From positions 11,634,515 through 11,698,514 of the forward strand of contig NC_049982.1 of the NCBI RefSeq assembly GCF_000003815.2: 64,000 nt of DNA, written 5' to 3'. The stretch is from Branchiostoma floridae (lineage: Eukaryota > Chordata > Leptocardii > Amphioxiformes > Branchiostomatidae). The notes below the pieces were generated by a model. It did not search any database and was not told the origin of the DNA. It saw only the letters and a list, made by a program, of their open reading frames with translations. Positions 1 through 64,000 of this stretch are shown piece by piece. Numbering within the stretch: the first letter of the stretch is position 1; each line of letters opens with the position of its first letter. The position numbers and the translations under genes were made by a program.

Positions 1-1609
1 CTAAACAAACTGTGCAACACAAGAAATGAAATGCGCCATGCAGTCCCACTCATAGTTGAAGGTACAACAACAGCCAACAGCAGTTCTTACATGGTACGGC
101 AATCAAATAAAGATTCCTACCCCAAAAAAACTAAAAGCTTTGTCGAGAGCTGCTAGTGCGACATGCACATTTGCACTGCCTCAGGAACAAAGACATTAGA
201 GCCACAACTGTAGCCAAATAAGGGTAGGGAAGAAGCAGAGGCATTATTTCAGCAGGGTACAAACCCTCACGTAGACTCCCAGCAGCCCATCTAATTGGTT
301 ATACAATCAAGAATGCTGATCCCCAGGGATAATGGCAGACATTCAGATGAGGTCACAACCAGATCAACCAATACCCATCCAGCATTTCCTACTGGAGGTC
401 CTATTCTTGAACTGAGGGGAGCAGGAGCAAAGAGAAACACTGGTGATTTTCATGCCAAGCTGGTGCTGACAAGGGTCTAAAAATACACCCCACTGTCAGG
501 ACTTGTATCACTGGCTAACACTTTTCATTCATGGGCACCTGTCAACAGTCATCACTCCACATGCAGGGCATTTCTACTAATTTGCATGGCAATGAGTTAG
601 CAGGGTAGCCCTGAATCAATGGAGTCAGACTGAGGATATGAGACCCTTCCACTGTGCTGGTTCCATCTGTCCTTTCCAATAATAACAAGATTAAGACTGT
701 CTGACTTCCCAGGGGAATGCAGGTCAGAGAAAGTATGCAGGGAGCCACATAAACAAGACATAACAGATATCAGGACATGATGAACCTGTGTCAGCTACTG
801 CAGGGAGCCTCCTGCATACTATACAGAAAGGTATGACCTAATTTGATTATTCTGCCATAACCATCCACTTGTCTCAATTTGTGGAAACAAATCCTACTAA
901 CCATATTACCACGCCCCCTTAGGAGTTATGCAGTGTAAAGGTATTTTTGACTGGATATTTAGATGAACCCGAACATTTTATGACAGTGATCAAATCGGTA
1001 ACTACTTTACTAAGAAAGACTGATTACAGTGTCTTGAAAATCACTACCATAACCACCATGATCAAATCAAACATACAAGACTACATGAAAAATTCACAAG
1101 TATTCCAGGCAGTAAGAGGAAAATTACATCCCTTGCCAGATAGAAAGGTTCACGGACAACCCTGGCAATGGTATGATACATTTTCAATGGCCCCAAAAGG
1201 TCAGGACAGATCAATGTGAATCAACAACAATCTGCTGAGATGTGGGCTGAAGCAGGGGGCTGATGTGACACTGTTGGAATGCAGATGACTGGAAGCTGCT
1301 ACAACATGTGTGACCTTGGACATGGTGGGGTCACCCCTAGCTGTCAAAGTAAGAACTGCAGGCTGTCCTGAGACATTTTCTGCTCTACAAGTTACAGTAC
1401 CTTTATAACCCCATAATCAGCTGAAACTACTTGAATGTAACATCTACATTCTATGCATGATAAAGCTCGCCTATAGATAAAGTATGCCAATACTGATATT
1501 TTACCAGGAATCAGAGATATCAAACTTTCCTATGCACAAGTTGTAAGCATTTTCATAAGCACTAGGAATTTCTGAAGACATACATTTTTAAGCCATCATG
1601 GGATGGACT
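1..1609. other. Gene-free left edge, probable TACC intron
   Basis: No exon with a convincing acceptor, donor and family match was found. If the TACC gene continues left of base 1 to its coiled-coil exons, this stretch is intronic. Short open frames here (for example 947-1219 plus) show no recognisable domain. Confidence 0.4.
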
Positions 1610-1611
1610 TA

Positions 1612-2189
1612 CGAGGGGCGTGCAATTAGTAATGGTCCTGACCCATTTCCCATAGCAGGAGATTAATGAAACTTGGCACAGTTATTAGTCTTTCTCTTCA
1701 TAGGAATCACCCAGAGTTATGCATTTCTCCCATCGTTTGATGCAGCTCTGGACACCGATTTTGTAGGACACCCCAGGTTGGTCCTCCAACTGATGCCTCA
1801 TCAATGGCACAAGAGGGACGACCAGGTCTGGGAGCTGTTTCCACAGACTTCCAGCCACGTTTGAATTCAGGATGCCAGCGTTTTACAAGGTCATATGATG
1901 GGGCATCATCACCATAAGTTTCATTTATTTCATCAAAAGTCTTCTTTGGTGTGCGTCCTTTCAAATACAAAAACCGGATCACTGCGCGACACTCAACTGG
2001 TTCCATTTCACACCTGGTCCATTTCGCACCTGACTAAGTTCAAACACCAGTAAATCAGAAACCACAATTAGTTCAGAGCTGTCTTTTGCAACATAACCCA
2101 TAGAGATATGAATTATTACACATACAAAATTTCATTTAGATCAGACAACTGGAAGTGGGTCAGGACCATTACTTATTGCACGCCCCTCG
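1612..2189 (-). mobile_element. Mariner-type element, internally deleted, with transposase N-terminal remnant
   Basis: Terminal inverted repeats of about 33 bp (CGAGGGGCGTGCAATTAGTA at 1612 and its inverted copy ending at 2189, one mismatch in that part) are flanked by TA at 1610-1611 and 2190-2191, the Tc1/mariner target-site signature. On the minus strand from about 2006 an open frame reads MEPVECRAVIRFLYLKGRTP and continues through a YDLVKRW..FKRGW..V segment typical of the helix-turn-helix of mariner-like transposases and their GVQW/HTH_48 relatives. After about 70 residues it leaves the family pattern and the catalytic DDD/E part is missing. A 578-bp non-autonomous derivative lying beyond the last visible TACC exon. 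Confidence 0.85.
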
Positions 2190-3046
2190 TAGCAAATATT
2201 ATGACCAGACATTTTTCAGGCACATGATATGACCACAAAATATATATGTCCTGGAGGAAAAATACTGTCAAATAAGATAGAGCAAAAGTGAGGAGGGCAT
2301 AGCCTGCTGTGATTCCCAACAATCCCTCAACATAGCTACTAATGGCCACATACATGCAACACCTGTTATTGTTACTACACAGCTAAGGGTAACTCTCTCA
2401 CATGCTGTCTATGAAAATATGCAACAGCATAAACCTCTTCAGTGTGACCCTCTCCTGGCTGGTTGGCTGTGTTCTTTATATCATCCAAAATGAACAATCC
2501 CTGAGTCACACAGTCCACACAGCAAGATAACAACATGAACTATGTACCATGACATGGCAGACATAACATGCATGGTTGGGCATGATAGCAGACAACATAA
2601 AAAGAGGTGTTGACTAGGTCTTTGTTGATGCTGACATTATCCAGTCATTCCATGCATTATAGTCATAAGTGAGGAAGTGTATCGACAGCTTGTTCATTTG
2701 TGCTATGGGTCCAGTTACTAGCAATGGCTTGATAAGCATACAGTTTATCACAAATGTTAAACATACATGAGAAAGCTGTCCACAGCTATGCACAAATTGG
2801 CCTGGAAAATCTATGTACAGTACTTCATGTACAATGTAATGGAGGCAATATGAAAGTGTTAACCAAACAGGAAATGCCTTCCTTTACTTTATGTTATCAT
2901 ACAAACTGTGTATTCAAAGCTGGTTTACGTATGACTCATCACTCAACAGCACAGCATGGCCATATGTAACACCATTTTAGAAAGCCATCTTTTAAAAATG
3001 GTTGGGTTACAACTGTGTTATTTTGTTTATTCAATCCAAAGTCTAC

Positions 3047-6000
3047 CTCTTCCACGGGTAGCACGTCAGGAGGGGGGGTGGCAACATCTCCAGAACATGT
3101 GTGAGTGGGAGGAGGAGTGCTACTGGCATCTCCCATGTCTGAGTCCTGATTGGTTGAGGTTGTATTCTAAATAAACCAATCAGCACACACAGAGCAGTTA
3201 GCCAAGTATGTAGTCTCATTCTGGTACAGCTATATGAGTAACTGTACAAACTGTTCTGTTGACAGCTGTGTGAAATTATTGATGACATAGTAAGATATTA
3301 TCATTACAAGTACCCTTTCTAAATGTGCAACATAATACCATTATGGAGGAAAAGACATTGTGTGGTTTGAACTGTGTTTTGTACTGGTAGAAGACATGAG
3401 CCTCTGTACCAACATACAGGAGGGGCAGGTTTAACAGAAAACAACTTCCAGAAACAGACCAATCAAATAAAACTTGGACAAAGACAAAATAAACAAAAAA
3501 AGACGGAAACACCAACTTGTGACCAAGTTTTAAAAAAATGGACAAAACATGAAAGACAGACATAATGAACAGCTGTCTTTTTGTAAGACAGGTAAACAAA
3601 AAAGGCACTACTGCTATTACACTACCTCCAGAGAAGGAAGAGGACTGCATGTCAGGAGGTCAACAGGGAAGTCTTTGGGACTCTCAGTGTCCTGTGGCAG
3701 TGGCAGCAAGGAGAGAATGCAGCACAATCAATTCCCAATCAATCTTGCAGAATAACCAATACCAATTTGCAGGAACACTTTTTTGAGCTGGCATGCCCAT
3801 TTCTAAATGTCCTCCAGTACATAACGAGCCTTTCCAGTTTAGTTTTTCTATCGTCATCATTTTTTTTACAAAACCTACTTTGGTGAACATCAGGAATAAA
3901 TGTCTTTAAACCCCCAGTCTTTTTTGGAAAACTATAATATTATTAGCTACATAAGCAATTGTTGAAATCTCTCGACTACACTCTCTAATCATCAAAAAAA
4001 TTATATGAAACATATGATAGTATCAGTATTGTGAGGACTACAGGTTAGAGATTGTTATTTGTTGGTTTGCTATTACAGAGAGGAATTTAGTAATTCAGGT
4101 CATATATAGTTAGGTTACAGTTAAGTGCACATCCAATGTAGGAATGTTTGACAAATCCTGATGTTATAGCATACACGACAAAGACACAATACATGCACAC
4201 ATACATACACAAGCAAACAGACTGACATAGTTCAAGTGCTGAACTAAAGGTGACTACAACAAGATGAATGAATGACCGTGGGACTAAGCCATGACATGCG
4301 CATGCAGACACGTTGGCAACACGGCTACCTCGTCGGAGCCAAAGTCGGGGTCCATCCACATGAGCTTGTACGTATCGCCCGTGGGGGGCGTCCACATCCC
4401 CTCCTCGTAGGAATCATCGTCCGCGGGACCTGGGCTGCCCCGGACCGGTGCGTGATCCTGATTCCCAGGAGGGGAGGCACGACCAGAAGGATGGGCAGAC
4501 AGTAGAGAGAGAGAGAGGGAACACACACAGAAGAGAGCAGGACAAAGTTTAGTATGATCCAGCCAATGGAACATTTAGGCCTCTTCCTTATGACCCTTAT
4601 GAGATGTACCAAGGTGCAGTGAATCTAACCTTACCAACAGAGATGTTGTACCATGTTGACTGTGAAGAGGAGAGGACAGGGACAGTTGCATGTGTGCAGT
4701 GTTATTCATTATTAAATGACAATGATGTGTCAATTGATGAAACTTAGCCAGAGACTGTCCATGCATTGTAGGACATGCTGAGAAGGCCAGGTGTTAACTT
4801 TGTACAGTATCATTCTACAGTATGTCTAATTACTAAAGTAAGAATACTGTACAACAAAGTAACCATCACTGAGTAATCCTGCTTTAAAAAAAACTTACCA
4901 GCAAAGTAACCAGCTTCATCTGCAGTGAGTCATGATATAAATCTCAAGGTTCCATAAGACGACATGAAAAAGACACCATGGTCCCACAGCTAAAATATGG
5001 CAATGTCAGGGCGTACCAATTCGGTTGAATTAGGTACAATCCAATGATCATGCTCCTTACAAAATTAACTTTATCTAAAATGTTATGTATTTTCAAGCAT
5101 TTTAGCTATAGGACCAGGTATGTTTCTGCATTGCAATGTAAAATAAACTTGTGCTTCTGTACCTCTTCTGTTGATGTGGAATCAATGTCCATGGCTTCTG
5201 GAGACTCTTCCTTCTTTCTGCTGGACTCCTTTGTCGGGGAGGAAAGGGGAAGGTTTCAGATGCATGAAGGGATGGGCTCAAGGAAAGGTAAATATGGAGA
5301 GGATCATGCTGTGTGCACAGGCAAGGACACCATATGGGACTGCAGGTGATATTTGATTGGGGACTTTCCCTTACTCAATTTGTTATCTTAAAAGGTTGCA
5401 AATTCACGAAAAACAAAGCAAAGTTACAGCAGTCAAACAAGTATTCAGGGTCTCACAGTGAAAAAAAAAATCGTAGTTCCCAGTACAGCATCCCTCAACA
5501 TATGAAACCTCAAGTAAATGGTTACCCCAAGACTTTTATATCGGTAAAAGCATAACTCTCAAATACCAAATGTTGCTTTCTAGTACCTCTAAGTCTTGCA
5601 TTGCAGATGCTGGGCTGAAGGTGAGGAGTTTGTCAACCCCCTTCCCCAGGCCTGGTGACTCTGGCTTGCAGGCCACTTGTTCTGCCAGCTTACGGGCTGC
5701 GGGGTGTTTGGGCTTGGCCTCCGCTCTCTGGGTGGGAGGGGTGCTCATCTGCAGTAGGTCACTATGGGTGGGGAGGGAGGTAACAGGAAGTAAGTAAGGG
5801 GTATACTGCTTGTGTTTGTCTTACACTTTTGTTACAGGGAAGTGTCAACAGACATGTAGATATATGTAAAGACACACTGTGTGTATATGATACCTCAAGC
5901 AATCCCACAAATCACTTGACATACAACAAGGTGTCTACAATGTAAGTCTAAAAAGACAAAAAATGAACAAAACCAATATTGCTGTAATCATTATATTTCA

Positions 6001-9000
6001 ATAATAATCAATACATAATATTATGCCTCATATAACTATAAGAACAGATAAACCTGTAATGGTGATACTTACTTTTCTTCTTCTTCATTCTCGATTGCAG
6101 GGAGAAGGCCCTTGTGCTTGGCTGAAATGGAAAGCACAAAATATCAAGATGTGTATGTTCTAATACCTTCTATTCTAGTCCACTATCGTAGAATAGATGT
6201 TTACTGGAGTTTAAGCAGTGCACTTAGACAAGTTAGAGGGTGGCAAAGCTGTGTGTTGAGAGGTCATATTGATTGGTAGGTGTGAAGATGAAGCGGCAGG
6301 ATATTACGGGATGATAAATCTAGGTGAACATTGCAGACTTGTATTGACAGTACAGGGAGGCTGACAGACAGGTGCAGGTGCTGCAGTTTCACACAGAATC
6401 ACCTGAATAGGGGGCGATTATGGCAATGCGACTTAGGTTTGACACATCGCAACAACCACTATCATCCTTGTTGGCATCCATATGTGTAGGTTGTTTCTCT
6501 TCTGAGAATTGCAACAGAAAAGAAAGCAAAGCACGTTGAAAGCCGAAATAAATAAAAAGATGTCGTGCATTGGAGATTTTCAGGCAAGTACAGAAGTCAA
6601 TGCCTTATATGTATACATTTGTACTAATGGTTCTAAATATACTGTTGATATAGACAATTTGGGCATCAGAACAACAATGTAAAAATACCATCTGCCCTTG
6701 CTTTGTTCCCTTTCTTGAATGTTATTTGTGGAATAGTCTAGTAACTTGTCTGCTTGTACAAATGAACCTCAATCTTCTTGGTCTACCCTTTATCAGAGCT
6801 CCAGTGTCATTTCTTTTTCAATGACAAAGGAAAACAAAAAGTACACAGTAACACAAGGTTTGCTTGTTAGCTGAGTCATGGTTGGATCTAAGTCAAATGG
6901 TACAGTTAACACAAATAGTCACTGAAGAAATTCCTGAGATACTTGTCTTGTCTTGCTTTACAAAAGAAATGGATACAAACAACTACAATGTACATATGAA
7001 GGTCTAATACACACACAAATACAATAGCTCTTCTTTAGGGCTCACATAAGGTATAGTTCAAACAACATTCTAATCACAGCTGTTTTAGAAACATTGGGGG
7101 ATCTAGGTATATACACTTATACAAGTACCTACCCTTTTTTGCCCCATCCAAGGTTCCACTACTATGTAATGTCTGTGAATGAGTCTCAACTTTAGGCCCT
7201 GAACTGTTACTGTCATCGTTACTGGATTCTTCAGATGTAGCCTCTTTCTTTCCCCATCCAGTTAGCCAAGAAAACAGCCGTTTCATCCTGTTCTAACACT
7301 GCCACTTGTACTGCTACTCCCAACACGTTTACCTAGGGACTACGGGCGTGTCTAATTTGGGGACACCTTGACATGCTCTAGTGCCTGAGGTAAGAGTCCC
7401 ACTGAACCGGTTGTAAGGAGGGAGTGAACAGAACAGTTCACTTATCACCAAGGGATCTAATTGCCTTGGAGAATAAGCATCCTTTACAAAAGCCACCCCT
7501 TTAAAGTTGGAGAAAAAAGTGAATGGATTATATTCTAACTTGATATGACTCAGTCATTTAATCACTGGTTAAAACTGCTGCCAGCCATACCCCCATCCTA
7601 AAGCTGATGTTTTGACCCAAGCAAGTGTAAAACTAAAACAGTACTACTGTTCCCCTAGGCTAAGACTAGTAAGAGTAGTACACCTAGTGTGACAGGTATG
7701 TGACTTTTAAATTCTACTTCCTGGGTGTTGTGGAAAAGGGTGTGCCCCAGGGATTCCTAAGTCATGCGTCACCATGACAACAGCAAGTCAAGTGAGAGAG
7801 ACCTGTAAGTAAAGGCTGCCTTGCACATAATCAATGTGCAGTGTTGACTTACACTGTAGAGTTACACATCTAACTGTTCACCAGGAAATACTATAGATAA
7901 AGCAAAGAATAGAATTTGACAGGAAAAGTAACAGCAACATAATTTAAGTCACAAAAGTTTCAAACACAATTTTGTTTATATGGTCAGCTTATTCTACAGC
8001 TTTGTAATCATAATCACCATTATTCCAAGACCATACAAAAGCATAATAAAAGAAAAACTTACACAATCAGTTTTAAAAAAAAACACTTAAAATTTAACAC
8101 TTCTACATATATTGACTAATCTTAGGCCCACTTCAAACAGACAACACTTATATAGTCGTGCGACTGTTATTGACTTTTCGTTGTGGGCAACGGTTGTCTT
8201 TAGACTAGCGTTCAGAGTATTGCGGGACACCCGCGGCGCAGGATTCCACTGCGGTGCGTGCGTGCGTGCGTGACCCACAGTGACCTCTTGCTTGCAAATT
8301 AAAAATGGCGGGAGAATTCTTCATTTTCGTCATGCAGCAGATTACTATTCTTTTGCTTGCAAACAAACATTGTCCCCAACAAAGAATGACACAGAGACGG
8401 GAAAATCTGGAATTAAACCCGGCGTTCGTGGCCGCCGGTGGTATTTCACTTTTTACAGATTACTACTAGTATCATGAAGGATGTAGCCACTGGTGGCGGG
8501 GCATTGCGCTGAAACAGGCAGTTTCTGATAACAAAAATACGTTTCCATTACTGACTGCATGTATATTTACGGAGAAAAATGCCCTTTCAAATAGAAAAAA
8601 AACATGCTGCAGGCTTATTAGCATATGATCCAGTCCCATCGCCGGCGACGATTTTTCTTTAGACATGTGAGGAATAGTCGCGGACCCCCCGCTGAAGGGT
8701 CGCGCGACTGGGTCCGAGGTGGTCGCACGATGATTCCATAAAAACCATCGCACGACTATTTTGATCCTCTTTAGACAGCCTAAAAATATCGTCGCCGGCA
8801 ACGTTGTCGACACGACTATGAAAGTGTTGTCTGTCTAAAGTCGGCCTTAATTTCTCCTGTATGATTGGAAGTCCCTACTGCAGAATCCAGTTTGTACAGT
8901 TTATCACCTATAACCATAATACATGTATCCTCAAAACTGGCTTATGGAAATTCTAATAGATCAGGTGTTCTTTCTAAAGCTGAAGAAAGTTGACACTTAC

Positions 9001-12000
9001 CAGGGCTGGCTCCCTTCACCAGAGGGTCAAATTTCACGTAAAGTGACTGCCGGGCCAACGCTGACTCCTTAAACTGTACAAGGGACAGAAAACAAGGTTC
9101 CTTGGTAAGTAAACAAGACACAGGGCTAGGCTAGGGTGATCATTGTCTGCACAAAAAGCATTAGTTCAGAGACTGGCGTGCAAAACAAACACACAGAATG
9201 GCTTATCTCAGGTGTTACCTGAGGTCTGGTAGGAATCATGGTAATTAGCTCCTCACAATTACACACAAAGGTACTTGCTTTAATCAATGACTGTTCTATC
9301 TGATTCAAATGAAATGGATATTTTGTTCTTTTCTAGTATCAAGCCAAACAACAGACAGTAACTGAGTAAGTAGTGTACCTGTATGCCACATACCTTTGTA
9401 GTGTGGAAATATTTCTGCAACTAAAATACGTATCTAGCAGAAAGCTTTTTTTCACACCTTTCAATGATACTTATTATTTCAATGATAATTAAAGACCCTG
9501 GTAGAGGTGTTCTGTCCCTAGGCAAGAAATTTTAAGGGCCCTTGTTCAAAATAAACAGTCAAGGGTCCAATCAAGCTACTTGGTAATGACAAGGATACAT
9601 TATCGTTCCTTGACCTACTTTTTGTAGTACATAGCCAAAAAGAAGAGAGGACATTTCAAAACCTCAATCTGTTACTTTGCATGCCCACTGCTGACTGCAT
9701 TTCATTGTATTAATTGTTTGCTACAGCAATATCACATCCACCCCCCACTATGTGGGTATGTTGTACCTCATCACCGTCAACTTCACCACCACAAGCTCCC
9801 TCTAGCAGAGCTTGGTCAGACTGCAGTTACACAGTAACACAGAGAAAACAGGAAAAGGGAGAAAATAGAAAAGAAATGGCTTGGTTTCTAACCTTCCATT
9901 CACATTTAAAGAGGCACAAAAGAAGAAGGGTAAAGATGACAGAAGTTGAAAGGGCTTGGAGCAATTGTACAAACAGGTCGACTGACCAAAGACTAAATGA
10001 CATAGCAAATCTTTGTTCATATGAATCATGATGACTTCATAGAAGCATATCTCCACCTATCCTTCAAAGGGCATAAATAAAATGTGGAAATGTACTTACT
10101 GTAGATGCCCCATGTTTCTCCAGGAAAGCTACATCAAAAGATGTAGGGTCAGTGGACGGAGCAAAAACTGGATCATTGACTGTAATAAGGATAAGGATAA
10201 ACCATGAAGTGCTATTCTGTAAAATAACAGCTGATAAACTAAAACTAAGCCACAGCAGCCCGATTTTCACAATTCCAACAGGTTCTTCTTTGAAGCCAAT
10301 ACTTTCAACTTAATCTATGAAACAGCAACAAAAAATAATAATGCAATGATCTTGAACCTGTCTGACAATGTTATTCTTTGCCCACGTTGCCTTGTAAACA
10401 AATTGTATACTGAATGCAACTGCGCCTAATCAGACAAAAAGCAAATGTACATCTTTGAACATGCTTTGCTGGAAATGTATACGCATCAATATTGACTAAA
10501 GGAGGCCATATACATACACATTTCTACACTATCTGACCAAACCTACTTTTGGAGGGTGATTTGAATATCTCATCGTCCATGTTGGGCTCACCATCCTGGA
10601 AACCAGTGTCGTTGGAAGACGAGTTGGGGATGCTGTGGTCCGATTGGCTGTCTATGTCTGCCGGCGGAGGGGACATCTTTTTGCTGTCCCTCTCGCTGGA
10701 CAGGAACGTCCTCATGGACTCCACCTCTGCCTCAGGCTGGCCCAGGAAGGGAAACAAGCAGCAGTTTAACATGTCTGCTTAAGCAAGGTGCATTTGTGTT
10801 CTAGACATAGGTGTATTGTGTGATACACATGTAAGTCAAGAGGATCCTGCTACAGAAATTTGGTCAACAAACATGCTGTTGTCTGTCTCTATTGTCAATC
10901 CACTACAGTAGAAGGGAAAATGTTCGCGGAGATTTAACTTCATGGTAGGGAGAAAATGGAATGTTTACAGAGGTTTTAAGTTCGTGGTTAAAACAAGGGG
11001 CAGGCGGGCTGGAGACAGAACAAATATTTTGGCTGTTGTTTGAAGTATGCTGTCAGGAGGCTACTGCAAAACCACGAACAAAAACTCATCACGAATATTT
11101 CCCTTTTATAGTAACTTGATACATAGGGGTGAACCACTAGGCAACAGAGGATAAATGACAAAAAAGTGTTATCAGTCTTAATTATTTGTTGGTAATAGAA
11201 ATAACAATAACTTGAATAACGGAATAAGCAAACATATAATTCATTAGGCGAGTAATCATCTAGAAACATCCAAGTGACTTCATAACCTCCTCTTGTGCAA
11301 ATGTTGCTTGGCCCCTAATACGAGGTATGAATAGCGATACGGAGACAGGAAAAGCCAAGCAAGCTGTTACCATATATCTATTAACCTGAAAACTGTGTAC
11401 ACGTCCACAGCACCTTTGTTGGTACAACAGACAGCTTACAGGCTAACAGACAGCTTATGAATATTCACACAATTCCTGGATCAATATTAACCTATTCTAC
11501 AATTGCCTCCAGTCACGATTTCTACTACAGCCAGACAGTACAATACATAAAACGTTGCCTATCTTAAATTCAACTGGCTACAATCCACAGATATCTGGGG
11601 ACCATTGTGGTGGTTTACAGATAAGATAGGTTTATCCTAGGTTACATTATGCATTACATTAGGTCAGATATAATCTAACAGACACTCAACTTAGTTTTCA
11701 ACCGGATTGAATTAAATGATCTTATACTATCATGTTATCAGTGATCTGTAGATGAAGCCATTTTTGTAATAGGCACTACATAGAATAAACTTCTGGAAGA
11801 TGATAACCATAACAATATAACTGACCTCTGGTATTCTGTCTTGTTTCACTGCCAGGGAACTTTTGGTCTGTGCCTTTCTGGGAGACTTTAACTTGCTGGC
11901 CCTAGGAAGAAGGAACATACATGGCTCTTAAAATTGCTCATGTATCTTTACAATTCATAAAGTCCTATACACCATATCGTCCAATAAATTCATATACATT

Positions 12001-15000
12001 GCTGCATCTATATATAGGCTGTATAACTGCTCTTCGGTGTAACAGTAACACACCAGCTTCAATCATTGTTTTCCCCCTTTACCTTGATTACAAGAAAAAC
12101 CAACCCAAAAAAATCATAACATTGAACACTTACTTTTTAGCAGGAGATGACTTCTTTGCTGGGGAGCTCTTAGGTGAGTTCTTGTTGGCATTTGCACTGA
12201 CGTTTTCATCTCTGAGTGGGCTTCCCTTCACTGGAGAGTTAGCAAGTCCTTTTGAAGTCTTGAAGGGATCAATGTTATCCAGATTGTCAAAGTCGATCTG
12301 GTAGGAGCCAAATGGCTTTGGCGGAGAAGAGGAGACTTTGGTCTTGGACTCGAAGGGGTTGATGTTGTCATCCAAACTGTCCCAGTCAATGCTGTAAGAT
12401 CCCTTGGGGACAGGAGGGATATCATCAGTATTGTCTGTGTCTGTCATGGCTGTGCCTTCCTGAGGGGGAGCAGGTTCCTCTACTGTCTTAGGTTTAGCTT
12501 GTACCACGTCTGGTTCACGGCTTGGTGATGGGGACTTCTGTTCCACACTGCTCTCGTTCTCCTCTTTTGTTGATGACTTTGCAGTAGGGTTGATTTGATG
12601 ATCTTCTTCCCTGACTACTTCGCTGGATTGTACTGCCTCCTTTGGTTCAGTAGCTCCCTCAGTTACCAGAGGTCCCTCTTCTGAACAGGTAGCTGCCTGG
12701 GTTTGGACTTTGGGCACTTCAACACTGCTGCCCTCTACTGGAGGAATGGGCTCCTGTTCAGTGTGTTTTGTGGTTTCTTCACTTACAGCTTTGGTTTCTG
12801 CTTTGGGAGTCACAACTGGCTCGGCTTCAACTTCAGGGGTGGCTTCTGCAATGACAGGTTCAACTGGTCCTTCAGAGGCAACCAAAGCTTTCTCTTCAGT
12901 ACTGCTTACCTCAGACTTTCCTTTGACGTCCTGTGCAATGTTGTGTGCAGCAGATTTGTCTTCTTCCTCCTCAGCTTTGGTACTTACAGCAGCAGACTCA
13001 ACGTGAGGTTTCTCTTCAGCAGTTTCAGTGATTTCAGTCGTTGGCTTTTCTTCAACGTCAGTGGAGTCTGCAGCAGTAGACTTGACCTGCTCAAAATCTG
13101 GGTTGATAACAGGAGATTCGACCAGTTCCTTTTCTACTGAGTTTATTTCCTCCTCAGCCTTGACTTCAGGTGTGTCCACAGGTTCAGCTTCAACAACAGC
13201 AGACTCGACAGAAGCTTTCTCAGTAGAGTTGTCAACTTCAGCTGTTGGTGTGACTACAGAGTCTTTTTCGGCTGGTGTGACTTCAACGTCTTCTTCTGAA
13301 CTAGCAACTTCAACAGTAGGCTGGTCAACTTCAGCTTCTTCTGTAGCTGTTGGGCCAGAATCTGCAGAAGCCGTTACCTCAACTTCAGAGCTGCCAACTT
13401 CACTGGTAGAGGTACTATCTGCAACAACTTTTTCAAGCTCTTCTTGCTCAGTGGGAGTTTCTTCGTCAGGTGCAGACTTTTTGACACCAGGATGTTCAAC
13501 AGCAAGGTCTTGGTCGACAACAGGCTGAGGTGTAACGGTCTCCTCAACTTCACTGTCTTTCTCAACTTCAGGCTTTACTTCTTCTACTGGCTCTGAGGAT
13601 TGCTCTTCAGCCTTTTCTGGTTCACTCTGTTCTCCTTGTGGCTCAACAGCATCAACTTGGGTCGGAGGTGGAATGCACTCCTCAAGAGCAGGTTCCTCTT
13701 TTTCAACCTGAACTGTAGGTTCCTTTTCAGGAATTTCTGGTGGGATGTCAGGGACAGTAGCTTCAGTTTCTGAGTCTGAGGAGAGCACGGGTGTTTCAAG
13801 GTCTCCTTCAAGAGCCTCTGCCTCAAGCTTCTCAAATTCCTTGTCTGATCCTGAGTCGGACTTTGAGACTAGTGGATCGAATTCAAAGAGGAGGTCGTCG
13901 TCTTCTTCAGGGGGAGTTAGAAACTCGTCTCCAGTTGGCTCGCTAAGATCCTCTTCCTCGGGTTCACTGGTACCTACAAATGGTTCTGGCACAAAGTTGG
14001 GGACAGGCCCTTCCTCGTCCGAACTGATGAAGAAAAGCGAGACAGTAGTAAGTCTACTATACCAGTGCAACAGGCAAACACGTACCTTCACCAAAACAAG
14101 ACCCATTCCCAAATATTTCAGAGCATTAGATAATTAAAATTGTTAACATCCTGCTGATAATGATCAGAAAAGTGGGCAAAATATTCAATAGCAGCAGTGT
14201 CTCAGCACAATTCAAGTTAATAACAGCGCGAAATAAAAGCTGTGTTTGATTCTGATATGCGATACCATGAAATACAAGAACGGGCCTTTGGTTAAATACT
14301 ACAACTTAATAATTACAAAACTACCAATGCCACAATAACCTGTACCATGCACCATTGGTTTCACATGCATGCTGAGTTTAACCCTCCAAGAGTCAGACTC
14401 ATGGGCTGTTCTAGACACCCAATCCTAGTCAGCTTGAAGGGTTAAAATCAAGGACTACTGTAAGACCTGGGATCCCCAGTTATTCCCAGATTTGTTTTAT
14501 CGACAGCAGGATGGGTTTATTTTGTGTTTTATTTGCAGTGCTACGTCTTATAAGCCTAGTGTTAGATGCAGAACCCTCTACAGCCTTGGTTTATTTCATG
14601 ATTGTTATAGATGGCAACTTTGAATGATCCGAGATGGTAAGTAGTTGGGTTGTATTAACTTTTTTCTGCATCCTTCTCAAACATTAATGGGGATATGTCA
14701 CGTTAGATCAGCATCATTGCTTTGCCACTTAAAACCCACTTTCATACTGATCCTTCAAGTTGTGTATCACAACCTTTCATATCAGAAAGAAAATTTTCAG
14801 AGCATGATATTTCATTCAAAGCTGCCAGCCTTGGTTATGAAGTGACATTTATAAGTGTCACTCCAGGATGAATCTGACTGCACGGGCAACATTAATCCCA
14901 GCCACCAATGTTTTGACTGTCTTTATTGATCTATTTATCCCATGCAAGGCAGCCACAGTTGATGGCAGTGCTAGGCCTAGGATGAGGTGTCAGCCCTAGC

Positions 15001-18000
15001 TCTAGGCATGTATTCCTACGCAATGTTGATACCTGTATGGCTCAGTACCCTCTCGCGACATTTTGGTATTTTGTATTCCCCTGATGGAGACCAAAGAAAC
15101 AAAGACATTACACATAAATTCTGTAGACAAACATAAAAACATTATGTGCACGTACATACACTTACCAGTAGTATGGACAGCCTTTTGCCATGATTATGTT
15201 TATGCCCTTAAATCAAAGTTAAAGGTTTTGAGGATACTTCTCAGCCATAAGATGAATGTTTGAAGGAAACAACAATCACATTACTTTGGGACATTGTTAT
15301 TTTCTGTGCAATCAGGCTGACGACCGTACACCTTTCACGCACCTCCCAATTACATGGTCGGCTGCAGTTCCAAACACATAAAATGACTGCCATTTCTTCT
15401 GGCGATATCAGGCCAAATCAGGTTATTCATTTGTTTCCTAACTCCTTCAATACCATATTAGGACAGTTTACTGGCAATAATGGCTGATATTTTAGTTCAG
15501 ACTTTGAAAATCCAAGTATTTGTTCAGATTCTTGAAATAAAGTCTCAGTTTTTTTAGAGACATAGAAGAATAGTATACAGGTGCAAAGCCTTTTTGCGAC
15601 TGATATTCAATTTACAACCCAAGGGAATATAGCAGGCTACAAATGGACAACTGTGGTATTATTGTCCTATCTTTTATGCAAATCAGCCATCATGCTGACA
15701 AGAGCAATACTGTTGGTGCCATCGACAGATAGGACCTCTAAATAATTTAATGATCATGGTTGATGCTATTGGTCACGTTTCAAGGATTTATCAGATTCGT
15801 GCCAGATTTTCTAAGAAATATTCAATGGTTATCAATTTCAGCAATTCAATAAATGGAAGGTAGTTCTGATTTCTGAGAAAATCTGTGTTGTATTTGAAAC
15901 TGAAAGTTAAAACTTTTTTTCATGTTTGCAACATGTATGACTGTATAAACAAACATATACTGACAAAACAATTAGACTGACAATACAGGAAAACAATTAA
16001 AAAAAGTCACAAAGATAAAATCAAAAACAAATTAAAACATGGATATTTTAGAAATTACAGAATAATGTACAGAACAGCTAGATGCTCATGTTTTCTTGTG
16101 AAGCTATTAATCTCAGAGGTGCTGCAATTTCCTGTGAAATATCCACAAGCCAGAAAAACTCACGTTTTGAAGATGCCGTCGAGTATCTCGTCCAGGAACT
16201 CCCTGGCGTAGGTGTGGTAGTCCTGGTGATCCTGCTTGGTCAGGACTTGGACACGGTCTACCCAGCGCTCCTCCTCGTCCAGGTAGCGGAGGGCCTGCCA
16301 CGGATCCGAGGCCGGCTGGCGTCTAGACGCAGGTTTGCGGGCAGGAGTAATAAACTGCACGTGCTGGGAGAGACAAGAGACGAGCGGGAATCGCTCCAGT
16401 CAGCCAAGAAATTGAACAGCATCATCATATAGCTGCACAGTTTATAGCAGGTCCCTATGTATAAATTAGACCTACAAATGAACAGTTTTAACATTCTTTC
16501 TTCCTCGCCTTGTCCACTAGTTTTCAAAGTTTCAAAGAATGCTAGTGAAGCATAAAATAGTATCTTAGCTGGTAAAACATTTCCCTGTTTGAAATATACC
16601 TTAATTCTTTGTGAATTAAATAACAATGTTTTTCTAGCTAGCTTACTTGTAATTGTTACCAAGGTTCAGTTATCACAATCTGATAATCATGATTCTACAT
16701 GCTTTATCAAAAGAAATTTGATGTCGATTTTCTGTACCTAAAACTCATACTTTTACATTACCTTTACCCATAAGAAACCAAGACATAATAAACTACATAC
16801 ATGTACATGTATTACATGACAAACAACATCCCATATATCCAGGTCTGCCTCTAGTAATAAGAAGATTTTTAATGAGCTAAATACTAACATAGAGACTGAT
16901 ATATTTACAAACTGTCATCTGCCCAACATTTTGACAAAATCTTAAGAAAACCATAAAGTCTAAGATGACATATTTGGGGATGGTAAAAAAGGATTTATTG
17001 CTGTCGGCCTGGCATCAAGGACAGAGTTGAATATGCACCTGACGTAGCAGACATTATATAGTACTAGCAGGCGAGATTATGGGACCATAGTGAACGCAGA
17101 ATCACATATATTGATTTGTACACTCTCTCAGTCCCTGATTCAAAATCAAACAGTTCACTTGCTTTATCACATCAGAATGTGCTGATTCAACAGCACCGAA
17201 TGACAAACTTTTCTGTAATTATCACTTCACTCACATCATCTATCAGGTAATAACATTTCAATGGTACTAAAAAATCAGCCAGGATACTGTAAATCTTGGC
17301 ACTTGGTGAAAGAAATGATTGGAAATCTATAATAGTGATGTACTGGTTATACAGTAACAGAGCAATTTCAAGGTGTTCATTTGTATTCCCCCTACGCATC
17401 TGGCGCTTCGGATATTGAGGCATTATCCCGTGAGGTTTCTGGTACATTTCTTTATTGGGAATCTGTGCGTTTAAGACCAGTGCAATGGATCATTCACCGA
17501 CTAGAAAAAGACCCACATGTACAAAGTGCTGTCAACTCAGATGGTATAAGTGTTGTGATTGGGATTTGCTTACAACAACAAAATTCTAAGTGACACATTT
17601 AGCTTTACATCTATGTTTATTGTTATATCATTGAACTCATTAATCCAATTTGTTAAGTTAATGCCACAACGGCTCAACAGCTATCTTTCTTAAAAAATAG
17701 ATTTCAAAATATTTCTTGCCTGACATATTGAATTTGAATACTGTAACTGTAAGTCATGTAATTTGTTCAGTGACTACATTGCCTTATGCCTATCAAAAGT
17801 AAATCTAAGATTGAGTTTCAGAGATTTAGACAGTAGCGATTTTTAATAGAACAATAGGACTATAGTTTTGGCTCTATGGTCTCCAGGGTTTTTACCTTGG
17901 ATCCTTTCTCAGCAGGTGATGTAGGTATGTTATCCTTCTGTGAAGGTTTAAGTATTGAGCGGGTGCCCACAGACTGGGCGGTTAGCACGTGTACAGGAGG

Positions 18001-18079
18001 CTGGGAAGTCTTTTCTGGTTCCTTTACAACGAAGTTTTCGTCATTCACAGGCGAGAAGAGACTTTCATTCATCGTAATC
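3047..18079 (-). CDS. TACC: Transforming acidic coiled-coil (TACC) family protein, 3' end outside window
   Basis: TACC proteins act at centrosomes and spindle microtubules with ch-TOG/XMAP215 and Aurora A. Minus-strand exons with phases that agree except at one junction: 18079-17896 (ATG at 18072), 16363-16164, 14023-12134, 11901-11826, 10736-10547, 10179-10100, 9820-9767 (perhaps optional), 9073-9001, 6121-6073, about 5743-5587, 5228-5163, 4457-4329, 3691-3626, 3145-3047; about 1,100 codons. Family signs: an N-terminal LFSP...SILKPSQK stretch, a VQFITPARKP stretch, two SDP-type repeats (SYSIDWDSLDD..NPF and SYQIDFDNLDN..DPF) at the end of the 1.9-kb exon, and FLEKHG followed by FKESALARQSLYVKFDPL. 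The phase-2 end at 6073 needs acceptor 5744 (GAG) rather than the stronger CAG at 5749. The C-terminal coiled coil was not found and should lie left of base 1. The paralogue (TACC1/2/3) cannot be assigned. Confidence 0.92.
4899..4919 (-). CDS. Possible 21-nt microexon in TACC
   Basis: A short stretch with a good acceptor (CTCACTGCAG) and a strong GTAAGT donor encloses 21 nt between the phase-0 exons at 5163 and 4457. Read in phase 0 it gives the hydrophobic MKLVTLL, odd for this acidic region; the more TACC-like reading DEAGYFA would need another phase. It may be a cryptic site pair rather than a used exon. Confidence 0.25.
7133..7286 (-). CDS. TACC: Alternative first coding exon of a short TACC isoform
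   Basis: The ATG at 7286 opens 51 codons plus one base, ending at a GTAGGT donor just below 7133. The peptide begins MKRLFSWLTGWGKKEATSEE and continues acidic and serine-rich. It ends in phase 1 with G, the same phase as the exon ending at 9001, so it can splice in frame into the exon at 6121 (GAKK then AKHKG). No acceptor is obvious directly upstream, which fits a transcription start at roughly 7290-7450. Internal promoters making short isoforms are known for vertebrate TACC1 and TACC2. Use of this exon is inferred; the open frame, donor and phase are seen. Confidence 0.6.
8125..8846. mobile_element. PIF/Harbinger-like MITE, 722 bp
   Basis: Termini GGCCCACTTCAAACAGACAA (left) and GGCCGACTTTAGACAGACAA (inverted right end) are similar for more than 35 bp and flanked by a TTA duplication at 8122-8124 and 8847-8849. 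A 3-bp TWA duplication with GGCC-starting termini is the Harbinger pattern. The inside is CpG-rich (several CGTCGCCGGC-like runs and GTGC repeats near 8255) and contains no transposase. It lies between the TACC alternative first exon and the exon at 9001, so it is intronic. Confidence 0.75.
9767..9820 (-). CDS. TACC: 54-nt symmetric TACC exon, possibly alternatively spliced
   Basis: Minus strand: acceptor ...AACTGCAG before 9820, 18 codons (SDQALLEGACGGEVDGDE), donor GTACAA after 9767. It enters and leaves in phase 0, so including or skipping it keeps frame. Other TACC proteins run directly from FLE-x-x-G-x-S into FKESAL, and that junction is also phase 0 here (exon ends 10100, next starts 9073). 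The exon would therefore be an insertion into a conserved block. Splice signals and phase support it; the non-consensus donor weakens it. Confidence 0.45.
12134..14023 (-). CDS. TACC: TACC giant acidic exon with two SDP repeats
   Basis: A single 1,890-nt exon (acceptor CAG before 14023, donor GTAAGT after 12134; phase 2 in, phase 2 out). It encodes about 630 residues dominated by E, V, S, T and P, with many short repeats of the kind VE-x-T/S-x-E and few aromatic or cysteine residues, so it is predicted to be disordered and strongly acidic. The last 100 residues carry two tandem SDP-type motifs (each GSY-x-ID-F/W-D-x-LD followed by PF) and then a basic SPAKKSSPAKK tail. In TACC proteins the SDP repeats are known contacts for chromatin-remodelling partners such as GAS41. 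Long open frames on the opposite strand here are codon-bias shadows. Confidence 0.9.
14025..16163. other. TACC intron, no other feature seen
   Basis: AT-rich intron between the 1.9-kb exon and the exon encoding VQFITPARKP. Only short open frames without family resemblance or splice context were seen. Confidence 0.5.
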
Positions 18080-19995
18080 CTGAAACGTGCAAGGAAAAAA
18101 AAAGCATGCAATATGGTAAATGTCAAAAGTAAACAACCAAGTTAAGATTGTTAGATTATGAATAGACTATATAATAAAAACAATAGTAATCCAAAGTTAA
18201 CATTAAACATGCATTACAATATGTATACAAACAAGTATGAATTATGAGATTATGAAATTCCATTCAAATGCATTGCCAATAAAATAATGCTGGAACAAAA
18301 TATGTTTATTTGTCGACGGAATGGCTATTCATAAGCATTAAAGCAGAGTTTTGCAGACCCACAAAAAATCTAGGCACAATCGCAATATTTTGCATGAACA
18401 GCATCGACAAACTTCAAATTTCCCAGATTTTGTACCTTCTCACTAGCAGAGACAAAGCATATCTGTACCATCAACACTATCCCTTAATGGTAATTAAAAG
18501 ATGGGAGCCAATTTCACACTGCGTAGTCATTTCTTACCATTCACTCATCAATAACTAATTAGAGATGCAACACTCTGAATCATGAATGAAGCCCCCATCC
18601 ATATTGCATTTAACAAGTGGGTGTGAACAGAGTACTAATGTCAGGATATGCAGGACCAAAATATTCTTTCTTATTCGCTAAAGAGCTTGCCAGTTAGGAA
18701 AGGCATGACCTCATGATCATGTAAAACCATTTATTACTCTAGCTAGATCAAAGAAAGATGTTGGCAGAAATTGAGAAAAGAGAAGCACAACTTCTGTCCA
18801 TGCAGACTGGGTTATGTTAAATATGGACATCGTCTCCATCAGTTTGACGTACAGTATCATGTGTTTCCTGTCACATGCACAAGTATGTGAACCCACGTCT
18901 CCATCTACATGAATCCTTGATCCCTACGCCTTCCTACACTACAGCTACTTCATCAGATTTGGTGTTGGGAATCCAATGGTACTCTCAAATAGCACGCAAA
19001 CCCTTGATCTGAGAGTCATATATTTTTGTCGCTCACACAAAATTGCATGTATATCATGTTGAGTTTATACATGTCTTTGGGACTTTTCCAACATCAAGCT
19101 TGAGTGACATTTTGGATCAGGTGTCTTCAATATCTATTTCACAATTTACCATAAAATTCCTATGCAACTTCACAAGACTCAATCTTAACAATTCTGAGCT
19201 GGCAAGCAAATCAGACAAGGCTTATTTTTCAAAGGTCAATTTCCTGCAAATTATACATAAATCAACTAGTAGAAGCAAATCTTATATATAAGTTTTAGAA
19301 ATGATCCCAATGTTCCCAGTTTACAGTATAAAATGACACAGTAAACAGCTCATCTCCCCTGGGAGTTATATAAATAGATCATTAAGTGGGTGACCCTGGT
19401 TGCCCTATGATGTCATTCTATCAATTCAGTGAGGGGTGACATTCACAGTTTTAAGATTAAGAATGGTGTGTTAAATGATTTTATAAATACATGATATAAT
19501 GACACATCTTCTGAAGTTTATATTTACTTTAAGGTATTTAATTGTCTTCCATTTGTCTGCTTTTTATTTGCTAATATCTTTCAAATTTCAAGAGAGGATG
19601 TAAAACATAACAGAAATTATAAAATATGTTTCAATTTGAAATTTCTAAGGCACTAATCTTTAAACTTAAAGTCCTGTAAGTTGAATATACGTGTAACATG
19701 AACACGTTTGGAGATAATTTCATAAAAGAAGCCAACACACCTCTCCAAAAGAGCAGGGTGTCATGACCCGGTGAGCTTGGTTGACAAGTCATTGCTGAAA
19801 AGTTTAAACGTGAGCTGTGGCAAGGTTGCCATAGCATTGAGCTTCTAATCTCTAAAGTAAAAGAGGTCCCTATCTACATGTATTTGCGGAAGTGGTTGCA
19901 TTTAATTTCAGAGATTTCATATCTCTAACTGATGAATGTGTTTTGCAACTAGAAGTAATATCTGTGGTCGAAGGTCAATACAGCCAATTCAGTCA
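18080..19995. other. Gene-free stretch upstream of the first TACC coding exon
   Basis: AT-rich sequence with no exon, RNA gene or bounded repeat that I could recognise. It is either the first TACC intron or intergenic, depending on where that transcript starts. Confidence 0.4.
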
Positions 19996-20252
19996 NNNNN
20001 NNNNNNNNNNNNNNNNNNNNNNNNNNNNNNNNNNNNNNNNNNNNNNNNNNNNNNNNNNNNNNNNNNNNNNNNNNNNNNNNNNNNNNNNNNNNNNNNNNNN
20101 NNNNNNNNNNNNNNNNNNNNNNNNNNNNNNNNNNNNNNNNNNNNNNNNNNNNNNNNNNNNNNNNNNNNNNNNNNNNNNNNNNNNNNNNNNNNNNNNNNNN
20201 NNNNNNNNNNNNNNNNNNNNNNNNNNNNNNNNNNNNNNNNNNNNNNNNNNNN
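19996..20252. other. Assembly gap (257 N)
   Basis: Run of N between the first TACC coding exon and the micro-gene. A TACC leader exon could be hidden here. Confidence 0.99.
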
Positions 20253-20525
20253 TTCATGGTTTAACGTGTACTACTACTATTGGAACGCTGGACATTGACA
20301 GATGTCAGTTTGTCACATAATAACAAAATAAATGTTATTTTGACACTTAAAAATTTCTGACTTTTTTTCACAATTGAAAGCAAGTGACAGGTTCCTCACA
20401 CAGGTGTACATCACTCAGGGTGCATAGGCAAACACCTAGTGGTACAATGTATACCGTTTTTCAAATACAAATACCATTATACCTATGTTCTGTAAATCCA
20501 GGCCATGTCCCCTAAATTCAGAGGT

Positions 20526-21420
20526 CAGGCATAATTTACATTTTTATTCACACCAAATATAAGGTTTCATGGAGACAATTCTGTCATAAGCCCTCGTTCT
20601 ACACGACTTCTAAGGCCATAAGATTCTGTATCTTTCAAATTTCACATCATTAGGTACAAAATAAATATCTTATGTCTTCCCATAAGCTTCGGTTATCGAT
20701 GACAAGGTATGTTTGCTGGGCTTCATCTGTAAAATCTGGAAGTAGTAAGTTAAACCAACCAAAAAATTATGTATGCGACAAGATCTTGAGAAAAGGCCAA
20801 GATTGTGGCGTATTTAAATCTGAAGAGATGATATATTTGCTTGTGCAATAGTTGACCCCGCTCGACCTCATCCGGTACAGACGTGGGACATAACATCTGG
20901 GCCAAACTTCAGAATCAAATGTCAAAACACCTTAAAAATTCGTCAGTTCAGCTAACATGCCCCAGGCTGCAAATGTAAAACACCTGAAGAATTTACTGAG
21001 TAACACCAACAAGTGAAATATCCATTCACATCGAGGTAATGACTGTCGGCTCCCATATGAAGAAAATAAATGAGCGGAATTGGTCATATGGGGCTGGGGT
21101 CAGTCTGTTGGGAACAGACTGGTTTCTCAACTGTTGAAGGTTTCTGTCAAAAACACCAACCCAGCCCCAAACCTGGCAAGCGGTGCGTTTCATCTACAGT
21201 CACACGTGTGTAGGGCTCAAAACGAGCCTCCCTTACCTTCTACCACGGCGAAAACACGTCCGACAAGCTCGCAATCCGAGAAATTTTCCTTCCGTCCAAC
21301 AACGTTAGGAGAAATTTTGAATTTCATGGCCGTTACTTTGGGGTTGTCCAAATTCGCGTTCTGCGCATCCTACTGCGCAGGTTGAGATCATCGCCTACGC
21401 AGTGCATGCTGGGGGTAAAA
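20526..21420 (-). CDS. Candidate two-exon micro-gene, 58 codons, unknown function
   Basis: Exon 1 has an ATG at 21327 and 30 codons plus G, ending at a GTAAGG donor after 21237. Exon 2 starts at 20735 after TACTTCCAG, continues in frame for 28 codons and stops with TAA at 20650-20652. An AATAAA on the minus strand at 20543-20548 follows about 100 nt later. The peptide begins MKFKISPNVVGRKENFSDCE, continues through LVGRVFAVVEDFTDE and ends IRYLFCT; it has no signal peptide or membrane segment. The upstream DNA (21330-21420) is CpG-rich with TGCGCA motifs, promoter-like. I do not recognise the protein. Exon 1 could instead be the leader of the TACC gene, whose first recognised coding exon starts at 18079. 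The upstream limit of exon 1 is a guess. Confidence 0.5.
21330..21420 (-). promoter_or_regulatory. CpG-rich promoter candidate for the minus-strand transcription unit(s)
   Basis: The stretch contains CTGCGCAG and TGCGCAG-type motifs related to NRF1 sites, several CpGs in otherwise AT-rich DNA, and directly precedes the ATG at 21327. It is the only promoter-like DNA found upstream of the first TACC coding exon, so it may drive TACC, the 58-codon unit, or both. Confidence 0.4.
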
Positions 21421-21553
21421 TTAGACCTAACGAAAGAGACAAAATTTCACAGAAAAAAATATATCAAAGATTTATCATAAGAGTACAAAAACGACGAGGC
21501 ATGATTATTTTACCATCATTTTTGTGATCTTTGAAGCAACTTGGACAAATTAG

Positions 21554-22215
21554 GGTATCGGACCGGAGTTTCTTTTACGATTTCGGAGGTTGGCGGGCAG
21601 CCTCAGGCCGAAGGGCTACAGTTCCGCTAGTAAACGTAGGACGCAAAACTTAATCAATATGGCGGAAAGCCGTTTACTGTCTCTTTCCGACAAACCTATT
21701 GGTACCGTCTGTTGCCTCTTTATTTTGGTTAGAATATGTAGTAAAATTTTAATTTTGGACCCGAAAACTATCATTTTTTAACACTTTTTTGATCGAAGCT
21801 GCTTGGAAAAAACGAATTTTCCCAGGATAACCGCCTACGTGGTAGAGAAGCTAAATTCTTCATGTTTGTGTAAAATGAAAATAAAAAAATTCCATGTGAT
21901 AACTTTTTTGCAATCTCCGATGACGTCATTTCTTCGAAATCGCATGAAAAACGCCGCTATTTGGGTCATCAGGCGAAAAAACCGCATCACCGTTGCAGCG
22001 GACTAATACAAAAATGGTTTCGCTGGCCGACCAACTACTCCTCGCACAAAAACAATACAACCCACGGGCTTTTCAGAAAATACGACAAATCTATGCTCAG
22101 CTATAACGATCACCAAGCCATAGGGAGCAAAAGTTAGCGAGACAACAGCGCACTTCCGGCCTATTACACCACCCTTCCGCCAACTCCGGTCAGATTTGAA
22201 CTCCGACCCGGAACC
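21554..22215 (+). repeat. R1 element, copy 1
   Basis: 662 bp, left flank TTAG, right flank TTAA, with a TGACGTCA site at 21921-21928. It differs from copy 2 at very few positions (for example GTTAGCGAG here against GTTAGGGAG in copy 2). Confidence 0.85.
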
Positions 22216-22219
22216 TTAA

Positions 22220-23350
22220 GAGGGACATTTTTTCTCAATATGTATTTTTATGACTTAAAAAGTTCATATCTACCATATATCCAAATTTGGTTTGTCTCCG
22301 ATGGTTACTTTTCCCACAGGAGCGGTTTAAAGTCAGGTCAAAAACACTGTATTTTGAGGCTATCAAGCCTAGATGCATATTGAACCTACGTTATAATACA
22401 GAAACATTAAAAAACATGCTTTTTTCTGACATCGCTTTTCTGAAAACGGATAAAATGGGGTGCAAAGTCTGCCCATAAACTTGTCCGGGAAAGTATGTGC
22501 ACTCTCCGTCGTTTCGGTGCTACACATCGGTAGAAAACCGTCTTTAAAAGTTGGCATCGCTGACGTCACGGAGTGACGTCAGAGGTTGCTCAAGGAAAAC
22601 AGCAGGGGGTCGCGTTTTAAGTTCATCGCTTGTAAGTAAAATGAAGAATGTGCCAGATTTTGACATGGAGCAGTAGACCAGATCTCACACTTTCAGAATC
22701 AACCGCGTCCGACACCAAACTCTTAACTACTTCGCCGTGAACGGCCCCTTAAGAAGCACAATGCGCCCCAAATGTGTGCAAGAATGCATTCTTACACAGT
22801 GCAAAGCACAAACTGGATCTTATTGTCGGCGCTAGAAGCGGGCAGTTGGAATAAGCGCGGCAAATATGTGTAGTGCTTTTAATAGGCTATTACTACATAC
22901 CACCGAAAGAAAAAAAGATCGCCGCGTTAAGGAGCTATGAACCGAAAGTCAGTAAACCCAGTTTCTCCTTAAGTTAGGGCTTAAAGCACCAAGATTTCAG
23001 CTTTAATGCCCATTTAAGTCATACTAATGCACGGCATCGCGAACATATGCGATAGGTGAACGACAGAGATCGGCTCCAATCAAATGACATAGAGAAAGAT
23101 ATGATTTTGGAAAAATCTGCCCGCCAGAATCGATTAAAGTTGCCCGTAATGGTACTTCTAAGGGGGGGGGGGGGGGTGAAAAAGGGGGAGGGGGGCGCCT
23201 AGGGCCTGTACATGAATATGCTGACTTTTTAACTAGAAAAATGAAAAACGGTGTTTGTTTTTACACAATATAACGACATCTGATGGAAACTTTAAAATGC
23301 GTCGAAATTACGTCATCTATGACGTCATATAAGGTACAAGCGCCGCCCTA
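22220..23350 (+). repeat. R2 segment, copy 1
   Basis: 1,131 bp between two TTAA junctions, beginning GAGGGACATTTTTTCTC and ending GCGCCGCCCTA. It carries a symmetric pair of TGACGTCA sites at 22561-22581, another at 23320-23327, and a run of G followed by more purine tracts near 23160-23200. No inverted termini of its own were seen, so it may be cargo or linker of an R1-bounded composite. Confidence 0.8.
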
Positions 23351-23354
23351 TTAA

Positions 23355-24016
23355 GGTATCGGACCGGAGTTTCTTTTACGATTTCGGAGGTTGGCGGGCA
23401 GCCTCAGGCCGAAGGGCTACAGTTCCGCTAGTAAACGTAGGACGCAAAACTTAATCAATATGGCGGAAAGCCGTTTACTGTCTCTTTCCGACAAACCTAT
23501 TGGTACCGTCTGTTGCCTCTTTATTTTGGTTAGAATATGTAGTAAAATTTTAATTTTGGACCCGAAAACTATCATTTTTTAACACTTTTTTGATCGAAGC
23601 TGCTTGGAAAAAACGAATTTTCCCAGGATAACCGCCTACGTGGTAGAGAAGCTAAATTCTTCATGTTTGTGTAAAATGAAAATAAAAAAATTCCATGTGA
23701 TAACTTTTTTGCAATCTCCGATGACGTCATTTCTTCGAAATCGCATGAAAAACGCCGCTATTTGGGTCATCAGGCGAAAAAACCGCATCACCGTTGCAGC
23801 GGACTAATACAAAAATGGTTTCGCTGGCCGACCAACTACTCCTCGCACAAAAACAATACAACCCACGGGCTTTTCAGAAAATACGACAAATCTATGCTCA
23901 GCTATAACGATCACCAAGCCATAGGGAGCAAAAGTTAGGGAGACAACAGCGCACTTCCGGCCTATTACACCACCCTTCCGCCAACTCCGGTCAGATTTGA
24001 ACTCCGACCCGGAACC
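23355..24016 (+). repeat. R1 element, copy 2
   Basis: Near-identical to copy 1; left flank TTAA, right flank TTAG. It ends about 75 bp before the first E2F-like site of the NSMCE4A promoter. Confidence 0.85.
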
Positions 24017-24089
24017 TTAGGACACGTCCATCAATCGCTAAACGTATCTCCATAAGGGAACGCATGATTGGTTTACTTAGTATTGAGAA

Positions 24090-24375
24090 TTTGGCGGGAA
24101 ATCTAATATTCAATGAAGAATTTATATTTTTTGGCCCCAAAATCTTCATAAACCAACGGTTAGTGTAGGATATATGAGTACTTTTGTAACCGCTGAATTG
24201 ACTTTGACTTATTTTTCTGGATATTTCAGTCAGGTAGTTGATATTTCCCCAAGTTTTATTCCCGCCCGTCAGGTTCCCGCCATGACGTAGATCCAGTCAG
24301 ATCGCCGCTTGCAGACGACACTGTGGCGCCGTACCGGGCATGCGCACTTCATTTTGAGTTGCGGCGCGAAAACTT
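24090..24375 (+). promoter_or_regulatory. NSMCE4A: NSMCE4A promoter with clustered E2F-like sites and an NRF1-like site
   Basis: A perfect E2F consensus TTTGGCGGGAAA lies at 24090-24101, TTCCCGCC cores at 24259-24266 and 24274-24281, and GGCGCGAAAA at about 24363-24372. GCATGCGCA near 24338-24347 fits NRF1. CpG density is high up to the start codon at 24630. No TATA box was seen. Together this suggests cell-cycle-linked expression, in keeping with a genome-maintenance product; the function is inferred from motifs only. Confidence 0.6.
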
Positions 24376-24629
24376 CCGTGGGCGGTCCAGTCCATCGCGC
24401 TGTGTTTACGTCCTCATATAGGTTGGTCAAATTCGTCATATTTTTTAGGTTTTCAGTGATAGATCTTGCGTACAAAGTTGATCACGTCGAACGTGAACTT
24501 TGACGCTACGAGACAACGTTTCTCAGGACAGACACTGAGACAGTGGGGAGCTTTGTGCTTCTGTTTCTCGTCTGCACGTTTCTGTTTTAGTTTCAACTTT
24601 CAGCCGATCCACACGTTTGCTGCAAAACA

Positions 24630-27600
24630 ATGCCAGGCACAGGAAGGTCACGGTCAGGTGGCCAAGCTGACAGGGAGCCGCGGGACAACACGGCGGAGAA
24701 CGGTGGCCCTGCGGCCGGGGATGGAGCGGGACAGTCGGACGGGTTGGGGGACCAAGAGCCGGGCACCCTGGCGTCCACGCCCGGCAGGAGTGAGGCGGAC
24801 ATGCCAGACAGGAGACAGCTCAGGCACAAGTACAGGACCCTCATCAATGAAACTCAGAGTACGTATATTGTTCAACAATTTAAAACACAATGTCAATGAT
24901 GAAACCCTCAGTTTGCACTGTCATGATAATTCACGCAAGTGACAATTGCTTGTCAACACTAGGGTGTTGTCGGTGTCTGTCTTTCATCCTGTCAGTGATA
25001 TATTAGCAGGATAATGAACAACACATTCCTAATGCAAAGCTGTAGCAATGTCACATTTGGTCTTAGTGGTAGGACTTGGGCATTTATCTATACGTCAGTA
25101 TGACGCGTCTATGCTATAACACTCTCACAAATAGCCAAGGACCAGGGTTCAGTGTACAGTTTGATGTGATCTTTATTACTACGACCGATTGTATACAGTT
25201 TAGGCAAGTGAACGGAGGTAATGATATAGACTGGCTTAATACAAATAATACAAGACAAGATACCTGGACAGATGCGGGTGGATGATACTAACTAACCGGT
25301 TACGTAACTACGGCGGCGGAAGATGCGGTTGACCTTGTCCCTGAGTCTGCTTCTAGTCTAACTAGCGCGTACCGCGCCTTATATCACTTCAATTGGAGGT
25401 GGAGCTTACGCGAGCGCTGCGGGGCGTGGCCTAGCTGACGTCAGGGCGCGCCCATGATCACGTGCTCTCACCACGTGATCCCCTGGGCCGCCCAACGTAA
25501 TAACAGACTTGCTACAGCAAAACAATTTTCAACATGATTTCAGAGTACAGTAGTTCAGAGTGGAAGATTGCCACAATGTTGTTATGACCTGTTATCTCAA
25601 AAAGCCTCAGGGTTGAACTAGGACATGTTATTGTATTTTACACTGTTTGAATCTATGTTACCTGCAATTAGCCCACGGGCAAGAATTTGCAATAAACTTG
25701 ATATTAAACAAATTGTGCAGCCTCCAAGTCCAAGTTCAACTCTATTCTTGTCATCAAATCTATGTCATTATGAAGCAGACCTCATCTACATCCTTTTGTT
25801 TAGTATATTACTTGTCACATCTTTGTCACCTGTGGCAAGCCTGCAAAAGTCAAGCCAAGGAGGTTAGATAATCTATTTAAACCTCCCTGGTCAAGCTGAG
25901 CTAGTTGCCCTGGCCAGGCCGTCCTATAGGGGTACGGGGATAGAAGAATCCCCCTCCTCAGCGCAACCTGGGGGATCAGTTCACGCCTAAGGTTCATGTG
26001 CCTCCTTCTGCTGACCAACTCCTCTGGTAGCAAAACTCTCCTGGCAATTTATTCTCCCATAACACTATTAACAACCAGCGTAGTCAGTCTGGTAGAGACT
26101 GAAGTTGCCAATGGTTGTCCCTGAAAAGGTTGCATAACAGGATAGACTGATCACGATGAACATATAGTGAGATCCTCCAAAAATATAGTATTGGCAACCA
26201 CGACACTCTTCGAACTGGTGCTAGATGTACATATTCAGTGATCTAGTCAATTGCCTACATGTCCCAGTAGTAGGGTAGACACTCAAGCGTCATTTGATGT
26301 TACAATACCGGGGTACCTACAGTTACACATGTACATAAGATGTAAAATATCCATTCAACTGGCCTTTCTATGTAAGGGTGGAACAACTTCAAATCTTCCT
26401 TAGAATAAGTTAGATGGTGCAGTTGCCAAACCTTTTTTTGCTTGTTTTGGAAAGCTACCCACAGCCATTTCTATATGTGACATAGCTTTAGTTGATATTT
26501 GGTTCTTTCTCTCCATAGAAAATAGACTGGACCTGATCAGACCTGAATCCAAGGGTCTGAATGACATGCTCAACAAGGCCAATGGATACTTCAAAAGTGG
26601 TAAGCATAGAATTGTAATACATTTACCTTTACCTTTCTAAGGGGTACCATGAAAGCACAATAGGTCAAGGACGTGGAAGGTAACAATAGAGTGATGATTG
26701 TCTGTTTCTGTTAGCGTACATAATATGTACAGTACAGTCAACCACAGTACAGTCTACCCGGTAATGCAATGTAAGCAAACTTTCAATCAATTTTCTGTGA
26801 ATGATTGACGTCAGGATTAATGTTTGCTTTCCTATCATCATAGATGTATGTCTTTAAAGCTTTTCAATCGTTATTTGAAAACAATGCAATGTTTAATGTT
26901 GTGTGACTCTGTATTCCTTACCAGTCAAAATGACCAGGGAGGCAGCCTTGGACTCCCAGTTCCTGGTGCTGGCATCAACGTTGGGCAGTCAGAAGGCCAA
27001 CCAACTCCACACAGACTTTGTAACATTCGAGCCTCATGTGTTTGCAGATAAACTGGTTTGTATCCTGTTGCCTGTGTATTTTATATAATGTAATGAGCCT
27101 GGATGCCAGACATGCTGTGCTGGAAGATAATATAGAATACAGCCCCTCGGCCAGGGAAGCCACTTGCCCAGCTCTCAAATTTGGCACCCAATCTCTAATG
27201 ATATCTCCTGTACAGGTTTTAAATTGATAAAAAATTTCTCTGGAGGCATATTGGCCTGAGAGCTGAGGAGCTGGCATATTTATGCCCAGAAAACCTGATA
27301 TCGAGACTATATACCGGAAGAAATATATTACTGTATTGTGTGCTACTTGTGTATTAAGGTTAGCCTGAGTATCATCCTCCGTAGTGACCGCTGGCTCACG
27401 ACTTTCGCTTGCTNNNNNNNNNNNNNNNNNNNNNNNNNNNNNNNNNNNNNNNNNNNNNNNNNNNNNNNNNNNNNNNNNNNNNNNNNNNNNNNNNNNNNNN
27501 NNNNNNNNNNNNNGCCCCCCAAATGGGGGGAAGAAGCCTTTCTTACCCAGGCAAGACACAAACTGGATTTTATTTTTGCGCTAAAAGCGGGCAGTTGGAA

Positions 27601-30600
27601 TAAGCCCCCAAAAGATTTGTAGTTCTTTTAATAGGCTATTCTTACTTACCCCGGAAAGAAAAAAAGATCGCCGCTTTAAGGAGTTATGAACGAAAAGTCA
27701 GTAAACCCAGTTTCTCCTTAAGTTAGGGCTTAAAGCCCCAGGATTTCAGCTTTAATGCCCATTTAAGTCATATTAATGCCGGGCATCGGGAACATATGCG
27801 ATAGGTGAACGCCAGAGATCGGCTCCATTCAAATGACATAGAGAAAGATATGCTTTTGGAAAAATCTGCCCCCCAGAATCGATTAAAGTGGCCCGGTAAT
27901 GGTATTTTTAAGGGGGGGGGGGGGGGTGAAAAAGGGGGAGGGGGGCGCCTAGGGCCTGTACATGAATATGCTGACTTTTTAACTAGAAAAATGAAAAACG
28001 GTGTTTGTTTTTACACAATATAACGACATCTGATGGAAACTTTAAAATGCGTCGAAATTACGTCATCTATGACGTCATATAAGGTACAAGCGCCGCCCTA
28101 TTAAGGTATCGGACCGGAGTTTCTTTTACGATTTCGGAGGTTGGCGGGCAGCCTCAGGCCGAAGGGCTACAGTTCCGCTAGTAAACGTAGGACGCAAAAC
28201 TTAATCAATATGGCGGAAAGCCGTTTACTGTCTCTTTCCGACAAACCTATTGGTACCGTCTGTTGCCTCTTTATTTTGGTTAGAATATGTAGTAAAATTT
28301 TAATTTTGGACCCGAAAACTATCATTTTTTAACACTTTTTTGATCGAAGCTGCTTGGAAAAAACGAATTTTCCCAGGATAACCGCCTACGTGGTAGAGAA
28401 GCTAAATTCTTCATGTTTGTGTAAAATGAAAATAAAAAAATTCCATGTGATAACTTTTTTGCAATCTCCGATGACGTCATTTCTTCGAAATCGCATGAAA
28501 AACGCCGCTATTTGGGTCATCAGGCGAAAAAACCGCATCACCGTTGCAGCGGACTAATACAAAAATGGTTTCGCTGGCCGACCAACTACTCCTCGCACAA
28601 AAACAATACAACCCACGGGCTTTTCAGAAAATACGACAAATCTATGCTCAGCTATAACGATCACCAAGCCATAGGGAGCAAAAGTTAGGGAGACAACAGC
28701 GCACTTCCGGCCTATTACACCACCCTTCCGCCAACTCCGGTCAGATTTGAACTCCGACCCGGAACCTTAAGAGGGACATTTTTTCTCAATATGTATTTTC
28801 ATTACTTAAAAAGTTCATATCTACCATATCTCCAAATTTGGTTTGTCTCCGATGGTTACTTTTCCCACAGGAGCGGTTTAAAGTCAGGTCAAAAACACTG
28901 TATTTTGAGGCTATCAAGCCTAGATGCATATTGAACCTACGTTATAATACAGAAACATTAAAAAACATGCTTTTTTCTGACATCGCTTTTCTGAAAACGG
29001 ATAAAATGGGGTGCAAAGTCTGCCCATAAACTTGTCCGGGAAAGTATGTGCACTCTCCGTCGTTTCGGTGCTACACATCGGTAGAAAACCGTCTTTAAAA
29101 GTTGGCATCGCTGACGTCACGGAGTGACGTCAGAGGTTGCTGAAGGAAAACAGCAGGGGGTCGCGTTTTAAGTTCGTCGCTTGTAAGTAAAATGAAGAAT
29201 GTGCCAGATTTTGACATGGAGCAGTAGACCAGATCTCACACTTTCAGAATCAACCGCGTCCGACACCAAACTCTTAACTACTTCGCCGTGAACGGCCCCT
29301 TAAGAAGCACAATGCGCCCCAAATGTGTGCAAGAATGCATTCTTACACAGTGCAAAGCACAAACTGGATCTTATTGTCGGCGCTAGAAGCGGGCAGTTGG
29401 AATAAGCGCGGCAAAGATGTGTAGTGCTTTTAATAGGCTATTACTACATACCACCGAAAGAAAAAAAGATCGCCGCGTTAAGGAGCTATGAACCGAAAGT
29501 CAGTAAACCCAGTTTCTCCTTAAGTTAGGGCTTAAAGCACCAGGATTTCAGCTTTAATGCCCATTTAAGTCATACTAATGCACGGCATCGCGAACATATG
29601 CGATAGGTGAACGACAGAGATCGGCTCCAATCAAATGACNNNNNNNNNNNNNNNNNNNNNNNNNNNNNNNNNNNNNNNNNNNNNNNNNNNNNNNNNNNNN
29701 NNNNNNNNNNNNNNNNNNNNNNNNNNNNNNNNNNNNNNNNNNNNNNNNNNNNNNNNNNNNNNNNNNNNNNNNNNNNNNNNNNNNNNNNNNNNNNNNNNNN
29801 NNNNNNNNNNNNNNNNNNNNNNNNNNNNNNNNNNNNNNNAGAATGATATACTGCAGGGCTCGAAGTTAACTATGTCCCGAGACCACTAAAATTTAGGCCG
29901 GGACAACTGAAAAATCTTTTTGGGACACTTTTGGGACAATAGGAAAACGAATCAACATCAGAATGTCCGATCTCCCCGCGGCAGGCTTTTAGCTAGCCAT
30001 GCGTACAGCCGTACAATGTACGGCCTTCGCTAAAAAAATCGCAAAATGTACGCCCTGTTTTTTGGATATACGCCTTTGGTACGCCCTTATTTTCCCCCGG
30101 AAACTTCGCTCGAAGTTCAAATTCGCCGATTCCGGCGCACCGAGCCGCCATTTTGGGTGATTCTACCTCAAGTCTCGCGCAATCTCGCACTCACTCACAT
30201 CTCGCGAATTGCGAGAGTCACACCCCATTGGCCATTTCGGCGTGACGTAGCGCGCCCAGGGGCCATTAGTGGTGGAATATCTGATATCCCCGCTGTTTTC
30301 GCGGGAAAGATTCACGCAGGGAAGCGTAAAAACTTTGATTTGTTTACGAAAACTCGTCGAATGCCTGAAGTCATTGGTGATAAGTACATGTATAGGATGT
30401 TTTTGGAGGTTTTTTTTGCTTGTTTGTCGGTGGAATGTGGGAAAAATAACAGCTAATGTGACGATGACATACTGGGGAGGGGGGCGGTGTCGGCACTGAA
30501 TTCGTAGAAAATGTTGAACGGAGGTCGCGATTTTTTCACGGTAACTTGAGATATTACTTTTGTTGCAGTCTTTACTTTTAAAATATTGATAAATGGATGT

Positions 30601-33600
30601 TGTTTGTTGAGAAAATTTCGCTTAATTTGCCCTTGGAACACATCTTTTCTGCTATATATTTTCAATGAATTAAATGTTTGTACACATTTTTCTGTACTGT
30701 GTAAAGTTACAACGGTGATGTTACAGGCTACAAGTAACTTTTCAGTGCATTTATTTTCAGCTATGTTCTTAACAGAGTAGATACACAAAAGAAATATAAG
30801 ATGTACCTGGCAGTCCTGGCTACACTTTCTCCTCTGTTGGTTTGCAGATTTTCTTGTAGACTTCTTTAGCTTGCTGTTGTTATATATGTAACAGTCAAGT
30901 TTCACCTTTAGCTGTAATGTTAATTTACTCTCCCTGATAGTATGTATTAACTCATGAAACATTATATTGTAAGGAATCAGTGTTATATTACTTGAAAATT
31001 ACCTCATGTATTCTTTAAGCCATACCCACCTCAAATCAAGAACACATACCTCCCATTCTCAGGACAAAAGTAGTTTTGCAGCAAAGACAAAAATTTGGCT
31101 ATATTCTACTTCAAAATGCAGGAAATAGCATTCCAGAGGCTTTAAATTTCAAAATTTTCCGGGGGAAGATACCCCCGGACCCCCCTACAATGCTCGCGCC
31201 TTCGGCGCTCATCGCGCGGCTCTGCCGCGCAGTGCGGAAAGTACAACATATTACAGATATACACCCTAAAAAAATTCCTAGCTAAAAGCCTGCCCCGCGG
31301 TTGTCAGGCGTGCGTACTCTGACTTACAGTTGTTGTAATACATAATTTCTGAAAATAGGGTTGGGACAGTCCATCCTCATTTCGGGACAGTTGAAATTTA
31401 TTTTTGGGACAATGCGGGACAGTAGGGAAAAAAGTTAAGTTTGAGGCCTGATACTGTATCATGTCAAAGGCAAAATGTAGTGTCAATACTTTTTAAACTG
31501 TGGTTGTGGCGGGTTTGGATTATGAAGGTGACTGGACATGACTGTACCATATATTTCTGTATTTCCCATGTGTTGTACAGTAAATACCAAGGTCCTAATT
31601 TTTGTGTTCTCTGGCCTGTTGATGTTTCAGGTGAGCTTCATGACAGGCAGACGAACGATCCCTGAGGATGCAGATGAAGATGATGAGGATGAGGAGGAGA
31701 ACAGGAGGCGGGCAGTCAGGATACCTGCTGCAGGATGGGAGAAACTGGGAGAAGATGCCAGGAGATGCTTCAATAGAGCACCAGCATTCCATTTTCTGTA
31801 AGTTTCCCTTCAAAGTTTCTCTCAGTTTGATATGGAACAATTGTATTTTAGGTCCAAAGGGCTGTAGCCCCTTCCAATAGCCTGCATGTTGGGTGAGCCA
31901 CTCAGCCAGAATTTTAACTCTTGGTTGACTTCTTGGTCCAGAGGCAGGGGTACAAACCATTGACTATGCACGTCCTGAAAGTGGTGAGCATTGATAATGC
32001 TGCAGCAGGTTTGCATTTCTTTTTAAAAAAGTTAGAACTATGTCTTGTATGAAAGATTCAGGACTGTATTTGTTGCCTACAGGTATGGGTCCTTTAACCG
32101 AGAGGCCAAGGCGCGGGAATCCAGGAAACTGAATAGAAAGGATGCAAGCAAGTCCGTCGGTCCCAAAACTGTCCCCAAACAGGTGATGTGTCATTAAACC
32201 TTAGATTGTTTTGGAAACGATATCATCATAGATATTTTACCCAGTGTACAATCATTGTTACAGTGATGATTGCTGGTAACATTTTGTTGCACCTTGCACT
32301 AGTACTTAAATGTGTTATTGCCTTTCTACTTAAGCATGGGATCATCATCGGTCGACGTGATCACACATGTTCGCACATGTATACACACGACTGGGTTATA
32401 CCGCCCCTTACGGGGTGACATACCCTTTCGCTGGCTAATTACAAGGAGGGGATGCGCCAGGTCTCCCGTCTGGGTGAATGATGTAATTCACCATGTGGCT
32501 GATACGAGAATGAGGTTCGCCAGGCCTCCATCTGGGTGATTTGAAGTGAATCACCAACACCGACAGAAGGATTTGCACCAACACACACCGCGCCATTGCA
32601 CGTGTGGGGGTTCTTTAACGTGCATGGGGTGTGGCTCTCCCCTTACAGGGGACCTCCATTGAACATCCTATCGGAGGGATGGCCCTAGCCGAAGCTAGGT
32701 ACTCATTTTCACCTGAGTAAAGTGAGGAAAGCCATGTTAAGTGCCTTTCCCAACGGCACAAGATTGGTAACACGGCAGCTGGATTCGAACCCGCAACCTC
32801 TTGGTCACGGGCCGAACACGGTCCCACTGCGCCACGCAGTCCCATAAGCATGATGGGATAGCGTGGTGCAACGGCAACATGTTTGGCTTAGAACTTGGAG
32901 GTTCATATCCTGCCATGTCACCGATCTTGTGCCAGGTTTGGCTAGGACTGTCCATAAATAGAGGTCCCGTGTTTGGGGAGAGCCACATCCCGAGTAGTAG
33001 AAGAATCCGCCCCACTCATAGAAAACAGTAGGGGTCTTTCCTGGTGTAAAAAACATCAATCTTGTTTAATTGTTCAGTATAAACCTGGTGTGTTATGACA
33101 TGAGAAGTTTTACCGGGTATGCAATACAAGCAAAAGCACTAAGTCTACCTTACATGCCATAGGTGAAAAATTGTGATGAGAATTCAAAGGAGCAAACCAC
33201 AGCAGAGGTGGAATTCATTCACAAGGCACTGAGGACTCTTACCGTAGATGAGGGTGAGTTGTCATTGAATCGTTTTTTTAAAGACTGTTAAACACTTAAA
33301 AGTTGTAAATAAGTTAAAATAAGTGGAGGATTTATTAGATTTCTTGGTTTTACACAGTATTTGTGAATCACTTATTCTCAATGAGCTATCAGTGGATTCT
33401 TTGTAGTTGTTGTTGTCTGGTTCTGTTCATTCCTATTCTTTGGCACAGAAAAGATTACACAAAGTTAAAGATCACAGCATCATTGGATACTCGTAAGTAG
33501 TAAAAAGCTTTTTCTCTCGTTTCAGATGGTAATGTGGATCCTATCGACTACTTTGAGTTTGTGTTTGATCCAGAATCATTTGGTCGAACTGTGGAGAACA

Positions 33601-34434
33601 TTTTCCACCTGTCTTTTCTTGTCAGGGTAAGTGAGCCAACTAGTCTTTTTAGTATGTCAACCCTTTCTGACAATGTTTTCGTTCAGTGCAAGAAAGGGCG
33701 TTATTGTAAAGAAGGAGTCAGCTCAAAAGTAGTCCCTTTTCAGCAATGTTCAACCCAGATGTGAACAAAATATTGACATTGGGGTGCATCTGGTCTTGTT
33801 TTGCATACGCCCCACCCGGCCATCGACATTATTTTTATTGTTCACCTGAATTGAAAACGTGGCCGGGTGACAAGGCCTTCCAGTGGAGTGATCAACTTTG
33901 ATACAAAATTGAAGGCCACAGGTCCAAAGAAATGCCCATAAACAAACCCATGTTTGTTGTAGCAGGGTAAGTGTCATAACAACTTGACTGCCATTTTCTT
34001 CTCTTGAAAATGCCAACGTCTGCGCAGCTCTACTGCACAAACCTTGGAAACCGAAGGGGTTTCATCTTCACTTTGGGCAATCCGCAGGCAGCACCACTGC
34101 CTGTGACGTCATGGCCGGCTCATTAGCCAGATTTTTTGGTCCAACACCTACAAATCTGCACCTCCGGCCGGTTGGAACAATGTGATGCAGCAGGGCTAAA
34201 CAAGCCAAAACAAAGGCAGTGGCTTGGTGCTAATCTTGAGCCAACTCCTTTTTCACTATCACCTGCTTGGTGCAAGGCATAGGTTGACAATTCATGTGTT
34301 CTGCGTTGTTAAAAGAAAACAGGATGCATTAAAAATGTGGGATTCGGGTGTAAAGTTTACACCCAAATTCCACACGTAAAGCTTAAACATTCAACTATTG
34401 TTATAGTCTGATGCCTTTTTGCAAAACTTGAACA

Positions 34435-34470
<36 letters not shown>

Positions 34471-36763
34471 TAAATAAGGAGTCTAGACTTTCATTTCGAC
34501 TGTTTTGTATAACCAGAAACTTGAAAGTCTATCCTTTTCTTACAGGATGGTCACGCTAGAATATATCTCAATGACGAACACCTTCCAGTGTTAGGTAGGA
34601 AATATTTTATTGCTAAATCTTGTCTTCCTGCACCCTCTATAACCTTTCCTAGGAAGTGCAGGCACCTGATTATCCAACTTCATTAATCCTGCTCCTAACT
34701 AACCTTGCAATTTACATGTACAGATCTGACATATCATCATCAGTCACTGGGTTCTGCATCTATAGTCTGGAAAGTCCTGAGAAAGTCTGACATATAGACC
34801 TTACTTACTAATTTCCTATCCGAAGATTCATTTTAAGATCATAGAATATCTCATGATTTTGACGATCTTCAGAGTATTATTAATGTCAACTGCATCGCTG
34901 TTTCTGCATAATAACATATATGAGTCTGAAGAAATATCTCATGCATTGTGTAGAACCTGCTGAGCCATACACAGAAGCAGAGTCAGATGACAGGGTGGAG
35001 CGAAACCAAGTGGTGGTATCCCTCACTCTGAAGGACTGGAAGGTATGTTCCTCTGGATGTCTTTGTCAGACTACTGTTGCGGAGGCTTTAGAGAAGTTAC
35101 CTTGTGTTTTCACAACTTGTGATTACAAAATGTACTTGGTGGTGTGGGAGGAAGAAAGAGGGGAAGGGATTGGAATGGAAAAGAAGATAATATCAGAGAA
35201 TGGACAGGCATATCAGAGAATGGACAGACATGGCACTACGTGAAACACTGAGAAAGTAGAATACTGGTTCACAGCTCTTCTGCGGTGCCCCAATGGTCAA
35301 TTAGTTACACTAAGGGATAGATAAGATGAGATTAATCGTAATGGTACAAGACAACAAAGTATGTAGTCATATCTGCTACTTTAGCCAGGCCCTAGTTCAA
35401 CATGAGTGTGATCCAACAAGGCACCATTCTAATCTTACAGCGTATCAAAAAGGAATTCGAGATCACTTCCAGATACTTCCCGAGAAGAGTGGACTTTGAG
35501 AGCGGTGAGGGGCCCAGCGGAGGGCAGAACGGCCACACCAGCTCGGATGATGAGGACGGACCTGTAAGTCTTCTGTTTTCAACATTAGACTCATATAGGC
35601 ACACGATACAGTCAAACATGCCCGATCGTAACCAACTGTACAGACATGTTGACAGATAAGAATGAGTTTAAAAATCATTTAGGGCCCATCATCATATTTG
35701 CCTAGGTAATATCTGAATCCAAGAAGAAATCTGATGTTTACAGGCATATCTTGATTTGTCTTATTGAATGTGATCTCTTGAGTGGAAGAGTTGTCTGTTC
35801 AGAGTCTAACCTGCTATCAAGTTTTCTGATTTCAACTGAATTTTGATGATGACTACAGCCAACCAGTTTGGGTACATGTTCAATCAATCACTGTCAATGT
35901 GGCAAGGCATCCTACTTCACAAAGATAGAGCTCATTTGCCAGTATATATATATATGAATCTTGATTGACAGACAGTAATGCCTTCACGTTGCCTCCTTTG
36001 AAAAGTCCCTTTTGTTTGTTCTATGCCACATTTGCCAAAATGCCAAAAAAGTTGATTCCTGGGCTTAGATAAAGTGACAACTCACCGTGTGGTAATGATA
36101 GTGTGGTTTGTCTGCACATTGCTCCACGACATGACAAGTCTAAACCATCTTTGAAAACCATCATTACTCATTGACCTAAACAGACCTGCTATGTAAGGAG
36201 AAATGACATCTTTGTAGATAGACTTACAAATATTGCTACTGCCACTACTGAGTGTAAAAGATTATAAACATGAGGAAAAAACCTAATGCATGTCAATGTT
36301 ACTTCTAAGAATACAAGAAAATGGTAGCATGCTTATTGGCTGATAGTGGAAAGGGACATTTTTGCCAAGTCTACATTGTTGAGCTAGCAAAGGGACACAC
36401 ACTTTTCTCCTCACTGGTCAGCTAATTATACCCGCAAATCTGATTGATGCACTGTACCATATGATTTGACAGGCCAGTCAAGCATACATGATTGTCTGTT
36501 TGATGCTGTAAATGCAGAAGTGTCTGTGGCGGTTTTGAGTCCTCTTCCAAAAGCAAAAAACTATGCAAAACTTTTTGTCTTCTGCCCTGTACCCTTGTCT
36601 AAGCACTACTTACTGTATTTTGTTCAGTATTATGATGTATTGGAATCACCTGCTTGATAATTACACACAAATAGCATATATTATTACCAAGTGCTCTACA
36701 CGTGAATTTCCTTTTGCTGACATTTTTTCTTCTTTGCAGCCACCAAGACAGAGAAGAACATGA
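24630..36763 (+). CDS. NSMCE4A: Nse4 kleisin of the SMC5/6 complex (NSMCE4A)
   Basis: Nse4 bridges the SMC5 and SMC6 heads and binds Nse1/Nse3 for DNA repair and chromosome segregation in the nucleus. Eleven exons: 24630-24858, 26519-26599, 26925-27055, 31631-31797, 32083-32182, 33163-33253, 33526-33626, 34546-34594, 34954-35042, 35441-35563, 36740-36763. All phases agree and give 394 residues (human about 385). Family signs: [16 protein letters not shown] near residue 65, DSQFLVLAS (helical kleisin N-domain), [14 protein letters not shown], and the C-terminal winged-helix block [20 protein letters not shown] then [13 protein letters not shown] and LPV. The N-terminal 55 residues are Gly/Ser/acid-rich. 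Intron 3 is swollen by repeats (27056-31630), including two assembly gaps. Confidence 0.95.
25285..25500 (+). promoter_or_regulatory. GC-rich intronic island with palindromic E-box pair
   Basis: In NSMCE4A intron 1, AT-rich DNA is interrupted by about 200 bp rich in CpG, including TGACGTCA at about 25437-25444 and two CACGTG E-boxes in inverted arms (GATCACGTG at 25456-25464 and CACGTGATC at 25472-25480, seven bases apart). It could be an enhancer or a remnant of a mobile element; no coding potential was seen. Confidence 0.4.
27361..27413 (+). repeat. Left end of a TAGCC-type hairpin MITE, cut by a gap
   Basis: The sequence TAGCCTGAGTATCATCC is identical to the left terminus of the complete hairpin element at 37538. 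It then diverges and runs into the N gap at 27414. Confidence 0.55.
27414..27513. other. Assembly gap (100 N)
   Basis: Run of N at the left edge of the second R2-R1-R2 array; its size suggests a nominal gap of unknown length. Confidence 0.99.
27514..29639. mobile_element. Second R2-R1-R2 array, truncated by gaps on both sides
   Basis: Within NSMCE4A intron 3: R2 tail 27514-28100, TTAA, R1 28105-28766, TTAA, R2 head 28771-29639. R1 is 662 bp as in the first array and almost identical. The first 350 bp after the left gap match R2 only imperfectly, with many changes around G/C runs, and then identity becomes near perfect, suggesting poor base quality beside the gap. The right side stops inside R2 at the N run. 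The order shows that R1 and R2 alternate, as in a tandem series. Confidence 0.8.
28105..28766 (+). repeat. R1 element, copy 3
   Basis: 662 bp with TTAA on both sides; carries the same internal TGACGTCA site as the other two copies. The open frames inside are repeated in every copy but look like no known protein. Confidence 0.85.
29640..29839. other. Assembly gap (200 N)
   Basis: Run of N interrupting R2 and hiding the junction to the next element at 29854. Confidence 0.99.
29854..31451. mobile_element. 1.6-kb fold-back transposon with nested inverted repeats
   Basis: Outer ends CAGGGCTCGAAGTTAACT (29854) and, inverted, CAGGCCTCAAACTTAACT (ending 31451) are similar, each followed inward by several GGGACA motifs. 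A second inverted pair lies inside: CCGCGG..CAGGCTTTTAGCTAG at 29976-29996 and its inverse at 31278-31300. Two GC hairpins occur at 31196-31208 and 31214-31230. The middle holds a CpG-rich, promoter-like stretch (30120-30260). No transposase was recognised. Intronic in NSMCE4A. Confidence 0.6.
32339..32844 (-). mobile_element. tRNA-headed SINE, full length, minus orientation
   Basis: Read on the minus strand from 32843: GGGACTGCGTGGCGCAGTGG (A box TGGCGCAGTGG), then GGGTTCGAATCC (B box), so a Pol III tRNA-type head. The body includes GCCGTTGGGAAAGGCACTTA, a pattern seen in broadly distributed metazoan SINEs, and ends in GATGATGATC repeats. An 8-bp duplication TAAGCATG flanks it (32331-32338 and 32845-32852). 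It lies in NSMCE4A intron 5. Confidence 0.75.
32853..33060 (+). mobile_element. Degenerate tRNA-like SINE, plus orientation
   Basis: Directly next to the minus SINE, a diverged head reads GGGATAGCGTGGTGCAACGG then GGAGGTTCATATCCTGCC (weak A and B boxes), followed by a body resembling part of the neighbouring SINE (GGAGAGCCACATCC). The two are head to head. Ends are uncertain. Confidence 0.45.
33785..34310. other. NSMCE4A intron 7 sequence, possible old repeat
   Basis: Moderately CpG-containing DNA with CACCCGGCCA and its inverse TGGCCGGGTG at 33816 and 33861, a short fold-back. Nothing else could be supported. Confidence 0.3.
34336..34374. repeat. Short hairpin
   Basis: Inverted arms around GTAAAGTTTAC: TGTGGGATTCGGGTGTAAA on the left and its near-perfect inverse on the right. 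Intronic in NSMCE4A. Confidence 0.7.
34436..34466. repeat. (CA)n microsatellite
   Basis: About 15 CA units in NSMCE4A intron 7. Confidence 0.95.
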
Positions 36764-38235
36764 CATTCCAATCGCGTGCCAAGAAACAAAAGGACCTCTG
36801 TGCCTTTATAAAATAGGATTTTCTCCAGCTTCTGAGATAAACAAACTTAAAGTTATTTTTTTCCACATGATCAGCCTTTTAAATTAAGAGATGCGTATAA
36901 GAAAGTTATCTATTTGGCTTTAGTACTAAGAGAACTTCTGTACTTCTACACATTCTAGATGACCATTAAAAAAGTAGATTTCCTTTTATGTGTGAAACAA
37001 CTCCACTGTTTATAGTACACATTCAGCTGGCAACAGTATGGAAGAGTCTCTGAGATAGAGAGTGATGTGCTGTGTGTGTTGGAAAGGGTAGATGAAAGCG
37101 ATTTGTACCATGTCACTAAAACTGCATATATTTGTATCCCAGAGTGAAATATTTTTGATGTACTGTATGTTACCATGGAAAGGACAAAGGCTAGGGTTAC
37201 TATCACAGAAGAGATTTGTAATAGATGTTGGGAAGTCTTTATGTAGAAAGAAAAGGTTGTGCAAACCATACATTTGTTATTAAGCAAGTGACATTGTTTA
37301 ATTGATCATCTTGACAGTCTCATCAAGTAGCTGTACCATTGTAACCTGTGTTAGTGGTAAATTAACTGTTAAGTATATTTCACTGAAAATGTTTGAACGG
37401 CAATCTCTATAACAGCAAAAAGTATTGTGTAATCTGGTTAAAATAAGTGGAGAAAGACAGGGAAAAGGTACATGGTATGTACATTATGTGCACAAGCAGA
37501 AAAGTGCAATATATAGGAGGAGATGGGTCTGTTCTTGTAGCCTGAGTATCATCCGTATTCTACCGGGGCTCCTTACACTCGCAGGAGCCCCGGTAGAAAT
37601 AGGATGGTACCCAGGCTACTGTTCTTGGGCTATCTTTTATCAATTCTGCAGGTAGATGTCCTAGATCTGTCAGCTGTCACTTTCCTTTGAGTACCCAATA
37701 GAGGCAGTTCCAATACTGACCATAGGGCAGAAGATTCATGTAAGTCAAACGTAGTCTTTGTTCATTAGTTCTGATCCCACTTTTACTTGGTCCATAGCCA
37801 TATGTTACTTAGATGTCCAGGAAAGCGTATTTGCTTTGGGGAAGTTGAAAAAAACATTCCGCAGCTATACTATAATGTGATGCCATCCACTGATATTTTT
37901 ATTTATTTCTTTGATAACCATATTGTTCTTGTATACTAGTGGTTTAGTCACCTGTTGAACTAAATGTTACACCTGTTTATGCTTGGCCTCCAATTTCTAC
38001 AGGGAAGTTTTGGAGTAGCCAGTAATAAGTTACTTAACACTTTTTTTCACATTTGTTCTAACTAATATTATACTTCTTAAAATAAGATAGTTCAAAGCAT
38101 GAACAATTGTGACTGCTTTATGGTTAATTAAGTGTAGATGCATGGTAACCATCCTGTCCTGTGACAAAAAATGTTTTTCTATCATAATTTGTATCTTAAA
38201 TTTGTAACCGTTGCAATAAAGTTTTATGCATTACC
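36764..38235 (+). other. NSMCE4A: NSMCE4A 3' untranslated region
   Basis: From the TGA at 36761-36763 to a canonical AATAAA at 38215-38220. No further open frame of interest is present. An 81-bp hairpin MITE is embedded at 37538-37618, so it is probably transcribed in the mRNA tail. Confidence 0.6.
37538..37618. mobile_element. 81-bp palindromic MITE with 9-bp target duplication
   Basis: Arms of 36 bp starting TAGCCTGAGTATCATCC and ending GGATGGTACCCAGGCTA enclose a 9-nt loop; the central arm part CTACCGGGGCTCCT pairs perfectly. The 9-mer CTGTTCTTG occurs on both sides (37529-37537 and 37619-37627), a clear target-site duplication of the length typical of Mutator-like elements. It sits in the NSMCE4A 3' UTR. 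Confidence 0.85.
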
Positions 38236-38358
38236 TGATATTTGTTTCTTAGGTTCTTATATATATAGCGATCTGTACTTGCTCCTTAGCTGTGATAACT
38301 AATTTGCATGCAAGTCCTGAAAATTTCAAGACAGTGTCAAATCTTAATATTGAAATGT

Positions 38359-38364
38359 TTTATT
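38359..38364 (-). terminator. LYAR: LYAR polyadenylation signal
   Basis: AATAAA on the minus strand, about 450 nt after the LYAR stop codon. It is only about 140 bp from the AATAAA of the convergent NSMCE4A gene (38215-38220). Confidence 0.55.
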
Positions 38365-38810
38365 GACACCAATCAACATAACAATCATACTTTCTCCTTA
38401 TTTATGAAGTCTGCTCTCGGAAAATGATTACAAACTACTTATTAATCTGCAAAATGGAAATATTCCATATTGTTCCAACCAACAAGTGCATAAGAATTTG
38501 GCTCCCAATGTTGGCTATACTGTATGGTACAAAATTACTTCAATAGAACTGAAGATCATAAAACATTACAAAAAGGATGTAGGACTTACCAGGTAACTTA
38601 ATCAACATTAAAAACAATTAGAAACACTGATAATATCAACTTACCTTTTACAAAATGTGAAGAATTGTTTAGGTCTAAAAAAATTCATGTTTGACCTGCT
38701 TTCACTCAATTGTCAGGGCTTCCTAATATTCCTCTAATAGTGTTAACAAATGAACCACTGATTTATCTATCAAAAAGGAAGTGTGTTAACTAACATGCTA
38801 TGTAAACAGA

Positions 38811-41800
38811 TCACTGGACCAATGTGACCCTATCTTTTATGACCTTGAACCTGGGGTTCTTGTTGACCTTCTTGTGGAAGGTTGCCAGTAATTTTTCCTC
38901 TGTCCTTGTCTTGCCATCCCCTCCCCGAGCATGGAACTCAGCAATCACCTGTTTTGGAATGTTACACAGGAAGGGTTAGCATGCTTCAGCATACTGCATG
39001 GCATAAGCAAAGTTAAAGCAGATTGACCAGAACTATCAGTATTTTCTGAGTTTGTACCCATTTTTGAGGGCGAACTCATCAAGCTACAGTTTACAATTTT
39101 ACATTTATTAGTCCTTTCAAATAGCATTACTTTTTAGAAAAAAACTGCAATGAAATGATACGGACAGGCACTACCATATATATGGTATATCAATCTTATT
39201 CAAGATACTCTTACTAGTGTACAGAGTGGTCACACCTTTTTCGTCAGTTTCTTGACAGACACCTGGTGATCATCTGCCTTGAGAAGTACTGCACTAATAA
39301 CAGATTCCCATGGGAATTTAGCTGTAATGGATAAACATAAATGTCATACAAAATGTACAACAGTAAAAATGTATTATTTACAATTTGCTTGTGTGATCAG
39401 GTCAGAGGTTTATAATATCTTGGACAGAAGGACATGTTCAATTACATAGATATGCTATTGGCACATTCCCAATGGCAAGAATTTTATCTTAAGCAGTTAT
39501 CTCTCTGGACTTCAGGCTAGTCTGCATCCACTTGGAGAATTCCCTGATTTACACACAACTTAAGTCTGCCACTGAATTCCAGCAAAGAGCTGGAAAGTAT
39601 TACATTAAATGGATATACTAGTGTTGTTTCAAAATGTGCAGAATTGTACCTGAATTGACATTTTGCTCCTCCTTGGGTTGTGCCAACTTTTTCTTTTTCT
39701 TCTTTGGTTGGTCTTCCTCATTCTCTGTATCTAGATTGAAAACATGTAACATTATACTAATACATTTACATTTGTTTTAAGATGTTTAATGTTTTGATTC
39801 CAAAAATGACCCTAATTAAGCTAAAGTCAAATGTGAAAGTCTTGATAACTGTCATAAGTGTAATCTAGCTTTGTTGACATTAAATTTCTCATGTCAACAC
39901 TTTCAACACAACACAAGACAAGTGTGAAGCACTATATAGAAAAGAAGGAAAACACAATTTATGCGCGTCTCACATAAAAGGCATACTATAGTAAACTTTT
40001 ACAATCTAAAATACTCACTACTGTCTTCTTCTGCAACTTTCTCTTCACATGTATCTTCTTTAAGATCCTGGTGTTTTCTCTTCTTCCTCTTGGATTTTTG
40101 AGGACCACTGACATCATCTTGTTTCAATTGACATTCTTCATTTTTTGGTGACTTCAATTTTTTCTTCTTTCTTCTCTCTAGTGTGCCATTTTCCAACATA
40201 TTTTCTTCTGTCTCCTTACTCTTTTTCTGCTTCTTTTGCTTTGTATCTGTCTCAGTATCACCATTTTCCTTAGACCTGTCCTTTTTCTCTTTTTTGTTGG
40301 CCTTCAATCGTCTCTCTTCCTTCTTCTGCCGTTTGCTGACCTTCCCACTCTCCTCCTTGGAATCATTCTCCAAGTTTTTGTCTTTTGTCAGGTGTTCTTT
40401 TAAAATTTCCTCTTTCTCTTTTTGTTCTGATTCCTGAAAAGAGACATCAATCACATCAAATACATGTAATTTAATTTTTCAAGAGGCCATACTTTGAGTT
40501 TACAAATCATCTACATCAAACAGTTAAAAAGAACCTCTAGTTCTACAACATTCCACAAAACTTTGTTCAACATCTCAATTTGTCAGTTGGTGACTGAAAC
40601 TTAGGCAGACTATAGAAAACACATTGGTCACTGAGTGATATCACAAAGTAAGCAACATTAATAACACCACAAACACACAAACCACCTTCTGTTTCTCTTG
40701 GTCCTGCTGCTGCTCCTTCTGTTGTTGCTGTGCAGCAGAGAACACCTCCCACACCTGGGTCACCAGGTGGTTGTTGTGGATCCGCAAGCTGTTCTTCACA
40801 AAATTCTGTGACAGAGAAAAAACAGCAAAAATCAGTCAAACCTGGGAATGGTGATTTCATTTTATTTTTCGGAGACAATGCATTGTTTAACCAACAACAG
40901 TTGTTTCAATGACTTACATGTATAAGAAGAACACACATGGCTTATCATATATTTGTTATACATTTTATAAAATCGTTTATCTCAGGTGTCCTGCAAGTAC
41001 ATAGGAGATGTACAATGAAGCTCACTGAAGCAGTAGCCTTCTTCAACACATACCTCGAACTTGCCCTTCTTCCTGGGAATGTTGGAATACTGTGATAGTC
41101 TCTCCCACAGGTTTCTTACTTGTGGAGAAGCATTGGCATCATTCATGGCCTTCTGTACTTGCTATGTAAAAAGTAAAACAAAGAAACAGGTACTAGCAAA
41201 AGTACTGTAGTGCCAATTCCTTTCAGACAGCTAATATCAGCAAAGGAATACAAGGTAATAGCAGAAACAACACAGCTTTCTGTTTTGGGTTTTTGCAAGA
41301 GGTAATATCTGACTCACTTTTAACCAGGCATCCTGCTTAGCCTCACCCTTGGTCATCCTGTGCCCCGTGATGCCTTTACCTCCATACTTGTCTTCCTCAC
41401 TGATACACTGTGTGTGGGTCTTGTAGTCATCTCCCCTGTAATATGGATCACAAAGGTAGTATCATGCACTGTGCATACACATAATCATCGCTAACTCTCA
41501 ATGAAAACATTCACCATGAGTGATAATGGATCATGATCTTTGTCCATGAATGAAACATTAAAGTTTTAAGTTGTCATCTACATTATGACATGTGAGTCAT
41601 TTCTTATGATGACCTATTTCTTCCTAAGTCACAATACTTTTTAAAAGGTACTGGTTTATTATATGTACCAGACATAGAAAAGCAACTGCAGTATGTAGGT
41701 ACAACTAAGGGTGCCTTCCTCTTCCTGTTAAGGCCACTGCCTTCATATAATTGAAGACTGTAGCCTATTTGTTGCAGAAGAGTACTACATATATGCAACT

Positions 41801-42096
41801 TGATATCGAGCGTTGCTTTGAAGAACATTCAGGACAGGAAGTATTGCAGAGTGGGGCACAGGGCAACCTCTGCAGACAGACAGTTCCACACATGGATGGT
41901 GGCTGTCTGTAGAGTTTTCCACATGATGTGACACTTACCAGAAGTCCTTGCCACAGTCCAGACAGGACAACATGTCACAGCTGCGGCAGACAGTCAGGTA
42001 GTGTTTCTCCACCTGATTCTTCTTCACAGTCTGCCCACAGGCGTTACAGTTGAAGAACACCATGGTGGAAATGGATTCAGCTACTCGCTCTTTACA
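38811..42096 (-). CDS. LYAR: Cell growth-regulating nucleolar protein LYAR
   Basis: LYAR is a nucleolar zinc-finger protein of ribosome biogenesis. Coding exons on the minus strand: 42063-41939 (ATG in a CCACCATGG context; 5' UTR to 42096), 41435-41318, 41161-41054, 40805-40686, 40433-40019, 39730-39650, 39321-39236, 38948-38811; all phases agree, 396 residues (human about 379). It begins MVFFNCNACGQTVKKNQVEK, with paired zinc-binding Cys/His sets through CLDCGKDF and THTQC, then DDYKTHTQCISEEDKYGGKG as in vertebrate LYAR. The exon at 40433 encodes a very Lys/Glu-rich stretch with many KKRK-like nucleolar signals. The C-terminus (KFPWESVISAVLLKA..VSVKKLTKK to FKVIKDRVTLVQ) matches the family's conserved end. 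Confidence 0.96.
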
Positions 42097-42410
42097 CTAG
42101 AATTAGTAAAGGTAGAACACATTCATTTTTGACTAGTATGCAGTACTATAGGATATGGTTATTATTCAGCATCATAATGTAATTTTATACCCAATGTCAT
42201 TGAATAGTACATTTTGTATTACGATGTACAATGTACGTTGTACTAGCATTAGCAATAACATGTGTCAGCTCAGCAACCTGGCAACTCAGCTCCTCGTCAA
42301 TTACAGCAACTCGGCTAAGGTTGAAGTTAGCAATACCTGTAATTAGTTAGAATATCGGGCTGGGGTTTTGTGCACCTGAAAAAAATTGTGTGTGAAAAAC
42401 TTGCACATAA

Positions 42411-42772
42411 GGCCACACCGATTTAATTTCTTGGTTCACGGATTCGCTCGATCCAATTTTTTGGAAAAAAAAAATTAAAATAAAAATTACCACTCAGCAA
42501 ATTTTCACCATTAATGAAACCATTCACCAACTTTCTGGTGTAGCAAATTGGCCTTTATATTATAAGCTCCTTAAAGTGTGGGTACATGTGCTGTTACTGT
42601 ACAAAAATAGTGTTTTTGTACCTTTTTCAAGCTGAAAACTTTTTTTCTTTATGTTTTGGATTAGCCGTTACCTTTACCCCAACCATTTTACAATTTTCAT
42701 TTTTATTTCGCCCTCTCGCTCCATATTTTTTATGAAAAAATCTGTGAACCAAGAAATTAAATTGGTGTGGCC
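42411..42772. mobile_element. PIF/Harbinger-like MITE, 362 bp
   Basis: Termini GGCCACACCGATTTAATTTC (left) and GGCCACACCAATTTAATTTC (inverted right), continuing alike for more than 30 bp, with TAA on each side (42408-42410 and 42773-42775). Short, AT-rich and without coding capacity; located in the LYAR 5' UTR intron. Confidence 0.8.
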
Positions 42773-43136
42773 TAATGATATGAAAATTGGCTAATTCCCT
42801 TGGGATTTGTGTTAGAATGCATTAGGATTAGGCTTAAAGCAAGGACGTTACCGTAAGGCCTCCTCTAACGGTAAAATGTCTACAAATCATCCTAGAGTGG
42901 TCATCGAGCTGGGTTGCCTTAATGTCCTGGGTGCTCGCTCCATGCACTAGGTACTTACATGGATGATAAAAGCTAAAAAATAGTTTCTGTCTGAGAAGTC
43001 GCCTATCCCTAACCTTAATCCTGACCTTAAGCCTAACAATAGAGGTTAGATGAAAATAGTACTAGTGGGTTGAAGGCAGTTATATAAGATCTCTTGGTGG
43101 TAAAATGTTCTAATAAACCTGAAAATTAAGGTGTCT

Positions 43137-43412
43137 GCTACGGCCGCGTGGCGCGTTGGTCACCCGATCCCTCGATCTCGGAAGTTAAGCAACGCGACGG
43201 TCCGGACAGTGCTTGGATGGGGGACCAACCAAGGACGTCCGGATTGCTGTAGCCTCACGAAGTTTCCACGAAATCGTCTTCCGGGAGGGACGTAAAACGG
43301 GGGTCCCGTGCTCGAGGAGGTGCCTCGACCACGTTAAACAGCCTCATTACTCATACTGGGTACCTACTGGCTGGCAAAATACACCAGATGATTATGATTA
43401 TAGACGCCTGTT
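43137..43412 (+). mobile_element. 5S rRNA-derived SINE (SINE3 type)
   Basis: The first 119 bp (43137-43255) follow 5S rRNA: GCTACGGCC start, the internal A-box region GAAGTTAAGCAACG, the C-box region GTGCTTGGATGGGGGACC and the end GATTGCTGTAGCC. It differs from normal 5S at many positions, so it is not a working 5S gene. It continues into a SINE body (CTTCCGGGAGGGACG..AAACGGGGGTCCCGTG) and a GATTAT-rich tail. Located in the LYAR 5' UTR intron. Confidence 0.75.
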
Positions 43413-43759
43413 ACAAACTTTACACGTAAACGATATACAAAATACAGTTTGTTGTCTGGCAAATCTTTCCTACCGCTAATTAAATCTCGTCGGCCTCTCA
43501 TCTCACGTGGTCTTTCCTTTTTCTTTCATGTATCAAAAAGATGCATGAACGAGCTTTTTGCTGTTTCTAACGTTATATGTAACGTTACAGTAAGCTTCAC
43601 GTGCGCGTGCTTTTTGAGTCGTGCATGCACGTTCTCTGCCCCCCTCCCCTCTTCTGACAGTCTCACGGCTCTACACTAAACTATTAGCGCATAAAAATAC
43701 AACTACAGCGATGTTATCATGTCCCGGCTCAGAAAGAAACTTAAAAACGTCACACTTAC

Positions 43760-43855
43760 CCCGTTTGTCCTCAACTGAATTAAGTTACGACCATAAGCAA
43801 ACTAGCGAGATGGTTTCGAGAACTTTACTCCACCATCTTGGAACTCAACACTAAA
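43760..43855 (-). promoter_or_regulatory. LYAR: LYAR promoter and non-coding first exon
   Basis: On the minus strand CCAAGATGGTGG (YY1-like) is followed by about 75 nt ending AAACGGG and a consensus GTAAGTGTG donor after 43760. The matching acceptor TTCTAG lies before 42096, 33 nt upstream of the LYAR ATG. This gives a 1.7-kb 5' UTR intron. The leader holds a tiny upstream frame (ATG GTG GAG TAA). The transcription start itself was not determined. Confidence 0.55.
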
Positions 43856-44111
43856 AGGGAGGGGTGTGGAGTCATTATAGTTAGCTAAATTTAATGATTC
43901 GACAGGATTTATTCTTATGTTAAATGGTTTAAAGAATAAAAAAAGATACGAAACATTATAATGATATCTAAGAAGTTGATAAAGAGATATTCCCATATTG
44001 ATGATGTTATGATTCCTCCACTTAGAAAAACATCACCCCCACTAAAAAAAATCTTAATCGGGGCAGCCCAATTTGTTCAGATTGTAAGGAATGCCCCCCG
44101 CCGGCCATTGT

Positions 44112-44183
44112 GGGGGTGTAGCTCAGTGGTAGAGCGCTTGCTTCGCATGTAAGAGGCCCCGGGTTCGAATCCCGGCACCTCCA
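44112..44183 (+). tRNA. tRNA-Ala (anticodon CGC)
   Basis: 72 nt with a full cloverleaf: acceptor arms GGGGGTG/CACCTCC (one G-T pair) with discriminator A, D arm GCTC..GAGC, anticodon arm CTTGC-TTCGCAT-GTAAG with anticodon CGC, variable loop AGGCC, T arm CCGGG-TTCGAAT-CCCGG. The A box (TAGCTCAGTGG) and B box (GGTTCGAATCC) are intact and a TTTT terminator lies at 44189-44192. The CCA end is not encoded and there is no intron. It should be functional. Confidence 0.95.
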
Positions 44184-44396
44184 GGTTCTTTTACAAACCA
44201 TTGCTGTAACTCATTCCGGAAAATGCTCCTTTCCTGGAGTATGGCTGAAGTGTATAGGATCCCCACACCAAGGACCTGTCACCAGGTGAGTATCCAATGC
44301 AGAGCAGTGTTGGATGTCCATCACCCAGCAGCCCGATACGTATGTAATAAGTAACAGTGGGGTTCAAGTATTGCCTACCATCCTTGCCAAGGAACT

Positions 44397-44470
44397 CTGA
44401 GCTTTTGTGGAGACATCGGTAGCGTGCTTGATTTGTAATCTGCCGACCCAGGTTCGATCCCGGGTGTCAG
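44397..44470 (+). pseudogene. tRNA-like sequence, Thr(TGT)-type anticodon loop
   Basis: GACATCGGTAGCGTGC, then GATTTGTAATC (loop with TGT) and CCAGGTTCGATCCCGGG (intact T arm and B box), ending GTGTCAG. The acceptor stem pairs only in part and the D arm is irregular, so it is probably a tRNA relic or a SINE head. Confidence 0.45.
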
Positions 44471-44483
44471 CATGTTTGTTTCT

Positions 44484-45230
44484 TTCTGTTATTACTTGCC
44501 CCTAAGATTCTTACAATTATAATTATAAAGTGAGACATACTATTTCAGCTGGCAATCTCTTGAACCACCCGTCATATCACTATATAATGATACATGTATA
44601 AGATTTTCCACAATGCTGTTCACATACCACACATGACCATGCTCCCGCTGCACCAATCACTCCCGAACATTGCAGGCCATGGGACTCCCGTGCAGTAACA
44701 ACCACCACAGGCTAATGATTCCTTCTTCCCTTGGAATATTAAGAGTGGAATGAACTTGAACCTGGTGTGGAGGCGGAGCTGATCCCCCACTTGAAAATTG
44801 AACTGGCGAGGACCCTGCTGCATTGCACCACCCCTACACGACGACCTCCTAACGTACTAAATTCACTTGTCCTTTGCACACACAAAATTAGCTGTGATGT
44901 TCCTTTTAGCGTCTTTCCTTTATTTCCCTTCATCTATTTGTGCCAGTCAACTGTGTTATAACTAACCCCTGCACAACTGCCAATAATCTCTTCTTTCAGA
45001 GGCTAGTCCAGGCATTATGAAAGAAGCAGCAGCAGCCAACTTTGAGTTGCAAGTAGTGTAGTGTTAATTGCTTTCATACTACATGTATTTCCATATTCTG
45101 ACAACCAGCTGACATGAACATGTTCACCTTGGTAGGATTTGACCAGAACTGAAGGTTGCTGGCTTGAAGCTACAATTTAAAGTAAAATTAGTGTGGTAAG
45201 GAAGACTCAGAAAACAGGCTTCAACAAGTA
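44484..45230. other. Intergenic DNA between the tRNA-like relic and the ISYNA1 3' end
   Basis: No gene or clear repeat recognised; the open frames (for example 44620-44961 on both strands) lack family resemblance. Confidence 0.4.
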
Positions 45231-45231
45231 A

Positions 45232-46104
45232 ACAACTTTAATTGTTTATCCCCACCCATATACATATATAGTGCAGAGCTCAACCTCTTTGCAATAAAAG
45301 TGCACCAATATTTTCGGGTATTTAAGCCATAAGTTGAATACTGTATGGTATAACCTTTAATAAATGCTTCACACAGATGCAGATACAATAACTTTTCAGA
45401 AAATATACTCTTGCAAATCTTCTATGGTACAATCCTGAACAATATCTATTACAGTGTTACATGCAAAGGACCTGATACATACAATACTAAACATGCACAC
45501 CATTTCAACCTGAGTGACACATTTTTGTAGTAGAGGCCATCTAGATCTAGGCATGTAGCTATGTTTCTTAAAATCTACAGTTCAAGAGTGCATGATAGTC
45601 ATACAAACTTGACACCCCAAGTAAAAAAATAACTTACACAAGTTCATGGTAATAATCTTCTATTTTGCATACTGAAAAAGTGCACAGCACAGCGCATTTA
45701 TCATCTTTGTATGCAAATCATTTGTTTAAATAATTTCTTCAAAATTAAAAAAAAAGGTGTAGAGCAAATAATAACTTACTAAAAGCATACACAATAGCTT
45801 AAAGCTTGTATTTTTTTCATTTTGTTGAATGTGATTGTGCATATTAAACTGAATGTGCATATTAAAGTTCTCATCACTACTCCAGGCCAAGATTACTTGT
45901 CCCAAACATTTATAATCAACCAAGTAGTCCACCACAGACACAGTATAGCTGTTGAAGCACTGCTCTAAGCATCAGAACATTACAATGCTATGCTTGAAAG
46001 ACACCCTGACACATGCTACAATTTATGTTAAGCAGGTAATGCTTTCCTCTTAATCAGTGTGTGGATTTATAAATCAGCCAAATTTGAACAAAACACCACA
46101 GAAA
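45232..46104 (-). other. ISYNA1: ISYNA1 3' untranslated region (probable)
   Basis: From the TAG at 46105-46107 to an ATTAAA-type signal on the minus strand at 45237-45242, the end that seemed most likely. A similar ATTAAA near 45353 is another option. No coding content was seen. Confidence 0.4.
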
Positions 46105-49100
46105 CTAGTGGTAACCATTGCTAACAATCGGACTACCATTGGGGATATCTTGGGACGCAACCCTGGGCCTTTTTGTGTCAGGTATATCTACAGATGACTG
46201 CTCTGGGACTTTGGGCGAGAAGGATACTGGTCGACTCAGCTTGTGCTCAATGCCCATGTGGTTGATTGGCGACAGTCCGACACATGCTCTGTAGAAAAGA
46301 AAAAAAGGTGTTATGCAAAGGTAGGCTTTCAAAAGTTTTCAACAGATCATCCACATGGTATCATCTCCTTTTGATACTAGATAGCCAATAATTTTGTTAA
46401 AATACTTGCCTGAAGATGTTCTCAATGCAAGATTTCTGTCGGAACAGTGCGTTGATAACAGGCGTGCCGGCTGGTACCAGTGGGGCCTTGCACAGGTAGC
46501 TCAGGATCGACAGCACAGAGTGGAATGTCTGGTACTCAGTGTCTTCTCCTGAAAAAAAAATCATGCAATCTATATCATTCCTACAACCATTCACATTTCC
46601 TCTTCCTAGTACTTTAGTAGAATAAAGTACTACCATATCAGTTTGAAAGAAAACACAAATAAAATTGTAGTTACACAATTATACAATATTTCATTTTTCC
46701 CAATAACATCTCATAGCCCCAAAGGTATTGAAGAACCTTGACATACCGACTTTGAACTTGATTCTCTGGCACATCTCTGTCAGGATGATCAGGTCCAGGA
46801 TGAGGGGGCTGGCCAGCAGGGAGTCCTCACACGTGTTGTGCACCACGATGGTGTTATGTCCGCCCATCATGATCTCTGACGTGTACTCGTCCATCGCGCG
46901 TTTACTGTCACCCACGTACGGCACGTACTTGATGACGACGCAGTGATCAGGCTTCTCGCCATCGCTGTACAGGATGTCGTTAGACTCCACCATGTCGTCC
47001 ACAACGTTGCTCTTGGAGATCTCCTTGGACCTGAACTGCTTTGGTGCGGACAGGTTCTTCCCATCATTGTTACCAAGGTGGTTGTAGCTGACAATGGACA
47101 CAGGCTGTAAAATAGTTGAAAAATATGGAGCAATAAATATCTCGAACTATTAAAGAAAACAATTTTCCCCTCCTATATGAATAATACTATATGTACTAAC
47201 ATTTTCAAAAATTAAGAAATAAATCTACCACCAAGCAGAAACTTCTTGTATAGTGTTTGACATTTTTAATAAGATGATTTGAAGTTTGAATATAAGTGTA
47301 CAACTTATAAGAGGAAATGAAGAAATTCTTTTGGAAACTTCACCTTGATGCCTGCATTAACCAAGAAGTCCACCAGAACAGACTTGATCTTTGTCTGTCC
47401 TGACTTGAAATCATCTCCTCCAATGAAGACGCCATACTGTTCTGCCAGCTCAACCACTCCTGGTACAAATGTGTTTTGGGGGGATCCGTTGATGTAGGCA
47501 CTCTGGAATGGACATAATCACGCTGCCATCAGCAATAGAAAATCCACAAACTCACTAGCGAGCACACAGTACTAGTAGGGATCAAATCACTGGTGAGGAG
47601 CTTAGCTTCCTCCTCCCTCACGATCCCCAACTGTGCTAGTCATAAGCTGCAAGGACTGTCCTAGACTCCTTGAAAAGCCCTGGATCTTTATTTACTCTTT
47701 CCTAAATCATGTCAAGAATCAAGGCAATCCTACACACATACCAAAAATGCTTTTGTTATTTTTCTTACCCTGTACATTAGACAGCTACAAAACTTGGGGG
47801 CAAAATCATAACCTGTTGTTAGCGATACTTACAGATCTGACAGCAGCAAAAAAATCATTATTTCTTATTGTCCCGTGTTAGACGTAACCAAAATAAGAAA
47901 TTATCAGTCCTTGATTTGACCACATTGGACTTATCAAAGCCCAAAAACCATTAGTCACTAATTTCCCCTGTGCTGGACTTAGTGACTTAGTTATCTATGT
48001 ACAGACAGTGTAGTAAGTATTCTGAAAAAGGTAAGTTTTCTAGAAATCTAACAGCCTCCAATCATCATTACTACAAGGATCTGACTACAACTTAGAAATA
48101 ACAATCTCAAAATAAGGGCTCGAATCACTTCAAAATTTGGTTTTCCTAGGGGAAAGACAGATTTGAGCAAAAGTGGTAGCAATAAGACTACCCGCAGTTT
48201 AGAGTAAGTCACTTCCCTCAATATAAATCTTGTGTCAAGGAAACAATTTCAAACTCAAGTCAGGCTGCCTTGCATCACAGCTTTGTTCCTTTTTCAATTG
48301 ACACCCTAGGAAAACCCTGGTCTGATTGGTTTTGATCAAGTACAACCATTTTGATTGTTACGAGACGACCAGCCTCAGAATTACGCTCATTCTGAGGACC
48401 TGCTTGTCTACAACAACCAGTCGTATTACCAATTCGAGCCCTAAAAGAGGAGGATCCTTGTGCCACAGGCGTTCCATGCTCCATTTTAATGGGTGAAATC
48501 GACCAAAGTTATGTACAAACTTTGGGTTTAGCCTGCACAAGAAGAGAAACAGGCTAATTCATGATGCAACAACACACGTGTTATCTGGATTTAGGACTTC
48601 TACAAACTAGTGCACCTACTAGTCTATAACCATGCACATTTTGGTGTATGATGATGCATGTGTAGCTGGCACTCACAATTGCAAAATAATGCTGTAACTA
48701 CATGTACTACAAAATAGCTATATCAAACTGCTATTCAACTTACTCCTGAGATAGAGTAAGAAGCCCAAAAGGATGACAAGGGGAAATGAAAGATACTAAG
48801 ACCATTGCTCTAACAGTAAAAGAGGAAAGGACAAATTAGTTGGCAACCAATTGATTCCATGAGTGCAAGTGCAGACGAAAGGTAGCAAAGAGACAGGCAA
48901 TACAACAAAGCACCTAACCAAGGCTAAGATCATTCATATCTATGTACCTAAACATTCAAACATTCAAGTGCACGGCTCAAGACAATCCACATTCACTCAC
49001 CCCTTCCAGAATACTGGCGACAGCAAAGAGTGTAGATGGTGAAACCTCACAGGCATTCTTCTCAATAGCACTCAGTAGTGTAGCAGCTGTGTCGTTAAGC

Positions 49101-51013
49101 CCGGTCAGGACATCACTGAAACGTTCCGTGTTGGCTGTCCACAAGACAATCACCTAGGAATAAATAATGTTTTATCGCCTTACATTTTTCATCAGTATCA
49201 ATAAGAAAGACAATTTTTCATTAGCACAAAAATGGAAGGGCTAATATCTGAATTGGGGAGGTTTGTAACTTTTGACAATTGCTTGTGACCACCTCTTGTC
49301 ACAAACTCTAGCTTGCAGTCATGTTCTGAGTTTTGCATATTACTAGTACCTTGTCCAGGTCGTTCTTAGTCTTGAAATCGCGGATGTCCTCCCGGATCTG
49401 ATTCAGCTGCTCCATTTTGGTGCCTTTGATGACGTTATCAGCTCGGGACTCCTGATTGGCTGCGATGAAGTCGGGGATGTAGATGGAGGGCCGTGGCTTC
49501 AGGTGCTCCATGTGGGGGCGGAGCTGGCGCTGCAGGTCGTAGTCCAGGACCTTGGCACGCTCCATCGCATCAGCCAGGTTCATGTCGGAGATGTCCCATC
49601 CATCCAGCACAATGTCATTGGGGTCGACCATTGGCAGAAGGTCCTGGGGGATAATATAAAAATAATGTGCATCATTCAGATGAGCAACTTGTTCAAGACA
49701 ATTGTAGCAAGAAGAATAAAATATCAGAGTTAGCTATCAAAGAAATACAGAACACCTGAGCACCCAAAACTGTACCTTGAGGGGGATGTAGACGTCTCCC
49801 TCCGGCCCGGAGCCCAGCAGGACGGTGGAGGCCTGGGTGATGGAGCCGAAGTAGTTGGACTTCTGCAGGCCTTCCTTGGTGTTCCAGGTCAGGCCCAGCC
49901 TGTTGGCCAGAATGGCAGCAGTGACAGTTGAACCGTTGTTTCCGCCCCATCCTACCAGCATGCAGCCCAGCCTGGGCACACGGCGCTCCGTCTGGAAGTC
50001 GATAGATGTCTCCACAGGAACAACCTATTCACAGACATGATTGCACTCAGTCAGCACTACTCTTCAAGCAGAGGTTAGGCTCCGGCTGTTTGTTTTTTTT
50101 TCGTTGTTTTTATCGGGCTTTCTATTTTGTACCGGTATGTCAAAAATTACCATTTTAACTGTGTGCAGGTTCAGTTTTGACAATAGTATTGTCAAAACTG
50201 AATCTGCACACAGTTAAAATGGTAATACATTTTTGTAGAAATCAGTAATGACAATTGCCCATTTACTTCATCGGAGCCAAACAAACGGCAAGTCTATAAA
50301 TACATGTAAGTGGTGCATCAGGTACAAATCATGTAAATGAGTCTCTGAGACCTGTTGTCACGACACGGGAGCACACACAGAGGAACAACTGCTCAGCGTG
50401 CCAGATCCAATTTTTGACATACTGGTACACCTCACCAAGGAGTCAAGGACATTATAACGTCCTTGACCTCACTCAGTGGCACATATACCAAGACTAAGTA
50501 TATGCCATGCAGATATTTTGGCAAACCATGCGATATCAAAATAGTGCTCTTGCCATCACCCCCCATCGTAAGTAATGGTATCACCTTCAGAAGGTATATC
50601 ACTCACTACGCGTGCGTATATTGTCCGCGCCTTTTCTAGAAAACTCTGCCATGATGACTCTGCCTTGGGGCATTTCAAGTGGCTGCCGAACAATAGTGAA
50701 CCCTGTCTGCAAATTAGGCTATTGTTTAATTTTTCTCTCCACCGACACTTGCTGTCTGCGAGAACTTAGAAATTTACTAAGCTACCATGCAAAGTGACAG
50801 ATTCGAAGTAATGTTAGATCGAGAGTTACCCTATTATGACCATGAGGAAACAAAAAGAAGAGTTGTCGGGTAATCTAGGCTCGATCTAAGAGACAATACC
50901 TTGTGAGCGCCATTTACTCCCCGGGTGACAGTGGTTGTCTGGTACCGGTACTTGCTTTCAATGAGGCTGTCGGTGTAGCGAACGTTGGGACTCTCCACAG
51001 TAAAGGCCGCCAT
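46105..51013 (-). CDS. ISYNA1: Inositol-3-phosphate synthase
   Basis: Converts glucose 6-phosphate to 1D-myo-inositol 3-phosphate using NAD+ in the cytosol, the first step of inositol synthesis. Eight coding exons on the minus strand: 51013-50900, 50024-49776, 49643-49350, 49153-49001, 47502-47344, 47104-46747, 46548-46410, 46288-46105. Phases agree and give 549 residues (human 558). Family signs: the NAD-binding loop GWGGNNGST near residue 65, [58 protein letters not shown] and [12 protein letters not shown]. The start is the first in-frame ATG, giving [16 protein letters not shown]. The last intron has a GC donor. The final 40 residues are Ser/Pro-rich and less conserved. Confidence 0.98.
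47540..48990. other. ISYNA1 intron, no other feature seen
   Basis: The largest ISYNA1 intron, between the exons starting at 49153 and 47502. AT-rich; nothing with coding, RNA or bounded-repeat character could be supported. Confidence 0.45.
50130..50431. repeat. Nested fold-back element in ISYNA1 intron 1
   Basis: Outer inverted arms GTACCGGTATGTCAAAAATT (50130-50149) and GTACCAGTATGTCAAAAATT (inverted, 50412-50431) enclose a tighter hairpin at 50146-50226 with 40-bp arms (ATTACCATTTTAACTGTGTG...). Just left of it, at about 50061, a terminus like that of the 53890 element occurs (CAAGCAGAGGTTAGG). Confidence 0.65.
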
Positions 51014-51115
51014 GATTAGGTGGGTAGGTGTGCCGTATTCGTGTTTCTACTGTTGAAAGTAAGAGGAAAGCCAAGATCAGTATCGCCAAGGACAAATAAA
51101 CATGTCCCTCTCTAT

Positions 51116-51232
51116 CCGGGGCGACTCTGTAGAAAACGATTTACTTGTAATACAGAGACGCTGTTTTCTATAGAAAACAACGTCTATGTATTAACGTTAC
51201 AAGTTAATACGTTTTCTACAGAGTCGCCCCGG
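51116..51232. repeat. Fold-back element in the ISYNA1 5' UTR intron
   Basis: A perfect 23-bp inverted pair (CCGGGGCGACTCTGTAGAAA and continuing) at both ends, with further pairing inside (GTAATACAGAGACG with CGTCTATGTATTA). It lies about 70 bp upstream of the acceptor of the first coding exon. Confidence 0.75.
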
Positions 51233-51251
51233 CTAGCGGGCTAAAAAATAT

Positions 51252-51538
51252 TAGCCTCCATAGCAGGCTCTCTATGGCCTTTTTTGGCACTTTTGCTGGC
51301 CTTTTCTTTTTGTACTGGGTCGCTGATTGCTGGCCTTTTCTGACAGCCGGCCATTTAGAAATGCCGNNNNNNNNNNNNNNNNNNNNNNNNNNNNNNNNNN
51401 NNNNNNNNNNNNNNNNNNNNNNNNNNNNNNNNNNNNNNNNNNNNNNNNNNNNNNNNNNNNNNNNNNAGCGACCCAGTACAATAAGAAATGGCCAGCAAAA
51501 GTGCCAAAAAGGCAATAGAGAGCCTGCTATGGAGGCTA
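51252..51538. mobile_element. TAGCC-type MITE with central gap
   Basis: Ends TAGCCTCCATAGCAGGCTCT and its inverse at 51538; pairing continues through the arms (AAAAGTGCCAAAAAGGC, GGCCAGCAAAAG). Flanks AAAAAATAT and CAAAAATAT look like a 9-bp duplication with one mismatch. The centre is the 100-N gap at 51367-51466. A related partial copy is at 54410-54503. Confidence 0.7.
51367..51466. other. Assembly gap (100 N)
   Basis: Run of N in the centre of a palindromic element, where assembly commonly fails. Confidence 0.99.
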
Positions 51539-51848
51539 CAAAAATATAAGCTGGCGATTAAAAACTCTACCCAACCATAAAGGGTTCAGGCGAGCCGCCA
51601 GCCGCGTAGGATTGCAGTAGGATCCGCAACTTCGCTTGGATGTCGCCCTTTCGAGTTCCCCACGCCCAGAAGTCGCTCCTAGCCAACCGGCCAACCATTG
51701 CGCCGAGCTCGAAGAAAAGCGCATAACAACAATAAAGAACCTGCCAGAATTGGCATCAAGGCCTATGGACGAAACCATGTAATGGAATATTTGAAGAGTC
51801 GTGAGCCTCATAATAGTTAAATAAATCGTTCCATAGAGAGAAAGGTAA

Positions 51849-51930
51849 CATTACCGGGTTCGAAAAGAAGTGTGGGAACTGAGTGTCTTCTCTGATAAAA
51901 GTGTTCACAAACCACGGCCTTATATAAGCT
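51849..51930 (-). promoter_or_regulatory. ISYNA1: ISYNA1 promoter with TATA box and leader exon
   Basis: A TATATAAG box reads on the minus strand at 51919-51928. A start about 30 bp downstream would give a short leader ending at a GTAATG donor after 51855. The matching acceptor (TTTCAACAG) precedes 51049, 36 nt before the ATG at 51013. The intervening 0.8-kb intron is filled by fold-back elements and one gap. Confidence 0.55.
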
Positions 51931-51934
51931 TGTT

Positions 51935-52800
51935 CACCTTATGATGTAGTGGAAAAAACCTTCACGCGAATATAATAAGAGAATCGTCTGGAAAACGCGG
52001 TCGGACCAGCACGTGAACAGGGTACAGAACACGTGAACAGATAACCATGGGCTGACTTGTTGCCAATCACACACGTACACACAAAAATCACATTTTGTAT
52101 TGGACCCGGGGCAGGTAATTAGGGAATATCATGGCGCCGTCTGATTGGCTACCTAGAGCCCATGTGATCGTGTGTCGTCGGGGAGTCACTAGGTCAAGAA
52201 GTTTCCATTGAAGTCCCAGGAATGTTCGCTCAAGAATGTTTAAAATACGGCCATTCTTGTTGTAAAAGCCCGTATTCATAATGCGTTTGGAACTTTTTTT
52301 TAGTCAATTCAAGGACCTCCTTGATCATTGTAGGATGTGTTTTGAGCTTTACGTGTTCAGATAGATCAGCGGGGCTGGCGGGCCGTGTGTGCAGGTGTGT
52401 CTGTGTGCGCGTGTCGGAAGCCCGAGGTAAATATTTGGTGTGAATATCTGGCTGGCTAGCTGTAGGCACTTCTGGCTAACTGTAGGCACTTGCCTACTTT
52501 ATTTTACCCTAGTCGCACGAGGTAGACGTTGTAAGATCTCGAAGTCTTGTCCGAGTCATTTGCTACGTTGCAGCTTTCGTCGTTTTTCACTGATCACACT
52601 CGCGTGAATCCACATGTTTAATAGGCGCAAGGCAGTCCAGCCCTTTCAATGACATTTGTTATTTGCCTACCCATAGTTTTGTCCCCTCCCCTCTAAGTTA
52701 CACTTGCCCGCCTGTAGACCCACACGAATAAGTATTTCTATATAAAGTGTCGTCAACTTGTGTCAGACTTGTAAGAAAATCCATTGAACTTGTGTCCCCA
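51935..52800. other. Intergenic DNA upstream of ISYNA1
   Basis: No convincing gene found. It contains mixed CpG-containing sequence and GTGTG-rich patches near 52390-52420. Confidence 0.4.
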
Positions 52801-52873
52801 GCAGGTCCCCAGGATCCGATCCCGGGCCAATGACCCCGTCAGAGCACAGCGACCCCGCCAGGTACATACATGT

Positions 52874-53090
52874 TAATCTCCAAGCAGATGCTACGGTAGC
52901 AACAGATAGTAAGCTGGCAGAGGAGTGAATCCGGCATAGGAGTAGCCGAGGAATGTGTGCTCATGTGTGTATGCGACCGGCCGGAGGCCCGGTGCCCAGT
53001 GTCTTTGACTCCCTTTGACAGGTTATACTTCCGAGTCCCGTGGCCAGCTTTGATACTATCTTATGGCACCGTAGGACCTTCTTGGAAATT
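52874..53090. mobile_element. MITE with 10-bp target duplication
   Basis: The left end TAATCTCCAAGCAGATGCTA and the inverted right end AATTTCCAAGAAGGTCCTAC are similar, and the 10-mer ACATACATGT flanks it (52864-52873 and 53091-53100). The right half (CCAGCTTTGATACTATCTTA..) recurs at 54620-54672 in a diverged partial copy. Confidence 0.7.
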
Positions 53091-53329
53091 ACATACATGT
53101 AGGCTCCCTCGCAGCCTTCTGTGAGCGCTGGCGTTTATTTGGGGTGGAGCGCTGATTCGCGATCACGAATGCAATGGAGTGCGTTTTATTAGGATACAAA
53201 AACTGTAAAAATCTTAACTGCTATCCGATTAGAACTTCTCCTACACCTAGGTGCACCATCTTGCAGAGCTGTAACCGCCGGGCATGATTGTTATAGCCAG
53301 TGATTTACAGTAGGTTAGCCTCCTTCCCG

Positions 53330-53640
53330 TTTTTAATGGGGGGTATAACAAAATCAAAAAAGAAGGAAAACTAGAGTAGAGAGACAAGACGTTTTTTCAC
53401 TGTTTTCATTTTTTTTACATCATTTCTGGAGGAGGTGGATATGTTTTAGGTCTTCCAGGGGGCTGAGACACTACCCTGTCGATGTTGAAATGTATCTTTA
53501 TGTATTCATCATCGAATTTCATGTGTGGGTGACAACACCAGCATGTCGCTGCCTGTGACCCACTTGTATTGTAGTTCCGTTTGCAATTCTAATATACATG
53601 TACTAATAAATCAAATCAAATCAAGTCAAAACATTTCAAC
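53330..53640. repeat. Possible 3' end of a non-LTR retrotransposon
   Basis: Sequence ending in AATAAATCAAATCAAATCAAG (53607-53627), a short simple-repeat tail of the kind left by some LINE families. No reverse-transcriptase fragment was visible, so the family is unknown. Confidence 0.3.
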
Positions 53641-53889
53641 CTGGCCGATTACGAATCTGGGCTCCACCCAAAACAGTGCCCTTTACGACGGAGGCTAGTG
53701 ATCAGTAGGTAACGGTGATGCAATGCTCAGTCAGCCATGCCTGCGTAGCCTGGGGCTGTGGAACTTTCCAGAGTGTCGTTCTGCGGTCGAGCAAGTTACT
53801 ACAATTTAGTAGCTCATACTGTAAATGCCTTTACATTCGCAGGTTCTCTAACGCCGGGAAAGGGTTTGCCTAGAAAAGTAGTTTGCCGT

Positions 53890-54050
53890 ACTCTCCAAGC
53901 AGAGGTTAGGTTCCGGCTGTGTTTTTTTTTTTCTTTTCTTAATTGGGCTTTCTATTTTGTTAGGTCGGAAGACATGAAGATTTTAGTACAAAATAGAAAG
54001 ACCGATAAAAAGTAAAGAAACAGCCGGTCCTAACCTCTGCTTGGAGAGAA
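53890..54050. mobile_element. Inverted-repeat MITE with 10-bp target duplication
   Basis: Ends ACTCTCCAAGCAGAGGTTAGG and, inverted, TTCTCTCCAAGCAGAGGTTAGG; inner pairing involves TTTCTATTTTGT with ACAAAATAGAAA. The 10-mer AGTTTGCCGT is on both sides (53880-53889 and 54051-54060). The same terminus appears at about 50057 and, inverted, at 54371-54387, so at least three family members are local. Confidence 0.8.
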
Positions 54051-54206
54051 AGTTTGCCGTGGAAGGGATCCGAGCTTACCCCTGCCTTGGTCGTGAAATA
54101 GGTTTGATACCAGGCTAGTCCCTTCATTGCGCTGTCGTTTTGACAGAGGAAAAAGATAAAGAAGAAATGGTCTGGAATCACAAAACGTCTAATTGATATT
54201 TCGACA

Positions 54207-54212
54207 GTGCGC

Positions 54213-54243
<31 letters not shown>

Positions 54244-54293
54244 TGTGTGTGCGTGCGTGTATGTGTGTGTGTGCGCGCGGGTGTGTGTGTGTA
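54207..54293. repeat. (GC)n/(GT)n microsatellite
   Basis: An alternating purine-pyrimidine run: about 19 nt GC repeat followed by imperfect GT repeats. It could adopt left-handed DNA. Confidence 0.95.
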
Positions 54294-54409
54294 GGTTTTG
54301 ACAATACAAGATGCAATAAAAAATAGAAAGCCCGATGAAAACGACTAAAAAACGTTTAAAATACAGCATAACCTCTGCTTGGAGAGTACGTACGCGTTGC
54401 TCCAGCGCC

Positions 54410-54503
54410 GGCCGGCAATCAGTGACCCAGTACAAAAAGAAATGGCCAGCAAAAGTGTATCATGAGCCGAAAAAAGGCACCAGAGAACCTGCTACGGAGG
54501 CTA
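54410..54503. mobile_element. Partial TAGCC-type MITE
   Basis: GACCCAGTACAAAAAGAAATGGCCAGCAAAAGTG at its core, ending GCTACGGAGGCTA, matches the right half of the element at 51252-51538. The left half is missing. Confidence 0.6.
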
Positions 54504-54672
54504 ATCTCTGGAGGCTAACCAGACTGTGCGTCGAGGCATCAGCTGATCCCACGGTGCGTAATGGGTCCGTAATGTATAGTATCAAACTTACCGTTTGACT
54601 CCCTTAGCCGGCTATACTCATTGGCCAGCTTTGATACTATCTTATGGCACCGTAGGATCTGCTTGGAGATTT

Positions 54673-56020
54673 AATAGATGTCAGCCTTAACACTGAAGTA
54701 GGTCACTCTTGATGACCTCTGACACAGACAGACACCGTAAATGCGACTGAAGTGGGTCAAATGTGCAACATGAAACGGGGGATAGCGTTTATACTGCTCA
54801 CTTCCCACCAAGCTCTATCTTTTCTTTTTATATCGTCATGATGAAAGATCCTTCAAAGTTCAATGATGGTATCGAACAATCCTCATCATGCCTTGCCTGG
54901 GATGTCGAAGACAAGTCGTGAATCACGTTTTTCCTGTATTTGATTGCATCACTCAGCTCTATTAATGTAAAACGGTTCGAGTGACGTGACGTCTATATTC
55001 AGATACAACAGTTTCTCCCAGCCGATCTTTGTTTTAGGACGTGAACTGGGGGTTCATTTTACAATATCCGGGTCCCGGTGCATTTTATTTATCATTAATA
55101 CGGTGACATTTTTCTAACCCCGTTAAAAGTTTTTGTTGGAAAAACAATTCCTTTCCCGATTCCATTCCAATCTAATCTGGCCCAAATCGTTGTTGACGAC
55201 AATTACAAACGATGAATTTTCCCCGGGACTACAGCGACGGTTCAATGACCGCTCGCCCCTCCCCAAATTAACCCCTAACAACCTGGGGGTGTACTCTTGT
55301 TGGTGAGATATCATATATGAGCGACAATTTATCTTGGGTCTAACACATTTAACTATGAGTGCATATACTCACAATACTCCTTACCTGTTGAACAAACCGT
55401 CCGATAGCCAGTGGGAACACGTAACGCTGTGTCACCGGTGCGGGATATATGATGCCGGGTCACGATCACCTGATCACACCAGACCACGCCACATCGCCAC
55501 ATGCAGATTCCCACCGCAATGCACTATGGGGGACCAACCATTTCCTAGTGGAAGCTTTCACCGGAAGGGAGTCTGCTTTTGTTATAAATCAGTGACAAGT
55601 ACTGTTGACAACAAGTTTGATCAGTTGAAGATGTGAAGGTGAAAAGGAAATATTTTCTGGATGGGTAAAATCATTTGAATATCAAAGGAATGATGTACGC
55701 GGTCGACAGAATATGACGCGTATTTTAGATAAATTTAATGATTTTATGCACTTTTCTGGCCTTTTGTCGTCATCACAGCAGGTCCAAGTTAGCCTAAAGA
55801 AGTCAGGAAGTACCGATCGAAAAAGTTTGTTGGTAATTAGAGTCACCAGTTGAATACAAATCCCGCTGTCTTCTCTACAAGAATTACTTTGGAATGAAAT
55901 GTCATTTCCTCCCATGGAGACAAAAGAATAATCAAACATTCTTCGGGGGTCTTCTTTCAAATAAATTGGGATAACGTTACATACAGAGGCAAAACAAAAA
56001 CGTGGAACTGCAGGTTTTTT
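54673..56020. other. Intergenic DNA upstream of YKT6
   Basis: No gene recognised. Open frames at 55123-55960 on both strands have no splice context or family match. Confidence 0.4.
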
Positions 56021-56024
56021 TTCC

Positions 56025-56310
56025 TGTGAGTCCAGGGCTGTCTCCAGCTTTAACTTTTTTCCGTCCCTTTCATTGTTTGGGAGCCAATGTTGTTGATTTT
56101 CAAACGCGTAACGTTAATTGTAAGCCACAGATTGTAAGCTTATGAAAATAGATTTTCAAGAGTAGAGTAGACTTCTTCATGTTATGAAAAAGAAGTAACG
56201 TTACAGATTTTAGGGACGGATATGGTAATATCTTTTTCCGTCCCAACAAGCAAAAAATTATTTCTGTCCCGGGACGGAGGAACGGGCCCTGTTCTAGCCA
56301 TGGGCGGTAG
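56025..56310. repeat. Probable fold-back element with GGGACGGA motifs
   Basis: CCAGGGCTGTCTCCAGCTTTAAC on the left and CCCGGGACGGAGGAACGGGCCCTG on the right resemble the GGGACA-rich ends of the element at 29854-31451 in style. Inner CCGTCCC and GGGACGG repeats face each other. Boundaries are uncertain. Confidence 0.4.
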
Positions 56311-56559
56311 GCCAATGAGTTCCCCGACCTTCGGGTAATCCCCAGAGTACGGGCGAATCAAAGACACATTCCTTGGCTTACCGCCTATGGTCTAGCTAGC
56401 TACATACATTCTGAATTTATTTTTGACATTTTTATTAATAGGAGGAGCCGTCTTTGCTCAAAGCTCTTGCAGTTTAGTCATAAGTTGCTAGATGTCGCTT
56501 CTTCCCGAGTATCAAATCGAGGCCAGGTTGACCCCTGTGATGTCAGCAGGAAACTTACG

Positions 56560-56654
56560 TGGAGTTAGTCAAATTCCGAATCCGCGATCTGAGTCATTGA
56601 TTCAACAAACTAACATCTGGAAGACGCAAAAAGGACAACGTACTCGAAAGAAAG
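56560..56654 (+). promoter_or_regulatory. YKT6: Candidate YKT6 non-coding first exon
   Basis: A consensus GTATGTG donor follows GAAAG at 56654, downstream of sequence with several CpGs and no TATA. It could join the acceptor before 57659. This is the only good upstream donor I noticed; support is positional only. Confidence 0.35.
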
Positions 56655-57148
56655 GTATGTGACACATCTAACGTTAGAACGTTGGTGTTTTGCGTGTCTA
56701 AAAACAGCTCTAACTCATGTAAAACGCATCTGAGGTACTGAACGATGACATTTCCGTTTGAAGGGGGAGGGGGGCACATTTGTCAAATAGTTCTTAAAAA
56801 TTTTATCTGCTTCTTTCTGCTGAAAATGTAAACAGACGTGCCCAGAAGATTAAACCAATACTTATTCCGAACTTTATAGTAATGAATCAAATGGTAGCTA
56901 AGTTTGTCTGGTCCCACTATTCTGCACATAATTTGCTCCTCCCGTGTGTAGCTGTCAGCATAAAACTTGTAGCATACCCTAGTAGTTACCAAAACGATAT
57001 TTTGATAGGAAGTCTAATATTCTGCTATGGTGGGGTTTTGCCCTAAGGGGGGTGGGGGTGATATTAACTGGTTGTTGGGATAATGCTATAAAGTACGAAC
57101 ACCAAAATAAAGTTAGCTTGAAAATGGAATGGCCGATCGTGTTTGCAA

Positions 57149-57376
57149 TAAGCCTTCTCACATTAGTTAGGACGCATGTGCGGCGACAGGAATTCTAGGT
57201 AATATGTCAATGGGTAAGGCACACAAAAAGTAAACTGTCCTTGTCTAGACCATTGTTTCGATTTGCATAACAATGTCCAGACGGGTTTTGTTTACTTTTT
57301 GTGTGCCTTATCCTTTGACATATTACCTAGAATCCCTGTTGCCGCACATGCGCCCTAACTAATGTGAGAAGGCTTA
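57149..57376. mobile_element. Large palindrome with arms of about 87 bp, TA-flanked
   Basis: The left arm 57151-57235 (AGCCTTCTCACATTAGTTAG...) and right arm 57290-57374 are inverted copies with few mismatches, separated by about 54 bp. TA lies directly outside both (57149-57150 and 57375-57376), compatible with Tc1/mariner-type insertion. No open frame. It lies in the YKT6 5' region. Confidence 0.8.
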
Positions 57377-57658
57377 TAAAACAAGCAAATGGCTAACGTC
57401 TATGGGTTGGGCATTAATGGCTATCAACTACAAAATGGGATTTTATTCATACTTAAACTTACTCCAGTTTAATTGCAAGCTGTCCTTTGCAGGGTGAAAC
57501 ATACCACTTACATTATCTACACTACTGTGGTTTTGAAACCATAACTGTGTATCAAACCGTATCCTACCCACAAGGTACACAACATTTTCCCAGGCGCTGC
57601 ACTTGCTACTGACATCCTGACAACTCAATCACTCTATTCCTCTATGTTTTGCTTCCAG

Positions 57659-60600
57659 CTAGCTGAAGACACTACAAGCTGCTCCAGTTAGATAGATCCC
57701 AGCCAAGAAGTGTCCCTCCATCGTGAAGTGCAGACTCCCTCACCATGAAGCTGTATTCCCTGTCGGTCCTGTACAAGAGGGACAGTAAAGTCCACCTCCT
57801 GATGGGGGGGTACGACCTGCAGTCCTTTGGATACTTCCAGAGAGGAAGGTATGCCAAGAAGTTAATCTCAATACGTTTTTTTTTACCTCTGGAAAACAAG
57901 GAGTTGTTGTCAGGGTTCTAGCTAGTACATAGTGGTAAGAGGCCACCATGCTATGATTTGTGACCACCACACTAAGTCATCAGTAAAATGGGCACCACTG
58001 TGTTTATTTTCAAGTACATTAGTGGTACTTTTACCAAAATGACCACATGGTACATGTACAACACACCAGTTCCCTTCTGACCTACTTGTGTTCCAGAGAC
58101 AGAGGATCAAATCGATAATCACTACACTACTTATGCTACTTAAGTACTTGTAATGCACAACTCTTAATGTCTAACAAGATGGTGATTAAGATGTAGAACT
58201 CTTCTTGTCTGTTGTCTGCAGTGTGAAGGAGTTCATGGTGTTCACCAGTCAGATCATAGTGGAACGATGTAGGGAAGGAAGCAGGTCAACTGTCAAGGAA
58301 CAAGGTGAGTAATCAATGGTCAGGCTGTTGAATCAATGGTCAGGGTACATGATACCTACCACTCCCTTCCAGTGCTGTCTTTTATTTATGTTCATAATGT
58401 TGAATTAGCCAATTTTGTTTTAAAACCTCATTAGAAAAAAAAAGTAATACATAATCATAATGATAGATAATGGTAAAATTGAACAAGTCTTCCTATGTTT
58501 CATTTTTAAACCTTTTTTTAACCTCCAGAGTACATGTGTCACTGCTACATCAGAACAGATGGTCTGGGAGGAGTGTTGATAGCTGACCATGAGTACCCAC
58601 AGAGAGTAGCCTTCACACTACTCAATAAGGTAACAAGCACTCTGTTACACACTACAGTTTAAAAACACAGCCTGCTATATGTAATGTCAACTCTCATAAT
58701 TCCACCAGGTACCATGGTACAGCCAAGTGAAAAAAAAGAATGAATTTGAAGATATTGAAAAGGATGTACCAATGTAGTGTAAGATATTTATGTATTCAAG
58801 ACAATATTGAGAAGGCCTCTTTGACAAGTTTTGATATGGTAGTATTATGGCACCTGGTGGAATTATGAGAGTTTATGTTACCATATTCTCACTAAAAGAC
58901 CCCACAAACAGAGCTCATATATTTATGCCAAACTAAGGGATGCTCAATTATTAGAGGAAAGATTCCACAGCTAAGTTTCTTCTGTTCATCTTTAGATGTT
59001 TTTATATAGACTTTCTCCCTGTTTATCCTGATGTGTATACTGTACAAAATGTATGTTAGTTGTGAGGTTGCTCTCACTGGAATACCCCCAACATTGGCTC
59101 CTGGACCAGCTGCCTTGTTGTGAAAAGGATGAGTGAGTGAAAGTGAGGTTGGGTAGTAGGGAGAAAGGTAAAGGGGATAAACTTGAGTATGATTATGAGC
59201 AAGGAGTTTGCATGACCATTCTAAATACTATTTATAGTAGCCATTTGATATCGGTGATATCACAGTTATGAATTTTTACCATGTCATGGTAAAACGTTTA
59301 TCCAATTCTTTCTTGGACCTCCTACACTTTCCATCTCATGTATCCACCATGCCCCCCTCCCCCATGTCTCCAGGTTCTAGATGACTTCACACAGAAGGTC
59401 CCAGCTCACCTTTGGCCGGATGGAAACCAAAAGTAAGTAATAAATCTGCTTTTTTTTTGTTAGTTGCTACCTACTACCGGTAGTCAAGGTGTCTTGAGTA
59501 CCTTAATTCAGAACCATTGTTATATGGCAAACTATAGTTTTAAGTATCTTAGTTTTCGTTCTTGTTTTTTTCTTTAGAAATGTGTTGTTAGTAACTACTA
59601 AGCCAGTGATTGTCTTCTTTTTTCAGCACAATACACTACACCGAACTAGACGGCTATTTGGCAAAATATCAGGTATGAATGCTGATTGTGTATTGCTAAA
59701 TATAAATGTTGCGTGAAATGCAAACTAGAAATTATAGCACAACGAAGAGCAGTCCAAACTGGAAACACAAACTCGCACATGGCCAAAGATTTTTCTCCAC
59801 TCTAGTCTACAATATCTGAATACAATAGTCAGTGTCAGTCAATAGATTTTCCAATAGGTTTTTACATAGCATATTGTTGTTGCTGTGTGCATCTTGCCTT
59901 CTGTAACATCCCCAGCTCACAGATGATTCCATGTTCTACAGAATCCCAGAGAAGCAGACTCCATGATGAAGATTCAAAGTGAACTGGACGAGACAAAAAT
60001 CATCTTGGTAAGGCTTCCTGGATTATTGTGTTATGTTTCTTAGTATAGTTGTGGCCTAAGTGTCTACATGATTCTGTACTGTTGTTGACATGAAGCTTTT
60101 GTCAAAGTTTTGTGTTGCTCTGCTTTTCTGCAATTTATCAAAAAAGGATGATGAATCATATTTACCCCCTACACACACACACACACTGTGCAGCACAAGT
60201 CCATAGAAGCCGTGTTGGAGAGAGGAGAAAAGTTGGACGATCTTGTGGCCAAGTCAGAGGATCTTAGTGTACAGTCCAAGACTTTCTACAAAACTGTAAG
60301 TCCTTCACAAACACAGACTTGATGTTTTTGTGTTGTCCTTATTTGTTACATCACAGCCATCTCTGTTCAGTACCTATTTGATAAACCCAGTTTGTAGATC
60401 CATAAGAAAGGTTTCTGAGTGAAAGTGAAAGTTTATCCAGCCTTTGATTCTCGTTTTTCCTTGGACTGCGTAGAGGAATAAATCTGTGTAACTGTGTTAA
60501 TCCACAGCAGAAAACAGGGTTAGGTCATACAAGTTAATAGTTTGAATCAATGTAAAGAATGATATACATATAGTTGTTTTTTTTACTTTTCATGATTATT

Positions 60601-60696
60601 AGAAATATGTAAGCTAATCAGAGTTCAAGATCTAATAGCTTTCTTATTTGTCTGTTTCAGGCCAAGAAGCAGAACCAGTGCTGTGTGATCCTGTAG
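57659..60696 (+). CDS. YKT6: Prenylated R-SNARE Ykt6
   Basis: Ykt6 is a longin-domain SNARE that cycles between cytosol and ER-Golgi, endosomal and autophagosomal membranes. Coding exons: 57745-57848 (5' UTR from 57659), 58222-58304, 58529-58629, 59374-59432, 59627-59672, 59942-60007, 60194-60295, 60661-60696. All phases agree; 198 residues, the same as human. The N-terminal longin domain starts [19 protein letters not shown]; the C-terminal SNARE helix includes [20 protein letters not shown] with the zero-layer Arg in [10 protein letters not shown], then [20 protein letters not shown]. It ends CCVIL: both lipid-carrying Cys are kept, but the last residue is Leu where vertebrate and yeast proteins have Met. 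Confidence 0.97.
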
Positions 60697-63245
60697 GTAC
60701 AGATGTGGGGGAGATTTCAGCATTATGTCAGATATGTTTGAAACAATATGCATAGATCCTTTACTTAGTCCTGATTCATGTTGCACACTAGCTCCAAAAA
60801 TAAAGGCAAAAAAAGGTAAGATTTGGCCATTTCTTGTCACACAGATAGACCTGAGTTTCATGGTATACACCGAATACACCCAGAAAGTTTATTTCACAGA
60901 AAAGGCATCTTATGTATTATGTGGTACAAAGTAAATGGACATTTGCAGCTTCAAGCCTTCCATAATGCTTTTTGTTATTCGCCTATTGTAAGACCTAACC
61001 CTCTGCATTATTTGTGAATTGGTGTGCCTCACTTTTAGTATTGTCAGCACTGAGGGCAAGTCTGACAGGAAAGGAAATACTGTTCTGCACTGTTGACATG
61101 GATATTGTGTTTGGTGGTGCAGCATTATAAAGCTTTTACAAAATGTATATGTAAGGACAGAAAATGGTATGATAAGGTTGGAGTGTGAAAATCAGAGGCA
61201 AACAGTACATGTATGTTGATGTCCTGCAACCTCATTGTTGAAGCCAAACATAACTAAACCCTCCAGTCTCCACAGTGAGCTGCTGGTATGGAATGAAAGG
61301 CACAGTGCTGTATCCTTGATTTGAGATGGCTGATTGAGAGATGTGAGGGACTCCTGTCATATTGATATACCCCTCCCTCTACTTTCTTATGAAAATTCTA
61401 GCCTGTAATACTGTAGTATGCTTTGCAACAGCTACTTTTTTAATGCATAATCCCTTTCCATGGTACTATTCTGTTGTAAATGCTGTACATTGTTTATATC
61501 TGTAAAGAAATCAAACAAATTATTAACTGGTCACAGTGTGATCATGTACTAGTACCCATACAGTTGCTTCATGTATTGCCTGGTTTGGAAGACAAACTTT
61601 TAGTCCCATGGATCAACTATGCTTTTATCATGACACAAAAGTCAACAGCCTTTATCAAGATTTTGTCACTGATAGATCAGACATGTTCAAAGTGGTTGTT
61701 GTCAACATTTATGGGTTGACCAGTGAGACCTATTGCAGGATTGACCCCCACTCTCAACACACAAAAGTTGTATTGTTTGTAACACAGGTCAGCAAGTTAA
61801 GGGTTAATGTTAATTGTTAAATGAAACATGTGAAGTATTGAGTATGATGAAGGGTGCCAGTTTTGTTATCTGTGTAACAGGGACTGTTGGATGGTGAAAG
61901 GAGAATGAAATATTTGATCCGGGATTTTTAGGGAAAAGTCTTTAACAGTTGTAGTCTGTTATATGCAGAGCTGATCAATATGATGTCAGATATGATCAAT
62001 ACTGTCTCAGCATCAAAGTTACATATTTGAAAAGATCCTTTTAAACAGTGTTCTGTGCAGACAGGCTCAATGGATACCAGTACATTTATTTAATCACAAA
62101 TGATATCTTCCTTTATTTTATAGTGCCTGTACAGTGATATTTGAAAGAAAAGAGGACATGGAATGATTACAGGAGACAGAGCTGAATTTCAAATGGGGAG
62201 ATGTAGACATGGATGGTAAACCTAGCAATGTTACATGAGTAATGAGATCCAGAGTGAACTAAGAAGAGCAGACAATACTTTGGACTTTCATTTCCCACAT
62301 GGCTTCTAAAGAAAGTACTGCTGTAGTTATATTTTGTTAGGGGTATGGTAAATTTTAAGAGTTAGTCAAACATGGTTGTTTATGATACCATCCACCCACA
62401 GCTCATTTGCAATGAAGGGATGATCTTTGTTCAGAGGTCAAGGTTTGTCCCTGTTGTATTTTATAGTGAGCCAGAATTCAGCTCACCAAACAAGTAAGCA
62501 TGTTGTAAATCTGCAATGTCTAATTGTGTAAGAGTGACAATTGTACAGTTAAGATATTATTTTTGTGATTATTGTAAACTTCGATGATGCTTAATGTAAA
62601 GGTTTTGGTCAAAGATGGGTATGAAATGGCTCAATTCATAAGTAAAGTAGGCCATTAGATTCTGCCTGTGCCCATACCTACCGTCTCCGATGTTATATTG
62701 CAACTATTTATTTTGGTATTATCAAGGGGTGATAAAAACGTAATGAGTTTGAGTCACAGGAGAGGTTTCTAAGAGCAGATCTACTTTTAGAACTTTCAAT
62801 GAACAGACAACAAGAGTAGGAAACCACTGTGATGTGTGTGTGTAGAAATTTTTAGTCAACCATCTTTCGGATTTTTTGCTCAATTCAGTCATTCCTTTAC
62901 CACTTCTTCCATGTTTACCTACCCCTTTGTGTTTCACATTTGTCCATTTCCTTTTAAAGGTAACAATCTATAGTGTTTTTGAGTATAGATAGGATGACTT
63001 TCAGACTAATGGCTACAGTAGAGGAATTCTTTTAACAAGAAAATTTATCCAAAAGGTGACACTACAACTTCATCCAGTCATGGACTAGCATTGTGTATGC
63101 AATAGTCAGCAAAGTGCCGTTATTTTACATGTGTCAGTATTTGTATTGGGCTAGAATCACGTCTATTTTCATGGATGGGCCTTTTATCTACGGCACCTTC
63201 CAATTGTTTGAAGATGAATCAAATAAATGTTCCTGTATCACTGAT
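60697..63245 (+). other. YKT6: YKT6 3' untranslated region (probable)
   Basis: From the TAG at 60694-60696 to an AATAAA at 63222-63227; an earlier AATAAA near 60798 could give a short form. No coding sequence of recognisable family was found in this stretch. Confidence 0.45.
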
Positions 63246-63339
63246 GTTTTTTGTCGTGAAGTTTTGAAAATTTAAAACAATTTAGAAAATTTTCTGAAAA
63301 GACTAAGTGTTATATGTCACAAAGATATAGACCAAGGGT

Positions 63340-64000
63340 TATTACCTCCATGAAATGTCATGGAGGTTATATTTTACCCTGCGTTTGTGTGTCTGTCTGT
63401 GTGTTTGTGTGTGTGTGTGTAAACAAGATAACTCAAGAACGGCTGGGTGGATTGCTTTCATACTTGGTGTGTTGGTAGTGTGTGATGAAAGCTGGAAATG
63501 ATTAGATTTTGGGCCCCCCTAGCGGCTCCCCTTGGTACTGCAGCGCAACTTCCGGTTTTGCTATCTCGGTGTTCTGAACATGCTATGGTCACGATTTTTT
63601 AGTATTAGATAGCTCTTGTGCTCAGGAAGAAATGACATAAGTTTGGGCCCCCTAGCGTCTAGTTTTGGGATAGCAGGGGCGTTTTTGTCAAAAACTTCTG
63701 AAGAGGATAACTCAAAAAGGGAACAACGGATTTTCATGATTTTTGGTATATAGGTACCTTAGACAATGTTGTACACGATAAGATACTAATTATGCAAAAT
63801 AGTAGTTCATTTGCATAATTAATGAGAATATTCTATAATAGCAGTTTTTTCAATGTATCTCTTGTTTCAGACATGCTATGGTCTTGACATTTAGGTGGTA
63901 GATAGCTTTTAGTGCCATGACATATTGGGGCAAGTTTCAGCCCCCTAACATTTAATTGTGGAACTGCAGGGGCATTTTTGTCAAGACACTCCAAAGAGGA
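63340..64000 (+). repeat. Dispersed repeat with internal period of about 293 bp, runs off the window
   Basis: It starts near ACCTCCATGAAATGTCATGGAGGT, a palindrome, then GTGTGTCTGTCTGTGTG. Two internal units align from 63579 (CATGCTATGGTCACG) and 63873 (CATGCTATGGTCTTG), each with AGATAGCTTTT/AGATAGCTCTT, a GGCCCCCTA- or GCCCCCTA-type block, GCAGGGGC and TTTTTGTCAA. GATAACTCAA recurs. No open reading frame, so probably the non-coding part of a larger element. Confidence 0.55.

Follow-up and report, generated by a model that had tools for sequence, protein, structure and literature searches.

Anatomy of the block and its surroundings

The window analysed here, a 64,000-nucleotide stretch of the Branchiostoma floridae genome, carries at 21550–24020 a block of about 2.46 kb with the order TTAG-R1-TTAA-R2-TTAA-R1-TTAG, as the original prediction had described it. 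Reading along the plus strand, the left outer TTAG (21550–21553) is followed by the left R1 copy (R1a; 21554–22215), the R2 segment (22216–23354), the right R1 copy (R1b; 23355–24016) and the right outer TTAG (24017–24020). The R1 copies are direct repeats of 662 bp each with GG..CC ends and are referred to below as LTDRs; R2, referred to as INT, measures 1,139 bp including the TTAA at either end and 1,131 bp without these words. The LTDR-INT-LTDR element between the outer TTAG words thus spans 2,463 bp. R1a and R1b are distinguished by one internal mismatch in 662 bp (C at 22138 vs G at 23939). Equal 4-mers surround a 2,463-bp segment at 306 of 60,191 window positions (0.5%), so that the match of the outer TTAG words, read here as a target-site duplication, is by itself suggestive.

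Each R1 starts with GG, ends with CC and has an imperfect terminal inverted repeat in which 13 of 18 positions agree without gaps, a score reached only by the three R1 copies among 61,888 window segments of the same length. A clear terminal inverted repeat was also looked for in R2, as a possible second MITE, and none was found. Ten frames taken from R1 and R2 gave no significant Pfam match (one at E 0.54), the start of R1 had 0 matches in viral contigs, and R1 folded as single-stranded DNA was unremarkable (z −0.29). The octamer TGACGTCA, which we take to be a CRE-like palindrome, occurs 12 times in the window, nine of them inside LTDR or INT copies (21921, 22561, 22574, 23320, 23722, 28070, 28472, 29112 and 29125).

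The third R1 copy belongs to a sister array (array 2) 4.7 kb downstream, which the original prediction, correct about both R1 copies of the first block, had missed. This R2-R1-R2 stretch (27514–29639) is bounded by N gaps at 27414–27513 and 29640–29839 and consists, again on the plus strand, of the 3′ part of an INT (27514–28104; poor sequence beside the gap), an LTDR identical to R1b (28105–28766) and the 5′ part of an INT, truncated at the second gap (28767–29639). The left part has 46 differences from array 1, scattered over 27514–27910, the last of which corresponds to 23158 in array-1 coordinates; the pattern is as in poor read ends, and this part is unfit for dating. Array 2 is the nearest relative of array 1 seen, because the two have in common a variant at R1 position 279 that is found in no other aligned row and the INT variants 22703-C and 23069-A that are found in 0 of 20 other INT rows, and because the INT 5′ part differs from array 1 at 7 of 873 bases. 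Array 2 could represent a second insertion or a multimer, or else a misplaced allele.

An NSE4-like gene lies downstream of the first block; its start was read by eye at 24630, with a Pfam Nse4_C match at 33504–33716 downstream of that start; array 2 sits between exons of this gene, also read by eye. Further along the window, a match resembling 5S rRNA (47.7 bits against a gathering threshold of 38) and one to a tRNA lie less than 1 kb apart (43136–43255 and 44112–44183), and an inverted repeat at 57148–57377, with arms of 103 nt, 88% complementarity and 24-nt spacing, is a possible foldback element.

Copies across the genome

A search of 513,431,437 bases in 431 contigs returned 93 exact R1 left ends and 289 with up to two mismatches, against 0 and 6 for the reversed control, together with 133 exact right ends (control 0). 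Same-strand clusters of less than 5 kb hold 60 of the 93 exact left ends, and the spacing of neighbours within clusters was 1,780–1,810 bp in 28 of 37 cases. The 40 matches that were scored are the best 40 of 297 candidates, and the sample is thus biased to young copies; a three-LTDR cluster at C6:8238478 lay outside the fetched set.

Thirteen gap-free copies, that of the window among them, terminate in an LTDR on either side and were read into both flanks; in all 13 the outer 4-mers were equal, against the 0.5% of window positions given above, and ten different words were represented: TTAG in the window and at C7:16296899, AGAA (C15), AAAT (C1:27954529), TTGT (the dimer at C7:5231075), GTAA (C11:14389766), TTAA (C4:15071898, L052 and C199), TTGA (C19), TTAT (C6:18895849), TTCC (L051) and TTCT (L053). 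For C199, gap-free refers to the two LTDRs, the part of this copy that was fetched. The count leaves out C5, C9, C10 and the complex arrays C1a and C2. A further gap-free R1-R2-R1 copy, C13:6399223, has flanks without matching words and ends in INT fragments. A gapped array on C4 has TTAT at both far ends. Where the INT was read, in 12 copies, the inner TTAA stood at both of its ends, slightly altered at C7a and C19. The equality of the outer words in 13 of 13 copies, combined with their difference from copy to copy, supports the view that the block moved, or was created, as one unit. The original prediction had proposed that the outer R1 termini bound the block with a single 4-bp duplication, TTAG at this locus, and had named loci with the same R1-R2-R1 order and differing duplications as the check; both the equal words and the differing loci were found.

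LTDRs also occur alone. Of ten isolated left ends sampled, five are followed at the expected distance by a right end (in one case changed and read by eye). Four of these five solo LTDRs, each read at both ends, lie between equal 4-mers, the fifth being flanked by TTAA and TTAG. Multimers are represented by C7b, a (LTDR-INT)2-LTDR dimer with three identical LTDRs, two identical INTs and TTGT on both sides, and by longer (R1-R2)n arrays (C1a, C2, C4 and C5), most of which are gapped. INT-INT junctions with a single TTAA were seen three times, all in C1a. Inside the long arrays the INT units differ, by 9 bases in C4b (L045; C4:10636500–10646000), by 7 and 15 in C2 (L038) and by 16 in C1a (L032–L034 on C1), and the LTDRs C4b_2 and C2m_5 have variants in common, as if long arrays collect units from different lineages. 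At L038 and L039 (C2:16612000–16630000), two oppositely oriented LTDR-INT arrays abut within INT sequence.

One relative carries a different inside. At L074 (C13:9734390–9738480) two LTDRs, 92–94% identical to R1 and separated from each other by 32 differences, are flanked by TTCT on both sides and enclose, in place of R2, about 17 units of a 160-bp satellite that is CCCTAA-rich (telomere-like), with 126 N. The inside starts with TTAA and ends with CTAA, and joining its end to its start restores the satellite save for one changed base and one missing hexamer, the latter in the first unit (by eye). On the simplest reading, an LTDR integrated at a CTAA of the satellite, and a circle or duplication that contained this LTDR would carry just such an inside; an LTDR-satellite-LTDR locus of this type suggests how new composites might originate. 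The match at C13:9734420 (3,378-bp spacing) had been considered as an autonomous copy and was rejected, its inside being satellite.

Similarity of the two LTDRs of an insertion

Across the 13 copies, left and right LTDRs of the same insertion differ at four positions in total (mean 0.31), compared with between-insertion means of 5.32 (left-left), 4.71 (right-right) and 5.01 (left-right). None of 200,000 random pairings reached the observed sum of 4, the smallest being 20. Ten of the 13 pairs are without any left-right difference; for 23 of 26 LTDRs no other row is as close as the partner, and for the remaining three the partner shares first place in a tie. Private variants follow the same pattern, with 25 present in both LTDRs of an insertion and four in one, always the left copy; one of these four (C19, position 649) is the edge of a deletion. 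Between insertions, INTs differ by a mean of 14.9 bases and have 74 private variants in 12 copies, and at this density simple arithmetic predicts about 93 unshared variants for LTDRs that are not homogenised. The LTDR tree pairs partners except for the window trio, in which the right LTDR and the one in array 2 have the same sequence. Its shape is that of a star, and 12 of the 16 inner branches lack support.

The pair test leaves out C10, C5, C4a/C4b and array 2 (gaps), C13:6399223, C1a and C2 (outer ends not clean), C9 (partial) and L074 (other subfamily, other inside). Within these loci, LTDRs differed by 0 at C13, 0 at C10, 0 and 0 at C5, 1 in the plus-strand pair of C2, 7 and 1 at C4b, and 32 at L074; differences from the first unit were 0, 2, 8, 2, 4 and 2 in C1a and 1, 1, 0 and 3 in the minus-strand array of C2. 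An alternative set of 13 loci, with C13, C10, C5 and the C2 plus-strand pair brought in, again gave a within-insertion mean of 0.31, against 3.4–4.0 between insertions. Long arrays are less uniform, with LTDRs up to 7 apart in C4b and 8 in C1a, and pair identity is thus not a general rule.

The nature of the reference assembly could have influenced these values. The published B. floridae reference was reportedly built from roughly tenfold Sanger reads with ARACHNE, the haplotypes being assembled separately and merged with HaploMerger2 (PMC7269912), and pooling of reads between the two LTDRs of a locus might mask differences. Pooling is unlikely to be the full cause, since some shared private variants are found near the LTDR ends (positions 25, 72, 594, 601 and 609), where reads should anchor in different flanks, and since one-sided changes (window 585, C19 144 and L052 154) and deletions in one LTDR (C4c and C19) are present in the assembly. 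If the assembly is right, these data indicate that the two LTDRs are made anew or homogenised insertion by insertion, and the shared private variants mean that co-transposition of two independent repeats is not the whole story.

Family assignment, origin of the pairs and known systems

Taken together, the LTDR-INT-LTDR order, the GG..CC ends with their imperfect inverted repeats and an R2 without a recognisable gene lead us to assign the block, with a probability of roughly 0.87, to one insertion of a nonautonomous KolobokP transposon, an assignment made by anatomy rather than by a match to a consensus sequence. The LTDR-INT-LTDR architecture of KolobokP was reported from B. floridae itself (Kojima & Bao 2022, PMC9587614), and the traits given there recur in our copies. 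Its direct repeats of about 450 or 660 bp correspond to the 662 bp of each LTDR; its 5′-RR/YY-3′ ends with inverted repeats of their own of up to 18 bp correspond to GG..CC and 13 of 18; and its duplications of 3–5 bp around the element are seen in 13 of 13 copies, C13:6399223 being without one. Solo LTDRs with duplications (4 of 5 with both ends read), multimers (C7b) and INT-INT junctions with one inner 4-mer (C1a) likewise agree with that description, and the 2,463 bp of the window element lies within the 1,738–3,261 bp given there for nonautonomous oyster families.

For such an element, a Kolobok transposase supplied in trans would act on the outermost LTDR termini, and the whole block would be joined to its target with duplication of 4 bp, TTAG at the window locus. 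The family was probably founded by the insertion of an LTDR, of which the inner TTAA on either side of the INT would be a fossil. The near-identity of the pair could then arise by either of two routes: both LTDRs may be copied from one, when a circle of one LTDR and one INT integrates replicatively, or the LTDRs may convert each other after insertion, with the His-Me nuclease encoded by most autonomous KolobokP as a possible driver. The star-like LTDR tree agrees well with later conversion; the 32 differences of the L074 pair argue against conversion that never ends. We regard as possible, while rather doubting it, that every KolobokP insertion originates as a eukaryotic cointegrate, in which a circle with one LTDR and either an INT or n satellite units integrates replicatively, both LTDRs being copies of one and the inside being flanked by the fossil duplication of that LTDR's earlier insertion. 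If this is true, it would represent IS26-like replicative integration of a circle by an animal DNA transposon, and new composite transposons could form from whatever circular DNA acquires an LTDR.

The near-identity of LTDRs within insertions, with private variants common to both, is new here: the portions of the main text of PMC9587614 considered contain no report of private variants per insertion common to LTDR pairs, and satellite-carrying LTDRs, telomeres, cargo, homogenisation and cointegrate or replicative integration go unmentioned in them. The pairs bear on a question that the authors of that description leave open, namely the persistence of a composite-like architecture even though single LTDRs can leave.

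Other explanations were weighed against these data. A solo LTDR at TTAG might have been enlarged later through homologous recombination, its partner being either a circle of LTDR and INT or another copy, and the duplication staying in place, as proposed for KolobokP (model b1 of PMC9587614); solo LTDRs do exist, but we would expect this process to leave reciprocal mosaics, and none was seen, 10 of 13 pairs being identical and the four unshared variants all lying in the left copy. Conversion would be required in addition, and we consider this origin unlikely. Less credible still is the proposal made originally, that two independent piggyBac-type MITEs came to lie beside a segment and that their outer ends moved the block. 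R1 is indeed found alone with 4-bp duplications, and the outer ends do carry a duplication, but left LTDRs should then be closer to other left LTDRs than to their right partners, and the reverse was observed (0.31 within insertions vs 5.32 and 4.71). In PMC9587614 piggyBac is contrasted with Kolobok, whose end signature is GG..CC and from which piggyBac differs in its ends; the GG..CC ends of R1 misfit piggyBac on this account, as do duplications not confined to TTAA (AGAA, AAAT, TTCC and others). Membership of piggyBac was accordingly rejected, and the picture of two ordinary MITEs flanking a segment gives way to the KolobokP architecture, with R1 pairs near-identical in each insertion.

A nonautonomous, TRIM-like LTR retrotransposon with R1 as its LTR would also account for long direct repeats, a 4-bp duplication and near-identity within an insertion; it is slightly more improbable still, since the ends are GG..CC with longer inverted repeats rather than TG..CA, inspection by eye revealed neither a purine tract beside the right repeat nor a TGG-type primer site after the left, and related repeats enclose a satellite. 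Least probable of all is an ordinary tandem (R1-R2)n satellite grown by slippage or unequal exchange, with flanks equal by chance: such growth, which the original prediction had offered as its alternative, does occur in the family (the TTGT dimer, the multi-unit arrays C1a, C2, C4 and C5, and array 2 with its R2-R1-R2 order), and unequal exchange may act on it, but the dispersed copies, 13 of 13 delimited exactly by R1 ends and carrying duplications that vary among them, refute it as the sole explanation, and it did not found the 13 duplicated loci.

Compared with known systems, the KolobokP element described here resembles piggyBac MITEs in its TTAA-like targets and differs from them in its R1 ends and in the range of its targets. 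With LTR retrotransposons and TRIMs it has in common direct terminal repeats that are near-identical per insertion, as well as solo repeats; unlike theirs, its R1 ends are GG..CC inverted repeats and not TG..CA, and no primer-binding site or polypurine tract was seen by eye at the INT ends. In construction it is also comparable to IS26 translocatable units and bacterial composites or pseudo-composites, named in PMC9587614, in which an inside is enclosed by direct repeats with ends of their own. A one-repeat circle would be a plausible intermediate here, as for IS26-type units; unlike the bacterial composites, the lancelet element showed no recognisable gene in its repeats or inside, and its host is an animal.
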